Positions 1-64,000 of a stretch of 64,000 bases of DNA are shown here, one piece after another (within the stretch, counting starts at the first letter, position 1; every line of letters starts with the position of its first letter). Made by a program: the position numbers and the translations under genes. Location: contig NZ_BAMS01000003.1 in the NCBI RefSeq assembly GCF_000616095.1, positions 186,001 to 250,000 of the forward strand. The letters run 5' to 3'. This DNA comes from Sneathiella glossodoripedis JCM 23214. Lineage in GTDB: Bacteria > Pseudomonadota > Alphaproteobacteria > Sneathiellales > Sneathiellaceae. A model generated the notes under the pieces. It ran no database searches. It worked only from the letters and a program-made list of their open reading frames with translations, and was not told the DNA's origin.

Positions 1-84
1 ATAGCTACAGCGGCTTGCATTCACGTGACCTATAACGGTAGGCTTTGATAAATTATATAACAAAAATAAAAAATGTCTGAGTAG

Positions 85-3025
<2,941 letters not shown>

Positions 3026-3047
3026 ATTATCATTAATATAAAAAATA

Positions 3048-3066
3048 TATTGTTATGTCATCAATA
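3048..3066. promoter_or_regulatory. possible LysR operator (dyad TATTG-N9-CAATA)
   Basis: In the divergent gap between the LysR gene (start 3025) and the acyl-CoA dehydrogenase (start 3210), an AT-rich stretch carries TATTG, 9 nt, CAATA. This contains the T-N11-A core typical of LysR sites. It lies 23 bp upstream of the regulator start, where autoregulation would act. The region is so AT-rich that chance dyads are likely. Confidence 0.35.
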
Positions 3067-3209
3067 ATATATTGGAATCGAATTTTATGTTCTGAAATAG
3101 TATCTGAAAAAAATAACAAGGCAGGACGAAATAATATTTCCAACCTGCCCAAATTTTTAGTCAAATAGTCTGCGATGCAAATCAAGCAGCCAGCAAGAGA
3201 AGACAGATC

Positions 3210-4355
3210 ATGAACTTTGAACTCACTGACGACCAACGTGCCGTACAGGAGCTAGTAAGACGCGTTGCAAATGAAAAGGTCGCTGCTCGTGCAAACGACA
3301 TCGATAAGACAGCGGAATATCCTCAGGATATGTTTGATCTGCTTAAAGAACTGGGCTTGTTTACTTTGCCGTTCCCGGAAGAATATGGCGGCACTGAAGA
3401 TAGTATCTCTTGCTGCCTGGCGATCGAGGAATTGGGCCGGGTCTGTTACAACACAGCATATTTGTTGCTGGTTCAATGGTTGCCATTTGGTGCAATTCTG
3501 GCCGGAGGTTCAAAAGAGCAGAAAGATAAATATCTACCGGGTCTTGCCTCAGGTGATTTGCGAGGTGCGTTTTCAACAACGGAACCGCAAAGTGGTTCTG
3601 ATGTCGCAGGGATCAAGACAAAAGCCGTTCCAACTGCTGATGGATATGTGATCAACGGCCAAAAGATTTGGTGCACAAATGCTGAGATGTCAGACTTTGT
3701 CGTTGTTGCCGCCAAAGTGGGGGATGGACCCGGAACAAGTAGTATCAATATGTTCATCATTGACCGTGATACGCCTGGTTTCGAAATCGGCAAAAAAGAA
3801 GACAAAATGGGAGCAAGGGGAGTTCCGTCCAATCCATTGTTTCTCAACGACGTCCATGTTCCAGAATCCGCACGCCTAGGCCCAGAGGGCAAGGGCTTTA
3901 AAATTGTGATGGAAGCCTTTAACAAGTCGCGGCCATATATTGGTGCTCGGGCAGTGGGACTGGCGCAAGGGGCCATTGATCACACCAAAGCATTCATTCG
4001 TGATCGCCGGGCATTTGGTCAACATATTTCAGATTTTCAAGGCGTTCGCTGGATGATTGCTGATATGGAAACACAGACAGAAGCGTCCCGGTTAATGGTA
4101 TATAAGGCCGCTGCAATGGTTAATGCTGGTATTCGTGGAAATGATCTGGCGGGTATGGCTGCAATGTCCAAGCTGTTTGCAACAGATACGGCGATGACGG
4201 TTGCTGAAAATGCCGTTCAGTTGTTTGGCGCAGCAGGCATTTCTTCAGAGTATCCAATCGGCCGCTATTTCAGAGATGCCAAGGTTCTTAAAATCGTTGA
4301 GGGAACCAACCAGATACAACGCAATATCATCGGCAGACTTGCATTTGCAGAATAA
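3210..4355 (+). CDS. acyl-CoA dehydrogenase
   Basis: FAD-dependent acyl-CoA dehydrogenase of 381 residues, the normal family length. It introduces the alpha-beta double bond in an acyl-CoA and passes electrons to ETF. The N-terminal helical domain begins FELTDDQRAVQELVRR. The middle domain has the FAD/substrate signatures STTEPQSGSD and KIWCTNAE. The C-terminal domain ends YFRDAKVLKIVEGTNQIQR, with E364 at the position of the catalytic base. It begins a two-gene operon with the MaoC-like gene 10 bp downstream. Chain length or branched-chain specificity cannot be told from the sequence. Confidence 0.92.
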   Translation: MNFELTDDQRAVQELVRRVANEKVAARANDIDKTAEYPQDMFDLLKELGLFTLPFPEEYGGTEDSISCCLAIEELGRVCYNTAYLLLVQWLPFGAILAGGSKEQKDKYLPGLASGDLRGAFSTTEPQSGSDVAGIKTKAVPTADGYVINGQKIWCTNAEMSDFVVVAAKVGDGPGTSSINMFIIDRDTPGFEIGKKEDKMGARGVPSNPLFLNDVHVPESARLGPEGKGFKIVMEAFNKSRPYIGARAVGLAQGAIDHTKAFIRDRRAFGQHISDFQGVRWMIADMETQTEASRLMVYKAAAMVNAGIRGNDLAGMAAMSKLFATDTAMTVAENAVQLFGAAGISSEYPIGRYFRDAKVLKIVEGTNQIQRNIIGRLAFAE

Positions 4356-4365
4356 GGAACAGGTT

Positions 4366-4818
4366 ATGGAAACAGTAGGGCTTGGATTATTCTACGAAGA
4401 TCTTCCGCTTGGAAAGCAGTTTAAGACAATCGGGCGTACGGTTACCGAAGCAGATATCGTGAATTTCATAAATGCAACCGGCATGCAGGAAGTTCTGTTC
4501 ATGAACACGGAATATCTCGCTCAATCAGAGGACATAAAAGGCAGGGTAGCGCCAGGTGCGCTGGTTTATTCATTCGCTGAGGGATTACTGGTGCAATCTA
4601 CCATGCAATATACCGGTCTTGCCTTTTTGAATATGGAGCTTGATGTCAAAGGTCCTGTATTCGCGGGGGATACTATCCATGTTGAGTGTGAAGTTATCGA
4701 ATCCCGTTTGAGCAGTAAGGCTGGCAGGGGGCTGGTTCGTACGCGTAACAGGATAACCAAACAAGATGGTAGCGTCGCAATCGAATATACGCCGCTCAGA
4801 CTGGTGAAATGTAAATAA
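4366..4818 (+). CDS. MaoC-like hotdog protein without the usual catalytic pair
   Basis: A 150-residue single-hotdog protein of the MaoC dehydratase family, translated from the ATG after AAGGAACAGG, 10 bp behind the acyl-CoA dehydrogenase. The fold signatures are present (FEDLPLGKQF-like start, GRVAPGALVYSFAEGLL, ELDVKGPVFAGDTIHVECEV). The hydratase motif, normally G-D-x-N-P-x-H, reads GMQEVLF here, so both the catalytic Asp and His are replaced. It may therefore be a non-catalytic or differently acting member, a thioesterase-like protein, or one half of a pair. Operon position implies a role with the dehydrogenase. A terminator follows. Confidence 0.8.
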   Translation: METVGLGLFYEDLPLGKQFKTIGRTVTEADIVNFINATGMQEVLFMNTEYLAQSEDIKGRVAPGALVYSFAEGLLVQSTMQYTGLAFLNMELDVKGPVFAGDTIHVECEVIESRLSSKAGRGLVRTRNRITKQDGSVAIEYTPLRLVKCK

Positions 4819-4846
4819 CACCAGCAAATAATAGATCAATAAGACG

Positions 4847-4872
4847 AAAGCTCCCTTATGGGGGCTTTTTTC
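4847..4872 (+). terminator. intrinsic terminator after the MaoC-like gene
   Basis: AAAGCTCCC, loop TTAT, GGGGGCTTT with a run of T. The stem has one G-U wobble. It lies 28 bp past the stop of the operon ending at 4818. Confidence 0.85.
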
Positions 4873-4907
4873 ATGCGGAAACTAGTTGAGGTTTGAAGGA
4901 GAAAAGT

Positions 4908-5018
4908 GCGAAAGGCTTTACGTGTAACCAGGGGAGGCTTAAACCGATAAATCGGAAAAAAGATTCAAGCACCAACGATCCCATTGATGACAGCTTGGAT
5001 CCCTGTAAAGCCTTTCGC
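4908..5018. ncRNA. candidate structured RNA or MITE-like element
   Basis: GCGAAAGGCTTTAC at 4908-4921 is matched by its exact reverse complement at 5005-5018. Between them lie two smaller complementary pairs: CCGAT/ATCGG at 4944-4955, and CAAGC (4966-4970) with GCTTG (4993-4997). As RNA this would fold into a 14-bp closing stem with two internal hairpins. As DNA it would resemble a miniature inverted-repeat element, but I see no target-site duplication at the ends. I do not recognise a known RNA family. Strand is not determined. Confidence 0.35.
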
Positions 5019-5116
5019 TAGTCTTCAAGGAAGAAAACAAAAGGATGGGGGTTTTAGACGCACACCCTGCACTGACCAGTTCCCCCTTTATTCTTATTGT
5101 TATGAGAATGAAATTA

Positions 5117-5134
5117 ACATTCATTCATGAATGT
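5117..5134. promoter_or_regulatory. probable TetR-family operator
   Basis: ACATTCAT, TC, ATGAATGT: a perfect palindrome of 8-bp arms. It lies 157 bp upstream of the TetR gene at 5291. The half-sites ATGAAT/ATTCAT resemble those known for TetR-type regulators of fatty acid degradation such as Bacillus FadR. Probably the site for autoregulation by the adjacent gene. Confidence 0.5.
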
Positions 5135-5290
5135 ATCAAGAGAAAAATGATAAAAAATCAATTTTTTTCTCGTGTTGAACTCAGGGTGTTTTTCTGTAGG
5201 ATTAACAGGCATCGACAGGGCGTTGCATTGAATTTGAAAAAACAATAATAAAACCTGAAACTAACAGGCGACAAAAAAAGGGGTCGGTAA

Positions 5291-5938
5291 ATGGCAGCAG
5301 GTGTACCTCAACGCAGGACACAGCAGCAGCGACGTGAGGAGACGCGCGCAAAGCTGATAGACTCAGCATTTGAAATTATTAAAAACAAGGGAGCAGCCAG
5401 TTTTACCACGGCAGAGGTTGCCGAACTTGCTGGTCTGACAAGAGGAGCTATTCAATATCATTTCGCAAACCCTTACGAATTGCTTCGTGAGGTCGTCATC
5501 AAAGTCGTCAACGCGATGATTGAGCAAGTAGAGGCTGCGGATCTATTGAAAATGGAGCGTAAGGAACGGCTTGCAAAAATTGTTGATATCTACTGGGATG
5601 GGTATCGGAGCGACACGTATGTGGTCTTTATCGAATTGACTTTGCATGGCCGTCTGATCCCTGAACTTAGCGGTAATATTCGTGATGCTATTGCTTTGCT
5701 GGAAACGGAACGTGATGATCAATGGCTTACATTGATGTGCGATTTCGAATGTTCTGACCGGGAGAAAATTAGCTGGAGGGCCTCGCTTCTGACAGTTCTT
5801 CGTGGGTTGGCCCTAAAGCAAATGTTTGCAGGAACGCAGGAGGACGTAGAGCGGTTATATCAGGATATCAAACATCATTTTATTCAGAGTATTTACGTGC
5901 GAGCCGGCCTGGTAGAGGTGATTTCCAAGTCAAACTAA
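5291..5938 (+). CDS. TetR-family transcriptional regulator
   Basis: A 215-residue regulator. The N-terminal helix-turn-helix covers residues about 17-65 (AKLIDSAFEIIKNKGAASF, TTAEVAELAGLTRGAIQYHF). The C-terminal helical domain would bind an effector, not identifiable here. It sits downstream of a long leader holding an 18-bp palindrome. Its stop overlaps by 4 bp the stop of the convergent histidine kinase gene. Given the acyl-CoA genes just upstream and the fatty-acid-like operator, an acyl-CoA ligand is a reasonable guess, no more. Confidence 0.88.
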   Translation: MAAGVPQRRTQQQRREETRAKLIDSAFEIIKNKGAASFTTAEVAELAGLTRGAIQYHFANPYELLREVVIKVVNAMIEQVEAADLLKMERKERLAKIVDIYWDGYRSDTYVVFIELTLHGRLIPELSGNIRDAIALLETERDDQWLTLMCDFECSDREKISWRASLLTVLRGLALKQMFAGTQEDVERLYQDIKHHFIQSIYVRAGLVEVISKSN

Positions 5939-7176
5939 CTTGCTTTCAGATTTGCACTTCGATACGCAGGTAACGATAGAATGCAAGTCGTTCCTTTGGA
6001 GCCGTCACTTTCAATTGTCAGTTGACCATCCTGGATTTCCGCCATTTTGAGCGCAAGTGCAAGGCCGAGACCTGTATTCTCTGCATCACCGCGATGTTGC
6101 CATTTTTCTGCTCGGCCAAAAATTTCGAAAACGGTTTTTAACTGATCTTGAGGAATTCCGGGTCCTTCGTCAGAAATATGGATTTTCGTGAAATCCTCGT
6201 CCGACTGGTCGACATCAATAGTGATTACTGTGTTTTCAGGTGAATAAGTAATCGCATTGTCAATGATCTTGGTTAGAATGTGATGGGTTGCATTTGAATC
6301 ATATACGGCTTCAGCGTACTCGGGAAAATCCTCTCCATATTCAAATCGGATGGATTTGGCATGGGCTTTGGGAAGCAGTAAAGCCGTGCATTGATCGATG
6401 ATGTCTTTGACACGTGCCGGTTGTGGGTTGGCAATATATTCGCCAGATTTAATGCGCGCAATTTCCAGTAGAGTGTCTATTATTTTCAATAATTTACGGC
6501 CAGAATCCGAGATCATTCTGGCAAATTCTCTTTGTTCTTCTCGTGTTGAGGCTTTGCCTTCTGAAATTAGATCAGACAATCCAATAATAGCATTGAGAGG
6601 GGTGCGAAATTCGTGACTGGTATTTCGTAAGAAATTTGTTTTCGACCGTTCTGCTTCAATTGCAGCTTCTTTTTGCTCTAGATAGTCAATTGTCCTGATT
6701 TCAATATCTCTTGATTGAGCGGCAAGCAAATCACTCTGTCGGGATATTCTTTCTTCAAGAGAGTTGTTTTTTTTAATCAACTGGTACTGACTTAGAAGCT
6801 CTTTACCCCAAAAGATGATGCCATTGAGCACAATCAAGGCTCCCAAAGCGCGAATAACATCCGCGATGACATAGCTTTGGCGCACGTGATTTGCTTCCAG
6901 GAGACCATCAAAAATAGCCGGAATAGACATGAAGATTCCCAGCACAGAACCAGCGCTTAAACATAGGAAACCAATGAGCATTACAGGCATGCCACGATCT
7001 GTTTTTGGAAAAAGACGGGATTTTCTGATAAAGTATATGGAAATACTCACGAATAGAGTAGTCCACAGTATATTTATCAGCAGTCTAACTTCGTCCATTC
7101 CACTTAACCAACCCTGTGAAACGGGTTGTTCCCTAAATGTTGCATTTTCGCACAGTTTGTTTCCATAGAACTGCAA
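5935..7176 (-). CDS. membrane sensor histidine kinase
   Basis: Up to 413 residues. The N-terminal third has about three hydrophobic membrane segments (LLINILWTTLFVSISIYFI, VMLIGFLCLSAGSVLGIFM, VIRALGALIVLNGIIFW). A coiled coil follows (about 135-190), then HisKA with the phospho-acceptor in NTSHEFRTPLNAIIG, and HATPase_c with TKIIDNAITYSPE, DEGPGIP and GLGLALALKM. There is no receiver domain and no adjacent response regulator, so it is an orphan kinase. The start is uncertain: TTG at 7176 or ATG at 7098, neither with a strong ribosome binding site. Divergent from the DUF2332 gene. Confidence 0.88.
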   Translation of the reverse strand: MQFYGNKLCENATFREQPVSQGWLSGMDEVRLLINILWTTLFVSISIYFIRKSRLFPKTDRGMPVMLIGFLCLSAGSVLGIFMSIPAIFDGLLEANHVRQSYVIADVIRALGALIVLNGIIFWGKELLSQYQLIKKNNSLEERISRQSDLLAAQSRDIEIRTIDYLEQKEAAIEAERSKTNFLRNTSHEFRTPLNAIIGLSDLISEGKASTREEQREFARMISDSGRKLLKIIDTLLEIARIKSGEYIANPQPARVKDIIDQCTALLLPKAHAKSIRFEYGEDFPEYAEAVYDSNATHHILTKIIDNAITYSPENTVITIDVDQSDEDFTKIHISDEGPGIPQDQLKTVFEIFGRAEKWQHRGDAENTGLGLALALKMAEIQDGQLTIESDGSKGTTCILSLPAYRSANLKAS

Positions 7177-7223
7177 GCTCTAAAGTAAGAATATTACCAA
7201 ATAATTGATAAGAAGGATTTTGT

Positions 7224-8276
7224 ATGAGTGAAAACAAGATTTCCGATGCCATGCTCTCTCAGGCCGTTTCCTGCAATGAACTCGGCTCACCGTTTACCGC
7301 GAGAATACTGAGTTTGGTGGCGAAGCGATATCCACAAACTGGTGCGGTATGGAGTGTGATGAAAAACTGGCCGGGTGATCTTGGTCCGTCGGGAGATTCT
7401 GTTTCGCTTCGCTTTTGCGGCGCACTTCACGCAATTGTTCTGGAAAAGTTAAATCCAAATCTAGCGGAGATCTACAAGAGCCATGCTAAAGGGGTTACTG
7501 ATAATCAGCTAATGGCTGCAATAGAGGAAGCCGTTGAAGAGAATGAAGATTTTGTTCTTCAGTATTTGAAAAGCGCTCCACAAACAAATGAAGTTCGCCG
7601 CGCCGGGATATTACTTCCCGCTTTTATGGAAGTTGCCAAGAGAACAGGGATAAATAAATTCGTTATGTCCGAGCTGGGGGCCAGTGCGGGTTTGAACATG
7701 CTGTGGGATAAATACCGCTACGATTACGGTGGTGTGAATTTCGGAAATTCAAACTCGCCAGTTCGGATCTGTCCAGATGTTTCAGGTCAATTGCCTGAGT
7801 TTCAAAACGTGGATGTTTTCGACCGCTCTGCCTGTGATTTGAATCCGGTTGATGTGACGCTTGAGAAGTCGGTTACACGGTTGTTATCTTATATATGGGC
7901 GGATCAACAGGATCGGATTGATAGAACACGAAATGCCGTGGAGCTTTTTAAGGGTACCTCAGCGTCGGTTGAGAAAAGTGACGCTATTGAATGGCTGGAT
8001 CTGCGATTGCAGCAGAAGTATAGCGGCGCAGTACATATTATTTATCACACAATCGCGTGGCAGTATTTTCCTGATGAAAGACAGGTGCAGGGGCGCAATA
8101 TAATTGAGCAGGTTGGCCGTAACGCAACTGATAACGCCCCATTGGCGTGGGTCTTTTTAGAGGCGGATGACGTGGCCCCGGGTGCGGGCCTGTATTTGCA
8201 ACTTTGGCCCGGAGGACAGAAAATACTGCTAGGACGCGGGGATTATCATGGTAGATGGATTAACTGGTTAATTTAA
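7224..8276 (+). CDS. DUF2332 family protein
   Basis: 350-residue cytoplasmic protein matching the DUF2332 family by its opening (CNELGSPFTARILSLVAKR, then VWSVMKNWPGD), the segment FVMSELGASAGLNMLWDKYRY and the tail with HIIYHTIAWQYF. The GASAGLN stretch looks like a nucleotide- or SAM-binding turn, but the function is unknown. ATG is preceded by AGAAGGA. The 3' end overlaps the convergent HIT gene by 9 bp. Confidence 0.8.
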   Translation: MSENKISDAMLSQAVSCNELGSPFTARILSLVAKRYPQTGAVWSVMKNWPGDLGPSGDSVSLRFCGALHAIVLEKLNPNLAEIYKSHAKGVTDNQLMAAIEEAVEENEDFVLQYLKSAPQTNEVRRAGILLPAFMEVAKRTGINKFVMSELGASAGLNMLWDKYRYDYGGVNFGNSNSPVRICPDVSGQLPEFQNVDVFDRSACDLNPVDVTLEKSVTRLLSYIWADQQDRIDRTRNAVELFKGTSASVEKSDAIEWLDLRLQQKYSGAVHIIYHTIAWQYFPDERQVQGRNIIEQVGRNATDNAPLAWVFLEADDVAPGAGLYLQLWPGGQKILLGRGDYHGRWINWLI

Positions 8277-8678
8277 ATATAGAAGCTTTTTTAAGTCTGT
8301 CATGACTTTCGAAAGCTTTTGCTCGGTATAAGGTATGGAAGCGCTGTGGCCCCAGACCGGACCCGGCCAAGCGGTATCTGATTTGCGTCTGGATATAATA
8401 TGGATGTGAAGTTGGGAGACCACGTTTCCAAGTGCGCCAATGTTGATTTTTTCGCAATTGTTGTAGGTCCCAAGCTGACGGCAGAACAAGCGGACAGTGT
8501 TCATCACTTCATCATAGTTTTCTTTTGGCAGATCATGCAGTTCGACCACTCCATTGATTTTCGGAACCAGTATAACCCAAATATATCTGCTGTCGTTCAT
8601 TAGAAGAATTTTGCACAGCTCGGTTTCGCCAAGTTCAAAGGTATCTGCGGCAAGTCTGGGATCTAAAGAAAACATCAA
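8268..8678 (-). CDS. HIT-family nucleotide hydrolase
   Basis: 136-residue single-domain histidine-triad protein. The active-site segment is NVVSQLHIHIISRRKSDTAW. The usual H-x-H-x-H is Q89-L-H91-I-H93 here, so the first triad position is Gln, as I recall for many alphaproteobacterial members of this subgroup, which also share the WPGPVWG segment. Members hydrolyse nucleoside phosphoramidates or related compounds; the substrate here is unknown. Convergent overlap of 9 bp with the DUF2332 gene. Confidence 0.88.
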   Translation of the reverse strand: MMFSLDPRLAADTFELGETELCKILLMNDSRYIWVILVPKINGVVELHDLPKENYDEVMNTVRLFCRQLGTYNNCEKINIGALGNVVSQLHIHIISRRKSDTAWPGPVWGHSASIPYTEQKLSKVMTDLKKLLYLN

Positions 8679-8777
8679 GAATTCTTCTCTCTGCGTTTAT
8701 TGAATTTGGGGTTAATCTATAGTGCAGTTGATGTGCAGAAGTTCAATAATATTCTTTAATTGGAAGAGGAAGCTAAA

Positions 8778-10289
8778 ATGCGCACTACCAACTCAGTTTT
8801 GTCAAAAGCTTGTTTGTTTTTTGCAGTTTTAGTGGCGACGATAAATTTCGCTTTTGTTGCAAGTGCGCAGGAGGTACGGATAAGTTTTCTGCACAGTAAT
8901 GATATGGGGGAGATAAGCGGTAAGCCCGGCTATGGCGGTTTTCCTGAACTTGCCACGCTTATTGAACAAGAAAGAGCACGGCAACCGAATGCAATCACGA
9001 CTTTTGGTGGCGATTTGATCTCTCCGTCTTTGATGTCAGGCCTGTCATTTGGGGTGGAAATGGTCGACATGATGAACGCAATCGGGATTGATGTTGCTGT
9101 TGTTGGAAATCATGAGTTTGATTTTGGTGCAGAAGTGGCCCGCGAACGTATTGCGCAATCCAATTTTCCATGGCTTGCAAGTAATATAAGTCTCAAAGAG
9201 GGTATCAGATCGCTTGGAACAGTTTCGTCGATTATTAAAGAGGTTAATGGTTTTAAAGTCGGATTTCTGGGTCTTGTAACACCTGAGACAGCCACTCTTT
9301 CCTCTCCCGGGGAGGGAATTGTATTTCAGGATGTTGTGAAGGCAGCATCCACTGTGGTTAGTTCGCTGCAAAATAACGGTGCTGATATAATCGTCGCCCT
9401 TACACATATGAATTTAGCCGATGATTTGCGATTGGCCAATGAAGTAGACGGTTTGCACGTCATTTTGGGCGGTCATGATCACCGACCCTTTGCGACTGTG
9501 GAAAACAATGTTGTGATCCTGCAGGCCGGATCTGATCTTCGCTATCTGGGTGTTGTTGAATTGGCTTTGGAGTGGAAAGAAAAACGAGGCAAAAAATACC
9601 TTTCCATCATTCCATCCTGGTATTTGAAATCGACCACGGCTGTCCCCAAATCAGCACCTGTTGCAGAAATGGTTGCGAAGTTTGAAGCAGGTTTAGATCA
9701 ACAGTTGAATGTTGCTGTGGGAATAACCGAGCTGGCGCTTGATACACGGCGCTCGTCAGTACGAACAAAAGAGAATTTTTTTGGAAAATACATTGCACAA
9801 GCAATGAGAGATGAGGTTGAGGCAGATATAGGGTTTACAAATGGTGGCGGTATCCGCGGTGATCGGCAGTATGAAGCAGGCGCCATGCTAACCCGCAAAG
9901 ATATTCTAGGCGAGTTACCTTTTGGGAATGTAACCGTTAAGCTTGAGTTGACGGGTGTACAGGTGAAAGACATGGTGGAGCATGGGGTTTCGGATGTCGA
10001 AAATGCTGCGGGTCGATTTGCCCATTATTCCGGGCTTGAATATTCGTATGATATTAACAAGCCCGTAGGAGCCCGGGTCACACAAATCAAAGTCGGCGGT
10101 AGGAAACTAGAACCCGAAAGCAAATACACATTGGCAACAAATGATTATGTAGCAGGTGGTGGTGATGGTTATTCTATGCTCCCCGACAGCAAAGTCCTAA
10201 TTGATAAGTCAGCAGGCACATTGATGGCGACAACAGTAATGAATTACATTAAGGCAAAAGGCGGTATAAAGGCGAATAGTGTAAAGTAG
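8778..10289 (+). CDS. exported 5'-nucleotidase / metallophosphatase
   Basis: UshA-like two-domain enzyme of 503 residues, exported by an N-terminal signal peptide (hydrophobic ACLFFAVLVATINFAFVASA, likely cleavage at ASA-QE). The metallophosphatase domain shows GGDLISPS, VVGNHEFDFG, THMNLADD and LGGHDH. The C-terminal nucleotidase domain has FTNGGGIRGD and ATNDYVAGGGDGYSML. The first metal motif, usually N-D-x-H-G, is NDMGEI, resembling the NDVYEI subgroup. It probably releases phosphate from nucleotides or UDP-sugars in the periplasm. The ATG at 8778 is chosen over an upstream TTG because GGAAGAGGAAG sits just before it. Confidence 0.9.
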   Translation: MRTTNSVLSKACLFFAVLVATINFAFVASAQEVRISFLHSNDMGEISGKPGYGGFPELATLIEQERARQPNAITTFGGDLISPSLMSGLSFGVEMVDMMNAIGIDVAVVGNHEFDFGAEVARERIAQSNFPWLASNISLKEGIRSLGTVSSIIKEVNGFKVGFLGLVTPETATLSSPGEGIVFQDVVKAASTVVSSLQNNGADIIVALTHMNLADDLRLANEVDGLHVILGGHDHRPFATVENNVVILQAGSDLRYLGVVELALEWKEKRGKKYLSIIPSWYLKSTTAVPKSAPVAEMVAKFEAGLDQQLNVAVGITELALDTRRSSVRTKENFFGKYIAQAMRDEVEADIGFTNGGGIRGDRQYEAGAMLTRKDILGELPFGNVTVKLELTGVQVKDMVEHGVSDVENAAGRFAHYSGLEYSYDINKPVGARVTQIKVGGRKLEPESKYTLATNDYVAGGGDGYSMLPDSKVLIDKSAGTLMATTVMNYIKAKGGIKANSVK

Positions 10290-10347
10290 GCATTGCATTC
10301 GGTTGTCCTGTGGGTATCCTTTGTTCAAAAAATGAAAAGAGGATCAC

Positions 10348-11949
10348 ATGACAACAGTATCTCCATTAAATCCCATTGATTTTAATGCAATAGACGAAGA
10401 AGTGGGCTTTGTGCCCTTTCCTCTGTTGTTTCAACGCGCAGCATTTCGTGATCCAGAATTGCCGGTGTTGAAGGTGGAAGACACTGTGCTTACATGGGCT
10501 GAGCTGGTGGATCGAATTAATCGTGTGGCGAACCTCATGAAGGCCCGGGGTTTGGGACGAGGGGATAAGATCGCTATTCTTGCCCGCAGTAGTACTGATT
10601 ATATAGCTGTTTTTTTGGGTGCACTGCAGGCTGGTGTGTGTGCGGTACCGTTATCTGGAATGGCGTCCAGTGAACAATTGGCAGGAATGATGCGTGATAG
10701 CGCAGCAAAAATGCTTTTTGTTTCCAGTTCCACACTCGACCTTGTTTCACCTTTCGCGGGCACAATTCCCGAACTTCCCGAAGATGGCTATGTTGCATTT
10801 GATTTCAAAAAAGATGGTTGGCAGTCTTTTGAAGAGCTGATCGGTGCCGCCACAAACGAGTTGTTTATTGCGAATATTGCGCCGGAAGATGCTTTTAATC
10901 TGATCTATAGTTCAGGAACGACGGGTGTCCCAAAAGGAATCGAGCAAAGCCATTATATGCGATATCAGCATGTTATTCGCTTTAAAGCAATGGGGCTTGA
11001 AGCCGGTGCTACAACCATGATTGCAACGGCTTTGTATTCCAACACAACTCTTGTCGCCATGTTGCCAACGTTGGCGTTAGGTGGTCGGGTAGTTCTGATG
11101 CCCAAATTTGATGTTCAAAAATATCTTGAATTGGCGGAAAGCGAAAAAGCGACACATACAATGCTGGTTCCAGTCCAATATCAACGGTTGTTGGCTTATC
11201 ACAAATTTGATGACTTTGATTTGTCCAGCTTCAGACTGAAGCTATCAACAAGTGCGCCGTTGCGTGAACAGGTTAAACAGGATGCATTAAAACGGTGGCC
11301 GGGAAATCTGATTGAAATTTACGGCCTCACGGAAGGTGGCATTGGTACAGTTCTGTCAACAGAGGAGTTTCCAGATAAATTGGCGTCTGTAGGCAAGGCA
11401 GGGCTGGGTGCAGAAATCCGCATCATTGATGACAATGGAAATGAATTACCGGTAGGTAAAATTGGTGAAATCGTCGGCCGATCAGATGCCATGATGACGG
11501 GATATCATAACCGACCAGATTTGACTGAAGAAATGATCTGGACGTCACCCGAGGGGCAGAAGTTCTTTAAAAGTGGGGACATGGGGCGTCTAGACGAAGA
11601 TGGATTTTTGTATCTGCTGGACCGCAAGAAAGATATGATCCTTTCTGGTGGCTTTAATATATATGCGGCGGATATTGAAGCCGAACTTGTGAAGCACCCT
11701 GATGTAGATGACGTTGCTGTCATTGCAATCCCGAGTGAGGAGTGGGGGGAGACACCGCTTGGTCTGGTTGTCTTGAAAACCGGCGCGAAGACATCCGCAG
11801 CCGAAATTAAAGACTGGGTCAACGCCCGACTTGGGAAAACACAGCGGGTTTCAGATGTTGTCATTCGCGAAGACTTGCCGCGCAGTACAATAGGCAAGGT
11901 TTTGAAACGTGAATTACGCGATGAATATATTAAACAAAAAGCCAGCTAA
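10348..11949 (+). CDS. acyl-CoA synthetase (AMP-binding, class I)
   Basis: 533-residue adenylate-forming ligase that activates a carboxylic acid to its CoA thioester. The P-loop-like motif is YSSGTTGVPKGIEQSH (about residue 190). Others are YGLTEGG, GDMGRLDEDGFLYLLDRKKD and the C-terminal PRSTIGKVLKRELRDEY with the catalytic lysine. The substrate could be a fatty or aromatic acid. It starts 58 bp after the nucleotidase with GAAAAGAGGA before the ATG, so co-transcription is possible. It fits the acyl-CoA theme of the first 12 kb. Confidence 0.92.
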   Translation: MTTVSPLNPIDFNAIDEEVGFVPFPLLFQRAAFRDPELPVLKVEDTVLTWAELVDRINRVANLMKARGLGRGDKIAILARSSTDYIAVFLGALQAGVCAVPLSGMASSEQLAGMMRDSAAKMLFVSSSTLDLVSPFAGTIPELPEDGYVAFDFKKDGWQSFEELIGAATNELFIANIAPEDAFNLIYSSGTTGVPKGIEQSHYMRYQHVIRFKAMGLEAGATTMIATALYSNTTLVAMLPTLALGGRVVLMPKFDVQKYLELAESEKATHTMLVPVQYQRLLAYHKFDDFDLSSFRLKLSTSAPLREQVKQDALKRWPGNLIEIYGLTEGGIGTVLSTEEFPDKLASVGKAGLGAEIRIIDDNGNELPVGKIGEIVGRSDAMMTGYHNRPDLTEEMIWTSPEGQKFFKSGDMGRLDEDGFLYLLDRKKDMILSGGFNIYAADIEAELVKHPDVDDVAVIAIPSEEWGETPLGLVVLKTGAKTSAAEIKDWVNARLGKTQRVSDVVIREDLPRSTIGKVLKRELRDEYIKQKAS

Positions 11950-11987
11950 ACCCTGCAAACACTGATTTACCCAAGGTTAATATTTAT

Positions 11988-12016
11988 CTGACATTATTTT
12001 GACAATGCGATATAAG
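11988..12016 (+). promoter_or_regulatory. sigma70-type promoter of the methyltransferase gene
   Basis: CTGACA, 17-nt spacer, TATAAG, ending 46 bp before the ATG at 12062. Good match in both boxes and spacing. Confidence 0.6.
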
Positions 12017-12061
12017 GGGGACTTCAATCTGTCAGATTGAAATCGTAGGGGTGTGTGTGTA

Positions 12062-13003
12062 ATGAGTGCCAAGGCAGGCAGTGTGAAGGATCAAGCCGAA
12101 GAAAAACTTCCTATGAAAGAGCGGTTAAAACTCTGGTGGGAAGGCTATGAATTGCAGGAAAAGCGCAAGCCAGTTGAAAACGAGGCGGCGGACCAGACGG
12201 CAAATGATGATGGTCCCCCCACAGTTCAAGGTTGGTCTGTGAGCCGGCAGCGATCCGTCGTGACCTTATTTGGTGATGGCATGACACGGTGTATTCCAGA
12301 CAGCGCGAAGAAAAAGCTAACCAACCCACTTGGCATTAACAAGACGATGAGTGTGGTAGAGCTTGGTTCAGGGCTGGGTGGATTTGCCACTTGGGTTGTC
12401 GATCAATTTGAAACCTATGTGGACGCCTACGAAGAAGAAGACGAATTGGTCGAGGCGTCTACCAATCTTGTCAAAATGGCAGGGCTGACACGTTTTATCA
12501 AAGTTAAATCGGCCAATTTCGAAAATTTTGAGCCAAAATTGAAATCTGCCAATGTTGCGTATGCTTCTGAAGCGCTTTTCTGCGTAAAGAACAAGCTCGA
12601 CTGTTTCCGCCGTATTCATGGCATGATGAAGCCGGAAGGGCAGTTCATGATGTCTGATTATATGCTCGAAGGCAAAACCATGGACGATCCGGATGTCCAG
12701 AAATGGGCCGTAAATGAGCCAAGGCAGCCTCATTTGCTGGATGTACAGGAGATTCGGAAACTCCTGACCAAAGCTGGTTTTGAAGTGAGTATTGCTGAAG
12801 ATACGACCGCTGAATATAAAGCCAATGTTCTGAAAGCCTTTGCAGAATATGCTGCTCGAACCAGTTCAGGTGAAAAGAGCGGTCATCTGCACGATTGGGT
12901 GCTGAAAGAGGGAGAACTTTGGACTTCTCGGGTGCAGGCTATGGAGAGTGGAGCCTTGAAGGTGTTTCGAATTTATGCCCGTGTTCCTGCAGAAATTCTG
13001 TAA
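12062..13003 (+). CDS. SAM-dependent methyltransferase
   Basis: 313 residues. A class I methyltransferase core starts with motif I VVELGSGLGGFATW (about residue 100), followed by an acidic loop (DAYEEEDELVEAS) and SEALFCVKNKLDCFRRIHGMM typical of small-molecule methyltransferases. An N-terminal extension of about 75 residues includes MKERLKLWWEGYEL and the WSVSRQRSVVTLFGDGM segment. The substrate is unknown. It is monocistronic, with its own promoter. The ATG at 12062 is preferred over an upstream GTG because AGGGGTG precedes it. Confidence 0.82.
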   Translation: MSAKAGSVKDQAEEKLPMKERLKLWWEGYELQEKRKPVENEAADQTANDDGPPTVQGWSVSRQRSVVTLFGDGMTRCIPDSAKKKLTNPLGINKTMSVVELGSGLGGFATWVVDQFETYVDAYEEEDELVEASTNLVKMAGLTRFIKVKSANFENFEPKLKSANVAYASEALFCVKNKLDCFRRIHGMMKPEGQFMMSDYMLEGKTMDDPDVQKWAVNEPRQPHLLDVQEIRKLLTKAGFEVSIAEDTTAEYKANVLKAFAEYAARTSSGEKSGHLHDWVLKEGELWTSRVQAMESGALKVFRIYARVPAEIL

Positions 13004-13060
13004 TCCGTTGATAGGAAATATGCGAAACGCATAAAAGTCAATAATTCTGCCTTTTGCGCA

Positions 13061-13089
13061 TTGACAAGCCGTGGGGCGGGCAGTATGTT
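13061..13089 (+). promoter_or_regulatory. rpmJ promoter
   Basis: Perfect TTGACA, exactly 17 nt, TATGTT; it ends 40 bp upstream of the rpmJ ATG. This is the best consensus promoter I see in the window. Confidence 0.75.
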
Positions 13090-13129
13090 CCGGCCTTCAA
13101 ATTCAGAACAGTTTTTTGGGATCTGTGTC

Positions 13130-13258
13130 ATGAAAGTAATTAACTCGCTCAAATCAGCGAAAAAACGTCATCGCGATTGCCGCGTCGTTCGCCGTAAAGG
13201 CCGCGTGTATGTGATCAACAAAACTAACCCACGCTTCAAGGCGCGTCAGGCTAATTGA
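13130..13258 (+). CDS. rpmJ: 50S ribosomal protein L36
   Basis: 42-residue L36 of the zinc-free type, with no CxxC pairs: [17 protein letters not shown], then [20 protein letters not shown]. It binds 23S rRNA late in large-subunit assembly. An open frame extends further upstream, but the L36 family starts at this Met and the promoter at 13061-13089 lies inside the extension. Monocistronic, followed by a strong terminator. Confidence 0.97.
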
Positions 13259-13300
13259 CTGCGCCTTAAGTGATTCCGTAATGCGGAATTCTGAATCGTG

Positions 13301-13336
13301 AAAAAAGCCGCACTGTTTCGCAGTAGCGGTTTTTTT
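13301..13336 (+). terminator. terminator after rpmJ
   Basis: A run of A, GCCGC, ACTG, loop, CAGT, GCGG and seven T. Classic rho-independent structure. Confidence 0.85.
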
Positions 13337-13388
13337 GTGCCTGAAATGCCTTATACTTGTACTTCAACGTAGTATTTGAGGTGATCCT

Positions 13389-14882
13389 ATGGTCATGATG
13401 CCAAAGCCCAATGAAGAGGTAATCGCGAAACGAGGCTATCTTGTTCAGCGATTGAGACAGATAATCAGGGATCCTGAAGCTGTCATAGATGAAGAGGCCG
13501 GACTTCGAGCATTTGAGTGTGATGGCCTTAGCGCTTACCGCCAATTACCAATGATTGCAGTTCTTCCGGAAACAAAGGAAGAGGTTGCTGAGGTGCTAAA
13601 ATTTTGTGCCTCTGAGGGGGTAAACGTGGTGCCAAGAGGTGCCGGTACGTCCCTTTCTGGTGGCGCTTTGCCACTTGCGGATGGGGTGCTTTTGGGACTT
13701 GGCAAATTTAACAGGATCCTTGAGGTTGATTATAATAATCGCTGCGCCGTTGTGCAGCCAGGTGTGACCAATCTCGCCATTACCGATGCAGTTAAGTCAG
13801 ATGGGTTTTATTACGCCCCAGACCCATCTAGCCAGATTGCGTGTACAATCGGCGGAAATATTGCGGAAAATTCAGGTGGAGTTCATTGCCTTAAATACGG
13901 ACTGACAACCAACAATGTGTTGGGCGTTGAAATGGTCACAATGGACGGAGAGATAATCCGTTTGGGTGGCAAGCATCTGGATGCAGAAGGGTACGATTTA
14001 TTGGGGGTAATTACTGGGTCTGAAGGTTTGCTCGGGGTTATTACAGAAGTGACAGTACGCTTGCTTCGCAGCCCGCAGCATGTCACGGCCCAGCTGATCG
14101 GTTTTCCATCCAGCGAACAGGCTGGAGATTGCGTTGGACGCATAATTGCGGCGGGTATTATCCCCGCTGGTATGGAAATGATGGATAAATACGCAATCCA
14201 TGCAGCAGAGGAATTTTGCCATGCGGGGTACCCATTAGATGTGGAAGCATTGCTTATTGTGGAACTCGATGGCCCTGAAGTTGAAATCGCCCATAACAAC
14301 TCGCTAATTGAAAAGATAGCGGGTGACTGCGGTGCAAGCGTTATCAAGCAAAGCCAGAGTGAAGAAGAGAGGCTTACCTTCTGGGCAGGACGCAAAGCGG
14401 CTTTTCCCGCTGTGGGACGAATTTCCCCGGATTATATGTGCATGGATGGGACCATACCTCGCAGTCAGCTGCCATTGGTCTTAAAGAGAATGAATGAACT
14501 TTCCAATAAATATGGACTGAGGGTAGCCAATGTTTTTCATGCAGGGGACGGAAACCTTCATCCGCTTATTTTGTTTGACGCCAATATTCCCGGTGAACTT
14601 GAGAAATGCGAGCAATTTGGAGCAGATATCCTGAAATTATGCGTTGAGGTGGGCGGCGTGCTGACAGGTGAGCATGGTGTCGGCATTGAAAAGCGTGACC
14701 TGATGGGAGAAATGTTCTCCGAAGATGATTTGAAGCAGCAGCAACGTCTGAAATGTGCATTTGATCCGGAAGGTCGTTTGAACCCCGGAAAGGTGTTTCC
14801 AGTCCTGCATCGCTGCGCGGAGCTTGGCAAAATGCATGTCCATAATGGGAAATTACCATTTCCAGATATTCCAAGGTTTTAA
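13389..14882 (+). CDS. glcD: glycolate oxidase subunit GlcD
   Basis: 497-residue FAD-linked oxidase, the catalytic subunit that oxidises glycolate to glyoxylate. The FAD_binding_4 domain shows VVPRGAGTSLSGGALP and GGNIAENSGGVHCLKYG. The C-terminal FAD-oxidase domain ends with VANVFHAGDGNLHPLI and GGVLTGEHGVGIEKRDLM. The Met after GAGGTGATCC is used; two further ATGs follow within four codons. First gene of glcDEF, with the next ATG 1 bp after its stop. D-lactate or another 2-hydroxy acid is an alternative substrate for GlcD-like proteins, but the full glcDEF set favours glycolate. Confidence 0.93.
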   Translation: MVMMPKPNEEVIAKRGYLVQRLRQIIRDPEAVIDEEAGLRAFECDGLSAYRQLPMIAVLPETKEEVAEVLKFCASEGVNVVPRGAGTSLSGGALPLADGVLLGLGKFNRILEVDYNNRCAVVQPGVTNLAITDAVKSDGFYYAPDPSSQIACTIGGNIAENSGGVHCLKYGLTTNNVLGVEMVTMDGEIIRLGGKHLDAEGYDLLGVITGSEGLLGVITEVTVRLLRSPQHVTAQLIGFPSSEQAGDCVGRIIAAGIIPAGMEMMDKYAIHAAEEFCHAGYPLDVEALLIVELDGPEVEIAHNNSLIEKIAGDCGASVIKQSQSEEERLTFWAGRKAAFPAVGRISPDYMCMDGTIPRSQLPLVLKRMNELSNKYGLRVANVFHAGDGNLHPLILFDANIPGELEKCEQFGADILKLCVEVGGVLTGEHGVGIEKRDLMGEMFSEDDLKQQQRLKCAFDPEGRLNPGKVFPVLHRCAELGKMHVHNGKLPFPDIPRF

Positions 14883-14883
14883 A

Positions 14884-16107
14884 ATGACTGTATTTGATAT
14901 TTCCAGTCCCGATCAGATAAAAGACGCACTCGATTGGGCAATCTCAGAGAAACAGTCTCTCTCTATTTCGGGAAATGGCTCAAAAGAGAGTTTGGGGCGA
15001 CCGATGGAGGTTGCGGCGGAATTGCGGCTTGCCAATCTCTCTGGGGTGCGGATGTATGAGCCAGCGGAACTTGTTATGAAAGCGGCTGCCGGATCATCAT
15101 TCAATGAGATTAACGCAGTCTTGCATGAAAATGATCAACAACTGGCTTTTTGCCCACCCGACCTGGGACCTTTGCTGGGGCAGGGCGCAGGGCTTGGAAC
15201 ACTTGGTGGAGTCTTTTGTTCTAATCTTTCCGGCTCTCAGCGTATCAAAATGGGTGCGGCGAGAGATCACTTATTGGGGGTAAACGGTTTTACAGGACGT
15301 GCACAAGCCTTTCAGACAGGAAGCCGGGTTATGAAGAATGTGACCGGATACGACCTCTGTAAGCTGGTGGCAGGGAGTTATGGCACTCTCGCAGTCTGTA
15401 GTGAGTTCACGTTCAAAGTGCTCCCAAAACCGGAAAAGCTTCGGACAGTTTTGATTTTCGGGCAGGAACCTAATGCAGCAGTCATAACCATGCGCGATGC
15501 AATGTCGTCAGTGCATGAAGTGGCCGCCGCCGCTTACCTTCCTGAGCAGATCGCGGGCCGGACAAACATTGATTATGTTTCCAATGCCAACAGAGCTGTT
15601 ACAGCTATCCTGATCGATGGCAATGGTCCTTCCGTTGATTTTCGTCTGAATGCTTTGCGGTCAATGTTTGATGCTCAGGGAGAACTTGAGGAGTTGCACA
15701 GTAAGCGATCCAGCGAACTGTGGAAATTTGTTTCTGACGTTGGCGCTTATGTGGAAGATCAGAGACGGTTGGTCTGGCGAGTGTCTTTGCCACCGTCGGA
15801 TGCTGCAGATTATATATTCAGATTGCGGCAGCAGATCGAAGATCTGGAGTATTTCATGGACTGGGCGGGAGGATTGCTGTGGCTGTCTCTTCCAGAAGGG
15901 CTTGAAGATGCAGGGCAGGGAATTGTCAGATCACAAATCAGAAATGGTGGTCATGCAACCTTGATCCGGGCTTCTTCTGATATTCGTTCTCGGGTAGAGG
16001 TTTTCCAACCTGTTGATGTTGTCAAAGCCAGAATTTCGGAAAAAATCAGAGAAGGGTTTGACCCTTACCGAATTTTAAACCCTGCAAGAATGTATTCTAT
16101 AGGTTAG
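14884..16107 (+). CDS. glcE: glycolate oxidase FAD-binding subunit GlcE
   Basis: 407 residues, a second FAD_binding_4 protein. The FAD-site stretch is GQGAGLGTLGGVFCSNLSG, followed by RAQAFQTGSRVMKNVTGYDLCKLVAGSYGTL in the shortened form typical of GlcE. It begins 1 bp past glcD, with AAGG before the ATG, and ends 12 bp before glcF. It lacks the C-terminal GlcD domain and is thought to be structural/redox in the membrane-associated GlcDEF complex. Confidence 0.93.
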   Translation: MTVFDISSPDQIKDALDWAISEKQSLSISGNGSKESLGRPMEVAAELRLANLSGVRMYEPAELVMKAAAGSSFNEINAVLHENDQQLAFCPPDLGPLLGQGAGLGTLGGVFCSNLSGSQRIKMGAARDHLLGVNGFTGRAQAFQTGSRVMKNVTGYDLCKLVAGSYGTLAVCSEFTFKVLPKPEKLRTVLIFGQEPNAAVITMRDAMSSVHEVAAAAYLPEQIAGRTNIDYVSNANRAVTAILIDGNGPSVDFRLNALRSMFDAQGELEELHSKRSSELWKFVSDVGAYVEDQRRLVWRVSLPPSDAADYIFRLRQQIEDLEYFMDWAGGLLWLSLPEGLEDAGQGIVRSQIRNGGHATLIRASSDIRSRVEVFQPVDVVKARISEKIREGFDPYRILNPARMYSIG

Positions 16108-16119
16108 GCGGAATTAGCG

Positions 16120-17421
16120 ATGAAAACTGAGTTCACTCTTGCGCAGCTTGCTGATCCTAAATTTGCTGCCTCAAATGATATCTTGCGAAATTGCGTTCAT
16201 TGCGGATTTTGTACTGCAACCTGCCCAACCTATACCGAATTGGGAGATGAAAGAGATAGCCCCCGCGGCCGCATCTATATGATTCAGCAAATGCTTCAAA
16301 GCGGCGAGGCTGCACCGAAAGAGACAGTTACTCATATTGATCGCTGCTTGTCCTGTTTTTCATGTATGACCACCTGTCCGTCAGGTGTGGATTATATGCA
16401 TTTGGTGGATCATGCTCGCAGCTATATTGAAGAGACTTATGAGCGCCCGGTATTCGATAGGATTTTAAGGCGTATACTGTCCGTTATTCTAGCGCGTCCA
16501 AATCTCTTCCGTCTATCACTCCTAGGAGCTTCTATCGCGAGGCCCTTAAAGTCACTGTTCAGAGGGCGTATTCGGGCGATGCTGGAAATGGCACCGTCGC
16601 AAATACCGCAACGCTCCATAATGGATGAGCAGCCGCTTCACAAATCCCGGCAGGGGAGCGACAAGCGGGTGATATTAATGACAGGCTGCGCACAGAAGGT
16701 TTTATCACCCGATATTAATGATGCGACTATCCGGTTACTCAATCGCCATGATGTTGATGTTGTTATCCCGCCCGAGGCGGGTTGTTGCGGCGCTTTGCCC
16801 CTACATATGGGGCAGGAAGAGCCTGCTTTGGCTTCTGCACGACGGAATATAAATGCTTGGTTCGCAGAGATTGAAGCGGGTAGCCTGGAGGCGATTATTA
16901 TCAATACTTCAGGGTGTGGTACGACGGTCAAGGATTATGGCCACATGTTTGCAAGTGAGCCAGAAATGGCAGAAAAGGCGGCTGCAGTTGCATCTATTGC
17001 AAAAGATATAACCGAATATTTATCTGACCTAGAGCTTAAACTCGATAATTTTAATCCTGATCTTGTAGTCGCCTATCATTCTGCCTGTTCCCTCCAGCAC
17101 GGACAGAAAGTGGTGGAGCCGCCCAAAGCATTATTGGCTGCAGCTGGTTTCGACGTTAAGACCTTGCCGGAGGCACATATATGCTGTGGTTCAGCGGGAA
17201 CTTATAATTTATTGCAACCGGATTTATCGGCGCGTCTAAGAGATCGCAAAGTGAGAAATATTAAAACGGTTAAGCCAGATCTGGTCGCAGCGGGTAATAT
17301 CGGCTGTATCGCTCAGATTGCCTCGGGTTTAAATATTCCAGTTGTACACACTGTTCAGCTTCTGGATTGGGCAACGGGCGGACCGAAGCCTGAAATGTTG
17401 AGCGAAACTATACAGCACTAA
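16120..17421 (+). CDS. glcF: glycolate oxidase iron-sulfur subunit GlcF
   Basis: 433 residues. Two 4Fe-4S ferredoxin motifs lie near the N-terminus (CVHCGFCTATCPTY and CLSCFSCMTTCPSG), followed by two CCG domains (EAGCCGALPLHMG and EAHICCGSAGTYN) that hold further redox centres. It passes electrons from the GlcD/GlcE flavins toward quinone. Last gene of the operon; its stop overlaps the convergent pyruvate kinase gene by 14 bp, with no separate terminator. Confidence 0.94.
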   Translation: MKTEFTLAQLADPKFAASNDILRNCVHCGFCTATCPTYTELGDERDSPRGRIYMIQQMLQSGEAAPKETVTHIDRCLSCFSCMTTCPSGVDYMHLVDHARSYIEETYERPVFDRILRRILSVILARPNLFRLSLLGASIARPLKSLFRGRIRAMLEMAPSQIPQRSIMDEQPLHKSRQGSDKRVILMTGCAQKVLSPDINDATIRLLNRHDVDVVIPPEAGCCGALPLHMGQEEPALASARRNINAWFAEIEAGSLEAIIINTSGCGTTVKDYGHMFASEPEMAEKAAAVASIAKDITEYLSDLELKLDNFNPDLVVAYHSACSLQHGQKVVEPPKALLAAAGFDVKTLPEAHICCGSAGTYNLLQPDLSARLRDRKVRNIKTVKPDLVAAGNIGCIAQIASGLNIPVVHTVQLLDWATGGPKPEMLSETIQH

Positions 17422-18844
17422 GGGTTTTCTCACCAACCCAGGCAATTCGCAGTATGTTGGTCGAGCCCGGTGTTCCAAAGGGAACGCCGGCCATGATTAC
17501 AATTCTTTCTCCGGGTTTTGCGAAACCTTCCTGAAAGCAGGTGTTGCAGGCTTTCTCCACCATATCTGCGAAATTTTCGGCATCTTTGGTATGAACGCAA
17601 TGCAGCCCCCAGACCAATGCCAAACGCCGGGCTGTGGAAAGGGATGGGGTAAGCGCCACAATTGGTGTCGTGCCGCGTTCCCTTGCGGCGCGAAGTGCCG
17701 TAGATCCTGATGTGGTGTAGGTAACGATACTGGTTGCGTTGATTGTTCGCGCTACCTGAGAAGCTGCAGCACTGATTGCATCCGCGGTCGTTGCCTCCAA
17801 AATACCATGCTGGTTGTCCATGCGTTTCTGGTAGGTGACATCTTTTTCAGTTTCTTCGGCGATGTCGCTCATGGTGGCGACGGCCTCAAGCGGGTAATCT
17901 CCAGCGGCACTTTCTGCAGACAGCATTACGCAATCAGCGCCGTCATATATGGCGTTGGCAACGTCCGTTACCTCAGCTCGTGTTGGAACAGGGGAAGTAA
18001 TCATGCTTTCCAGCATTTGTGTGGCAACTACGACTGGTTTTCCAGCTTCGCGGGCGAAATTGATTATGTTTTTTTGAATAGAAGGAACCTTTTGGAGCGG
18101 AATTTCCACGCCAAGATCCCCCCTAGCTACCATAATTGCGTCAGCGAGCTCGATAATGCCTTCCAATTGTTCGACAGCAGCCGGTTTCTCGATTTTTGCC
18201 ATTACGCCTGCCCGGCCAGCTACGATTTTCTTGATTTCGGCTACATCTTCCGGGCGTTGAACAAAGCTAAGGGCAATCCAGTCCACCCCCAGCTCAAGGG
18301 CGAAATCCAGATCCCGTCTGTCTTTGTCGGTTAGGGCGCTCATTTTGACGATTGCATTGGGGATATTTACCCCCTTGCGATCAGAAAGAGTGCCTCCCAC
18401 CAACACTTGGCATTTGGCGGTTGCTGAACTCGCCTCGAGAACTCTAAGCTTTAGTTTCCCATCATCCAGAAGAAGTTCTGTTCCTTCTTCGAGCGACTCC
18501 ATTACTTTTGGGTGGGGCAATGCAACCCTTTTATCGTTACCGTCGCTCTCGTTCAAATCAAGTGTTAGGATTTGTCCTTCTTCGAGGCATATTTTACCGC
18601 CCTTGAATGTTCCAATCCGGATTTTCGGTCCTTGTAAATCCGCGAGAATGCCAATGGGGCGACCCTGTTTTACTTCAAGTTCGCGGATGATGTCATAACG
18701 GGCTTTATGATCCACATGGTCGCCGTGGCTGAAATTCAATCGAAACAGGTCCACGCCACGCGAATGCAGTTTTCCCACCATTTCAGCGGAAGAGCTTGAA
18801 GGGCCCAGCGTGGCCAGAATTTTGGTTTTTCGTTGACGTCTCAT
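17408..18844 (-). CDS. pyk: pyruvate kinase
   Basis: 478 residues, full length. It makes pyruvate and ATP from phosphoenolpyruvate and ADP. Seen motifs: KILATLGPSS at the start, LFRLNFSHGDH, the active-site lysine in VMAKIEKPAAVEQLEGI, MVARGDLGVEIPLQKVP and VATQMLESM. The C-terminal domain is complete (GTPGSTNILRIAWVGE). It converges on glcF with a 14-bp overlap and is divergent from the hypothetical gene at 19001. Confidence 0.97.
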   Translation of the reverse strand: MRRQRKTKILATLGPSSSSAEMVGKLHSRGVDLFRLNFSHGDHVDHKARYDIIRELEVKQGRPIGILADLQGPKIRIGTFKGGKICLEEGQILTLDLNESDGNDKRVALPHPKVMESLEEGTELLLDDGKLKLRVLEASSATAKCQVLVGGTLSDRKGVNIPNAIVKMSALTDKDRRDLDFALELGVDWIALSFVQRPEDVAEIKKIVAGRAGVMAKIEKPAAVEQLEGIIELADAIMVARGDLGVEIPLQKVPSIQKNIINFAREAGKPVVVATQMLESMITSPVPTRAEVTDVANAIYDGADCVMLSAESAAGDYPLEAVATMSDIAEETEKDVTYQKRMDNQHGILEATTADAISAAASQVARTINATSIVTYTTSGSTALRAARERGTTPIVALTPSLSTARRLALVWGLHCVHTKDAENFADMVEKACNTCFQEGFAKPGERIVIMAGVPFGTPGSTNILRIAWVGEKTLSAV

Positions 18845-19000
18845 CGCATCACTCCCGCCCGTATGATCAGATGTGTTGAATACGCAATTTCCCCGTTACA
18901 TTGCCGTATTATTCACCAGATTTTAATTTTACGCAAAATCATACTCTTAGGCATATATGTTAGTAAAAAATTAACACAAAAAAGCGACATACTATTGCCT

Positions 19001-19483
19001 ATGAAAATGGTTCCAACTCATAGACAGATTCGCTGGTTTTTTCGGATTGCCTTGAAACGTAAGGCTATCCGTCTGTTGTACCGGATTGCGGATGCAATTG
19101 GTTATTGTGTCGCGTGGACCCGCTATTATATCATTCCGAACAGTCAAATTATCTGGCACCGATTTTTTGGAAGCGAGCAAGTTCAGGTCGCGAAAACGGA
19201 GCCTTCTGTCAAATTTTCTGACAGCATGCTTGAGAGCCAATCACAGCCACCCATTGATTTACGCGAGGAAATGATCAGGCGTGCACAAAACAGTGGAAAA
19301 CGGTATCACTATGTCTGGGCTGTGGAGAGGCTTGATGAGCTTGCAAATTCTGGCCTGAAGGATCCCGTTGCTTACTTTAACAATGAGATGACAGACTGGT
19401 ACCTTGCCCCTGGCGCGATGATGGAGGAGGAAGCTGACTTCCTGGGTATCGCTGTTGCCATTGAGGAACGTTGGTACAAATAA
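19001..19483 (+). CDS. hypothetical protein
   Basis: 160 residues, not recognised. The N-terminus is strongly basic with a weakly hydrophobic amphipathic stretch (IRLLYRIADAIGYCVAWTRYYI). The middle is polar, and the C-terminal half is acidic (NNEMTDWYLAPGAMMEEEADFLGIAVAIEERWY). The basic-to-acidic pattern suggests a membrane-surface or nucleic-acid contact at the N-terminus. Start at ATGAAAATG; no clear ribosome binding site. Coding is supported by sustained codon bias and by filling the gap between pyk and the amidohydrolase. Confidence 0.6.
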   Translation: MKMVPTHRQIRWFFRIALKRKAIRLLYRIADAIGYCVAWTRYYIIPNSQIIWHRFFGSEQVQVAKTEPSVKFSDSMLESQSQPPIDLREEMIRRAQNSGKRYHYVWAVERLDELANSGLKDPVAYFNNEMTDWYLAPGAMMEEEADFLGIAVAIEERWYK

Positions 19484-19587
19484 AGCGCTTGTGAGGTCTT
19501 TGACGACTTTTCGTGAAATGTAACCTTTTCAAGCGGGGGTGTTGTGGCATAAGATCGCCACTTCCCAACAGCTCGGAAATACGAGAA

Positions 19588-20355
19588 ATGTCTGACCCCT
19601 ATTACCTTTTAAATGAAGAGAGCCAAACACCGGTTTTTTTGATCGCCGATCATGCCAGCCGCGAAATACCGGAAAAGTATAATAATCTGGGAATTGAGGA
19701 CGTCTCTTTATTGAGGCGGCATGTGGCGTGGGATATTGGCATTGAAGATGTGACCAAACGCATGGCAGAGCGTCTGGGATGTACAGCGATATTTTCCAAA
19801 TTTTCAAGACTGCTTATTGACGCCAATCGCTATCCGGATGATCCCTCATCCACGCCTTACATTAGTGATGGTGTGGTCGTTCCGATGAATGAGAATGTAA
19901 CGGACGAAGATCGGCAAGAGCGAATTTCCACCTACTTCTCACCTTATCATTTCAAAATTGAAGCGATTTTGGCGCAAAAACTGAAGCAGCATAAAAGTCC
20001 ATTGGTTATTTCGATGCATAGTTTTACACCGATAATGAATGATTTTGAAAGACCTTGGCATGTGGGTGTTTTGTGGGATCAGGATGGACGGATTGCGTTG
20101 CCGATGCTGGATGTTCTTCGAAAAAATCCAACACTGGTCGTGGGGGATAATGAGCCTTATTCCGCCAGAAAACCACTTGGATATACAATGAATGAACATG
20201 GGACAAAGAAAAACATACCCCATGTGGTGGTGGAAATTCGGCAAGATTTGATCGATACCCACCATGGAGCCGAGCAATGGGCGGGTTTGATGGTTGATGT
20301 TATCAACCAGATTGCGGACAAGGTCAGTCAGTCTCCCCCGACTTCAGCGGAATAA
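19588..20355 (+). CDS. N-formylglutamate amidohydrolase family protein
   Basis: 255 residues, FGase family (PF05013-like). Signatures: VFLIADHASREIPEKYNNLG, HVAWDIGIEDVTKRMAERLG, SRLLIDANRYPDDP and SMHSFTPIMN. The HutG reaction yields glutamate and formate from N-formylglutamate, but paralogues outside hut operons act on other N-acyl or amide compounds. It ends 7 bp before the carboxylate-amine ligase, a pairing that suggests amide or glutathione-like metabolism. An upstream in-frame extension is rejected because this Met matches the family start. Confidence 0.85.
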   Translation: MSDPYYLLNEESQTPVFLIADHASREIPEKYNNLGIEDVSLLRRHVAWDIGIEDVTKRMAERLGCTAIFSKFSRLLIDANRYPDDPSSTPYISDGVVVPMNENVTDEDRQERISTYFSPYHFKIEAILAQKLKQHKSPLVISMHSFTPIMNDFERPWHVGVLWDQDGRIALPMLDVLRKNPTLVVGDNEPYSARKPLGYTMNEHGTKKNIPHVVVEIRQDLIDTHHGAEQWAGLMVDVINQIADKVSQSPPTSAE

Positions 20356-20362
20356 GAATGTG

Positions 20363-21502
20363 ATGATCAAAGAGCCAAGCTTTACAATCGGGATTGAGGA
20401 AGAGTATTTGCTGGTGGATCCCAAAACCAGGGACCTTGCCATTGATCCACCAGAAGAAATCTTGAAAGAATGTCAGGAGAAGCTGCCCGATCATCAGGTG
20501 ACACCGGAATTCTTAAGATCACAAATTGAGATAGGCACCCGCGTTTGTTCTAATATCAGCGAAGCCAGAGCAGCCTTGAGTGAATTACGATCAACAGTAG
20601 CGGCCGTTGCGGAAAAACATGGATTGCGGTTAATGGCAGCCTCCACCCATCCATTTGCTGATTGGCATTTGCTTAAACATACTGCGCGCGAGCGATACGA
20701 TACGATTGCTCGGGATCTGCAGGCGGTCGTACGGCGTTTAATGATCTGCGGTATGCATGTTCATTGTGCAATCGAAGATCAGGAAATGCGGATTGATCTG
20801 ATGAATCAGGTTACCTACTTTTTACCGCACCTTCTGGCTCTGAGTACTTCTTCCCCATTTTGGCGAGGGGAAGTCAGTGGTCTGAAATCATACCGTTTAA
20901 GTGTGTTCGATAGCTTGCCTCGCACGGGCATACCCGATCGATTTGACAGTTGGGGCGAGTATCAGAGGCTGGTTAATGTAATGGTTGAGGCGGGATCGAT
21001 TGAGGATGGATCAAAGATCTGGTGGGATTTGCGCCCGTCTTCGAAATTCCCAACTCTTGAAATGCGCATGACTGATGTATGCACGCTGATGGAGGACACG
21101 CTTTGTATTGCTGCGATATACTCAAGCCTGCTTCGCATGTTGTACCGGCTACGGCGAAATAATCAGAGATGGCGCATTTATCCAACAACGCTTGTTGCAG
21201 AAAATCGTTGGCTGGCGCAGCGTTTTGGCGTGGAAGGCAAGTTAATTGATTTGGGAATAGTCGGTCAGGTACCCGCTGGCGATTTGATCGAGGAAATTAT
21301 TGAGCTAGTGCGCGAAGATGCAGAAGCATTGGGGTGCCTTGAAGAAGTTTTGCACGCAAGAAAAATAATTGCGCGCGGAACTTCAGCAGAGCGACAGCTT
21401 AAAATTTTCAATGACGCAGTTGAGGCAGGCGAGGATTTGAAGATAGCTTTGCATAAGGTCGTTGATCAGGTTCTTGAAGAAACCGTATCGGGTTTAAATT
21501 AG
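20363..21502 (+). CDS. ybdK: carboxylate-amine ligase, YbdK / GCS2 type
   Basis: 379 residues. Opens with SFTIGIEEEYLLVDPKTRDL, the hallmark of glutamate-cysteine ligase type 2, then FLRSQIEIGTRVC, STHPFADW, GMHVHCAIED and WWDLRPSSKFPTLEMRMTDVC. Enzymes of the family join a carboxylate (often glutamate) to an amine with ATP. True gamma-glutamylcysteine activity is weak in E. coli YbdK, so the substrate is open. Probably co-transcribed with the amidohydrolase 7 bp upstream and DUF1244 24 bp downstream. Confidence 0.9.
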   Translation: MIKEPSFTIGIEEEYLLVDPKTRDLAIDPPEEILKECQEKLPDHQVTPEFLRSQIEIGTRVCSNISEARAALSELRSTVAAVAEKHGLRLMAASTHPFADWHLLKHTARERYDTIARDLQAVVRRLMICGMHVHCAIEDQEMRIDLMNQVTYFLPHLLALSTSSPFWRGEVSGLKSYRLSVFDSLPRTGIPDRFDSWGEYQRLVNVMVEAGSIEDGSKIWWDLRPSSKFPTLEMRMTDVCTLMEDTLCIAAIYSSLLRMLYRLRRNNQRWRIYPTTLVAENRWLAQRFGVEGKLIDLGIVGQVPAGDLIEEIIELVREDAEALGCLEEVLHARKIIARGTSAERQLKIFNDAVEAGEDLKIALHKVVDQVLEETVSGLN

Positions 21503-21526
21503 ATATTCAGCAGGCGAGAGACAAAG

Positions 21527-21823
21527 ATGACAGATAAATCTGAAATTGAACTACAGGCAGCCGCATTTCGCAGGCTTCGCGACCATTTACAGGAAAGAAC
21601 CGACGTTCAGAATATTGACTTGATGAACCTGGCTGGTTTTTGCCGGAACTGTTTATCACGCTGGTATCAGGAGGAAGCCAACGCAAAAGGTATTGATTTG
21701 AGCAAAGAAGCCGCTCGAGAGATTGTTTACGGAATGCCTTATTCAGAGTGGAAAAATAAGTATCAAACAGAGGCTGGGCCAGACAAGTTAGCTGATTTTG
21801 AAAAAAACAAGCCAAATGATTAA
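21527..21823 (+). CDS. DUF1244 family protein
   Basis: 98 residues, matching DUF1244 by MNLAGFCRNCLSRWYQEEA and EAAREIVYGMPYSEWK. The conserved FCRNCLSRW with two cysteines is the family core. Function unknown; common in alpha- and gammaproteobacteria. It follows ybdK in the same direction. Confidence 0.9.
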   Translation: MTDKSEIELQAAAFRRLRDHLQERTDVQNIDLMNLAGFCRNCLSRWYQEEANAKGIDLSKEAAREIVYGMPYSEWKNKYQTEAGPDKLADFEKNKPND

Positions 21824-21910
21824 AAAATAGGGGTCAGGCACTAGCGAAAACCGACAAATATCGGTAAACCCTACTCATTAGAATTTATCTATAATTAAAA
21901 GAGGTGAATA

Positions 21911-22210
21911 ATGGCTGACGTTGGCGGCGTCGCGGCGGATCATCTGCGATCCTTTATTGAGCGTATCGAACGGTTGGAAGAAGAGAAAAAAGCTCTTGCC
22001 GACGACATTAAGGAAATATTTGCAGAAGCCAAAGGGTCCGGTTTTGACGTAAAAGCAATGCGTGCGATTTTGCGTCTTCGGAAAATGGACAAAGCCGACT
22101 ATCAGGAGCAGGAATATATGATTGACCTGTACAAGCATGCGCTTGGCATGATCGATGATATGGCACCGGAAGCCGAACAGGATAACGAACCCCCCGAAGA
22201 AGGTTTTTAA
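21911..22210 (+). CDS. gapR: DUF2312 / GapR-like nucleoid protein
   Basis: 99 residues. The family core is SFIERIERLEEEKKALADDIKEIFAEAKGSGFDVKAMRAILRLRK, an N-terminal coiled coil with a basic second half. In Caulobacter the DUF2312 protein GapR wraps overtwisted DNA ahead of moving polymerases and supports replication and segregation. The acidic C-terminal tail is longer than in Caulobacter GapR. AAAGAGGTG precedes the ATG. The symbol is assigned by family only. Confidence 0.85.
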   Translation: MADVGGVAADHLRSFIERIERLEEEKKALADDIKEIFAEAKGSGFDVKAMRAILRLRKMDKADYQEQEYMIDLYKHALGMIDDMAPEAEQDNEPPEEGF

Positions 22211-22280
22211 CCTGTAACGCCGTATGAAGCTGGCCGAATTTGGGTCAGAAATGAAAACACATTTAAGAGAGGAAAATTCC

Positions 22281-23351
22281 GTGTCACTACAACTTCCAGC
22301 TGGTGTGGTATTCGGTGAAGAATATCAGAAACTCGTAAGCAACTGTAAAGCCGGTGGTTTTGCGCTGCCCGCTGTTAATGTCGTGGGGACCGACAGCATT
22401 AATGCGGTTATGGAAGCCGCAGCTAAAAACGGCTCTGACGTTATTATTCAATTATCCAATGGCGGTGCACATTTTTTTGCCGGTAAAGGAATGGAAAATT
22501 CCGCAGATGCCATGCTCTATGGTGCAGTTTCAGCCGCTCAGCATGTTCATTTGCTGGCGAAATATTATGGTATCTGTGCTGTATTGCACACTGATCATGC
22601 TAATCGCAAACTGATACCATGGGTTGATGCCTTGTTTGAGGAAGGGGTCGCATATAAGAAAAAGAACGGTGTTCCTTTGTTCAGCTCTCACATGGTTGAT
22701 CTTTCCGAAGAACCACTTGAGGAAAACCTCGCTGAAAGTGCCCGGCTCTTGAAACGCGCTGTAGAGCTTGATATGAGCATCGAAATCGAACTTGGTATTA
22801 CAGGTGGCGAAGAGGACGGTGTCGGCAGCGACGTTGATACTATTGACAATAGCAAATTATACACTCAGCCTGAAGATGTGCTGGAAGCCTATGACCGTTT
22901 GAGTCCCATTGGACATTTCTCTATTGCGGCCTCCTTTGGAAATGTGCACGGCGTTTACAAGCCCGGTAATGTTAAGTTACGCCCTGAAATTCTGAAAGCT
23001 TCGCAGGAGCTTGTATCAAAAACACATGGCTTATCTGAAAAACCACTGGATCTGGTGTTCCATGGCGGATCTGGCTCTGAGCCGCAAAAGATTTCTGAAG
23101 CTATTGAGTATGGCGTATTTAAAATGAACATTGATACGGATACTCAGTTTGCATTTGCTCAAGGTGTGGGTGCATTTGCAAAGGAGAATATGGTGGCCTT
23201 TGAACATCAAATTCATCCTGAAACGGACGAGCCGCTGAAAAAATTGTATGACCCTAGAAAATGGCTCCGTATGGGTGAAGAGAAAATGGTTGAGCGCCTT
23301 GGGCAGGCATTTTCCGAGCTGGGATCAACTGGAAAATCTGTTGCCAAATAA
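22281..23351 (+). CDS. fba: class II fructose-bisphosphate aldolase
   Basis: 356 residues, close to E. coli FbaA. The zinc-dependent enzyme cleaves fructose-1,6-bisphosphate in glycolysis and gluconeogenesis. Motifs: FALPAVNVVGTDSINAVME, AVLHTDHANRKLIPW (metal-binding histidine), SSHMVDLSEEPLEEN, EIELGITGGEEDGV, AASFGNVHGVYKPGN and FHGGSGSEPQKI. The GTG start after AGAGAGGAAAATTCC is chosen because it gives the FbaA-length N-terminus; an earlier in-frame ATG would add 19 residues. A strong terminator follows. Confidence 0.95.
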   Translation: MSLQLPAGVVFGEEYQKLVSNCKAGGFALPAVNVVGTDSINAVMEAAAKNGSDVIIQLSNGGAHFFAGKGMENSADAMLYGAVSAAQHVHLLAKYYGICAVLHTDHANRKLIPWVDALFEEGVAYKKKNGVPLFSSHMVDLSEEPLEENLAESARLLKRAVELDMSIEIELGITGGEEDGVGSDVDTIDNSKLYTQPEDVLEAYDRLSPIGHFSIAASFGNVHGVYKPGNVKLRPEILKASQELVSKTHGLSEKPLDLVFHGGSGSEPQKISEAIEYGVFKMNIDTDTQFAFAQGVGAFAKENMVAFEHQIHPETDEPLKKLYDPRKWLRMGEEKMVERLGQAFSELGSTGKSVAK

Positions 23352-23372
23352 GAATTTTCAGATTTCTTAATT

Positions 23373-23404
23373 GAAAACCGGCGTAGTTTTGCGCCGGTTT
23401 TTTT
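23373..23404 (+). terminator. terminator after the aldolase gene
   Basis: AAAACCGGCG, loop, CGCCGGTTTTTTT. Confidence 0.9.
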
Positions 23405-23520
23405 ATGTGCGCAGGTTTTTAGATTTTATTAATATTTTAGTCAGTCTTTAGCGATATTATTCGGGATATCAAGTTCCCCCCAAGGAACTCACACAGTGGT
23501 ATGTATCAGGAGACTCCCCA

Positions 23521-23928
23521 ATGACTCAAAAGACTGAAGAAATTGCCAAGCGTCAGGCTATGATTTCCAGAGCCCCTTATGAGGACATGTTGTCGTTTTT
23601 TGACTACAAGCATTTACCGGAGGGGTTGCAAGGCATCAGTAAACCATTTAACGCATTGGCTCATTCTTTGGTAGAGCAACTCCCAAACCACTCGCAAAAA
23701 ATGGTCGCACTTCAAAAATTGTTGGAAGCCAAAGACGCTGCTGTTCGAATTGCCGTTGCAAAATCCAAGCCGCAAAGAGAAAAAATACAGAATATGATCA
23801 TTGAGCATTACAGGGAAGGGTTATCAGCGACTGAAATTCGCTCGAAGATTCTGGTCGCATTTCCAGCCTCCAAGATTACCGAGGAAGTGATTAAGGATTT
23901 TGCTATGACGTTGGAAACTGACGTTTAA
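23521..23928 (+). CDS. small protein resembling phage Acb2/Tad1-type helical hairpin proteins
   Basis: 135 residues. Residues about 22-80 (MLSFFDYKHLPEGLQGISK, then PFNALAHSLVEQLPNHSQK and ALQKLLEAKDAAVRIAV) resemble from memory the helical-hairpin proteins of phages that include the anti-CBASS protein Acb2 and relatives grouped under Acb2/Tad1 hairpin names. The C-terminal half (REKIQNMIIEHYREGLSATE, then IRSKILVAFP) is basic and helical and looks like a separate HTH-like piece. Acb2 sequesters cyclic nucleotides; whether this one does is unknown. There are no other phage genes around it, and it has its own terminator. AGGAGACTCCCC precedes the ATG. Confidence 0.6.
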   Translation: MTQKTEEIAKRQAMISRAPYEDMLSFFDYKHLPEGLQGISKPFNALAHSLVEQLPNHSQKMVALQKLLEAKDAAVRIAVAKSKPQREKIQNMIIEHYREGLSATEIRSKILVAFPASKITEEVIKDFAMTLETDV

Positions 23929-23959
23929 AATTTCCTTTTGAACTGCTCCTACCTCGATG

Positions 23960-23991
23960 CGGCAACAGTCTCAAGACTGTTGCCGTTTTTT
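23960..23991 (+). terminator. terminator after the hairpin-protein gene
   Basis: CGGCAACAGTCT, CAAG, ACTGTTGCCG, then TTTTTT. Perfect stem. Confidence 0.92.
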
Positions 23992-24069
23992 GTGCTAAAG
24001 GCAGTAATTTCATGTTTATCCCGTCTCTCTCAAATGGTAGTCAAAGGTAGTAATTTTTGAGGGAAACCA

Positions 24070-25385
24070 ATGACAAGAGAAATTCAATCAGTTGCCGTCT
24101 TGGGCGGTGGGACCATGGGACTTGGAATAGCTGCTGCATCTGCGGATGCAGGAGCAGAGGTTCTGCTTCTGGATGTAACGATGGAACCGCGCAAGCGTCA
24201 CTCGAACGAATGACTACCATTCGTCCACCTGCGTTTGAAAATCCAGAATCTGCTAAACGCATCAAGTTGGGAAGTTTTGAAAATGATCTTCCAAAAATTG
24301 AAGGTTATGACTGGATATGCGAGGCAATTATTGAAGATTTGGAAACCAAGCGGGACTTGTTCTCGAAACTTGAGCCTTTGCGCCGAGAAGGATCAGTTGT
24401 CTCAACCAATACTTCAGGCATTCCGTTAAAAGATATCGCGGCAGGAATGCCTGAGCGCCTGCGGCGGGATATTGTTGTCACCCATTTTTTCAACCCGGTG
24501 AAAATCATGCGCCTGATGGAATTGATCCCGGGGGAGGAGACGACTGAAGAAGTCACTGACGCTCTGGCTCGGTTCTGCGGTGAAAAACTTGGTAAGGGCG
24601 TCGTATACGCAAAGGATACCGTGAATTTTATTGGCAACCGAATTGGCTGCTTTTTCATGTTATCAGGTTTGCATAAGGCAAAACCAGCTTTGGATGCCGG
24701 TATGCAAATGGAGAAAATTGACGCACTCCTGAGTAAGCCAGTGGGACTGCCGCCTACGGGCTTGTACGGCTTAATCGATTTGATCGGTTTGGATATCATG
24801 GATCTTGTTGGTAAGAACCTAGCGGTCAATCTGCCTTCAAATGATGTAGGGCGCAGCTTTACAAGTTTTCCTGCCGCAGAACAGTCCATGCTTGAGCGCG
24901 GGCAATTAGGTCGAAAAACGAAAGGTGGGTTTTATCGCCTGAATGTTGCGGATGACGGCAGCAAGACAAAGGAGATTTTTGACCTGAAAGAGGAAAGCTG
25001 GCGTGCTGTTGAGGCTATTGAACTGGCTCCTTCTTTGCAGGCTCCGGAAACAGTGTTCTTTGATGACTCTGCAGAGGGTAATCTGGTTTGGGACACTATG
25101 GGAGGTACACTTCTGTATGCTGCTGATCTGATCCCCGAAATTGCCGATGATGTTGTGAATATTGACAGGGCTATGCGCTGGGGATTTGGCTGGGCGAAAG
25201 GTCCATTCGAACTTCTCGATCAGTTGGGAGCAGATAAAGTCATCGCAAGACTGAAGGCTGAGAACAGGCCACTTCCTGCAATGCTGAATGTACTCGAAAA
25301 AACGGGAGAGAAGAGTTTTTACCGTAACGGTGGTAGCGAGTATCTGACCTTGTCTGGTGAATGGAAAGCGGTGCCAAAGGAATAG
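24070..25385 (+). pseudogene. 3-hydroxyacyl-CoA dehydrogenase, frameshifted near the N-terminus
   Basis: Read through a break near 24188, about 438 residues. The start is ATG at 24070 with the NAD fold VAVLGGGTMGLGIAAASADAG. The frame then stops early (ERKRHSNE-like run) unless one C is added to a CC run, which gives LLLDVTMEP-AQASLERM and continues to the end. The rest has EDLETKRDLFSKLEPL, VSTNTSGIPL, VVTHFFNPVKIMRLMELIPG and VNFIGNRIG of the dehydrogenase, plus a second C-terminal dehydrogenase domain (AMRWGFGWAKGPFELLDQLG). Homologues I recall are often about 770 residues with a fused enoyl-CoA hydratase; that half is absent here and a terminator follows. Role: the NAD-dependent step of beta-oxidation. 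Confidence 0.87.
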
Positions 25386-25421
25386 TACTTGAAAACAAAA
25401 AAACACTTATTAAGTGCAAGG

Positions 25422-25453
25422 GGCTGTGGTGGAGTTGCATCACGGCCTTTTTT
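25422..25453 (+). terminator. terminator after the 3-hydroxyacyl-CoA dehydrogenase
   Basis: GGGCTGTGGT, loop, ATCACGGCC then TTTTTT. The stem uses two G-U pairs. Confidence 0.75.
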
Positions 25454-25464
25454 CGTGAGGGGGA

Positions 25465-25734
25465 ATGAGACAGTTTTCCGCAGATACAACAGGTTTTGCC
25501 GCTCTAACCATAGTGGAGATATTACTGCAGGAGTTAATCCGGCAGGAAATTCTTGACGACAGGGATGTGAAGCGAATTTTGAAATCTGCTGCGCGCCGGC
25601 ATGAAAAGTCGGCGACCGGAAGTCCTGCGAAAATTGACCTCAATATGGAAACAGCTACTCTTATTCGTCAAATGACCATGGGGCTCAAGCCATTATTCAA
25701 AGAAGCGAAAAAACGGCGTAAGTCAAAGGCTTAG
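25465..25734 (+). CDS. hypothetical protein, small basic
   Basis: 89 residues, not recognised. Helical throughout. The N-terminal half is fairly hydrophobic (FAALTIVEILLQELIRQEIL) and the C-terminus very basic (KEAKKRRKSKA). AGGGGGA precedes the ATG. It lies between a terminator and a convergent hairpin, so it forms its own small transcription unit. Confidence 0.6.
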   Translation: MRQFSADTTGFAALTIVEILLQELIRQEILDDRDVKRILKSAARRHEKSATGSPAKIDLNMETATLIRQMTMGLKPLFKEAKKRRKSKA

Positions 25735-25751
25735 ATTGAGACTCAAAATAA

Positions 25752-25781
25752 AGCCCGGGGTAAATCAATACTCCCGGGCTA
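25752..25781. terminator. hairpin between convergent genes
   Basis: AGCCCGGG and CCCGGGCT with a 13-nt loop, between the stops at 25734 (+) and 25796 (-). The + side has only a weak T run (ATGGTTTT) and the - side TTTATTTT, so it probably serves both. Confidence 0.65.
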
Positions 25782-25795
25782 TGGTTTTGTGAAAT

Positions 25796-28700
25796 TTATT
25801 CGGCCGCTTGAGCTTGCTTTTCAGGGTTTTTGAATAATTCCATCAAATGGTCGTGTTCTAAGTAATACTGTCGTATTGCCTTTTCTTTAACATGACCATA
25901 ACCGCGAACTTTCATAGGCAGTTCAAACAACTCAAGGGCAATTGGTAAATTATCTGAATTCAGATGTTCAACTACATAAGACAGAGTGCCTTGAAAATGT
26001 TTGATTAGCTTGCGCTCTTCGCGCCGCTCTTCGGTATACCCAAAAATGTCAAATGCTGTTCCGCGGAGGAATTTGAATTTGGCAAGTTTAGAGAAACCCT
26101 TTCCAACCCAAGGACCATATTCGGACTTTTTCAGATGTCCCGTCTCACTGTCTTTCTTCGCTAAAAGCGGTGGTGCCAGATGGTATTTGACTTTGTACTC
26201 CCCATCCATCATCCGCTCAATTTTTTCCTGAAATCCAGCTTCGGTGTGCAGGCGTGCGACTTCATATTCGTCCTTATACGTCATGAGTTTAAACAAGGAC
26301 TTGGCAGCGCGTTTGGTCAGCTCGTCATGTCCAGCGCCGCGAACGGTTGCTATGACATTCTCGTATTGTTTTGCATATGCAGTGTTTTGATAGCCCGTCA
26401 GAAATTCGATCCGCCGATCAATCATGACCTGAAGATCATCTGTTGGGTGCATAATATCCACAGGACCTTTGAGCTTTTCAACTTCACCCAGTACAAAGTC
26501 AGGGTCGTGAGCCATTTTGCGCCCCCAAGCGAAAGCTTTCTTGTTGGCGTCAATCGCAACACCGTTCAACTCGATCGCTCGTAATAAAGCCTCTAACGAG
26601 AGAGGGACAAAGCCCTTCTGGAAAGCATAACCCAGCATGAAGAGGTTTGTCGCAATTGCATCACCCATAAGTGTTGTCGCGATTTCACTTGCTTCCAGTA
26701 AATGACAGGCGTCCTTACCAACAGCTTCCATAATGTGATCCAGTGTATCCTGAACCGGGAATGGAGCATCTGGATTTAAAGTGAAATCCATAGTTGGTGC
26801 TGGATGAGAATTGACCACTGCCTTGGCGATCCCGACATCCAGTTTCGCAAGGGAATCATATGAACCTGCAACAACCATGTCACAGCCGATCAGAAGATCT
26901 GCGCGTCCTGCTGGAATACGAACTGCGCTTATATCTTCTGGTGTTGGAGCAATATGAATGTGGCTCGTAACGGCACCACCTTTTTGGGCAAGTCCAGCCT
27001 GATCCAGAACAGTGACACCTTTACCTTCAATATGAGCTGCCATGCTCATCAAGGCACCAACTGTTACGACGCCAGTCCCCCCAATTCCTGTCACCAGAAT
27101 TCGGTACGGATTTGTTATTTCTTTTGTGTTTGGCAGTGGAACATCACTGGCAGGGTCGTCCTGCGCACTTTTTTCGGGTTTGCGGAGCTGTCCGCCCTCA
27201 ATGGTTACAAAGCTTGGGCAAAAGCCTTTGACACAAGAAAAGTCCTTGTTGCAGCTTGATTGGTTGATTGTTCGTTTCCGTCCAAATTCCGTTTCGAGGG
27301 GTTCAACAGAAATACAGTTGGACTGAACTGAACAGTCACCACACCCTTCACAAACAAGGTCGTTAATCATGACGCGTTTTGCAGGATCAGGGTAAGTTCC
27401 GCGTTTGCGCCGCCTGCGTTTTTCCGATGCACAAGTCTGATCATACAGCAGCACGGTCACGCCCGGAAGTTCCCGCATTTCTTTCTGGATTTTATCCAGA
27501 TCATCGCGGTGATGAAAGGTTGTTCCCTTTGGCCAATCGATATTGGATGGATATTTATCTGGTTCATCGGAGACAACGCGAATATGTTGCACTCCTTCAC
27601 CAGCAAGCTGTTGAGCAATTTGCCATGGTGTCAGTTGGTCGTCGAGAGGTTGGCCACCTGTCATTGCCACCGCATCGTTGTATAGGATTTTGTATGTAAT
27701 ATTGGCCTTTGCAGCGATTGCCTGGCGGATCGCTAGCAGGCCCGAATGATGGTAAGTTCCGTCACCCAAATTGGCAAAAATATGTTTCTCGTCAGTGAAA
27801 TGTTGTTGTCCCACCCATGGCACACCTTCACCACCCATTTGTGTGAATTCATTCGTATTGCGATCCATCCATGTCACCATGTAGTGACAGCCAATACCAG
27901 CAACGGCACGGCTGCCATCTGGTACAACTGTAGACGTATTATGTGGACAGCCTGAGCAATAGAACGGAGTTCGTTTTATTTTGGCGGGCGACTGGTTGAG
28001 TTGCTGCTCTTTGCGATCAAGAAAAGCCAGTCGTTGTTCAATATGTTCTGACGTATAAAAACGGCGAATACGGGCGGCAATGACTCGCGCGACGCTCGCA
28101 GGTGTCAGCTCTCCGGATGAAGGGAGTATGAAATTGCCTTGATCATCGAATTTCCCAATAATGCGGGGGCGAACAGCGGTATCCCAGTTATAAAGCTGCT
28201 CCTTCATCTGGTTTTCGATAATGGCCCGCTTTTCTTCAATAACGACAACTTCTTCGAGCCCTTCGGCAAACTGACGAATTCCTATTGGATCCAGTGGCCA
28301 GGGCATGCCGACCTTATAGACAGACAGACCAATATCAGCTGCCATATCATCAGTGATGCCTAAATCGCGTAAGGACTGGCGGACATCAAGATAAGCCTTG
28401 CCAGTTGTGACAATACCAAACCGTCTTTTGGGGCTATCCATCACAATTTTGTCGAGATTGTTTATGCGAGCAAATTCGCGAGCGGCATAAATTTTATGCT
28501 TGTTCAGGCGAACTTCCTGATCGAAGCGATCGTCGTGTCCACGAATATTCAGTCCTCCCGGTGGGAGCTCGATATCCGGATATTTGATATTTACACGATC
28601 TGGACTTACATAGACGGACGCACCACCCTCAATCGTTTCAGATATGCATTTGAAACCAACCCACAAACCGCTGTACCGGGACATGGCGATACCCATTAAC

Positions 28701-29248
28701 CCGTAATCAAGCACCTCCTGCACATTGGCAGGGTGTAAGACAGGCATCATCCAACTGATAAAGCCATGCTCGCTTTGATGGGCGACGGTTGAGGAGACAA
28801 TACCATGATCATCGCCTGCAAGTGCCAGAACACCGCCGTATTTGGATGTACCGTTGGAGTTCGCGTGACGAAATACGTCGCCTGTTCTGTCTACACCCGG
28901 GCCTTTCCCGTACCAGAGGCTGAAAACACCATCATATTTGGCCCCTTTGTACATGTTGAGTTGTTGGCTGCCCCAAACAGCTGTCGCGGCCAAATCTTCG
29001 TTGATGCCGGGCTCGAAATGAATATCGTTTTCTTTGAGGAGAGGGCGAACTTTCCACAAAGATTGATCGTAGCCACCAAGTGGCGAACCACGATAACCAG
29101 AAATGAAACCGGCTGTGTTTAAGCCCGCTGCCCTGTCGCGGGCTTTTTGCATGAGCGGTAATCGAACCAGCGCTTGAATACCGGTCAGAAACACACGGCC
29201 TTCCTCCAACGTGTATTTATCGTCGAGCGAGACATTGGCAAGCGGCAT
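25796..29248 (-). CDS. indolepyruvate ferredoxin oxidoreductase, fused
   Basis: 1150 residues, the length of single-chain IorA-IorB fusions. It decarboxylates arylpyruvates or branched 2-oxo acids to acyl-CoA and reduces ferredoxin. Thiamine-diphosphate region: FISGYRGSPLGGYDQSLW and the C-terminal TPP site GIGCHYM, NLGDGTYHHSGLLAI. Iron-sulfur motifs: YCSGCPHNTST and VCEGCGDCSVQSNC with later cysteines (CNKDFSCVKGFCP). The gamma-type oxidoreductase domain follows (VTGIGGTGVVTVGALMSMAA). Probable role is amino acid catabolism; substrate specificity is not readable. Single gene with its own upstream gap. Confidence 0.92.
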   Translation of the reverse strand: MPLANVSLDDKYTLEEGRVFLTGIQALVRLPLMQKARDRAAGLNTAGFISGYRGSPLGGYDQSLWKVRPLLKENDIHFEPGINEDLAATAVWGSQQLNMYKGAKYDGVFSLWYGKGPGVDRTGDVFRHANSNGTSKYGGVLALAGDDHGIVSSTVAHQSEHGFISWMMPVLHPANVQEVLDYGLMGIAMSRYSGLWVGFKCISETIEGGASVYVSPDRVNIKYPDIELPPGGLNIRGHDDRFDQEVRLNKHKIYAAREFARINNLDKIVMDSPKRRFGIVTTGKAYLDVRQSLRDLGITDDMAADIGLSVYKVGMPWPLDPIGIRQFAEGLEEVVVIEEKRAIIENQMKEQLYNWDTAVRPRIIGKFDDQGNFILPSSGELTPASVARVIAARIRRFYTSEHIEQRLAFLDRKEQQLNQSPAKIKRTPFYCSGCPHNTSTVVPDGSRAVAGIGCHYMVTWMDRNTNEFTQMGGEGVPWVGQQHFTDEKHIFANLGDGTYHHSGLLAIRQAIAAKANITYKILYNDAVAMTGGQPLDDQLTPWQIAQQLAGEGVQHIRVVSDEPDKYPSNIDWPKGTTFHHRDDLDKIQKEMRELPGVTVLLYDQTCASEKRRRRKRGTYPDPAKRVMINDLVCEGCGDCSVQSNCISVEPLETEFGRKRTINQSSCNKDFSCVKGFCPSFVTIEGGQLRKPEKSAQDDPASDVPLPNTKEITNPYRILVTGIGGTGVVTVGALMSMAAHIEGKGVTVLDQAGLAQKGGAVTSHIHIAPTPEDISAVRIPAGRADLLIGCDMVVAGSYDSLAKLDVGIAKAVVNSHPAPTMDFTLNPDAPFPVQDTLDHIMEAVGKDACHLLEASEIATTLMGDAIATNLFMLGYAFQKGFVPLSLEALLRAIELNGVAIDANKKAFAWGRKMAHDPDFVLGEVEKLKGPVDIMHPTDDLQVMIDRRIEFLTGYQNTAYAKQYENVIATVRGAGHDELTKRAAKSLFKLMTYKDEYEVARLHTEAGFQEKIERMMDGEYKVKYHLAPPLLAKKDSETGHLKKSEYGPWVGKGFSKLAKFKFLRGTAFDIFGYTEERREERKLIKHFQGTLSYVVEHLNSDNLPIALELFELPMKVRGYGHVKEKAIRQYYLEHDHLMELFKNPEKQAQAAE

Positions 29249-29433
29249 ACTTAAAACTCCCTAGCAAGTAGTTTTGTATTTTATAATATATGGAAAATAG
29301 CACCAATTACAATAAAGGTCAATAATGCTGACATTTAGAAAGAAAATTACTCAATGATTTTTTGGGACTTTTTTCTATCTTCAACTCACTGGCGTCGGAT
29401 AAACTGTTCAAAACAGTGAGGAACTTGTGAATT

Positions 29434-30417
29434 ATGACGATTTTGCTTACGGGTGTAGCAGGCTTTGTTGGGATGCATGTCGCCAAGCGATTGCTGGCGA
29501 ACGGTTTTAAAGTTTTCGGAATCGATAACATCACCAGCTATTATGATGTTGCTCTGAAAAAAGGGCGCCTGCAGGAATTAGAACCTTATGCTGATTTTGA
29601 ATTTCAGAAAGTTGACATTGCTGATGAAGAGTCTCTAAAAACCGCCTTGTCAGGCCGCGAAATACATTACGTAGTGCACTTGGCAGCGCAAGCTGGGGTT
29701 CGCTACAGTCTTGAAAACCCCCACTCATACGCACATTCCAACCTGACTGGATTTCTGAATATCCTTGAATTTTGCCGGCATAATTCAAACCTGCAGCACT
29801 TCATTTACGCAAGCTCCAGTTCAGTCTATGGAGGAAACAAGGAGTTGCCGTATTCGACAGACCAGTCAGTGGATCGCCCAGTGTCGCTTTACGCTGCAAC
29901 CAAAAAATCCAATGAATTGATGGCGCATAGTTACAGCCATCTCTATCGAATTCCATCCACCGGGTTGCGGTTTTTCACCGTTTACGGACCGTGGGGGCGC
30001 CCCGATATGGCTTACTGGCTGTTCACAGAAGCAATGCTTGCGGGAAAAACCATCAAAATTTTCAATAATGGGGATATGAAACGTGATTTTACCTATATTG
30101 ATGACGTCGTGGATGGGGTTGTAAAATTATTACCGGTTGCACCACAGGACAAAGGGATGGAACAGCCGCCTTACCGGGTGGTAAATATTGGTAACAACAA
30201 ACCCGAAGCGTTGATGGAATTGGTCTCCACCTTAGAAAAAACACTTGATGTAAAGGCAAATCTGGAGTTTCTTCCCATGCAAAAAGGGGACGTAAAAGAA
30301 ACCTTTGCCAATATTGACCCAATGCGTGAGCTTGTTGGATACGAACCGCAAACAAGTCTTGCTCAGGGTATTCCTCTGTTCGTGGATTGGTACCGCGAAT
30401 TTATCGAAAGAGAGTGA
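29434..30417 (+). CDS. NAD-dependent sugar epimerase, UDP-glucuronate 4-epimerase type
   Basis: 327-residue extended SDR. NAD fold TGVAGFVGMHVAKRLL; ASSSSVYGG and the catalytic YAATKKS (Tyr-x3-Lys); GLRFFTVYGPWGRPDMA, a stretch typical of UDP-glucuronate epimerases; RDFTYIDDVVDGV. It probably makes UDP-galacturonate for polysaccharide or LPS. No other polysaccharide genes are nearby. Its stop is 3 bp from the following thioesterase ATG. Confidence 0.9.
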   Translation: MTILLTGVAGFVGMHVAKRLLANGFKVFGIDNITSYYDVALKKGRLQELEPYADFEFQKVDIADEESLKTALSGREIHYVVHLAAQAGVRYSLENPHSYAHSNLTGFLNILEFCRHNSNLQHFIYASSSSVYGGNKELPYSTDQSVDRPVSLYAATKKSNELMAHSYSHLYRIPSTGLRFFTVYGPWGRPDMAYWLFTEAMLAGKTIKIFNNGDMKRDFTYIDDVVDGVVKLLPVAPQDKGMEQPPYRVVNIGNNKPEALMELVSTLEKTLDVKANLEFLPMQKGDVKETFANIDPMRELVGYEPQTSLAQGIPLFVDWYREFIERE

Positions 30418-30420
30418 ACC

Positions 30421-30897
30421 ATGTCGAACGCTTTTGATATTACTCAGATACAGAATATAATCGATGTCGGAATACCACATTGTTCGGACATCGGAGTTAA
30501 AGTGGAAAGTCTGAACGATGACGCCGTCGTCATGCGTCTGCCCTATGATACACGTTTCGTTGGCAATCCGGTGAGTGGTGTTTTGCATGGTGGAATTGTC
30601 ACGACCCTAATAGATACAACATCCGGGATGTGTATCTACGCCAAGCTGCAAAAATATTTGCCAATCGCAACCCTTGATCTGCGAATTGATTATTTGAAAT
30701 CGGCAGAGCCGGGGCGGGATGTCCTTGCTAGGGCAACCTGTTATAAATTGACACGTCAAATCGCATTTGTTCGTGCGGTTGCCTATCATGACACGGCTGA
30801 TGATCCGATCGCCAATAGCGTCAGCACCTTCATGCTGCATTCAACGCCGACAAAATCTCTCGATAAAGTTTCAAAAGAAATGAGGGAAAAATCATGA
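30421..30897 (+). CDS. PaaI-family hotdog thioesterase, first of two
   Basis: 158 residues, hotdog fold of the PaaI/acyl-CoA thioesterase family: TRFVGNPVSGVLHGGIVTTL, then IDTTSGM and LDLRIDYLKSAEPGRDV. The active segment GVLHGG is intact. It hydrolyses an acyl-CoA of unknown type. It overlaps the second thioesterase at the ATGA-type junction (4 bp), so the two are translationally coupled and may form a mixed oligomer. Confidence 0.88.
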   Translation: MSNAFDITQIQNIIDVGIPHCSDIGVKVESLNDDAVVMRLPYDTRFVGNPVSGVLHGGIVTTLIDTTSGMCIYAKLQKYLPIATLDLRIDYLKSAEPGRDVLARATCYKLTRQIAFVRAVAYHDTADDPIANSVSTFMLHSTPTKSLDKVSKEMREKS

Positions 30898-31343
30898 ATA
30901 CCCAATCTTCTGAAGATTTTTTAAAGGCTATTCTGGAAGCCAAAGAAAACCGCGATTGGAACGCAATTGCTGGTTTGATACCCTACTTCAGTTATTTGGG
31001 TGTGGAAATTCGTGAGACTGAAGATGAGCTAATTTGCTCTATACCTCGCAACAAACGCTTTACAGGTAATCCCACATTACCTGCGATCCATGGCGGAGTT
31101 GTGGGAGCATTCATGGAAAGCACAGCTCTTGTTCATCTGCTGATTACGCAAGAAATAACGCAACTGCCGAAAATTATCACTTTTACAATAGACTATCTTC
31201 GCTCGGCCAAAGTGGATGCCTGTTTTGCCGAAGCGATTATCACGAAACCCGGCCGCAGGGTGGCGAATATGCGTGTGAGAGCTTGGCAGAAAGACCGCAG
31301 CAAACCAATTGCAACCGCGAATGCAAATTTCCTTGTCAGCTAA
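30894..31343 (+). CDS. PaaI-family hotdog thioesterase, second of two
   Basis: 149 residues, a diverged paralogue of the gene before it: KRFTGNPTLPAIHGGVVGAF, then MESTAL and FTIDYLRSAKVDACFAEA. The HGG motif is kept. The tandem pair in one operon with an epimerase is odd, as no pathway links them. The 4-bp overlap upstream indicates coupling. Confidence 0.88.
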   Translation: MNTQSSEDFLKAILEAKENRDWNAIAGLIPYFSYLGVEIRETEDELICSIPRNKRFTGNPTLPAIHGGVVGAFMESTALVHLLITQEITQLPKIITFTIDYLRSAKVDACFAEAIITKPGRRVANMRVRAWQKDRSKPIATANANFLVS

Positions 31344-31395
31344 AGCAAACTTCTTATCTGCTATATAAAACCTGTCTACACGGAGCTACATTAAT

Positions 31396-33172
31396 ATGTC
31401 CGAAACTGCCCTTGGCACACTTCCAGAATGGGACCTGAATGACCTTTATCCGGGTACGAATTCAGCAGAGTTAAATGATGATATTCAGAGCTCGGCTGAA
31501 AGCGCAAAAGAGTTCGCAAAAGCGTATGAAGGTAAACTCTCCAGCCTAGATGGTGACGGAATTCTTGCAGCCCTTAAGGACTATGAAGGAATTGAGGAAA
31601 CACTCGGTCGTATTATGTCATATGCCTATCTGGTGTATGCCGGCGATATGACAGATCCTGAGATCGGGAAGTTTTTCCAGAATATGCAGGAGAAAATCAG
31701 CAAAATTTCAACTGATTTGCTGTTTTTCACTCTGGAGTTAAATCGGATAGACGATGAACGCTTCGAAGAGTTTTATAAGAATGCGGAGCTAAGGCGATAT
31801 AAGCCTTGGATAGATAATGTCCGTGCAATGAAGCCTATCAGTTGGATGATCAATTGGAAAAGCTTCTGCATGAAAAAAACGTTTCCGGGCGCAGTGCTTG
31901 GGTTCGTCTGTTTGACGAAACAATGGCGGGCTTGAAATTTGAAATGGATGGTAAGCAGATGGCTTCGCAAGAAGTCCTGCACTTACTCTCAGCCAAGGAT
32001 GGTGCAGTTCGTAAGAAAGCTGCAAAAAGCCTTGGTAAGGTATTCGGTGAGAATGTTCGCCTTTTCGCGCTGATTACCAATACTTTGGCCAAAGACAAAG
32101 CGATTGAAGATGAGTGGCGGAAAACAGACAGTCCAATGGCAATGCGCCATCTTTCCAATCAGGTGGAAGAGGAGGTCGTCAACGCGCTTTCCGAAGCTGT
32201 ACAGGCGTCATATCCAAAGCTTTCCCATCGTTATTATGCGCTAAAAGCGAAATGGATGGGGCAGGACAAACTTGACTATTGGGATCGAAATGCTCCGTTA
32301 CCTGAAGACGACGATCGAATTATTCCATGGGATGAAGCGCGCGACACTGTGCTGGATGCCTATCGCCGGTTTTCGCCAAAACTTGCGGATCTTGGGAAAG
32401 AGTTTTTCGACAGGCCGTGGATAGATGCGCAAGTGAGACCGGGTAAAGCGCCCGGTGCTTTCGCGCATCCCACAGTTCCGAGCGCACATCCATATCTCCT
32501 TGTAAATTATCAAGGCAAAGTTCGGGATGTGATGACGCTTGCCCATGAGTTGGGACATGGTGTTCACCAGGTTTTGGCAGCACCTCAGGGCGCATTGCTG
32601 GCCGATACACCGCTTACGCTGGCGGAAACTGCAAGTGTATTTGGTGAACAGCTCACATTCCGCGCCCTATTGGAGAAAGAGACCGATCCTTCTAAAAAAC
32701 GCGTCATGCTCGCCAGTAAAGTTGAGGACATGATCAATACGGTCGTTCGGCAGATTGCATTTTACGAGTTTGAAGTGCGTCTGCACAAGGCACGCCGGAA
32801 GAAGAATTGTCGCCTGATCAGATTGGCAAGATCTGGATGGATGTTCAAAAAGAGAGTCTTGGACCGGCTATTCGCTTGCATGATGAATATCAGTATTTCT
32901 GGACTTATATTCCTCATTTCATTCATTCACCATTTTATGTCTATGCCTATGCATTCGGGGATTGTCTGGTGAATGCTTTGTATTCTGTGTATCAAAATGC
33001 ACAAAGTGGCTTTCAGGAAAAATACTTTGAAATGTTAAAAGCAGGCGGGACCCTGAGACATAAGGAGTTGCTGGCTCCATTTGGTCTTGATGCGTCTGAT
33101 CCAGCTTTCTGGCAAAAAGGACTGGGTGTAATCGAAGGCTTTATTGACGAACTGGAAGAACTGCAAAGCTAA
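31396..33172 (+). pseudogene. pepF: oligoendopeptidase F, broken by two frameshifts
   Basis: Read through two breaks this is a full M3 metallopeptidase of about 592 residues. The first break is near 31836: RAMKP continues as (H/Y)QLDDQLEKLLHEKN once one base is added. The second is near 32796: HKAR continues as PEEELSPDQIGKIWM after adding one C to a CC run. The zinc site TLAHELGHGVHQVL (HExxH type) is intact, as is the downstream glutamate region LTLAETASVFGEQL. It is a cytoplasmic enzyme that cleaves oligopeptides. Both lost bases leave everything else conserved, which points to sequence error. A strong terminator follows. Confidence 0.9.
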
Positions 33173-33196
33173 AAATTCTGCCGAGCTGTATCAATT

Positions 33197-33228
33197 AACC
33201 GGCCTTTTGTGGCCGGTTATTTTTTTTG
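33197..33228 (+). terminator. terminator after pepF
   Basis: AACCGGCC, TTTTGT, GGCCGGTT and a run of T. Confidence 0.9.
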
Positions 33229-33321
33229 TGACTGTCATTAACTACAATTTGTTGCTCATATTGAATGATTTGCTATATTGCGTTGCAGCGTAACTAAACC
33301 GCATTTGGTAAAGAGGATAGA

Positions 33322-33450
33322 ATGTACGAACACGGAAACATGAATATCGAACAGCAAAAGGATGCATATAACTGGTTTGTTCGCCTCAGCACTTGGGGAA
33401 CAATCATCGCAGCAGTCATAACTGCTTTTGTTGTGTTTATCATTACCTGA
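33322..33450 (+). CDS. aa3-type cytochrome c oxidase subunit IV
   Basis: 42-residue single-pass membrane protein of the bacterial COX4_pro_2 type: MYEHGNMNIEQQKDAYNWF, then VRLSTWGTIIAAVITAF. The polar N-terminus, WGTII, and one transmembrane helix match the small fourth subunit of alphaproteobacterial aa3 oxidase. AAGAGGATAG precedes the ATG. The other cox genes are not in the window; it stands alone before the transhydrogenase operon. Confidence 0.85.
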   Translation: MYEHGNMNIEQQKDAYNWFVRLSTWGTIIAAVITAFVVFIIT

Positions 33451-33581
33451 CAGGGTTTGATATGCTAGCTGTCTCGACCGCCATACAAGACAGGCATGGA
33501 GGAGGGGCAGGATAAATCTCGTTTGACGTTTGCAGGGGGCGTCGATCACACCCACTTTAATTATAATCTATAAGAGGATCG

Positions 33582-34739
33582 ATGATGAAAATCGCAATCC
33601 CAATGGAGCGGCGGGAGCATGAAAAACGTGTTGCAGCCTCTCCGGATACAGTAAAAAAGTTTGTGGGTCTGGGAGCTGAAGTCATTGTGGAGAAGGGTGC
33701 TGGTTTACGCAGCTCTTTCTCTGATCAGGAATATATCGATGCCGGGGCGACTATTGCCGGGGATGCCGCAGCAGCCCTTAAGGACGCCGATGTAATTCTG
33801 AAGGTGCAGCGCCCCTTGACCGAAGCAGAGGGAGGGCCAGGCGAACTGGCTTTGATGAAGAAAGGTTCCACGTTGATTTCGACGCTGGCTCCTCTTCAGA
33901 ATAAAGAACAGGTTGCGGCCTACGCCGCCGCTGGTGTTGAAGCGCACGCTATGGAATTGGTGCCACGCATCAGTCGTGCTCAGTCAATGGATGTTCTTTC
34001 TTCCCAGTCCAACCTCGCCGGTTACAAGGCCGTACTGGATGCGACCACTGAATATGGCAAAGTGATGCCAATGATGATGACCGCCGCCGGTACAGTTGCA
34101 CCTGCAAAAGCTTTCATCATGGGAGTTGGTGTTGCTGGTTTGCAGGCTATTGCGACGGCCCGCAGATTGGGCGCTATTGTTACAGCAACTGACGTGCGTG
34201 CTGCTACAAAGGAACAGGTGGAAAGTCTGGGCGCCAAATTCATCATGGTTGAAAGTGATGAAACAGGTGAAGGTGAGGGCGGTTACGCCAAAGAAATGTC
34301 CGATGAATACAAGAAGAAACAGGCTGAGCTTGTTTTTGAACATTTAAAGAAACAGGACATTGTTATCACGACAGCCTTGATCCCGGGACGGGAAGCACCG
34401 GTTTTGATAACGGATGAGATGCTCGCTCAGATGAAGCCTGGATCAGTTCTTGTTGACCTTGCGGTAGAGGCTGGCGGTAATGTGACTCAGTCGAAACCAG
34501 GCGAAGTTGTTGAAACTGAAAACGGCGTAAAAATTATTGGTCATATAAATGTGCCCAGCCGTCTCGCCAGTGACGCATCTTCGCTATATGCGAAAAACCT
34601 TTTCAATTTCCTCTCCCCCATGATCAATAAAGAAAATGGTGCGCTAGAGATGAATTGGGACGATGAGATCATTCAGGGCACGGGCCTGACACGCGACGGT
34701 AAAGTCGTACATCCGCTTTTGACAGAGGGAGGTAACTAA
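33582..34739 (+). CDS. pntAA: NAD(P) transhydrogenase subunit alpha 1
   Basis: 385 residues, the NAD(H)-binding dI domain of proton-translocating transhydrogenase. Motifs: [55 protein letters not shown] and [20 protein letters not shown]. Alphaproteobacteria split the alpha subunit in two, as here; this is the soluble part. Two adjacent ATGs are possible starts (33582 and 33585), after AAGAGGAT. First gene of a three-gene operon. Confidence 0.96.
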
Positions 34740-34741
34740 TC

Positions 34742-35035
34742 ATGGATATGGTCGATCCTACTGTTTTCCGTCTGGCGATTTTCGTGCTTGCGATTTTCGT
34801 TGGATATTATGTGGTCTGGAGCGTAACACCAGCCCTGCACACCCCTCTTATGGCGGTAACCAATGCAATTTCATCGGTCATTATTGTCGGTGCGCTTATT
34901 GCAGCGGGTCCGGCTGATGTCAATTTGGCCAAAATCTTTGGTTTTGTGGCTATTGTTCTGGCATCAGTTAACATCTTTGGCGGCTTTCTGGTCACCCAGC
35001 GTATGCTTGCCATGTACAAGAAAAAACAAAAATAG
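34742..35035 (+). CDS. pntAB: NAD(P) transhydrogenase subunit alpha 2
   Basis: 97 residues, the small membrane part of the split alpha subunit, with about three transmembrane helices ([49 protein letters not shown]) and the conserved [21 protein letters not shown] lies 2 bp past the pntAA stop. With PntB it forms the proton channel. Confidence 0.96.
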
Positions 35036-35047
35036 GGGGATACGCTA

Positions 35048-36439
35048 GTGACTGCTAACTTTACGGCGCTTGCCTATCTGGTATCCGCCATTCTATTCAT
35101 TCTGTCCCTGCGGGGATTGTCTTCACCTGAAAGTTCTCGTCGCGGTAATGTGATGGGAATGATCGGCATGGCCATTGCGATTGTCGTGACCATTCTCAGC
35201 CCTAATGTTCTCTCTTACGAGTGGATTATCGGGGGAATTGTTGTCGGTGGTGCCATCGGTGCAGTAATTGCGCAGCGCATCGCAATGACAGCAATGCCAC
35301 AACTTGTCGCCGCGTTTCATTCGCTCGTCGGTTTGGCCGCTGTTCTGGTTGCCGCGGCCGCTTTTTATAATCCGGAAGCATATGGCATTATAGGCGCAAG
35401 CGGTGAGCTAACAGTGTTAAGCCGGATTGAAATGGCGATCGGTATCGTTGTCGGTGCGATTACATTTTCAGGCTCTATTATTGCTTTCACCAAGCTGCAG
35501 GGACTGGTCTCTGGTAACCCTGTGGTTTTCCCGGGTCAGCACATGCTGAACCTTCTGATCGGTATTGCGATTTTGGCACTGATTATATGGTTCTGCGTTG
35601 ATCTCAACCCAACCATTTTCTGGACCATGACCGCGCTTGCGTTCCTCATTGGCTTCCTGATCATTATTCCGATCGGCGGCGCGGATATGCCGGTGGTCGT
35701 GTCCATGCTGAACTCTTACTCAGGCTGGGCTGCAGCCGGTATTGGTTTTACACTGGAAAATACTGCGCTGATTATCGTCGGCGCACTGGTGGGCTCCTCC
35801 GGCGCAATCCTGTCTTACATCATGTGTAAAGGCATGAACCGGTCATTCTTCAGCGTGATTTTGGGTGGCTTTGGTGGTGACGATGCTGCCGCGGCTGGTG
35901 GTCAGCAAGTTGACCGTCCATTTAAGGCAGGCTCAGCTGATGACGCCGCTTTCATTATGAAAAATGCGGGTAAGGTTATCATCGTTCCGGGCTATGGTCT
36001 TGCGGTTGCGCAGGCTCAGCATGCGCTTCGTGAAATGGTCGACGAACTGAAAGCGGAAGGTGTGGATGTAAAATATGCCATTCATCCAGTTGCTGGTCGT
36101 ATGCCAGGGCATATGAATGTTCTGCTTGCGGAAGCACAGGTTCCGTATGATGAAGTGTTCGAGCTTGAAGAAATCAACTCAGATTTCTCAACGGCTGACG
36201 TTGCACTTGTTGTGGGTGCGAACGATGTGACGAACCCTGCAGCGCGTGATGACCCATCAAGTCCGATTTTCGGAATGCCAATTCTGGATGTGGACAAGGC
36301 GGGAACAGTTCTGTTCGTTAAGCGTTCCATGTCTTCGGGTTATGCCGGCATTGATAATGATCTATTCTATAAAGACAACACTATGATGCTTTTGGCCGAT
36401 GCCAAGAAGATGGTGGAGGATATCATCAAGGCAATGTAA
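35048..36439 (+). CDS. pntB: NAD(P) transhydrogenase subunit beta
   Basis: 463 residues with a GTG start. About nine membrane helices occupy residues 1-270, then the NADP(H)-binding dIII domain (VIIVPGYGLAVAQAQHALRE, HPVAGRMPGHMNVLLAEA, LVVGANDVTNPAARDDPSSP). The complex uses the proton gradient to make NADPH from NADH. Starts 12 bp after pntAB and ends in a strong terminator. Confidence 0.97.
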   Translation: MTANFTALAYLVSAILFILSLRGLSSPESSRRGNVMGMIGMAIAIVVTILSPNVLSYEWIIGGIVVGGAIGAVIAQRIAMTAMPQLVAAFHSLVGLAAVLVAAAAFYNPEAYGIIGASGELTVLSRIEMAIGIVVGAITFSGSIIAFTKLQGLVSGNPVVFPGQHMLNLLIGIAILALIIWFCVDLNPTIFWTMTALAFLIGFLIIIPIGGADMPVVVSMLNSYSGWAAAGIGFTLENTALIIVGALVGSSGAILSYIMCKGMNRSFFSVILGGFGGDDAAAAGGQQVDRPFKAGSADDAAFIMKNAGKVIIVPGYGLAVAQAQHALREMVDELKAEGVDVKYAIHPVAGRMPGHMNVLLAEAQVPYDEVFELEEINSDFSTADVALVVGANDVTNPAARDDPSSPIFGMPILDVDKAGTVLFVKRSMSSGYAGIDNDLFYKDNTMMLLADAKKMVEDIIKAM

Positions 36440-36461
36440 CGCTGGGATGTCTGAATTTAAG

Positions 36462-36490
36462 AAAGCCGCGGTTTGTGCCGCGGCTTTTTT
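36462..36490 (+). terminator. terminator after pntB
   Basis: AAAGCCGCGG, TTTG, CCGCGGCTTTTTT. It lies 6 bp from the stop of the convergent Cache gene and could serve that as well. Confidence 0.9.
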
Positions 36491-36496
36491 ATTGGC

Positions 36497-37207
36497 TCAT
36501 GTTTGCTGGTAGATAACGATTTTGATGTCAGGTGACGTTCTATGCAAAGGCAGGCGAACCAGTTCAACAGTTCTGCCCTGACCAAGCCGCGATATACTAT
36601 TTCCTTCAAAGTTATCGAGCAGCATGCCGCTGGAATCCCTGATCTGGATCAGGAGGGTTTCATCCATTTTCCCCACCTGTTCCAAGACTTCCTTCAACCA
36701 GTCTGTTTTTATGCCGGTCACAAGAACATACGAAATTTCCTGATTACTTGATTTGACCGGAAGGGCAACAGCCAGAACCGGTAGTTTTGACACTTTACCA
36801 ACTAAAAACTCCCCAATGGCAAAATCATTTTTGGCAACCGCGCGCTTGTAATAGTCACGGTGACTTAAATCGATGGAGGTATTTGTCTGTGTTGGAGAGC
36901 TAAGCAGTTTGCCGTCAGGTGTCAGTTTTAAAAAAATATCATAGACGTCAGCGTGTTTTTGCAGATATTGATCTAAAATCTGATCACTTGGCACGTTGCG
37001 TAAAGCGGCGCTGTCAATATCTTCACGCAACTGCCGAAGTATCAATTCCGCGTCTTCAAGTTGGCTTGCCAGCCGTTCCTGAATGGCAGTATACACCCGA
37101 TTAGCTTTTGCCTGTACGTCTTCTGTATTTTCTCTCAGAAGACTAGCAAAGCTTATAAAGGCCACAACTGATAAGGCCATGGTTAAATAAGCCGCTATTT
37201 TTGTCAC
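36497..37207 (-). CDS. orphan Cache sensor protein, no output domain
   Basis: 236 residues. One N-terminal membrane helix (IAAYLTMALSVVAFISFASL), a helical linker (RVYTAIQERLASQLEDAELI), then an extracytoplasmic Cache/PDC-like domain with VYDIFLKLTPDGKLL, SHRDYYKRAVA and PVLAVALPVKSS. It ends without a second membrane helix or any HAMP, kinase or GGDEF domain. It starts 8 bp after the hybrid kinase stop, so it is the last gene of a kinase operon and may act as its periplasmic sensing partner. Equally, it may be the remnant of a longer receptor. Confidence 0.72.
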   Translation of the reverse strand: MTKIAAYLTMALSVVAFISFASLLRENTEDVQAKANRVYTAIQERLASQLEDAELILRQLREDIDSAALRNVPSDQILDQYLQKHADVYDIFLKLTPDGKLLSSPTQTNTSIDLSHRDYYKRAVAKNDFAIGEFLVGKVSKLPVLAVALPVKSSNQEISYVLVTGIKTDWLKEVLEQVGKMDETLLIQIRDSSGMLLDNFEGNSISRLGQGRTVELVRLPLHRTSPDIKIVIYQQT

Positions 37208-37215
37208 CTTAGCTT

Positions 37216-39389
37216 TTACCTTCTGTTATCAGTCTTCTTATCCTTTTGCGCGGGGGTATAGTTTGACACATGTGTGAACGCAGCCTTGAAATTGTGTTTG
37301 ATATCTTTTTCAAGAATGGATAGCTCGGCATCCAACCGATTTTTGGACGGGATGTCAGATCGAAGGGCTTCAATATGATGCAAACTGGCATGGAAGCCAA
37401 AATTGGATAGCATTCCTTTAAGTTCATGTAGAAGGTCATCAAGTTCTTCGTCATTTTTATCTGTAGAGCGGATTTCGCCAAATATTTTTCGGGCGTTTTG
37501 GTTGGCTTTCTCCAACAGGTTATGGACGCCATCCACACCCATTCTTTCGCAGAAACGGTTCAGTTCACTGTGATCAGGAACCGGATGGGATTCAGCCAGT
37601 TTGGATACTTTTGCATATTCACCAAAATACCGGGCGAGGATCTCGTTAAGCTCGCTAAGGCGAACGGGTTTGATCAATACATCGTTCATACCTGCATCGA
37701 TATATTCGGTCCGCTGATCAATAAAGGCATTTGCGGTTAGCGCAATTATTGGTAATTCTCTTGGTACCAATGGTGTCGCGCGGATGGCTTTGGTCGCATC
37801 TACACCTGTCATGTTGGGCATTTGCACATCCATCAATATCAAGTCATAACTCTCTGGCGCGGTGGTTATTCGCTCGACCACCTCAACGCCGTCATTGGCA
37901 ATGGTGACATTGTGACCAGAATCCTCGAGCAACCCCTGAATAACCATTTGATTGACGGAGTTGTCTTCTGCGACCAGCACAGAGAGGGTTTTTGACATAA
38001 CTTTGGAGCTGCGGGTCGGGCCAATTTCACCTTCTTTTTCATTTTTGGCCTCTTCGACAGGAATGGTTGCTATGAATTTGGATCCAACTCCGGGTGTGCT
38101 TTCGACATTAAGCTACCGCCCATGTCTTCGCAAAGTCCGCGTGCGATGGAGAGGCCAAGACCCGACCCACCGAGTTGAGGGCGACCTTCAACCTGTTCAA
38201 ACTCTTCAAAAATTGCTTCCAGTTTTTCATGGGGAATGCCCGGACCCGTATCGATAACATTAAAGACCAGAGCAGATTGACTACGCTTCGATTTGATATC
38301 TACTTCCAGTTTGACGAAGCCATGTTTGGTGAATTTGGTGGCATTTCCAATCAGATTGAACAGAATTTGCTGAATATGATCCAGATCGCCATGAAAATAT
38401 CCTTCGGCCTCTTCTGAAACCTCAACCTTAAACTCCAAACCCTTGTTTTGAAGTTGGAAATGAAAGATTGAATTCAGTCCATCAACAAGCGTTTCAACGT
38501 TAAAATCCTGTTTGGTTATAACAGATTTTCCCGCTTCAATTTTGGCGAAATCCAGAACCTGATTTAATAATCCAAGCAGGAAAAATCCGGATTCGCGCGC
38601 TATTCTGAGTTCCTTGTCAATTTTTTGAGGGAGATCATTCCTCAAAACAATCTGAATAATGCCTAAAATGCCATTTAGTGGAGTTCGAATTTCATGGCTC
38701 ATTGCTGTTAGGAATTTCGCTTTTGCGCGCGCAGACCTTGAAGCCTTTTCTGCTTCTAGTTTTAGTCGTTCAGAATATTGCCGCCTTTCATTTTCACGAG
38801 CGATAAGCTGAGAAAACATCCATATTCCTAAAATATTGGCAATCCAGAGCTGCGGCCAAACGCCAACCAAAACGGAATATTGGACATGGGCAGGAAATGT
38901 TAGAATGGTTGGCATTGTTACAGCGGTTGCAAATGTGGCCACCGCAATAAGTGAAAGTGGGGCAATCACCTCTTTTTTTTCATGGTGGCAATACCAGCGC
39001 CATGCCACCCCGATACCTGCGAATACTATAATATAGGAAACGCCAGCAGCCATGCCTATCCCGCCTACGTAAAACCTAACGGAGGCAGCGATTGTTGCAG
39101 TAATTGCTGCTGAAATAGGGCCGCCAATAATTCCAGCCATTAGTAGGGGGGCGCCGCGAGCATCGGCAATTATGCCTGGAGCAAACTGAATGGGCATATT
39201 AATCAAAAGTGCAGCCGCAGCACCGAAAAGTAGCCCGGTTTTAACCGATATACTAAATTCTTTTTGACTGGGTCTACTGGTCAAATTGAAATCAAAATAG
39301 GCAATAAACCATGCTAGAATGGCCAGTAAACCCACATTGGCGATAAGGCTGATATAACTTTGTGTAAATGCGTCTATTATTATTTGCAT
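37216..39389 (-). pseudogene. hybrid histidine kinase with 5TM-LYT sensor, frameshifted (copy 1)
   Basis: Read through a break near 38108, about 724 residues. Domains: five-helix 5TMR-LYT type sensor (residues about 10-200, with PGIIADARGAPLLMAGIIGG), HisKA (AMSHEIRTPLNGILGIIQ), HATPase_c (NLIGNATKFTKHG, DTGPGIP, GLGLSIARGLCEDMGG), receiver (DLILMDVQMPNMTGVDAT) and a C-terminal HPt (LLHELKGMLSNFGFH). The frame ends at MSKAHPELDPNS; adding an A to an AA run gives SLNVESTPGVGSKF and joins the halves. It is a paralogue of the next gene upstream, in the same order and direction. The start is taken as the Met aligning with the paralogue. Confidence 0.87.
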
Positions 39390-39581
39390 TTGAACCAACT
39401 TTAAAGGGATTGAAAAGAATTCTGCCTGAGACTTTTTTTGATCCAAAAGCAAAGAACACGATTGTTTTTGGTCGCCAAACTGGCTTCAGATAGTCAAAGT
39501 TTCATCAATAAACTTGCTTCATCAGTTATATTAATACATCCTATATTATGTAATATTTTGTAACAAAAATCAATGCCAAAG

Positions 39582-41741
39582 TTAATTTTTTAACTGAGTT
39601 GAGACATAGTCAAATGCCGATGTGAACGAACATCTGAGGTTCCGATCCAGATCAGGAATGTCTTGCAATAACTCCCCAGTTGATGGTTTTTGGGATCTTA
39701 AATTGTCAATCTGCCTGGTCACAGTGTCGAACCCAAAATTAGCAACCATGCCTTTGAGCTCATGCAACAAATGATCTGCCGTTGACTGAGTGGTTTTACG
39801 CTCTTTTACTTCTGTCATAATGGTATTCGAACGATGATGCGCCCGTTCCAGAAGATCATGAACACTTTTCGCACCAATAGAATTGCAAAGTTTTTTAATT
39901 TCATCTGAGTTCATTTTGTGCGCTTTCAGTTCTATCTTCGCAATGTCTGAATATTCACCAAAATGTTCTGTCAGTACCCTGTTTAGTTCGTTAATCTGGA
40001 TTGGTTTGATCAACACATCATTCATACCCGCAGCGATATATTCGGCCCGCTGTTCAATAAACGCGTTGGCCGTGAGCGCCACAATGGGAATGTCTTTTGG
40101 GATCAATGGTGTTGCACGAATAATTTCAGTAGCTTCGACGCCAGATAGTTTTGGCATCTGAATATCCATCAAAATCATGTCATATTTTTCCGGTGAAGAA
40201 GCAATTTTATCGACTACATCCTGCCCATCCTGAGCAATGGTCACTTTATGCCCTTCCTCGGCCAGCAAGCTTTTGATAACCATTTGATTGACGGTGTTAT
40301 CTTCGGCTACAAGTATCGACAATGAGCGTGTAACTATCTTGATCTGCTCTTCCAATATAGGTGTAACTGGCGAATTCTTGACCGGTTCTGCAGGTATGCG
40401 AATGGTGAATTTGGATCCCAAACCAACGGTACTCTCAACTAAAATTTCGCCGTCCATATCTTCGCAAAGTCCCTTCGCAATGGATAAACCAAGGCCAGTT
40501 CCACCAAGCTTGTTTGTGCCTTCAACCTGTTCAAATTCTTCAAAAATTTTTTCGAGCTGGTTGGCTGGGATCCCAGTTCCAGTATCTGAAACCACAAACT
40601 CAAGATAGGGTGCATCAGAATGTGGGTTAAAATTCACCGCCAGTTTTACATACCCTTTAGCTGTAAATTTTGTTGCGTTTCCAATTAGGTTAAACAGGAC
40701 CTGTTGAATATGTTCTAGATCACCATGAAATTGCCCGCTTGATCCGGGTTCGATGGCTGTTTTGAATTCGAGCCCCTTTGAGTGCAGTTGAAAATGAAAG
40801 ATGGACCTGAGCCCGTCTACGAGAGATTCAACGCAAAAATCCTTCTTTTGGATTACGGATTTCCCAGCTTCAATCTTTGCAAAATCTAGGACCTGATTCA
40901 GCAGACCGAGGAGAAAAAAGCCGGATTCACGTGCAACTCTCAGTTCTGTATCAATTTGTTTGGGTAAGTGCTTTTGCAAAACTACCTGAATTATGCCGAG
41001 GATCCCGTTCAACGGTGTTCTAATTTCATGACTCATTGCGGTCAGGAACTTAGCTTTTGCTTGGGATGCCCGCGCTGTTCGTTCAACTTCTAGCAAGAGC
41101 CGTTCTTCAAACTCGCGCCGCTCAATTTCGCGTTTGATTAATAGGGACAACAACCAGATCCCCACGACACCACAGAACCAGTAAATAGGCATTACGCTTA
41201 CTAAAACGCGATATTGAACTTCAGGGGGGAGTGTAAGGACAGCTGAGCAACCAATCAACGTTCCGATACTTGAAACCACAATCAGGGAGAGAGGGTTGAC
41301 GATTGACCAATTTTTAAGCAGGCACACATATTGCCAAACAACTCCTGTTGCGGCGAAAACGCAGATATAAACCAACGCTGCAGGTGCGCCGGCTCCTCCG
41401 ATATGTAATCTTGCTGAGGCAGCAATTACGGCAGTTGTTATGGCCGCGATGGGACCACCGATGGCGCCGGCCATCAGGATTGGTCCGCTTCGGGCATCTG
41501 CAATTATGCCTGATTCAAATTCAATAGGGACATGAAATAATAACGCGGTGGCAATTCCAAACATTACGCCTATTTTCATAGACATAGGGATGCTGCTTTT
41601 CAGATCTCTATTTGTCATGTTTATGTTAAAATATGCTACCGCCCATGCGAGCAAAGACAAAAGTCCTAGATTTGCGAGAAGATTGGCATATTCACGGGAG
41701 AGAAGATCTAAAAATATATACATAGCTTGAACTTGCACCAC
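39582..41741 (-). CDS. hybrid histidine kinase with 5TM-LYT sensor (copy 2)
   Basis: 719 residues, intact. Residues about 15-205 form the five-helix LYT-type membrane sensor (SGIIADARSGPILMAGAIGG). HisKA has H238 in AMSHEIRTPLNGILG. HATPase_c covers about 340-450, with NLIGNATKFT, DTGTGIP and GTGLGLSIAKG. The receiver domain has D526 in YDMILMDIQMPK and the conserved lysine in VLIKPIQ. The HPt carries H660 in HLLHELKGM. It thus has a full internal relay, but no partner regulator is nearby. The first GTG is weakly supported; ATG at 41723 is as likely. 5TMR-LYT domains elsewhere sense metabolites such as pyruvate; the ligand here is unknown. Confidence 0.92.
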   Translation of the reverse strand: MVQVQAMYIFLDLLSREYANLLANLGLLSLLAWAVAYFNINMTNRDLKSSIPMSMKIGVMFGIATALLFHVPIEFESGIIADARSGPILMAGAIGGPIAAITTAVIAASARLHIGGAGAPAALVYICVFAATGVVWQYVCLLKNWSIVNPLSLIVVSSIGTLIGCSAVLTLPPEVQYRVLVSVMPIYWFCGVVGIWLLSLLIKREIERREFEERLLLEVERTARASQAKAKFLTAMSHEIRTPLNGILGIIQVVLQKHLPKQIDTELRVARESGFFLLGLLNQVLDFAKIEAGKSVIQKKDFCVESLVDGLRSIFHFQLHSKGLEFKTAIEPGSSGQFHGDLEHIQQVLFNLIGNATKFTAKGYVKLAVNFNPHSDAPYLEFVVSDTGTGIPANQLEKIFEEFEQVEGTNKLGGTGLGLSIAKGLCEDMDGEILVESTVGLGSKFTIRIPAEPVKNSPVTPILEEQIKIVTRSLSILVAEDNTVNQMVIKSLLAEEGHKVTIAQDGQDVVDKIASSPEKYDMILMDIQMPKLSGVEATEIIRATPLIPKDIPIVALTANAFIEQRAEYIAAGMNDVLIKPIQINELNRVLTEHFGEYSDIAKIELKAHKMNSDEIKKLCNSIGAKSVHDLLERAHHRSNTIMTEVKERKTTQSTADHLLHELKGMVANFGFDTVTRQIDNLRSQKPSTGELLQDIPDLDRNLRCSFTSAFDYVSTQLKN

Positions 41742-41893
41742 TTGATACTACGCTTATTAAATACCGAACTCAGCAGTAGGGCGTAATACGCAACTAGACA
41801 GCCAATTCCCAACCTGTACATGTTGTTCGTTTTAGTATTTTGATAAAATTTTATTAAATTAGTATTAAATGCTTTATTAGTTTTTGGTGCAGA

Positions 41894-42226
41894 TTAGCTT
41901 TTCTGAGGTGCTGATGTAGGCTTTTCTTTACGCCGAACTCCTTGCCCACCCAGTACATAACCGGCAATACCGCTGAGGATTGCAACCACTGACTCTCCGT
42001 TCACCAATTGCAGTAATCCTAGAAAAGTCGTCGAGACAATGATCAGAATAATTGTTATGAGCTTTGGAATTTCGGTTTGAGCGATGATCGTACTCAAACT
42101 TTCTCCGCTCAGGTTATGACCGCGAAATGTGGCCCAGTATGCAATTGCAGTGACAGCACAGAACAGGCCAAATGCAATGAGCGCATACAGGCAGAGTTGC
42201 AAGATAAATTCCTGTGTAAGTTCCAT
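41894..42226 (-). CDS. hypothetical two-helix membrane protein
   Basis: 110 residues. Two or three hydrophobic stretches (LCLYALIAFGLFCAVTAIAY, PKLITIILIIVSTTFLGLL, VAILSGIAGYVLGG) and a basic, polar C-terminus. Not recognised as a family. The ATG at 42226 is chosen because GGGGTGG lies just before it; an in-frame start 39 bp upstream lacks this. Could be a holin-like or scaffold protein, but nothing decides it. Confidence 0.62.
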   Translation of the reverse strand: MELTQEFILQLCLYALIAFGLFCAVTAIAYWATFRGHNLSGESLSTIIAQTEIPKLITIILIIVSTTFLGLLQLVNGESVVAILSGIAGYVLGGQGVRRKEKPTSAPQKS

Positions 42227-42362
42227 TTGCCACCCCGCAAAGATTTGCAATATTTGATAATTCAAATATAGAGATGGAAATGAACCATCGTCAAGAATTA
42301 CAGCATTAACCTTATCGGAGATCGGCGTTTTTTGTGCGCAGGTTAGTATGCTGCCGAGCGTA

Positions 42363-43651
42363 CTATCTTAGGAAAAGTAACTGGTTTCTACCGTTTTCTT
42401 TTATCATATAGAGCGCTTTATCTGCTCTTCTTACGAGGTCGTCTAATTCCTTGTCGTGCTCGGATAAAGACGTCGCCCCGATGGAGCATGTAAATTGCAC
42501 GCTTTCATTTTTCTCAGAAGCAATTGATGTCTTTGAAATTCTCTCACGAAAGCGGCTGAGGATATTCATGCCCTCTTCTTTATCCACACCTTTGATGAAC
42601 ACCAAAAACTCTTCTCCTCCAAATCGACCAATGGAGTCTTCTTGTCTAAACTCGTCTTTTGCGATAGCCGCAAAGTGCCTTAGGACTTCATCTCCGGTCG
42701 AATGGCCGTATGTATCATTTATATTTTTGAAGTAGTCCAGATCGATTAGAGCGAGGAACAGGTTTGTATTGTGACGCTTTGCCTCGGATATCAATGCTTT
42801 GGCATGCTCTTCAATCCCACGCCGGTTTAAAAGGTCCGTAAGCGGATCCATAATGGCAAGTTTTTCCAACTTTTTTTGCAGATATTTTTGATCTGTGACG
42901 TCTCGCTCGATCGCTGCAAAAACTGCACATCCCCTTTTTCCGAGGTGAGTGGAAATATGTTCATATCAAGCCAGTATTCATCACCTTGTTTTGTGTAATT
43001 CAAAATATCGACACGGATAGATTGATGTTCTTGTAGCGCGCTCTTGATGGCTTCGCGCGTTTCAGGCGATGTGTTTTCACCTTGTAAAAGGCGAGGCGTT
43101 AAACCTAAAACTTCGTCGCAAGAATAACCAGTGAGATCTGAAAATGCGCGATTAGCATATACAATCTCTGGTCCATTTCCATCTACGGGACTGGATTTGG
43201 TTACCAAGACTACGTCATTTGCTTTATCCACGATTTCATCAAATGGAATGGTTGCCTTGTGGTTTGTGTAGTCAGCGAATGAAACAATAACCTGCTCAAT
43301 TGTATTTGCAGCATTAAATTCAGGGTAAGCGGACAAAAGAACCCAAGTGACATTCTCGCTAGAGCTGTCAACGATACCAATAACCTTATTCGAAAGAGAC
43401 GAATTGGTTCTAATGACTTCATTGACTGGATATTGGCTTGGTAGCAGATCATTCCCTATTTCATCAAGAAATCTCCAATGCGGATCCATCGCAGATTTTC
43501 CCAGTGCTTGATCTTCACTCAAACGCAGTAATTCTAAAGCTTTGGGGTTGGCATATCGGATTGTAGTATCTGCGGCATGAACCACGACACCTGATTGTAA
43601 AGACGCAAGTAGGCTATTAGGATCGATGCTCAAGCGATCAAGTACAGTCAT
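42363..43651 (-). pseudogene. PAS-PAS-GGDEF diguanylate cyclase, frameshifted
   Basis: About 429 residues when read across a T run at 42918-42922. PAS 1 (about 10-110: GVVVHAADTTIRYANPKALELL), PAS 2 with PAC (about 140-260: IVYANRAFSDLTGYSCDEVL, LLQGENTSPETREAIKSAL, the flavin/LOV-like arrangement), then GGDEF. The break turns VQF-FAAIERDVTDQKYLQKKLEKL into a false tail; restoring one T joins the halves. The GGDEF domain is catalytic by sequence (FGGEEFLVF) and has the inhibitory RxxD site (RQED) five residues before it. It makes cyclic di-GMP. Confidence 0.87.
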
Positions 43652-43939
43652 CTAAACCTCAATTCGCATATTAGATACTGAAAAGAGTGAGTTAATTTTT
43701 TTGAAAACACTAATGTAGTGAAGTGGAATTTAATGTTTGGTGAAACAAAAAGCAACTTTTGATCGAAATTGAACCGGCTCACAGCGATTATTCATTACTC
43801 AATTAGTCCAATTACAAAGAATTTGTGGCTAAGGCACCTAACTATTTACAGGTTAAACAATTTGTAAAGCTATTGGTTGCTGAGTTTTCTGTGTACGGCC
43901 CATGAAAAGGGTTTAAGTTTAAGAAGATACTCCGAATTT

Positions 43940-45139
43940 TTAGTGACTGTTTTGTTCAATTTTAATAATGATGAAGGCAGCACTACCCAATATCAGAAAG
44001 CCCAACATTATTGGAGTTAAAGAGCCGGAATATTGCTGGCCAATAATGGTGCCGAGCGTGATGCCGATTAATGAAGACGTGGCCCCAATAATAGCTGATG
44101 CCAATCCGGCGATTTGCCCCATCGGCTCCAACGCCACTGAATTCAGATTTCCAAACAGAATACCTACTGAAAAAAACAACAAGGCACCAAAGCTGAAATA
44201 GAGCCAGAATGGCGCCCCGATCAGCATACTGCAAATAATGAATACAAAGGCAATCACTACCAGAAAACCGGTTGCAAAAAGGCACAGGTTGCGCATGCCC
44301 AGTTTTTCAACCAGCTTTGCGTTCATAAAGGAAGCGAAGCCGAAAGCGAGTGCCTGAAGCCCAAAATAGACTGCGAACATATCGCCAACCTGATATTTAG
44401 AGTGAAAAACCTGCTGAATACTATTCAGGTTCCCAATCAGAGCGCCGAATATGCAGCTTAAGGCAAGTGTGTAACATAATGTGGTTTTGTTCGTAAAAAC
44501 CGCCTTGATACCTGAAGATAACGTCTGAATTCTGAAGGGGACACGATCATTTGGTTTCAAGGTTTCTTCAAGTCTGAGATACATCCATATGCCGACTATC
44601 GTTGAGTAGAGCAAATAGAAACCAAAAATGTAGCGCCAATTAGCAACCGCAAGAATGCCTTGACCAATTGCTGGCGCAATAACAGGCACCATGATGAAAA
44701 TTGTCATGACCAAGGACATGATTTTTGCCATTTCACGGCCGCTATAGCGGTCGCGGATGATTGACATAATGGATATATAGGGGCCAGATACCCCCAATCC
44801 TTGAATAAAGCGACCGACAAGCATGGTGGTAATATCAGTTGCTAGGACGCAGATCATGCTTCCCAGTATGTATAGACACAGGCAACTGTACAGGATCTTT
44901 TTTCGGCCCAGCGCATCTGACAGTGGGCCGTTGATCAACTGTCCAATTGCCATTCCGGCAAATATGAAGCTGATAATATATTGCGCCTGATTTGCGTGGG
45001 TCGCGCCCAAATCAATACCGATAATGCCAAGTGCCGGCAGCATCGCATCTATGGAGATTGCGACCACGGACATCAGGATTGACATAAGTAAAATAAATTC
45101 TCGCGGTCCTGCAGGCGAGCGCAGTCCATTCATTGACAC
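43940..45139 (-). CDS. Bcr/CflA-type MFS drug transporter
   Basis: 399 residues, twelve predicted membrane helices. The family is suggested by FILLMSILMSVVAISIDAML, PALGIIGIDLG, FIFAGMAIGQLINGPLSDAL, GRKKILYSCL (MFS motif A) and GVSGPYISIMSIIRDRYSGR. It is probably a proton-driven exporter of drugs or small metabolites. Monocistronic, with 266 bp of upstream DNA in which I see no clear operator. Confidence 0.88.
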   Translation of the reverse strand: MSMNGLRSPAGPREFILLMSILMSVVAISIDAMLPALGIIGIDLGATHANQAQYIISFIFAGMAIGQLINGPLSDALGRKKILYSCLCLYILGSMICVLATDITTMLVGRFIQGLGVSGPYISIMSIIRDRYSGREMAKIMSLVMTIFIMVPVIAPAIGQGILAVANWRYIFGFYLLYSTIVGIWMYLRLEETLKPNDRVPFRIQTLSSGIKAVFTNKTTLCYTLALSCIFGALIGNLNSIQQVFHSKYQVGDMFAVYFGLQALAFGFASFMNAKLVEKLGMRNLCLFATGFLVVIAFVFIICSMLIGAPFWLYFSFGALLFFSVGILFGNLNSVALEPMGQIAGLASAIIGATSSLIGITLGTIIGQQYSGSLTPIMLGFLILGSAAFIIIKIEQNSH

Positions 45140-45405
45140 TGGACCTTATCCTTTATGAAATTTGGAACTTAAGTGGGTGGGACTAACTACTCTACTGGAG
45201 TGTATATATCGAATTTGTAATTAACTAACGCGATATACCATTGCACCTTAAAACTTTTTTACTGAAATTTACAAGTTCAACCAAACAAATTATTTCATTT
45301 GAGTATTGGTTGTCACAAACTGACAGGCGCGAGCGGATCTGATCATATCCTAGCTGGTTTTAAATCATCTGGGTCGCGGTAAAATAATGATCCCAATAGC
45401 ACATG

Positions 45406-45978
45406 CTATTGTTGAACTTTGAATGATTGGATTAAATCATTATAAATATTGCGAAGCTCGTAGAAAGTCTCCCAAAATGGATTTGGGGTTATCCCTTCCA
45501 GTTTGTCACGCAAAATATCCAGATGTGTATGCCAACCCGCGGATACGTCCAGCATATCATCACTGTTGGGTAATCTGCTATGGGTGACGGTCAGAAGGAT
45601 TTTGTCTCCGCGCGATGTTAGTTGGAAAGACACCACCGAATTGTTGGACCAAGTGTAAATGAGGTGATAAGGCGGGTCATACAATAAAATCTCACCTGCT
45701 TCGGCCATGCAGCCATTTTCTTTCAGTCGATCTGGCGTTTTCTCCGCATGGGGTGTCAGTTTTTCAGGGTCAAACGTCAATTTAATCTTGCCACCGATTT
45801 CCGGTTCAATATCGAGAGAGGCAAGCCACAGAGAACATTTTTCAGATTGAGTGAGATACGGCCAGACAGCCTCTGGTTTTCCAGGTAGGAGGCGAGAAAG
45901 GCGTACCGTGGCGGTATCCAGAATTTGACCGAAATCTTCAGAGTTTTTATCCGGAATTTTTGGGTGAGTATTCCTCAT
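45406..45978 (-). CDS. SRPBCC (AHSA1-like) domain protein
   Basis: 190 residues, a START-like hydrophobic-cavity fold: ATVRLSRLLPGKPEAVWPYL, TQSEKCSLWLASLDIEPEIG and GGKIKLTFD, then SVVSFQLTSRGDKILLTVTH and AGWHTHLDILRDKLEG. The pairing of ArsR regulator plus SRPBCC protein with a 4-bp overlap is common and suggests that the regulator controls this gene. The ligand is unknown. Confidence 0.88.
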   Translation of the reverse strand: MRNTHPKIPDKNSEDFGQILDTATVRLSRLLPGKPEAVWPYLTQSEKCSLWLASLDIEPEIGGKIKLTFDPEKLTPHAEKTPDRLKENGCMAEAGEILLYDPPYHLIYTWSNNSVVSFQLTSRGDKILLTVTHSRLPNSDDMLDVSAGWHTHLDILRDKLEGITPNPFWETFYELRNIYNDLIQSFKVQQ

Positions 45979-46313
45979 TTGATATCTCCTTCATCTTTCT
46001 TATTGGCTTCGTCGGTTAGAATTTTCTCAAGGACATCAAGCCTGTCATTCCAGAAACTCCGCATTTGATTGAGCCATTCCCATATTTCATCAATTCCCTC
46101 GCTATTGAGAGAATAAAGTCTTTGTTGGGCCCGTTTCTCCACCTGTATGAGCCCGGCTTCACGCAATATTTTTAGGTGCTGAGACACAGCCGGAGCGCTG
46201 ATGGTGAATTCGTTGCTGATCGCGGACGAACTTATCTGATTGCGAGTGGCAATGAGTTCAATCATACGACGTCGGTTAGGTTCGGCGAGTGCTGCAAATT
46301 TATCCATACGCAA
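45975..46313 (-). CDS. ArsR-family regulator
   Basis: 112 residues with a winged helix-turn-helix: FAALAEPNRRRMIELIATRN, SSAISNEFTISAPAVSQHLK and ILREAGLIQVEKRAQQRLYS. It has no cysteine metal site, so it is of the SdpR-like subgroup coupled to SRPBCC genes rather than a metal sensor. A perfect 16-bp palindrome begins 13 bp upstream of its ATG. Overlaps the next gene by 4 bp. Confidence 0.92.
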   Translation of the reverse strand: MRMDKFAALAEPNRRRMIELIATRNQISSSAISNEFTISAPAVSQHLKILREAGLIQVEKRAQQRLYSLNSEGIDEIWEWLNQMRSFWNDRLDVLEKILTDEANKKDEGDIK

Positions 46314-46325
46314 TTAATGAATCAG

Positions 46326-46341
46326 TTACTTAATTAAGTAA
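46326..46341. promoter_or_regulatory. probable ArsR operator palindrome
   Basis: TTACTTAATTAAGTAA, a perfect 16-bp palindrome 13 bp upstream of the ArsR start. ArsR proteins often bind such AT-rich dyads over their own promoter. Confidence 0.55.
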
Positions 46342-46397
46342 ATACAAAAATAAAAATCGAATGGTCTGCCTATTGTAAATTTGGAAGGTGTGGCCAA

Positions 46398-46426
46398 CAA
46401 AAAGGCCGCAATATTATGCGGCCTTT
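46398..46426 (-). terminator. terminator of the small membrane protein gene
   Basis: On the minus strand AAAGGCCGCA, TAATAT, TGCGGCCTTTTTG, 36 bp past the stop at 46462. Confidence 0.8.
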
Positions 46427-46461
46427 AAGTTGTTTATGCTCAACCAATATGATTAATAATC

Positions 46462-46872
46462 TTAGGCTGCTTGAAGTTTTTGCCCCACCAGCATGCGTAG
46501 ACCTTTGTATTTTGAATAGGCGAATCCGGCGACTGCAATTGCAGCAAGATCAATCAGGATCATTCCGGGAATACTGAATAGGGATGAAAATCCAAGTACC
46601 AGAATCACGCTGGCGACAATCCAGCTAATATCGACCGCGAGCAGGATTTTCAGAAATAACGGTTTGTCGGCGGCTTTGAATGCAATGAATGCCAAGTCAG
46701 CGGCAAAGACAATCAGGCCAATTCCAAGGATGGTGAGATACAGGTTATCGGGCATTCCCATCAATTGGGTCAATGGCTTGGCGGCCAATACCATAACAAA
46801 ACCACTGAACAGTGAAAAAATGGCATCAGCCAAGAGAACTTTTTTTACATATGAGACGGCTATACGGGTCAT
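46462..46872 (-). CDS. hypothetical four-helix membrane protein
   Basis: 136 residues with four hydrophobic helices (VLLADAIFSLFSGFVMVLAA, LTILGIGLIVFAADLAFIAF, ILLAVDISWIVASVILVLGF, MILIDLAAIAVAGFAYSKY). Unnamed family; the layout resembles small integral membrane proteins often paired with XRE regulators. Divergent from the XRE-MmyB gene at 47015 with a shared operator-like palindrome, so probably regulated by it. Confidence 0.72.
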   Translation of the reverse strand: MTRIAVSYVKKVLLADAIFSLFSGFVMVLAAKPLTQLMGMPDNLYLTILGIGLIVFAADLAFIAFKAADKPLFLKILLAVDISWIVASVILVLGFSSLFSIPGMILIDLAAIAVAGFAYSKYKGLRMLVGQKLQAA

Positions 46873-46939
46873 TTCTCAGATCCTTTCTTCTGGTTTGATC
46901 TGGTGCAATGAAATATGTCGCTGCCGGGTCATGTCCGCA

Positions 46940-46956
46940 ATTACCTCTCAGGTAAT
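46940..46956. promoter_or_regulatory. probable operator of the XRE-MmyB regulator
   Basis: ATTACCT, CTC, AGGTAAT: perfect 7-bp arms with a 3-nt centre. Lies in the divergent gap, 67 bp before the membrane gene start and 58 bp before the XRE start, placed to control both. The arms are also flanked by repeated ATGTCC. Confidence 0.55.
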
Positions 46957-47014
46957 GTCCAATCTATTTTTAATCCGCTATAGTTGTGGCAGATTTTATG
47001 TGGGAGATACCTTC

Positions 47015-47841
47015 ATGAGTAATGCGGTGCTTAAAAAAAATGTATCTGACTTTGGTAACTTGCTTAAAAAATGGCGGCAAATAAAAGGTTTTAGTCAGCT
47101 TGATCTAGCACTGGCTGCAGACAGTTCCGCGCGGCATATCAGCTTCATCGAGACAGGGCGGTCGATCCCGAGCAAGGAAATGATACTGAAATTGTCAGCG
47201 GCAATGGAGTTGCCGCTTAGAGATCGAAACCGTCTTTTAAATGAGGCGGGTTACCGAGCAGCTTATACTGAACATCCGTTGGAGGGTGAAGGACTTGAAC
47301 AGGTAAAACGCGCTTTGGATATTATTCTTGAAAATCAGGAACCGTTTCCGGCCCTCGTCATGAATCGCTGTTTCGATATCCTGATGATCAATCATACAGG
47401 GGCAAAGCTGGTAAATGCGCTCGGATTTCAATTGGGCGGTCAAGAGGGACCTCCCAATATCCTGAGAATGACCTTGCATCCAGATGGGTTCAGAACATGC
47501 GTAAAGGATTGGGAGCGGAGTGCACAGCATATGATCCATAGGCTTATCGTCAGCTAAATGGTCAGGATGAAAATGATCCTCTTGGCAAAGTACTTGAAGA
47601 GGTAAAGCAATACCCGGGTATTCCGCAGCATGTAATTGTCGAGGATCCAACCAAGGATGCGCTACCAGTTCTGCCCATTGAAATTGAATTAAATGGCGCG
47701 ACACTTTCATGGATTACAACAGTTGCCAGTTTTGGAACGCCTCAGGATGTAACGGCTGAAGAAATTATGGTCGAATGCATGTTCCCTTCAGATGCTAAGA
47801 CAGAGCAGTTTGCTCGTGCGCTTGCTGCTGGTGAGGTTTAA
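47015..47841 (+). pseudogene. XRE regulator with MmyB-like ligand domain, frameshifted
   Basis: About 275 residues when one G is added to a GG run near 47541. N-terminal Xre helix-turn-helix (about 15-70: FGNLLKKWRQIKGFSQLDLA, SARHISFIETGRSIPSKEMI). The MmyB-like C-terminal ligand-binding domain follows (LLNEAGYRAAYTEHPLEGEG, EPFPALVMNRCFDILMINHT, then after the break RAYRQLNGQDENDPLGKVLE and WITTVASFGTPQDVTAEEIM). The domain is conserved past the break down to LAAGEV. Divergent from a membrane protein gene. Confidence 0.88.
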
Positions 47842-47885
47842 TCTTATGTAAAGACAGCGCCAGAAACATTGACGAAGGATCAGTG

Positions 47886-48760
47886 ATGAATATGGAGGAG
47901 AGTCGCTCAGAGAGGTAAGTATTACAACAGAAGACGGCTGGATTTTAAAAGCGGGCCTCTTTTGCATGGAGCCGCATACCAACCCTTCGTCAGTAATAGT
48001 TGTTTTGCCGGCTATGGGATCGCATTCGCGGCCTGCGAGATTTATGGCCAGTGCCCTTGCGAAAATGGGACATGCGGTTCTTACTGTCGATATACGAGGA
48101 CATGGAAAAAGTGTGCCGCACCCGAAGCATGGCATTGATTATGGTTTTGACACCTTCTTGCAACAGGACATCCCTGCGATCCTTCAATTTGTAAATGGTC
48201 GATTTCCTGAAACGCCTGTATTTTTATTAGGTCACAGTCTTGGAGGCATTCTTAGCGCCATCTATGGAGCAGAGAACCCTGGTGCTGTTCAGGGTGTAAT
48301 AGCGCTTACCACTGCAAACTTGAGGTTGAAATATTTGGGATTGGGATCCTTGTTCGTATTTGTTCCGTTTTATTTTATGGCGAAAATATTGGGGTATGTC
48401 CCCGGCCAACATTTCGGATGGGGTAATCCAATTGCCAAAACTCAGGTTCTAGACTGGGCTAGATGGGCTTTTAGTGGACGGTTGCGCGGTAGTGTTGGCA
48501 GACATCTTGAGCCGGTTTTTGCTTCTTCTCGTACACCAATTTTCTGCGTCGGATTTACCGATGATCACCGCCTTGCACCTCCGCATGTGACGCGAGCCTT
48601 CGCGGATCTCTTCCCAAAAGAATTAACGACATATAAGGTTATTAGCCCAGATGAGGCAGGTGCGTCGAAACTGGGACATTTCGATCATTTTAGAGAGGGC
48701 GTGTTCGTATGGAAAGAAATTGATCAATGGATCAATAATCACACCAATCACAAACTCTGA
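47886..48760 (+). CDS. alpha/beta hydrolase, probable frameshift at the N-terminus
   Basis: Core from residue 30 on is clear: nucleophile elbow GHSLGG, LTVDIRGHGKSVPHPKHGID before it, and a C-terminal HFDHF histidine region; 264 residues from the internal ATG at 47966. Upstream the same frame stays open and in family style (VSITTEDGWILKAGLF) but has no start; the ATG at 47886 with AAGGATCAGTG is one base out of frame. Adding a G to the GG run at 47914 gives MNMEESRSERVSITTEDGW, a 291-residue protein. The substrate is unknown; perhaps a serine esterase or lysophospholipase-like enzyme. Confidence 0.82.
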
Positions 48761-48774
48761 TCTGTACAAACACC

Positions 48775-48816
48775 AAAAGCCGCTTTCCGAACTTCGGAGC
48801 GGCTTTGAGAGTTTTT
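48775..48816. terminator. terminator between hydrolase and rpsU
   Basis: AAAGCCGCTTTCCGAA, CTTCGGAGCGGCTTTG, then GAGAGTTTTT. It terminates the + gene and may also stop rpsU (-). Confidence 0.8.
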
Positions 48817-48848
48817 CTGGATTGGCTTTTGCCAGTATCGCGGTCGGC

Positions 48849-49049
48849 TTAACCTTCGCGAAGGGCGCGCTTGCGAGCCAGTTTGCGAGCGCGACGGATC
48901 GCCTCAGCTTTTTGACGAGCGCGTTTTTCAGATGGCTTTTCGTAGGCACCACGGAGTTTCAACTCACGGAAAATACCTTCACGTTGCATTTTTTTCTTCA
49001 GGGCGCGAAGCGCTTGGTCGACATTGTTGTCGCGAACATGTACCTGCAC
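48849..49049 (-). CDS. rpsU: 30S ribosomal protein S21
   Basis: 66 residues, standard length: [40 protein letters not shown] and a very basic tail. GTG start after AGGAG with an 11-nt gap. Helps 30S pair with mRNA. It is monocistronic and divergent from def. Confidence 0.97.
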
Positions 49050-49208
49050 AGCTAACAGTGCTCCTATCTAAATAAAATGTGATTAAATCAGTTCACAAAG
49101 TGGCGCGTTAGTAACACGGCCTCATTCCCTTGTGAAGCTATAAAGTTTATATTTTTACCGTGAAATGCAAGAAATTGCAAATTTGCAGCGGATTTGGGGA
49201 GTTTAGCC

Positions 49209-49814
49209 GTGAAAATTGAGCCTAGAGAAATTTTAAAGATGGGGAATCCGTTATTGCGCCAAATTTCCGAACCGGTTGATGAATTTAATGAGCAAGAGAT
49301 TCGGGACCTTATCGAATTGATGCGTGTAAGCATGGTTGCTGCCAACGGTGTAGGCCTCGCTGCTCCGCAAATAGGGGTTCTCAAGCGAGTGGTCATTTTT
49401 GAAGTCCCCGCAGCTCGTATCTCTGAGGAAGACGGTGAGATATCTGCAAATGGAGGTGTGCCGCAGACGGTCCTGATTAATCCGAAGGTTACACCGCTAA
49501 CTGAAGAAAAAGTACTTGGTTGGGAAGGGTGTTTGTCCGTGCCCGGTCTGCGTGGTCTGGTTCCTAGATACACGCGTATTAAATATGAAGGACTGACACT
49601 GGACAACGCTTCTCTAGCTGGAGGCGGAGAGTTGCAGATCCAGAAAATCAGTCGCGATGTGAGCGGATTTCATGCACGGGTCGTACAACATGAAGTGGAC
49701 CATCTGGATGGGGTGCTGTATCCTGAACGCATGACAGATATTCGCCAGTTGATTTTTCAGACTGAACTGCCGTCCTTCATTCGAGCATTGGATGAACAGG
49801 CAGAAAGGAAATGA
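49209..49814 (+). CDS. def: peptide deformylase
   Basis: 201 residues. It removes the formyl group from nascent N-terminal Met, using a metal. All three motifs are intact: GVGLAAPQIG, EGCLSVPG and QHEVDHLDG. The GTG start after GGGGAGTTTAGCC is preferred over a TTG 15 bp upstream. The stop overlaps the COQ9 ATG by 4 bp, giving a def-COQ9 coupling. Confidence 0.95.
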   Translation: MKIEPREILKMGNPLLRQISEPVDEFNEQEIRDLIELMRVSMVAANGVGLAAPQIGVLKRVVIFEVPAARISEEDGEISANGGVPQTVLINPKVTPLTEEKVLGWEGCLSVPGLRGLVPRYTRIKYEGLTLDNASLAGGGELQIQKISRDVSGFHARVVQHEVDHLDGVLYPERMTDIRQLIFQTELPSFIRALDEQAERK

Positions 49815-50470
49815 TTGTGACCGAAATGGAGCAGAAAAACCAAATACTTGAAGCGGTTCTTTCGCATGTGATGTTTGATGGGTGGTCACAAAAGGCGATT
49901 AAAGCTGCGGCTGAAGATTTATCGTTGGATTTGTTTGTGATATCGGAACTTTTCCCTGATGGTCCCCGAGATATCATTTCATATTTTGTTCGCCGCGCCG
50001 ACGATGAAATGGAAAATGAACTGGCCAAACGTAATGTTTTGTCCATGAAAATCAGAGACCGGATCACACTTGCTGTGCGCCTTCGCCTGGAAATGTACAC
50101 ACCCCGTAAAGAGGCCATTCGAAGCGCACTTACCTTACTTGCTTTGCCGCAAAATACAGCCCTTGCTCTCAAGCTTACGGAAGGAACTGTAAGTCGCATG
50201 TGGTACGCTACAGGAGACACTTCTACTGACTTCAGTTACTACACAAAACGGATGACTTTATCAGCCGTATACGGATCCACACTGCTCTATTGGCTGGATG
50301 ACCATTCAGAGGGAGCGCATAAAACATGGGAGTTTCTGGATCGACGGATTGAAAACGTAATGCAATTCGAAACGGCTAAGTTTAAAGCCAAAAATTTTTT
50401 CTCCCAAAAACCAAAGGGGCCTGACCTGCCATCACCAAAAAGGTTTTTCAGAAACTTCAACGCCCGATAA
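49811..50470 (+). CDS. COQ9 family ubiquinone biosynthesis protein
   Basis: 219 residues, similar to COQ9: an N-terminal TetR-like helical region (QILEAVLSHVMFDGWSQKAI, LDLFVISELFPDGPRDIISY), MYTPRKEAIRSALTLLALPQ and MWYATGDTSTDFSYYTKRMT, the conserved WYxxGDxSTDFnyYTKR motif. In eukaryotes and alphaproteobacteria it presents a lipid precursor to the CoQ hydroxylase. Starts inside the def stop and precedes the dehalogenase-like gene by 23 bp. Confidence 0.92.
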   Translation: MIVTEMEQKNQILEAVLSHVMFDGWSQKAIKAAAEDLSLDLFVISELFPDGPRDIISYFVRRADDEMENELAKRNVLSMKIRDRITLAVRLRLEMYTPRKEAIRSALTLLALPQNTALALKLTEGTVSRMWYATGDTSTDFSYYTKRMTLSAVYGSTLLYWLDDHSEGAHKTWEFLDRRIENVMQFETAKFKAKNFFSQKPKGPDLPSPKRFFRNFNAR

Positions 50471-50493
50471 ATCAAAAATGAAAAAGGGACATA

Positions 50494-51225
50494 ATGCTCA
50501 ATAATAAAATAATCCTGGTAACGGACGCGACACATTTTCTTGGAAAACCGGGGATAACAGCTTTAGTGAGAGATGGGGCAACTGTCTTTGCCCAAGACGC
50601 ACGTTTTACCGATAAACAGGCGAGGGATGCGTTTGAGGAGTTAATCCCCGGTGTGACAGCATTGGCTGAACAGGTTCCAAGCGAAGTCATAGACGTAGTT
50701 TTGTCCAAAGCGGGTCAATTGGATGTGCTGGTGAATAATGATGCATTCCCCGCCATAAAGGCGGCGATTGATGAAGCCGAACTTTCCGACTTCACCGATA
50801 CGCTTAACGCGCTTCTTGTTCGTGGTTTCGATTATGCCAAACACGCATCGAAACACATGAAAGGGCGTGGCTGCGGTAAGATCTTGTTTGTCTCATCCGC
50901 TGTGCCAAAGCACGGGCTTCCAAATTATTCCATGTATGTCGCCGCACGCGGTGGGGCAAATGCATTGGCGATATCACTTGCCAAGGAACTGGGACGCCAC
51001 GGAATACAGGTGAACGCGTTGGCCCCAAATTTTATTGAAAGCCCTACCTATTTTCCCAAGGAACTGCTTGAGAATGAAGAAGCTTACAAAAAAATAACCA
51101 AGCCGATACCTCTTGGGCGGCTTGGAAAGCCTGAAGAGGCGGGCGAGTATCTGGCCTTCCTGGCTTCAGATCGCTCTGATTATATCACCGGCCAGGTGCT
51201 CTATTTCGCTGGAGGGTGGGCCTAA
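50494..51225 (+). CDS. candidate halohydrin dehalogenase (SDR-like)
   Basis: 243 residues. The fold is SDR, but the NAD(P)-binding Gly motif is replaced by VTDATHFLG, which matches the halohydrin dehalogenase signature T-x4-F/Y-x-G (T10, F15, G17). The catalytic triad is Ser135, Tyr148, Arg152 (S-x12-Y-x3-R, in SSAVPKHGLPNYSMYVAARG), with Arg where SDR dehydrogenases have Lys. PNFIESPTYFP and YITGQVLYFAGGWA match the equivalent parts of HheC as I remember it. These enzymes turn vicinal halohydrins into epoxides without cofactor. It sits last in def-COQ9, 23 bp after COQ9, with no haloalkane genes nearby. An atypical SDR with another job is possible. Confidence 0.8.
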   Translation: MLNNKIILVTDATHFLGKPGITALVRDGATVFAQDARFTDKQARDAFEELIPGVTALAEQVPSEVIDVVLSKAGQLDVLVNNDAFPAIKAAIDEAELSDFTDTLNALLVRGFDYAKHASKHMKGRGCGKILFVSSAVPKHGLPNYSMYVAARGGANALAISLAKELGRHGIQVNALAPNFIESPTYFPKELLENEEAYKKITKPIPLGRLGKPEEAGEYLAFLASDRSDYITGQVLYFAGGWA

Positions 51226-51227
51226 GG

Positions 51228-52316
51228 TTAAACCTTGGGTTTTTTATCCAGGGCAAAAAGTTTGGTTGTATGACCCATTTTACGTCCCGCTCGTGCTTCG
51301 GCTTTGCCGTACAGGTGCAAACTCATATCAGGGCGGGACAGAATTTCATCCCAATGATCGATGTCATCGCCGATCAGGTTCCACATCACAGCGTTTGAAT
51401 GACGTTTGGCAGAGCCAAGAGGTAAGCCAGCGGCAGCGCGAATGCTCTGACGAAACTGACTGGTTGCACAGGCTTCAATAGTCCAGTGCCCAGAATTATG
51501 TGGGCGAGGTGCCAGTTCATTGACCAAAACCTCCCCATCGGCAGTGACAAACATTTCAACTGCGATCAAGCCGACAAGATCCATATTCTGGACAATTCTA
51601 TGTGACAGATCTGTTGCATGTTCCGAAACCGTATTTAAGATATCCGCAGGCGCGATTGTGATGTCGAGAATGTGGTTTTTGTGACGATTTTCAACCGGTA
51701 TATAGCTTTCAATATCGCCATTTAATCCACGGGCTACGATCACAGAAATTTCCAGCTCAAACGGAACAAAACCCTCCAATATTGAAGGTTGTTGACCAAT
51801 TGCTTCCCATGCTTCGTCTATTTGTGTGGCGTTGTTAATCTTGAACTGGCCTTTGCCATCGTAACCGAAACGGCGTGTTTTCAACACAGATGGCGTGCCA
51901 ATACGAGCGACAGCTTTTTGAAGATCTTCAAGGCTTTCCACATTTGCAAAAGGCGCTGTAGGAACGCCTAAACTATTGAGAAAGCTTTTTTCAATGTGCC
52001 TGTCTTGGGTATATTCAAGGACCTTGCGACCGGGGCGTACCGGAATGATAGGTTCCAGATAGGCGAGCGTTTCCACCGGGATGTTTTCAAATTCAAGCGT
52101 GACAACATCCACGTCGGTTGCAAATTTTCGTAAAGCCGCTTTATCCGTATAGTCAGCAACTGTTTGTTTTGATGCCACTTGCATTGCGGGGGCGTTTGGA
52201 TCCTGCCCAAATACATGGGTCAAATATCCCATTTCTGCTGCCGCTATGGCTAACATGCGGCCCAATTGTCCATCGCCCAGAATGCCGATGGTTTTGCCAG
52301 GTGCAATAACAGTCAT
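51228..52316 (-). CDS. purK: N5-carboxyaminoimidazole ribonucleotide synthase
   Basis: 362 residues, an ATP-grasp enzyme of purine synthesis that carboxylates AIR with bicarbonate. Opens GKTIGILGDGQLGRMLAIAA; TRRFGYDGKGQF and ILEGFVPFELEISVIVARGL are ATP-grasp parts; EMFVTADGEVLVNELAPRPH, NSGHWTIEAC closes the site. It lies 11 bp downstream of purE. Its stop is 2 bp from the convergent stop at 51225. Confidence 0.96.
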   Translation of the reverse strand: MTVIAPGKTIGILGDGQLGRMLAIAAAEMGYLTHVFGQDPNAPAMQVASKQTVADYTDKAALRKFATDVDVVTLEFENIPVETLAYLEPIIPVRPGRKVLEYTQDRHIEKSFLNSLGVPTAPFANVESLEDLQKAVARIGTPSVLKTRRFGYDGKGQFKINNATQIDEAWEAIGQQPSILEGFVPFELEISVIVARGLNGDIESYIPVENRHKNHILDITIAPADILNTVSEHATDLSHRIVQNMDLVGLIAVEMFVTADGEVLVNELAPRPHNSGHWTIEACATSQFRQSIRAAAGLPLGSAKRHSNAVMWNLIGDDIDHWDEILSRPDMSLHLYGKAEARAGRKMGHTTKLFALDKKPKV

Positions 52317-52327
52317 TGGATAAGTCC

Positions 52328-52828
52328 TTATTCAGCAACATCCACAGGTTCAATGGCGACCGCATCGGTTTGTTTGCTGCGCCAATTATCGAGTGAATTT
52401 GCAATTTCATTATCGCTAAGTGCCAGTATTTGAGTGGCCAGTAATGCTGCGTTAATGGCACCAGCTTTACCAATTGCTAAAGTGCCTACAGGAACGCCAC
52501 CTGGCATTTGCACGATAGACAGTAGGCTGTCCATTCCCTTTAGCGCTTTACTTTCTACAGGTACGCCAAGAACGGGTAACGGTGTCATCGAAGCAGCCAT
52601 GCCCGGTAAATGCGCTGCGCCCCCAGCACCGGCAATAATAACTTTAAGACCACGTGCTTTGGCTTCTTTCGCATAGTGACAGAGGCGATCCGGCGTCCGG
52701 TGGGCGGAAACGATTTTCGCTTCAAATGCAACACCAAGCTCGTCAAGGGTGTCCGCTGCGTGTTTCATGATTGGCCAGTCTGATTGACTGCCCATGATGA
52801 TGCCGACTTGCGCGTCCCTTTTTTCCAT
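52328..52828 (-). CDS. purE: N5-carboxyaminoimidazole ribonucleotide mutase
   Basis: 166 residues, class I Pur[40 protein letters not shown] and [13 protein letters not shown], with the conserved substrate-binding SDW and the SAHRTP histidine. It moves the carboxyl group to make CAIR. First gene of purEK. No purine riboswitch is visible in the 198 bp before it. Confidence 0.96.
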
Positions 52829-53026
52829 CGTGATTTCCCATTTATGAAAAGTCGATTGGTCAGAATTGCTGCGGATTATAGGCAGGCGTGAGCAAGAAGC
52901 AAGTAAAGGCTGGTGATATATAAATTAACCCTGTTTTCATGAACTCTATGTACAATATTTGTAAATTGGGTATGAGTATGCCTAATTATAACGCAGTTGA
53001 TTGCTTTCACGGTTCTGGATTTGTAA

Positions 53027-53767
53027 ATGAAAATTGGTTCGACCGGTCGTCCGACGAGTACCGCGCCTATACGTAAAAATACGGCTTCCACTGCTGCCAA
53101 TGCGGCCGCGGCGTATGGAGGTGTATCAGCCCCCCGTCAGATTGAAGACACGACTTCGATCATGGGTATACCTGAGGCTGAGCTTACACCTAAGGTGAAA
53201 GAAGCGATCATGACGCTTATGGAGGAGGTTGATCGGCTACGTAAATCAGTTGAAGGGGTTAATCAACGCCTTGCTGAAGCAGAAAAACTGGCAGATCAAG
53301 ATCCATTACTCCCCATTTACAATCGTCGCGCTTTTGTTCGGGAATTGACACGAGCACAGGCTGCTGTCGAGCGGTATGGCAACAGCTCCAGTCTGATCTA
53401 TATAGATCTCAACGGGTTTAAAGGAGTGAACGACAATTACGGTCATCAGGCTGGTGATTTTGTGTTGACCGAGTTTTCCAAGCGATTGGTAAAAAGTGTT
53501 CGTGAAAGTGACGTGGTTGGACGCCTTGGTGGCGATGAATTTGGACTGATTCTGACGAATACATCATCTGAACAGGCTGCAACACTTGCAGCGCGTCTGC
53601 CGCAGGAGTTGGAGCGTGATCCGATTTTTTGGGAAGGAAACAAGCTTGAAGTTGGCTTGGCCTATGGCATTGTTCCCGTTGAGCCGGATCAGCACCCTGA
53701 ACAGGCGCTGACCGAAGCTGACAGCAAAATGTATAAGCAAAAACAGGCTATTAAAGACAGTCGGTAA
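53027..53767 (+). CDS. GGDEF diguanylate cyclase, soluble
   Basis: 246 residues. The low-complexity, Thr/Ala-rich N-terminus (about 1-50) precedes a short coiled coil (LMEEVDRLRKSVEGVNQRLA) and the GGDEF domain. The catalytic motif RLGGDEFGLIL is near residue 168, with the RxxD inhibitory site (RESD) five residues ahead. Also DQDPLLPIYNRRAFVRELTR. No membrane helix, so cytoplasmic. No partner gene. The ribosome binding site is weak. Divergent from purE. Confidence 0.9.
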   Translation: MKIGSTGRPTSTAPIRKNTASTAANAAAAYGGVSAPRQIEDTTSIMGIPEAELTPKVKEAIMTLMEEVDRLRKSVEGVNQRLAEAEKLADQDPLLPIYNRRAFVRELTRAQAAVERYGNSSSLIYIDLNGFKGVNDNYGHQAGDFVLTEFSKRLVKSVRESDVVGRLGGDEFGLILTNTSSEQAATLAARLPQELERDPIFWEGNKLEVGLAYGIVPVEPDQHPEQALTEADSKMYKQKQAIKDSR

Positions 53768-53800
53768 TGTAAATTTGGAAGTTATATTTCGCGTTTGTCT

Positions 53801-54010
53801 TTACGCAATAATATCAGGGAGCAAAGCATTTTCCGTGACGAAAATCTCATCTTTAAGGATGAGTTTTCTTTTCTTCATTCGTTGAAGTTGCAAGCTGTTA
53901 AAATTACCGGACTCTATAAGTGCATCAATCGCCATATCCAGATCGCGATGCTCACTTTTCAGTTCTGCGAGCCGTCGCTTTAATGCTTCCTGTTCGTCAA
54001 CTACTGTCAT
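53801..54010 (-). CDS. DUF465 (YdcH-like) protein
   Basis: 69 residues, a short coiled coil of the DUF465 type: EQEALKRRLAELKSEHRDLD, MAIDALIESGNFNSLQLQRM and KKRKLILKDEI. Function unknown. It is one of two DUF465 genes within 1.7 kb; the other is at 55441. Convergent to the GGDEF gene. Confidence 0.85.
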   Translation of the reverse strand: MTVVDEQEALKRRLAELKSEHRDLDMAIDALIESGNFNSLQLQRMKKRKLILKDEIFVTENALLPDIIA

Positions 54011-54212
54011 TGATGCGTTATTCCAAACGTTACTTACAGATCGGATATCTATTGAAGATATAGGTACAATCGATTGGGGTTCAAATTCTATCGCTGGAAT
54101 TATAGCATTAATTGGCTTAGGAAACTAGCTTGCAGATGAACTTTTCGGCACAGTTTTAGTGCTGATCCAAAATTGAATTTATTGTCGCTTGGACACCTGC
54201 GGAGGGTACGGA

Positions 54213-54731
54213 ATGTCTGACCTTTGGACATATGCTTTAGACCTTTACGCTCGCCCATCTGTAAAGGAAGCGTGCCTGAAGCTGCAAGACGAAGTGGGTG
54301 CGGATGTTTGTTTGCTTCTGCTTTGTTGTTGGGCAGCAGAAGAAAATCTGGGTGAGTGGCCACCTGAAATGACAAAAGAGCTTTCTGCTCAAAGTTACGA
54401 ATTTCAAACCAACCTTCTTGCGCCGCTCAGGAAAATGCGAACATGCCTGAAAAACAATCCGACATACGTGTTTGCCCGTGAATGGGCCAACACATTGAGG
54501 GAGAATTTGCTCGCCAATGAGTTGTTGATTGAGAGAGAATTGCTGGGCAGGTATGAAGCGACGGTTTCCAGGTTTTTGGACCGTAACCGTCAACCTGAGT
54601 TTTCAAGAGATGAAAAATGCAGGATTGTACGAGGGAATTTCGAAGCAAGTAGCCCGGCTGTAGATTTCAGCAAGAATGATACGGCAGAAGAAATGATGGC
54701 AACACTTCTGAAAGTGGCCTTTCCAGGCTAA
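54213..54731 (+). CDS. TIGR02444 family protein
   Basis: 172 residues. MSDLWTYALDLYARPSVKEA and CLKLQDEVGADVCLLLLCCW form the conserved core of the TIGR02444/DUF2390 family. The rest is helical. Function unknown. Start at ATG after GGAGGG; an in-frame ATG 24 bp upstream is less likely. Convergent to ubiX with 6 bp between stops. Confidence 0.86.
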   Translation: MSDLWTYALDLYARPSVKEACLKLQDEVGADVCLLLLCCWAAEENLGEWPPEMTKELSAQSYEFQTNLLAPLRKMRTCLKNNPTYVFAREWANTLRENLLANELLIERELLGRYEATVSRFLDRNRQPEFSRDEKCRIVRGNFEASSPAVDFSKNDTAEEMMATLLKVAFPG

Positions 54732-54737
54732 CCAAGC

Positions 54738-55310
54738 TCAGGTGCGTAACCCTTGCCAACGATGTGCCAAATTATTTTCGATGTTAAGTAGGTCCAGAAC
54801 CCGCCCAACTGAATGATTGACGATATCGTCAATGTTTTGCGGATTGGTGTAGAACGCAGGAACAGGCGGTGCAATGATCGCGCCGAGCTCTGCCAGCTGG
54901 GTTAAATTTCGTAAATGCCCGGCATGTAATGGCGTTTCCCGGAGCATTAATATCAGTTTGCGGCGTTCTTTTAGTGCTACATCCGCAGCTCTAGTCAACA
55001 AAGAGCCAGTTGTTCCAGTCGCAATTTCCGACATGGTTCGAATAGAGCAGGGGGCGATGACCATTCCTGCATTTTTAAAAGAACCGGACGCAATTGAGGC
55101 ACCAATATCGTTCACATTATATGCTTTATCCGCCAGTTTTTTTAACGCGGCTCCAGAATATTCAGTCTCATGTTGAATAGTGAGCTCCGCAGACTTACTT
55201 ATAACTAGATGAGTTTGAATATTTAATTTTTGGCAGGCCTGAAGCAGGCGAATTCCATAGATGGCGCCCGAAGCACCGGTAATGCCGACTATAAGCTTTT
55301 GGTTTTCCAT
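54738..55310 (-). CDS. ubiX: flavin prenyltransferase UbiX
   Basis: 190 residues. It makes the prenylated FMN cofactor used by UbiD decarboxylases in ubiquinone synthesis. Motifs: LIVGITGASGAIYGIRLLQA, APCSIRTMSEIATGTTGSLL, TRAADVALKERRKLILMLRE and APPVPAFYTNPQNIDDIVNH. The Met at 55310 fits the family length; an in-frame extension to 55400 is rejected. AGGAG lies 10 nt before it. COQ9 is a few genes away, both in ubiquinone synthesis. Confidence 0.96.
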   Translation of the reverse strand: MENQKLIVGITGASGAIYGIRLLQACQKLNIQTHLVISKSAELTIQHETEYSGAALKKLADKAYNVNDIGASIASGSFKNAGMVIAPCSIRTMSEIATGTTGSLLTRAADVALKERRKLILMLRETPLHAGHLRNLTQLAELGAIIAPPVPAFYTNPQNIDDIVNHSVGRVLDLLNIENNLAHRWQGLRT

Positions 55311-55440
55311 CACAATCCAGCTCCTGCCAAAAAAATGAAAAAAAATGCAATCCAACGTATCATTTAGTTTCATATTTTTGTAATATTCAAATTCAGCCAC
55401 TCACCGGCTGTACGCCTTTGTTTTTTAGAGGAGATATAAT

Positions 55441-55605
55441 ATGAGCACAACTGAGTATGTTGCACAGCTAAACGAAAAGCACCATCGGATTGAAGAAAAA
55501 ATTCAGTCTGAAATGTCTCATCCGTCAGCTGACCAACTACAAATCAATGAGCTCAAGAAGGAAAAGCTCCGATTAAAAGAAAAAATAACGAGGCTGTCAT
55601 CCTGA
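55441..55605 (+). CDS. short DUF465 protein
   Basis: 54 residues, too short for most gene finders but with good signals: AGAGGAG upstream, then MSTTEYVAQLNEKHHRIEEK, an NELKKEKLRLKEKI coiled coil. It belongs to the same DUF465 type as the gene at 53801-54010. A strong terminator follows. Divergent from ubiX. Confidence 0.85.
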   Translation: MSTTEYVAQLNEKHHRIEEKIQSEMSHPSADQLQINELKKEKLRLKEKITRLSS

Positions 55606-55641
55606 CGATAATATAGTAGGATTTAGATCAGAATTGATCGG

Positions 55642-55673
55642 AGGCGCTGGAATTTATTTCAGCGCCTTTTTCA
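55642..55673 (+). terminator. terminator after the short DUF465 gene
   Basis: AGGCGCTG, loop, CAGCGCC, then TTTTTC. Confidence 0.85.
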
Positions 55674-55708
55674 TTTCTGATTTTTGGAACGTGTGTTGGT
55701 GCTAACAT

Positions 55709-55735
55709 GATGGGCCGCTTTTGGAGCGGCCCATC
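55709..55735. terminator. hairpin after the symporter gene
   Basis: GATGGGCCGCT, short loop, AGCGGCCCATC, 32 bp past the stop of the minus-strand symporter gene. Strong stem but no T run on either side, so it may only be an mRNA 3'-end stabiliser. Confidence 0.5.
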
Positions 55736-55766
55736 GGTTTAGTGGCGTTATATTTCACGTTATTTG

Positions 55767-57329
55767 CTACTGCTTGAATTTAACAATTTCACCGCTTTTC
55801 AAGCGATCAAAGTAGCTTTTCATTTCGCGTTTGACGATTGGCATCAGGAAGTAGAGCGCGGTGATATTTACGACGGCCATGGCGAAAATCATGGCGTCAG
55901 AGAAATCGATCACTGCGCCTAGCTGTGCTGCCGCACCAATAACGATGAAAATGCAGAAGATTACTTTGAAAATGGTTTCTTTTGTTTTTCCTTCTCCTAC
56001 CAGATAGGTCCAGGCTTTCAATCCATAATAGGACCAGCTTATCATCGTGGAAAAGGCAAATAAAACGACTGCAACTGCCAGAATATATGGGAACCAGCTT
56101 AGTGCGGAGCCAAATGCAGCAGAAGTCAGAGATACGCCAGAAGAGCCATCTACAGTCTTAATTGAGCTGCCTTCCAACATATAAAGGCCTGTTGCCGGAT
56201 CGATAACCAGCACACCGGAAATGGTGATGACAAGTGCTGTCATTGTGCAAATCACCACTGTATCGATGAACGGTTCTAACAGAGAAACAACCCCTTCGGT
56301 AACGGGTTCCTTTGTTCGAACTGCGGAGTGGGCGATTGCAGCGGATCCCACACCTGCTTCGTTGGAGAAAGCGGCTCGTTTAAAGCCCTGTATCAGCGCG
56401 CCAACTAAACCACCGGCAACACCGAGACCTGTAAAGGCACCTGCAAAGATTTGACCAAACGCCCATCCAATCATGTCATAATTGACCAGTAGAATAACAA
56501 GTGCGGCACCTACATATAAAACACCCATGAACGGGACTACTTTTTCAGTTACGTTGGCGATTGACTTAATGCCTCCAACAATTACGAGAAAGACAATCCC
56601 GGCCAGAATTAGACCTGTCAACCAGCCATTACCGCTTAAAAAGCTGGCTTCACCGCCAGTGATCCCCAAAAGTTGTGCATGGGCTTGGTTCGCTTGAAAC
56701 ATATTCCCCCCGCCCAAAGCGCCGCCAATTGTGAAAATGGCGAAAAGGACCGCTAAAATTGCTCCGCCGGGTAAACCGCGTTCTTTAAAACCCTTGGTCA
56801 TGTAGTACATGGGGCCACCTGAAACGGTCCCGTCGTCATACTCGTTTCTATATTTAACCCCTAACGTACATTCGGTGAATTTCGAAGCCATGCCAAGAAG
56901 GCCAGCCAGAATCATCCAGAACGTGGCCCCTGGTCCGCCAATGCCGACTGCAACGGCGACGCCGGCAATATTCCCAAGACCAACAGTCCCGGATAGCGCT
57001 GTTGCCAACGCCTGAAAGTGACTGACTTCACCTGCGTCATTGGGATCAGAATAATCCCCTTTCACTAATGAGATCGCATGTGAAAAGGCACGAATTTGGA
57101 TGAAACCAAAATACAGGGTAAAGACACTGGCCGCGACAACCAGCCACAGTACAATCCATGGAAAGGATGTGCCGGGCAGCGGCGCAAATATCAGGCTTAC
57201 GAACCAGCCCGTTGAACTTGCAAACACCTCATTGACTTGTTGATCAAAGCTTGCTGATTGCTCCTGCGCCCATGACAGGGTTGGAAGAAAAAGTAAAATT
57301 ATGGTTGTAATTATTCTGTTTAGGATCAT
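55767..57329 (-). CDS. alanine/glycine:sodium symporter (AGCS family)
   Basis: 520 residues with a signal-like first helix and about ten more membrane helices. Family signatures: [20 protein letters not shown] and [18 protein letters not shown], the long conserved AGCS core. Also [20 protein letters not shown]-type and [17 protein letters not shown]. Imports D/L-alanine or glycine with Na+. It follows the Usp gene by 16 bp, probably one operon. No glycine riboswitch is seen upstream. Confidence 0.93.
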
Positions 57330-57345
57330 TTTTCGCCCCCCTTTG

Positions 57346-57787
57346 CTATGGAATGATCGTTACCGGTACTGAAGACGTGGCCACAAGCCGGCCACTTACT
57401 CCGCCAAAAAGCCGTTCTTTCAGTCCTTTTGCGCCAACGCGACCAATAATGATTTGCTCTGCTTTATGTTCTTTTGCGATCCGATCGAGAATTTCAGCCG
57501 CATCCCCGTGCTTTACGATACCCTCTGCGGTAAAGCCCGCGCCGCTAACTGCTGAAAGGGCAGGGTCCAATATACGTTCCTTTGCAAGGTTGATTTCTTC
57601 TTCGCGGCGTTTATGACGTTGTTCGTTTTCTTCAGCAGTTTGGAAGCTGAATGGTGACCATTCAATAACGTAGCAGATGAGAATCTTACTATTCTTGATG
57701 AGTTGGGCTCGACTTTTGGCAAATTCGAGCGCTTTTTCACCCGATTTGGAGCCATCGATACCAACGACGAAAGTTGTTTTGACTCAT
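57346..57787 (-). CDS. universal stress protein, start broken by a +1 shift
   Basis: 146 residues if the shift is corrected. Translated from TTCGTCGTTGGT onward it reads [40 protein letters not shown], ..., [20 protein letters not shown] and the ATP-binding tail [19 protein letters not shown], typical UspA. No start codon exists in this frame; the ATG at 57787 with AGGGA before it is in another frame because of a fourth A in AAAA (57777-57780). Removing one A gives [11 protein letters not shown]. Probably co-transcribed with the symporter 16 bp downstream. Confidence 0.82.
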
Positions 57788-58178
57788 TTTTTTGGTTCCC
57801 TGTTTATTTTTGCGAACAGGCTGCAATTTTTGACAGGTACTTGTATTACGGTTACATCAGACTTACTAAATCCACTCTGTTGCAGCCATGACATGACCGT
57901 AACATGAGCAAATTCTAAAATCTATCATCAATATAAAATGTATGACTGTTGTTCTATCTATCAGAGTCGCAATGGCATGAGCGGCTGTTCTTAATTGCGA
58001 CAAGCGTTTAAAGATTGTTGATTAAGAGTTGATTTTTTTGCTCTTTTTTAGCCGGAAAGTAGCAGGTCGAATGATAAAATTTGACGTCTCGGTTCAGCTG
58101 TTTAAGTGAACATGTTGAAACTTCGGCAAAAATAAAAATTCCCTGCGCAGTCAAGTCTTTTTTTTTATAAAAAGAACA
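57788..58178. other. AT-rich gap between Usp and nrdA
   Basis: About 390 bp without a gene I can support; an open frame on the minus strand (58151-58612) has no family likeness and overlaps the nrdA start. The segment probably holds the Usp promoter and the upstream part of the nrd control region. Repeated poly-T stretches are present, but no clear terminator. Confidence 0.6.
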
Positions 58179-58224
58179 CTACAATTTGTTGACGCCTTAA
58201 GGTCAATTCTACAATATATAGTGG
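58179..58224 (+). promoter_or_regulatory. two NrdR boxes over the nrdA promoter
   Basis: Box 2, CTACAATATATAGTGG at 58209-58224, agrees with the NrdR consensus (ACAcwATATATwGtgt) in its entire core. Box 1, CTACAATTTGTTGACG at 58179-58194, is weaker. They start 30 bp apart, close to three helical turns, as is usual for paired NrdR sites. A promoter overlaps: TTGACG at 58189-58194, 17 nt, CAATAT. NrdR, encoded elsewhere, would repress when dATP is plentiful. Confidence 0.7.
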
Positions 58225-58414
58225 TTTCGTACGGGAGCACGAAATTTGAAAAACAGAATTGATTTGAGGCTAAAATAGTCAAAATGTTCAGTTTTTCAGG
58301 ACGTTTAAAGGCGTTATGCCATGTCTGTTCTAATTGCAAGCGCAGAGGCGTTGGAACCTTGCTCTCGGAAAACGATGGATGTTGGAAGCAGAGATAGTTC
58401 AAAAGGGTGATCAA

Positions 58415-60286
58415 ATGTTGGATGCGGTCGATATGTTGACAGATATTGTGCAGGTAAAAGGGGGCGCAAGGGTTCATATTGATCATAGCCGGGACTCTTA
58501 TCTTACTGATTTTGGAAAAGCTGTTCTTAAAGATCGCTATTTGTTGCCTGGTGAAAGTTTTCAGGATCTCTTTGGGCGTGTTGCCAGTGCTTATGGTGAG
58601 GGAGATGAGCATGCCCAGCGGATTTATGAATACATCAGTAAATTGTGGTTTATGCCCTCTACGCCTGTGCTTAGCAACGGTGGCAGCACTCGTGGTCTTC
58701 CTATCTCCTGTTTCCTCAACGAATCCGACGACAGTCTCAATGGAATTGTAGATCTTTGGACGGAAAATGTATGGCTTGCCTCAAAAGGAGGCGGCATTGG
58801 CAGCTATTGGGGTAATTTGCGTTCTATCGGTGAAGGTGTAGGTGCCGTTGGCAAGACATCAGGTGTGGTTCCCTTCATTAGAGTGATGGACAGTCTCACT
58901 CTCGCCATTAGTCAAGGGTCACTAAGAAGAGGTTCCGCTGCCGTCTACTTGCCTATTTCACATCCGGAAGTGGAAGAATTTATTGAAATCCGCCGGCCAA
59001 CCGGTGGCGATCCCAATCGGAAAACACCGAATTTGCATCATGGCATTCTCGTTTCCGATGATTTTATGCGCGCAGTTGAAGCGGATGAGGAGTGGGGGCT
59101 GACCAGTCCCAAAGACGGGGCCGTTGTCCGCAAAGTAAGTGCTCGTTCCTTGTGGATTCGGTTGTTGACCGCCCGTGTTGAAACGGGTGAGCCGTACATC
59201 ATTTTCAGTGATCGCGTTAATTCAATGGTGCCTGAGCATCATAAATTGGCGGGTCTAAGTGTGAAAACGTCAAATTTGTGTGCTGAAATAACGCTACCAA
59301 CCGGGCGTGATCACTTGGGTAATGATCGTACAGCTGTTTGCTGTCTTTCGTCCCTTAATCTTGAAACATATGAACAATGGAATTCAGAGGAAGGCTTCAT
59401 TGAAGATGTGATGCTGTTCCTTGATAATGTGCTGCAGGACTTTATTGATCGTGCGCCAGATGAAATGGCACGCGCAAAATATGCAGCCATGCGTGAGCGT
59501 AGTGTCGGCCTTGGTGTGATGGGCTTTCATTCCTTCCTGCAGGCTAAGCGAGTGCCGATGGAAAGCGTTATGGCCAAGGTTTGGAATAACAAAATATTCA
59601 CGCATATTCAGGAAAAAGTTAATGCTGCGTCCAAATCATTGGCTGATTTGCGCGGGGCTTGTCCAGATGCTGCTGATTATGGATTTAATGAGCGTTTCTC
59701 GAACAAAACAGCGATTGCGCCAACGGCTTCAATTTCCATCATTTGCGGGGGAGCAAGCCCTGGCATCGAGCCAGCTGCAGCCAATAGCTACACACATAAA
59801 ACACTCTCCGGTTCTTTTAATGTCCGCAATCCACATTTGAAGGCATTGCTTGCAGAAAAAGGGATGGATAATGAGGAGATCTGGTCCTCCATCACAGTCA
59901 ATGAAGGTTCAGTCCAGCATCTGGATTTTCTGGATGATCATGAAAAAGACGTATTTAAAACCGCTTTTGAGCTGGATCAGCGCTGGATAATTGAGCTTGC
60001 TGCCGATCGTACACCAATGATTGATCAGTCTCAGTCTGTGAATATCTTCCTGCCAGCAGACGTTCACAAACGGGATTTGCATCAAATTCATTTTCAGGCG
60101 TGGAAGCAGGGAGTTAAAAGCCTCTATTATTGCCGGTCCAAATCCATTCAGCGCGCTGAAGTTGTTGCAACCAAGGACAATATGCCTGACACGCTTAAAG
60201 AACTGGTGGCAGGCGCGGTTGCAAAACCAAAGCTTGAAGTCGTTGCTGAAAGCACTGATTATGAAGAATGTCTGGCCTGTCAGTAG
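58415..60286 (+). CDS. nrdA: ribonucleoside-diphosphate reductase alpha subunit
   Basis: 623 residues, class I large subunit that reduces NDPs to dNDPs. Active-site parts: RGLPISCFLNE (first redox Cys), SKGGGIGSYWGNLRSIGEG, TSNLCAEITLPTG (thiyl-radical Cys) and the C-terminal YEECLACQ with the CxxC reductant pair; LYYCRSK carries the radical-transfer tyrosines. The alphaproteobacterial type lacks a long N-terminal ATP-cone. Start at ATG 58415 after AAGGGTGATCAA fits best; ATG 58379 is possible. Paired NrdR boxes precede it. nrdB follows after 59 bp. Confidence 0.95.
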   Translation: MLDAVDMLTDIVQVKGGARVHIDHSRDSYLTDFGKAVLKDRYLLPGESFQDLFGRVASAYGEGDEHAQRIYEYISKLWFMPSTPVLSNGGSTRGLPISCFLNESDDSLNGIVDLWTENVWLASKGGGIGSYWGNLRSIGEGVGAVGKTSGVVPFIRVMDSLTLAISQGSLRRGSAAVYLPISHPEVEEFIEIRRPTGGDPNRKTPNLHHGILVSDDFMRAVEADEEWGLTSPKDGAVVRKVSARSLWIRLLTARVETGEPYIIFSDRVNSMVPEHHKLAGLSVKTSNLCAEITLPTGRDHLGNDRTAVCCLSSLNLETYEQWNSEEGFIEDVMLFLDNVLQDFIDRAPDEMARAKYAAMRERSVGLGVMGFHSFLQAKRVPMESVMAKVWNNKIFTHIQEKVNAASKSLADLRGACPDAADYGFNERFSNKTAIAPTASISIICGGASPGIEPAAANSYTHKTLSGSFNVRNPHLKALLAEKGMDNEEIWSSITVNEGSVQHLDFLDDHEKDVFKTAFELDQRWIIELAADRTPMIDQSQSVNIFLPADVHKRDLHQIHFQAWKQGVKSLYYCRSKSIQRAEVVATKDNMPDTLKELVAGAVAKPKLEVVAESTDYEECLACQ

Positions 60287-60345
60287 GCCAGATTTTCCCT
60301 GAAACAACCTGACTGATTATATTTTTTGCAAGATTAGAGTTTTCG

Positions 60346-61305
60346 ATGTCCCTGCTTGATGCAAAGCCTGTTTATAAGCCGTTTTCCTATCCTTGGTGTT
60401 ATGACGCCTGGTTAATGCAACAGCAAATCCACTGGCTTCCCGAAGAAGTCCCGCTCGCGGATGATGTAAAAGACTGGCACAAAAATCTGACTGAAGACGA
60501 GCAGCATTTGCTGACCCAGATTTTTCGTTTTTTCACCCAATCGGATATCGAGGTGAATAACTGCTATATGCGCCATTACACACGGGTTTTTCAGCCAACT
60601 GAAGTTCAGATGATGTTGGCAGCTTTTTCCAATATGGAAACGGTCCATATTGCTGCTTATTCGCATCTTCTGGATACGATTGGTATGCCCGAAACTGAGT
60701 ATTCTGCCTTTCTGAAATACAAGGAAATGAAAGACAAATACGACTACATGCAGCAGTTTAATGTGGACAATCTGTCAGAAGTTGCGAAAACACTTGCGGT
60801 GTTCGGGGCGTTTACAGAAGGGTTGCAACTGTTTGCCAGTTTTGCAATTTTGCTTAATTTTCCGCGTCATGGAAAAATGAAGGGAATGGGGCAGATCGTT
60901 ACCTGGTCCGTTCGGGATGAAACCCTTCATTGTAATTCCATAATCAAACTGTTTCGGACCTTCATTTCGGAAAATCCGGATATCTGGACAGAAGAATTCC
61001 AGAAGGACCTTTATAAAACCTGTGAAGAAATTGTCTCTCATGAAGATGCGTTCATCGATCTGGCCTTCGGTGCTGGCCATATTGAGGGTATAACAGCAGA
61101 GGAAATCAAAGCCTATATCCGTTACATTGCAGACAGACGGTTGACCCAACTGGGGTTGGATCCGATTTATCATTTGGAGCGCAACCCGCTGCCTTGGCTG
61201 GATGCGATTTTGAATGCGGTTGAGCACACAAATTTCTTTGAAAACCGGGCAACTGAATATTCCAAAGCGGCCACGCGTGGCACTTGGGATGAAGCCTTTA
61301 GCTAA
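60346..61305 (+). CDS. nrdB: ribonucleoside-diphosphate reductase beta subunit
   Basis: 319 residues, small subunit with the di-iron/tyrosyl radical centre. Radical Tyr105 in METVHIAAYSHLLDTIG is the equivalent of E. coli Tyr122, so class Ia rather than Ic. Iron ligands: glutamates in the FFTQSDIEVNNCYMRHY region, AFTEGLQLFASFAIL and SVRDETLHCNSIIKLF. C-terminal tail for binding NrdA is present. It ends in a bidirectional hairpin. Confidence 0.95.
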   Translation: MSLLDAKPVYKPFSYPWCYDAWLMQQQIHWLPEEVPLADDVKDWHKNLTEDEQHLLTQIFRFFTQSDIEVNNCYMRHYTRVFQPTEVQMMLAAFSNMETVHIAAYSHLLDTIGMPETEYSAFLKYKEMKDKYDYMQQFNVDNLSEVAKTLAVFGAFTEGLQLFASFAILLNFPRHGKMKGMGQIVTWSVRDETLHCNSIIKLFRTFISENPDIWTEEFQKDLYKTCEEIVSHEDAFIDLAFGAGHIEGITAEEIKAYIRYIADRRLTQLGLDPIYHLERNPLPWLDAILNAVEHTNFFENRATEYSKAATRGTWDEAFS

Positions 61306-61317
61306 TATGGAAAACAA

Positions 61318-61348
61318 TAAAGCGGATCACTTCAGATCCGCTTTATTT
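61318..61348. terminator. terminator between nrdB and the VPLPA-CTERM genes
   Basis: AAAGCGGATC, ACTTCA, GATCCGCTTTATTT; perfect 10-bp stem with A/T flanks on both sides, so it can serve both convergent units. Confidence 0.85.
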
Positions 61349-61369
61349 GATGAGAGATCATTATTGTTG

Positions 61370-61975
61370 TTATAGCAAGAGCGGTTTTTTCTTTCTCCGC
61401 CAACCCAATAGCCCTAATATTCCCATTCCAGCAGCATAAAGTGAAAATGCCGCCGGTAAAGGTGTGGCGATTAACTCAGGCTCTCGCCAGGTGGTTTCTA
61501 AGAAGGTGACTTTTTTGTCATCTTGTGTTGGGTCAAATTCGAAACTAACCGAACGAATAAGAAGGTTGGAATACACATTGAGAGAAATGCCGTAATCACT
61601 TGAGTTTTCACCTATAGGGGTAGGTTCAGGTATTATCTGAGGATTTCCTTCAGAGTTTTCTGTAAGCTGAAATTCAGCTTTGAGACTAATGGATGCACAA
61701 GAATATAGAAAACAGGGCCTCAAAATAGGTTCGGCAAAACGAAAGATGATTTTTTCACCTTTACTAAAAAAGGAATCTCCTACACCTAACCCGGTTTCCG
61801 ACCTGAATATAGCGTTTTCCTGGCTTTCGCTATTGATTCTCAGAAAGTCGTTATAATTATAGATCCCATTGCTCACTTCCCCGTCGATTCTAAGGTCAAT
61901 GTTTACAGTGGCCGCAAAAAGACTTGATGCATGAATACTGATGAGCAGTAGAGCACTTGATACTAATTTAAACAT
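61370..61975 (-). CDS. VPLPA-CTERM sorting domain protein (second in pair)
   Basis: 201 residues. Signal peptide (MFKLVSSALLLISIHASSLF), an exported beta-rich middle with no family I know, then the C-terminal sorting signal TPLPAAFSLYAAGMGILGLL, ending in a basic tail GWRRKKKP. Such proteins are cut and anchored or released by an exosortase of the alphaproteobacterial type; none is in the window. The ATG at 61975 is preferred over an in-frame TTG. It lies just behind its homologue. Confidence 0.82.
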   Translation of the reverse strand: MFKLVSSALLLISIHASSLFAATVNIDLRIDGEVSNGIYNYNDFLRINSESQENAIFRSETGLGVGDSFFSKGEKIIFRFAEPILRPCFLYSCASISLKAEFQLTENSEGNPQIIPEPTPIGENSSDYGISLNVYSNLLIRSVSFEFDPTQDDKKVTFLETTWREPELIATPLPAAFSLYAAGMGILGLLGWRRKKKPLLL

Positions 61976-61993
61976 GATACTTACTTTCAAATA

Positions 61994-62596
61994 TTAGCTA
62001 AATATTTGTGCCTTGCGGCGTTTTCTCCAGCCCACCAGTCCAAGTACAGCCATGCCGGCAGCATATAACGGCAGTGCAGCTGGTAACGGAGTTGCGACTA
62101 CGGAAACTTCCTGTATCAGGAGATCTTTGCAATTCCCAATTCCTTCAATCACGAAAGCGAGAATATTTGTAGCTCCATATTCCAGATAGAGAGTGTTGCC
62201 ATTAATGGAGTGGTCTATATCAAATTCCTCATTGTTTTGAGAGTATCCGGTAACGGTGATTTGTGCCGGGTTTACGTTATCTGGTGAAAGTGTCAGATAT
62301 TTAATCACTACGGGTTCACTGAACTCGAATCTCAAGCTCTCAGTCTTGTTAATCGCGCGAGAGTTCGAATAGTTAGGCACTGCAACACCAAGTCCACTTC
62401 CATTGTTTTTTGTTATTTTAGGTGTGCCGATTTGGCCACTAAATGGGGTGACAGTTAGCTTGTTCCCCTCGAATATTTCATATGGCAGGCTTTGAAAGTT
62501 TCCCATGCCGCCATCATCCAGAGGAATTACAGCGGCAGTTGCATTGAGAGTTGGGGATAGCAGCAGCAAAGCCGTTGCCAGAAGTATGTTTCGCAT
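61994..62596 (-). CDS. VPLPA-CTERM sorting domain protein (first in pair)
   Basis: 200 residues. Signal peptide (MRNILLATALLLLSPTLNAT), beta-rich exported part (KNNGSGLGVAVPNYSNSRAI and SLRFEFSEPVVIKYLTLSPD), and the sorting tail TPLPAALPLYAAGMAVLGLV then GWRKRRKAQ. The body resembles the general PEP-CTERM architecture but no known enzyme. Same strand as the next gene, with start and stop about 20 bp apart, so a two-gene operon. Divergent from the exported protein at 62678. Confidence 0.84.
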   Translation of the reverse strand: MRNILLATALLLLSPTLNATAAVIPLDDGGMGNFQSLPYEIFEGNKLTVTPFSGQIGTPKITKNNGSGLGVAVPNYSNSRAINKTESLRFEFSEPVVIKYLTLSPDNVNPAQITVTGYSQNNEEFDIDHSINGNTLYLEYGATNILAFVIEGIGNCKDLLIQEVSVVATPLPAALPLYAAGMAVLGLVGWRKRRKAQIFS

Positions 62597-62677
62597 AAAA
62601 TTTCCTTCCATAAAATAGACGTAATACGCAGAATGTTTGGATAGGTGACGATCAAGTCAGCGATTCGTGAGGATTTA

Positions 62678-63769
62678 ATGCGGTTAATTACGGCCTGTTT
62701 GTTTCTGATTTTTAGTGGCTGGGGGCATAGTCCTCTTTGGGCGGAAGAGGTGACTTCCGGTGACGAGCCGCAAATCTCACTCCGCCAGCAAATAAAACCG
62801 ATCGTAATAGAAAATGGTGGCCAGTCATCGCGGCTAAACCAACTGGACCTTCTGTACCTGATGGGATCAGAAGAAATTCAGGTAAAGGTTTCGGGAGGTT
62901 GTACGGAAGAGGTAATCGAAACCAATATCCATAGCCGCGGTGAGTACCTTGCTCAACTGTTAATCGGGTATGGTACCGATATCGACAGTTATTGGAGCAA
63001 AACAGTTTATGTGGGGGACGATCGGACGATATCTTCAAGAGAGGAAAATGTGTCTTTACCTCTGCAGTTAAAAATGTTCAGTGGTACATCCTATCGCATA
63101 GAACCGCTTGAGATTTTGGCTGAAAAGGTCAATGAATTTGAGGGGCAGGTTGAGAGAAAGCTTAAATTTTACCAAGAAAGTTGGGTGACAAAAAAGGAAT
63201 TACCTGTTCGCCTTGAAGTGATCTGCCAGCCATATGAGTATAACAAGGTTTTGGATAAACTTCAGTTGCTCCAAAAAAGGAGCAGAGTCAAAAATCAGAA
63301 ATTTTCCCTTCCGATAAAGTACATGGGTGATCCGGCTCTAAAGGCTTCGGCTACAAAACGGCTTGCCATGACGGGTAGTTCTGTTTCGATATCGCGCCCA
63401 TTTCGTTTGAGTTCTGTTCAAATTCTGGAAGGGCCCAGAAATTTAAGAGGAATTTGCCCTCTGATTGGCGAATTCAAGGCCCGCCTCTTTGGTGAGGGGC
63501 AGGGCGAGGTGCGCCTTCATGCGCGGTATGGGCAGAACAAAAAAATGATAAGTGAGGCTGTCTCGTTCAGCGGTCCATACCAGGATATCGGCTTTAAATT
63601 GTTGACGGAGCGCAAACCCAGAAGTTCTGATGGAATTCAACAGCTTGAAAAACTGGTTTTGCATGTAGAGGGAAGATCGGCAGAGGCAGAGAAACATGCC
63701 TTATTCTCTCAGAAGCGGAAAAGTCCTCCTTATCTTTGGCAATTTGCCTGCATTAATTTGACTGAATAG
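62678..63769 (+). CDS. hypothetical exported protein
   Basis: 363 residues. Signal peptide (MRLITACLFLIFSGWGHSPL, cleavage likely at LWA-EE). The mature part has no domain I recognise, with several Cys-containing segments (GGCTEEVIETNIHSRGEYLA, LEVICQPYEYNKVL). GAGGATTTA precedes the ATG. Divergent from the VPLPA-CTERM pair by about 80 bp. The role may relate to envelope or matrix; this is only context. Confidence 0.65.
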   Translation: MRLITACLFLIFSGWGHSPLWAEEVTSGDEPQISLRQQIKPIVIENGGQSSRLNQLDLLYLMGSEEIQVKVSGGCTEEVIETNIHSRGEYLAQLLIGYGTDIDSYWSKTVYVGDDRTISSREENVSLPLQLKMFSGTSYRIEPLEILAEKVNEFEGQVERKLKFYQESWVTKKELPVRLEVICQPYEYNKVLDKLQLLQKRSRVKNQKFSLPIKYMGDPALKASATKRLAMTGSSVSISRPFRLSSVQILEGPRNLRGICPLIGEFKARLFGEGQGEVRLHARYGQNKKMISEAVSFSGPYQDIGFKLLTERKPRSSDGIQQLEKLVLHVEGRSAEAEKHALFSQKRKSPPYLWQFACINLTE

Positions 63770-63868
63770 TTCGCAGTGCCTCTTTTAGAGTGGTGTGAAT
63801 CTATTATTGAGTTGAGCTCAATTTAATGATAGTTAGATGAATAGAATGGCTGAACTGAGGGTTAGGGA

Positions 63869-64000
63869 ATGCAAAATAAAGTCACAAAATTGCAAAAAAC
63901 TGAGGAGCCTAATCCTAAGCCACGCCGGAAACGAAGGTCGCTGAGGAGAGCCGCCGTGAAATATTGAAAGTAGCCGCGAGAGAGCTGGTTAGTTCAAACG
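63869..64000 (+). CDS. TetR-family regulator, partial, probable frameshift
   Basis: Only the first about 43 codons are in the window. From the ATG (GAGGGTTAGGG before it) a basic N-terminal stretch PKPRRKRRS is read; the frame then stops at TGA. One base added near 63940 gives AEESRREILKVAARELVSSN, the opening helix of a TetR helix-turn-helix, running off the window end. The shift is at a G after TC. Confidence 0.65.

Follow-up and report, generated by a model that had tools for sequence, protein, structure and literature searches.

A core gene of Sneathiella for a very probable A/C-branch halohydrin dehalogenase

Halohydrin dehalogenases (HHDHs) convert halogenated alcohols to epoxides without a cofactor. 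They are prized biocatalysts that first became known from pollutant degraders, and we know of no natural substrate for them. A search of the literature on the natural role of HHDHs returned nothing on point. Two published fingerprints mark the family, T-x4-F/Y-x-G and S-x12-Y-x3-R (PMC4989007; PMC11976700). Among the described members, HheA3 from Parvibaculum lavamentivorans DS-1 has been characterised for HHDH activity (PMC4989007).

The stretch of 64,000 nucleotides from Sneathiella glossodoripedis JCM 23214 that was analysed here (the window) contains an ATG-initiated open reading frame that very probably encodes such an enzyme, judging from its residues and relatives (Table 1). The protein is an ordinary further member of an already known enzyme family and lies, in the tree, near what should be an assayed enzyme. 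An earlier note, made from the letters of the window, had called it an HHDH on account of T10-x4-F15-x-G17 and S135-x12-Y148-x3-R152. Both motifs were present exactly so in the translation (the first as TDATHFLG, residues 10-17), both are the published HHDH diagnostics as the note had claimed (defined in PMC4989007 and PMC11976700), and the two further segments it had cited, PNFIESPTYFP and ITGQVLYFAGG, were confirmed as well.

Table 1. Positions of the predicted HHDH gene, its diagnostic residues and its neighbours in the window
Feature	Positions	Strand	Basis
Peptide deformylase (def), upstream neighbour, 4-nt overlap with COQ9	49194..49814	+	Pfam PF01327
COQ9-family protein, ends 23 nt upstream of HHDH gene	49811..50470	+	Pfam PF08511
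Likely ribosome-binding site AAGGGA, 4 nt 5' of HHDH ATG	50484..50489	+	by eye
Predicted HHDH, A/C branch, HheA3-like, 243 aa	50494..51225	+	motifs, PDB/fold ranking, tree
Motif 1, T10-D-A-T-H-F15-L-G17, predicted nucleophile pocket replacing NAD(P) Gly-rich loop	50521..50544	+	translation; compared with HHDHs and SDRs
D83, at position of SDR N-A-G motif; invariant in 23/23 aligned orthologues	50740..50742	+	alignment
Motif 2, predicted catalytic triad S135-x12-Y148-x3-R152	50896..50949	+	translation; invariant in 23 aligned relatives
Predicted halide loop, P178-N-F-I-E-S-P-T-Y-F-P188	51025..51057	+	alignment
purK, convergent neighbour of HHDH gene	51228..52316	-	ORF call, synteny

A chance match to the motifs was rejected, as the two occurred jointly in a fraction of only 1.45e-4 of 200,000 composition-preserving shuffles of the window protein and are conserved in its orthologues. 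Neither was found in the seven best other SDRs examined from the same genome, which carry TGxxxGxG where the alignment covers that site and YxxxK in all seven cases. The window protein has the HHDH state at every diagnostic position. These are T10, F15 and R152, together with D11 (non-Gly), D83, N179 and the aromatic pair Y186-F187, four additional sites at which HHDHs differ from NAD(P)-dependent SDRs. The T-G-x3-G/A-x-G cofactor loop of SDRs is absent, with D11 and F15 replacing both glycines, and the catalytic Y-x3-K is absent, with R152 in place of the Lys. D83 stands for the Ala of NAG, and within the predicted halide loop N179 stands for the Gly of the SDR PG. The SDRs of the same genome and six other SDRs showed the SDR state wherever the alignment covered the site, a few lacking the Gly of PG. 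The pocket positions are HHDH-like by alignment, and the whole model matches bromide-bound HheC (PDB 1pwx) with a TM of 0.93.

Sequence, structure and tree comparisons placed the protein in the same family. The first ten distinct matches in a PDB sequence search were all HHDH-type (2.8e-64 to 5.8e-42), led by 6a41, annotated as a dehalogenase, with HheC and HheA at 1e-42 to 1e-45; the first dehydrogenase followed at 1.7e-28, 14 orders of magnitude behind. With a profile built from 23 relatives, the A/C types ranked in the same order. Foldseek searches with an AlphaFold2 monomer model (mean pLDDT 93.6) returned HHDH-type structures at ranks 1-12 (6a41, HheC, HheA), with a TM of 0.96 for 6a41. 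A maximum-likelihood tree of 70 proteins, constructed without HheG (G-type) and with bootstrap values that had not fully settled, split HHDHs from SDRs at 100/99 and placed the window protein inside an A/C-type branch (95/97). HheD2, HheB and betaproteobacterial D-type genes formed a separate 100/100 branch; as the window protein falls outside it, assignment to the D or B type was rejected. Within the A/C branch the protein belongs to a 100/100 Sneathiella group that adjoins a Parvibaculum group, a pairing with weak support (85/80). The family call of the earlier note is thus supported by the motifs, by the searches with sequence and with structure, by the tree and by the pocket residues. That note had regarded a predicted NAD(P) site, or a grouping with ordinary SDRs, as incompatible with an HHDH; we found the cofactor-loop and Lys residues replaced by those of HHDHs, and the protein within the HHDHs on the tree.

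As the earlier note had stated, def and COQ9 precede the gene; both were recognised by Pfam. COQ9 and the HHDH gene are probably co-transcribed. Oceanibacterium and one Sneathiella subclade both have the def-COQ9 pair upstream, and this order is therefore probably ancestral. In a second Sneathiella subclade the gene upstream encodes a SulP-family transporter, and COQ9 is about 9 kb away or absent from the vicinity, which weakens the case for def-COQ9-HHDH as a functional operon. This transporter, an anion transporter with a STAS domain by Pfam analysis of the L046 copy (L046:9517-11124, minus strand), is encoded on the same strand as the HHDH gene, some 80-120 bp ahead of it, and occupies the same place in L038, L039, L042, L044, L045 and L047. 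On the downstream side purK adjoins the HHDH gene in all the genomes of Sneathiella and Oceanibacterium that were examined, apart from one in which it is about 2 kb off, and purK, purE, a GGDEF gene, a small gene and ubiX follow in sequence in nearly all. Conserved neighbours across families were not found beyond a chromosomal context common to Parvibaculaceae-like families. The absence of dehalogenation and epoxide genes reported by the earlier note holds for the immediate neighbourhood. An alpha/beta hydrolase at 47966-48760 was ruled out as an epoxide hydrolase partner because its nucleophile is a Ser (GHSLGG), whereas epoxide hydrolases and haloalkane dehalogenases use an Asp.

The gene was present in single copy in 23 of the 26 genomes of the order, which are the same 26 genomes as the family-level sample. 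Gaps in the assemblies account for two of the three genomes without a match: in one the contig stops 291 bp beyond purK, and in the other purK is missing too. The third is a 65%-complete MAG. Identity to the window protein was 62-79% within Sneathiella and 52% in Oceanibacterium, whose member Oceanibacterium hippocampi we take to represent the sister genus. Both motifs were intact in every full-length copy, and the divergence of the gene from the window copy was similar to that of the neighbouring purK and COQ9. From these data we conclude that the HHDH gene belongs to the Sneathiella core and has been inherited vertically; a standing physiological role is therefore probable, rather than a recent pollutant pathway. 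In an even sample of Alphaproteobacteria, 41 of 315 good genomes had a match passing E 1e-30, and about 39 of these were clear relatives by score, which places the A/C branch in approximately one in eight sampled species. The earlier note had described the family as rare. This description did not hold up, given these counts and the published mining that had already enlarged the known family from 5 sequences to over 60 (PMC4989007).

Taken together, the comparisons argue strongly that the gene encodes a cofactor-independent HHDH of the A/C branch, inherited vertically as a core gene and probably serving a standing role. Family membership, pocket residues, conservation and synteny come from the analysis itself, whereas activity, direction and substrate are inferences. 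By homology to HheC, the expected reaction is a cofactor-free conversion between vicinal halohydrins and epoxides. S135 would hydrogen-bond the hydroxyl group of the substrate, and Y148, its pKa lowered by R152, would take the substrate proton. The resulting alkoxide would attack the adjacent carbon and expel the halide, leaving an epoxide. The halide would be received in a pocket formed by F15, P178-F180-I181 and Y186/F187, at the site that holds nicotinamide in SDRs. In the reverse direction an epoxide would be opened by a halide or another small anion. In seawater, such an enzyme would probably remove or interconvert natural halohydrins or epoxides. A particular pathway is unsupported, because no EHN-type epoxide hydrolase was found in the 17 Sneathiella genomes searched and no functional neighbour is conserved across families.

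A different use of the same active site deserves consideration, namely that the protein is a lyase that has the HHDH scaffold, needs no cofactor and acts natively on a halogen-free epoxide or an alcohol bearing another leaving group, e.g. an epoxide opened by nitrite, bicarbonate or another small anion, with dehalogenation as a side activity. HHDHs are known to accept azide, cyanide, cyanate, nitrite and thiocyanate besides halides (PMC4989007; PMC11976700), and vertical core inheritance, the lack of a dehalogenation operon and the lack of an EHN-type hydrolase to process the epoxide further would all suit such an enzyme. The SulP-type anion transporter immediately upstream would suit it too, although this adjacency is confined to one subclade and nothing points to any particular substrate. 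The genus also encodes a type II 2-haloacid dehalogenase (G000:C11:290739-291323, minus strand; L199:1420-2160; TIGR01428, 216 bits against a cut-off of 125), followed by an alpha/beta hydrolase gene. As this dehalogenase is likewise core in Sneathiella, it favours halogenated substrates, and we consider the halogen-free alternative unlikely, if worth keeping in view. Natural organohalide metabolism in Sneathiella is plausible because the haloacid dehalogenase occurs in 18 of the 19 good genomes of the family, although no evidence ties it to the HHDH gene.

An ordinary NAD(P)-dependent SDR of the FabG kind, a dehydrogenase or reductase whose likeness to HHDHs would be due to chance or descent, is highly improbable. 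Pfam and NCBIfam did return generic SDR/FabG models alone, but no NCBIfam model reached its cut-off, the FabG model scoring 128 bits where 298 are needed. The fold by itself does not discriminate, because HHDHs and NAD(P)-dependent SDRs share one fold and the best FabG structure lies just 1-2 Z units below HheC (VIA-align Z of 31.9 and about 33, respectively; 36.5 for 6a41). It is the residues that discriminate, and here the Gly-rich loop, NAG, catalytic Lys and PG have all been exchanged for HHDH residues; with the tree and the PDB ranking also contrary, this reading was rejected. Finally, horizontal acquisition as a xenobiotic-degradation gene, as is thought for HheA, HheB and HheC, would recall the origin of the first known HHDHs from pollutant enrichments (PMC4989007) and the single strong plasmid match, a Microbacterium J1-1 haloalcohol dehalogenase with an epoxide hydrolase annotated under the match, but synteny and distribution (a single copy at a fixed locus with housekeeping-like divergence across Sneathiella and Oceanibacterium) render recent acquisition or a xenobiotic island scarcely credible for Sneathiella, and we rejected it.

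With an A/C-branch HHDH as the preferred reading, a culturable marine genus in which the gene is core, single-copy and fixed in position offers a clean genetic system for the natural role of these enzymes. More tentatively, and against somewhat unfavourable odds in our own judgement, the alphaproteobacterial A/C HHDHs that are core in Sneathiella may have a dedicated natural reaction in marine halohydrin or epoxide turnover and represent the ancestral state, from which HheA and HheC would be derived pollutant recruits. The family itself was already known; what is added here is core-gene status in Sneathiella, breadth in Alphaproteobacteria and motif variants.

Some members of the A/C branch would escape the published motif search. 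In L051, L052, L057 and L102 (family f40 and MAG RI_34) motif 1 contains Trp (T-x4-W-x-G) and the S-Y-R triad is intact; judging from these sequences, the F/Y filter would fail to recover such relatives, and part of the HHDH family thus escapes it. In L067, L069, L107 and L109 (Vineibacter terrae and others) Ser replaces the Thr of motif 1, again with an intact triad. Tandem HHDH-like pairs were observed at L093:8647-10140 and L095:8857-10340 (family f97, genomes of 1.6-2.3 Mb) and also in G318. One copy of each pair has S-x12-Y-x3-R, whereas its degenerate partner has Gln for the Arg and lacks both the motif-1 aromatic residue and the PN loop; the pairs possibly form heteromers of an active and an inactive subunit. 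In the tree, an HHDH-like protein with both motifs from a Candidatus Rokuibacteriota MAG (L133) attaches at the base of the D/B branch.

Among known systems, the closest is a Parvibaculum gene (G412:C1:3151122-3151835) that we take to be HheA3 of P. lavamentivorans DS-1. The single strong match in its genome, it encodes a protein 55% identical to the window protein, with both motifs, in the A/C branch and in the neighbouring tree group, but it belongs to another family and lies in another genomic neighbourhood. A further genome presumably represents Tistrella mobilis, the source of HheA5, and its gene product is 42% identical to the window protein. PDB 6a41, described as a dehalogenation enzyme, is 45% identical over the full length and has the same motifs, but unlike the window protein it sits in a Reyranella/Rhodospirillales-like subgroup of the tree. 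PDB 7b73, which we take to be HheD2, and HheB (4zd6) share motifs 1 and 2 with the window protein but are only 35% and 29% identical, respectively, lack an equivalent of D83 and have QN or QH where the window protein has PN. HheA (4z9f, 1zmo) is 39% identical and has the motifs and pocket residues in common, but unlike the Sneathiella gene it comes from actinobacterial haloalcohol-degrading strains. HheC of Agrobacterium radiobacter AD1 (1pwx, 3zn2), at 40% identity, shares the catalytic triad, the residues of the predicted halide pocket, ND and the PN(F/Y) loop, and differs by a C-terminal extension with Trp249 that was not seen in the window protein. The HheC gene lies in an operon with an epoxide hydrolase (PMC11976700), which was not seen at the Sneathiella gene. 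HheC and the Microbacterium plasmid gene are accompanied by an epoxide hydrolase, whereas none of the EHN type was found in the 17 Sneathiella genomes searched.
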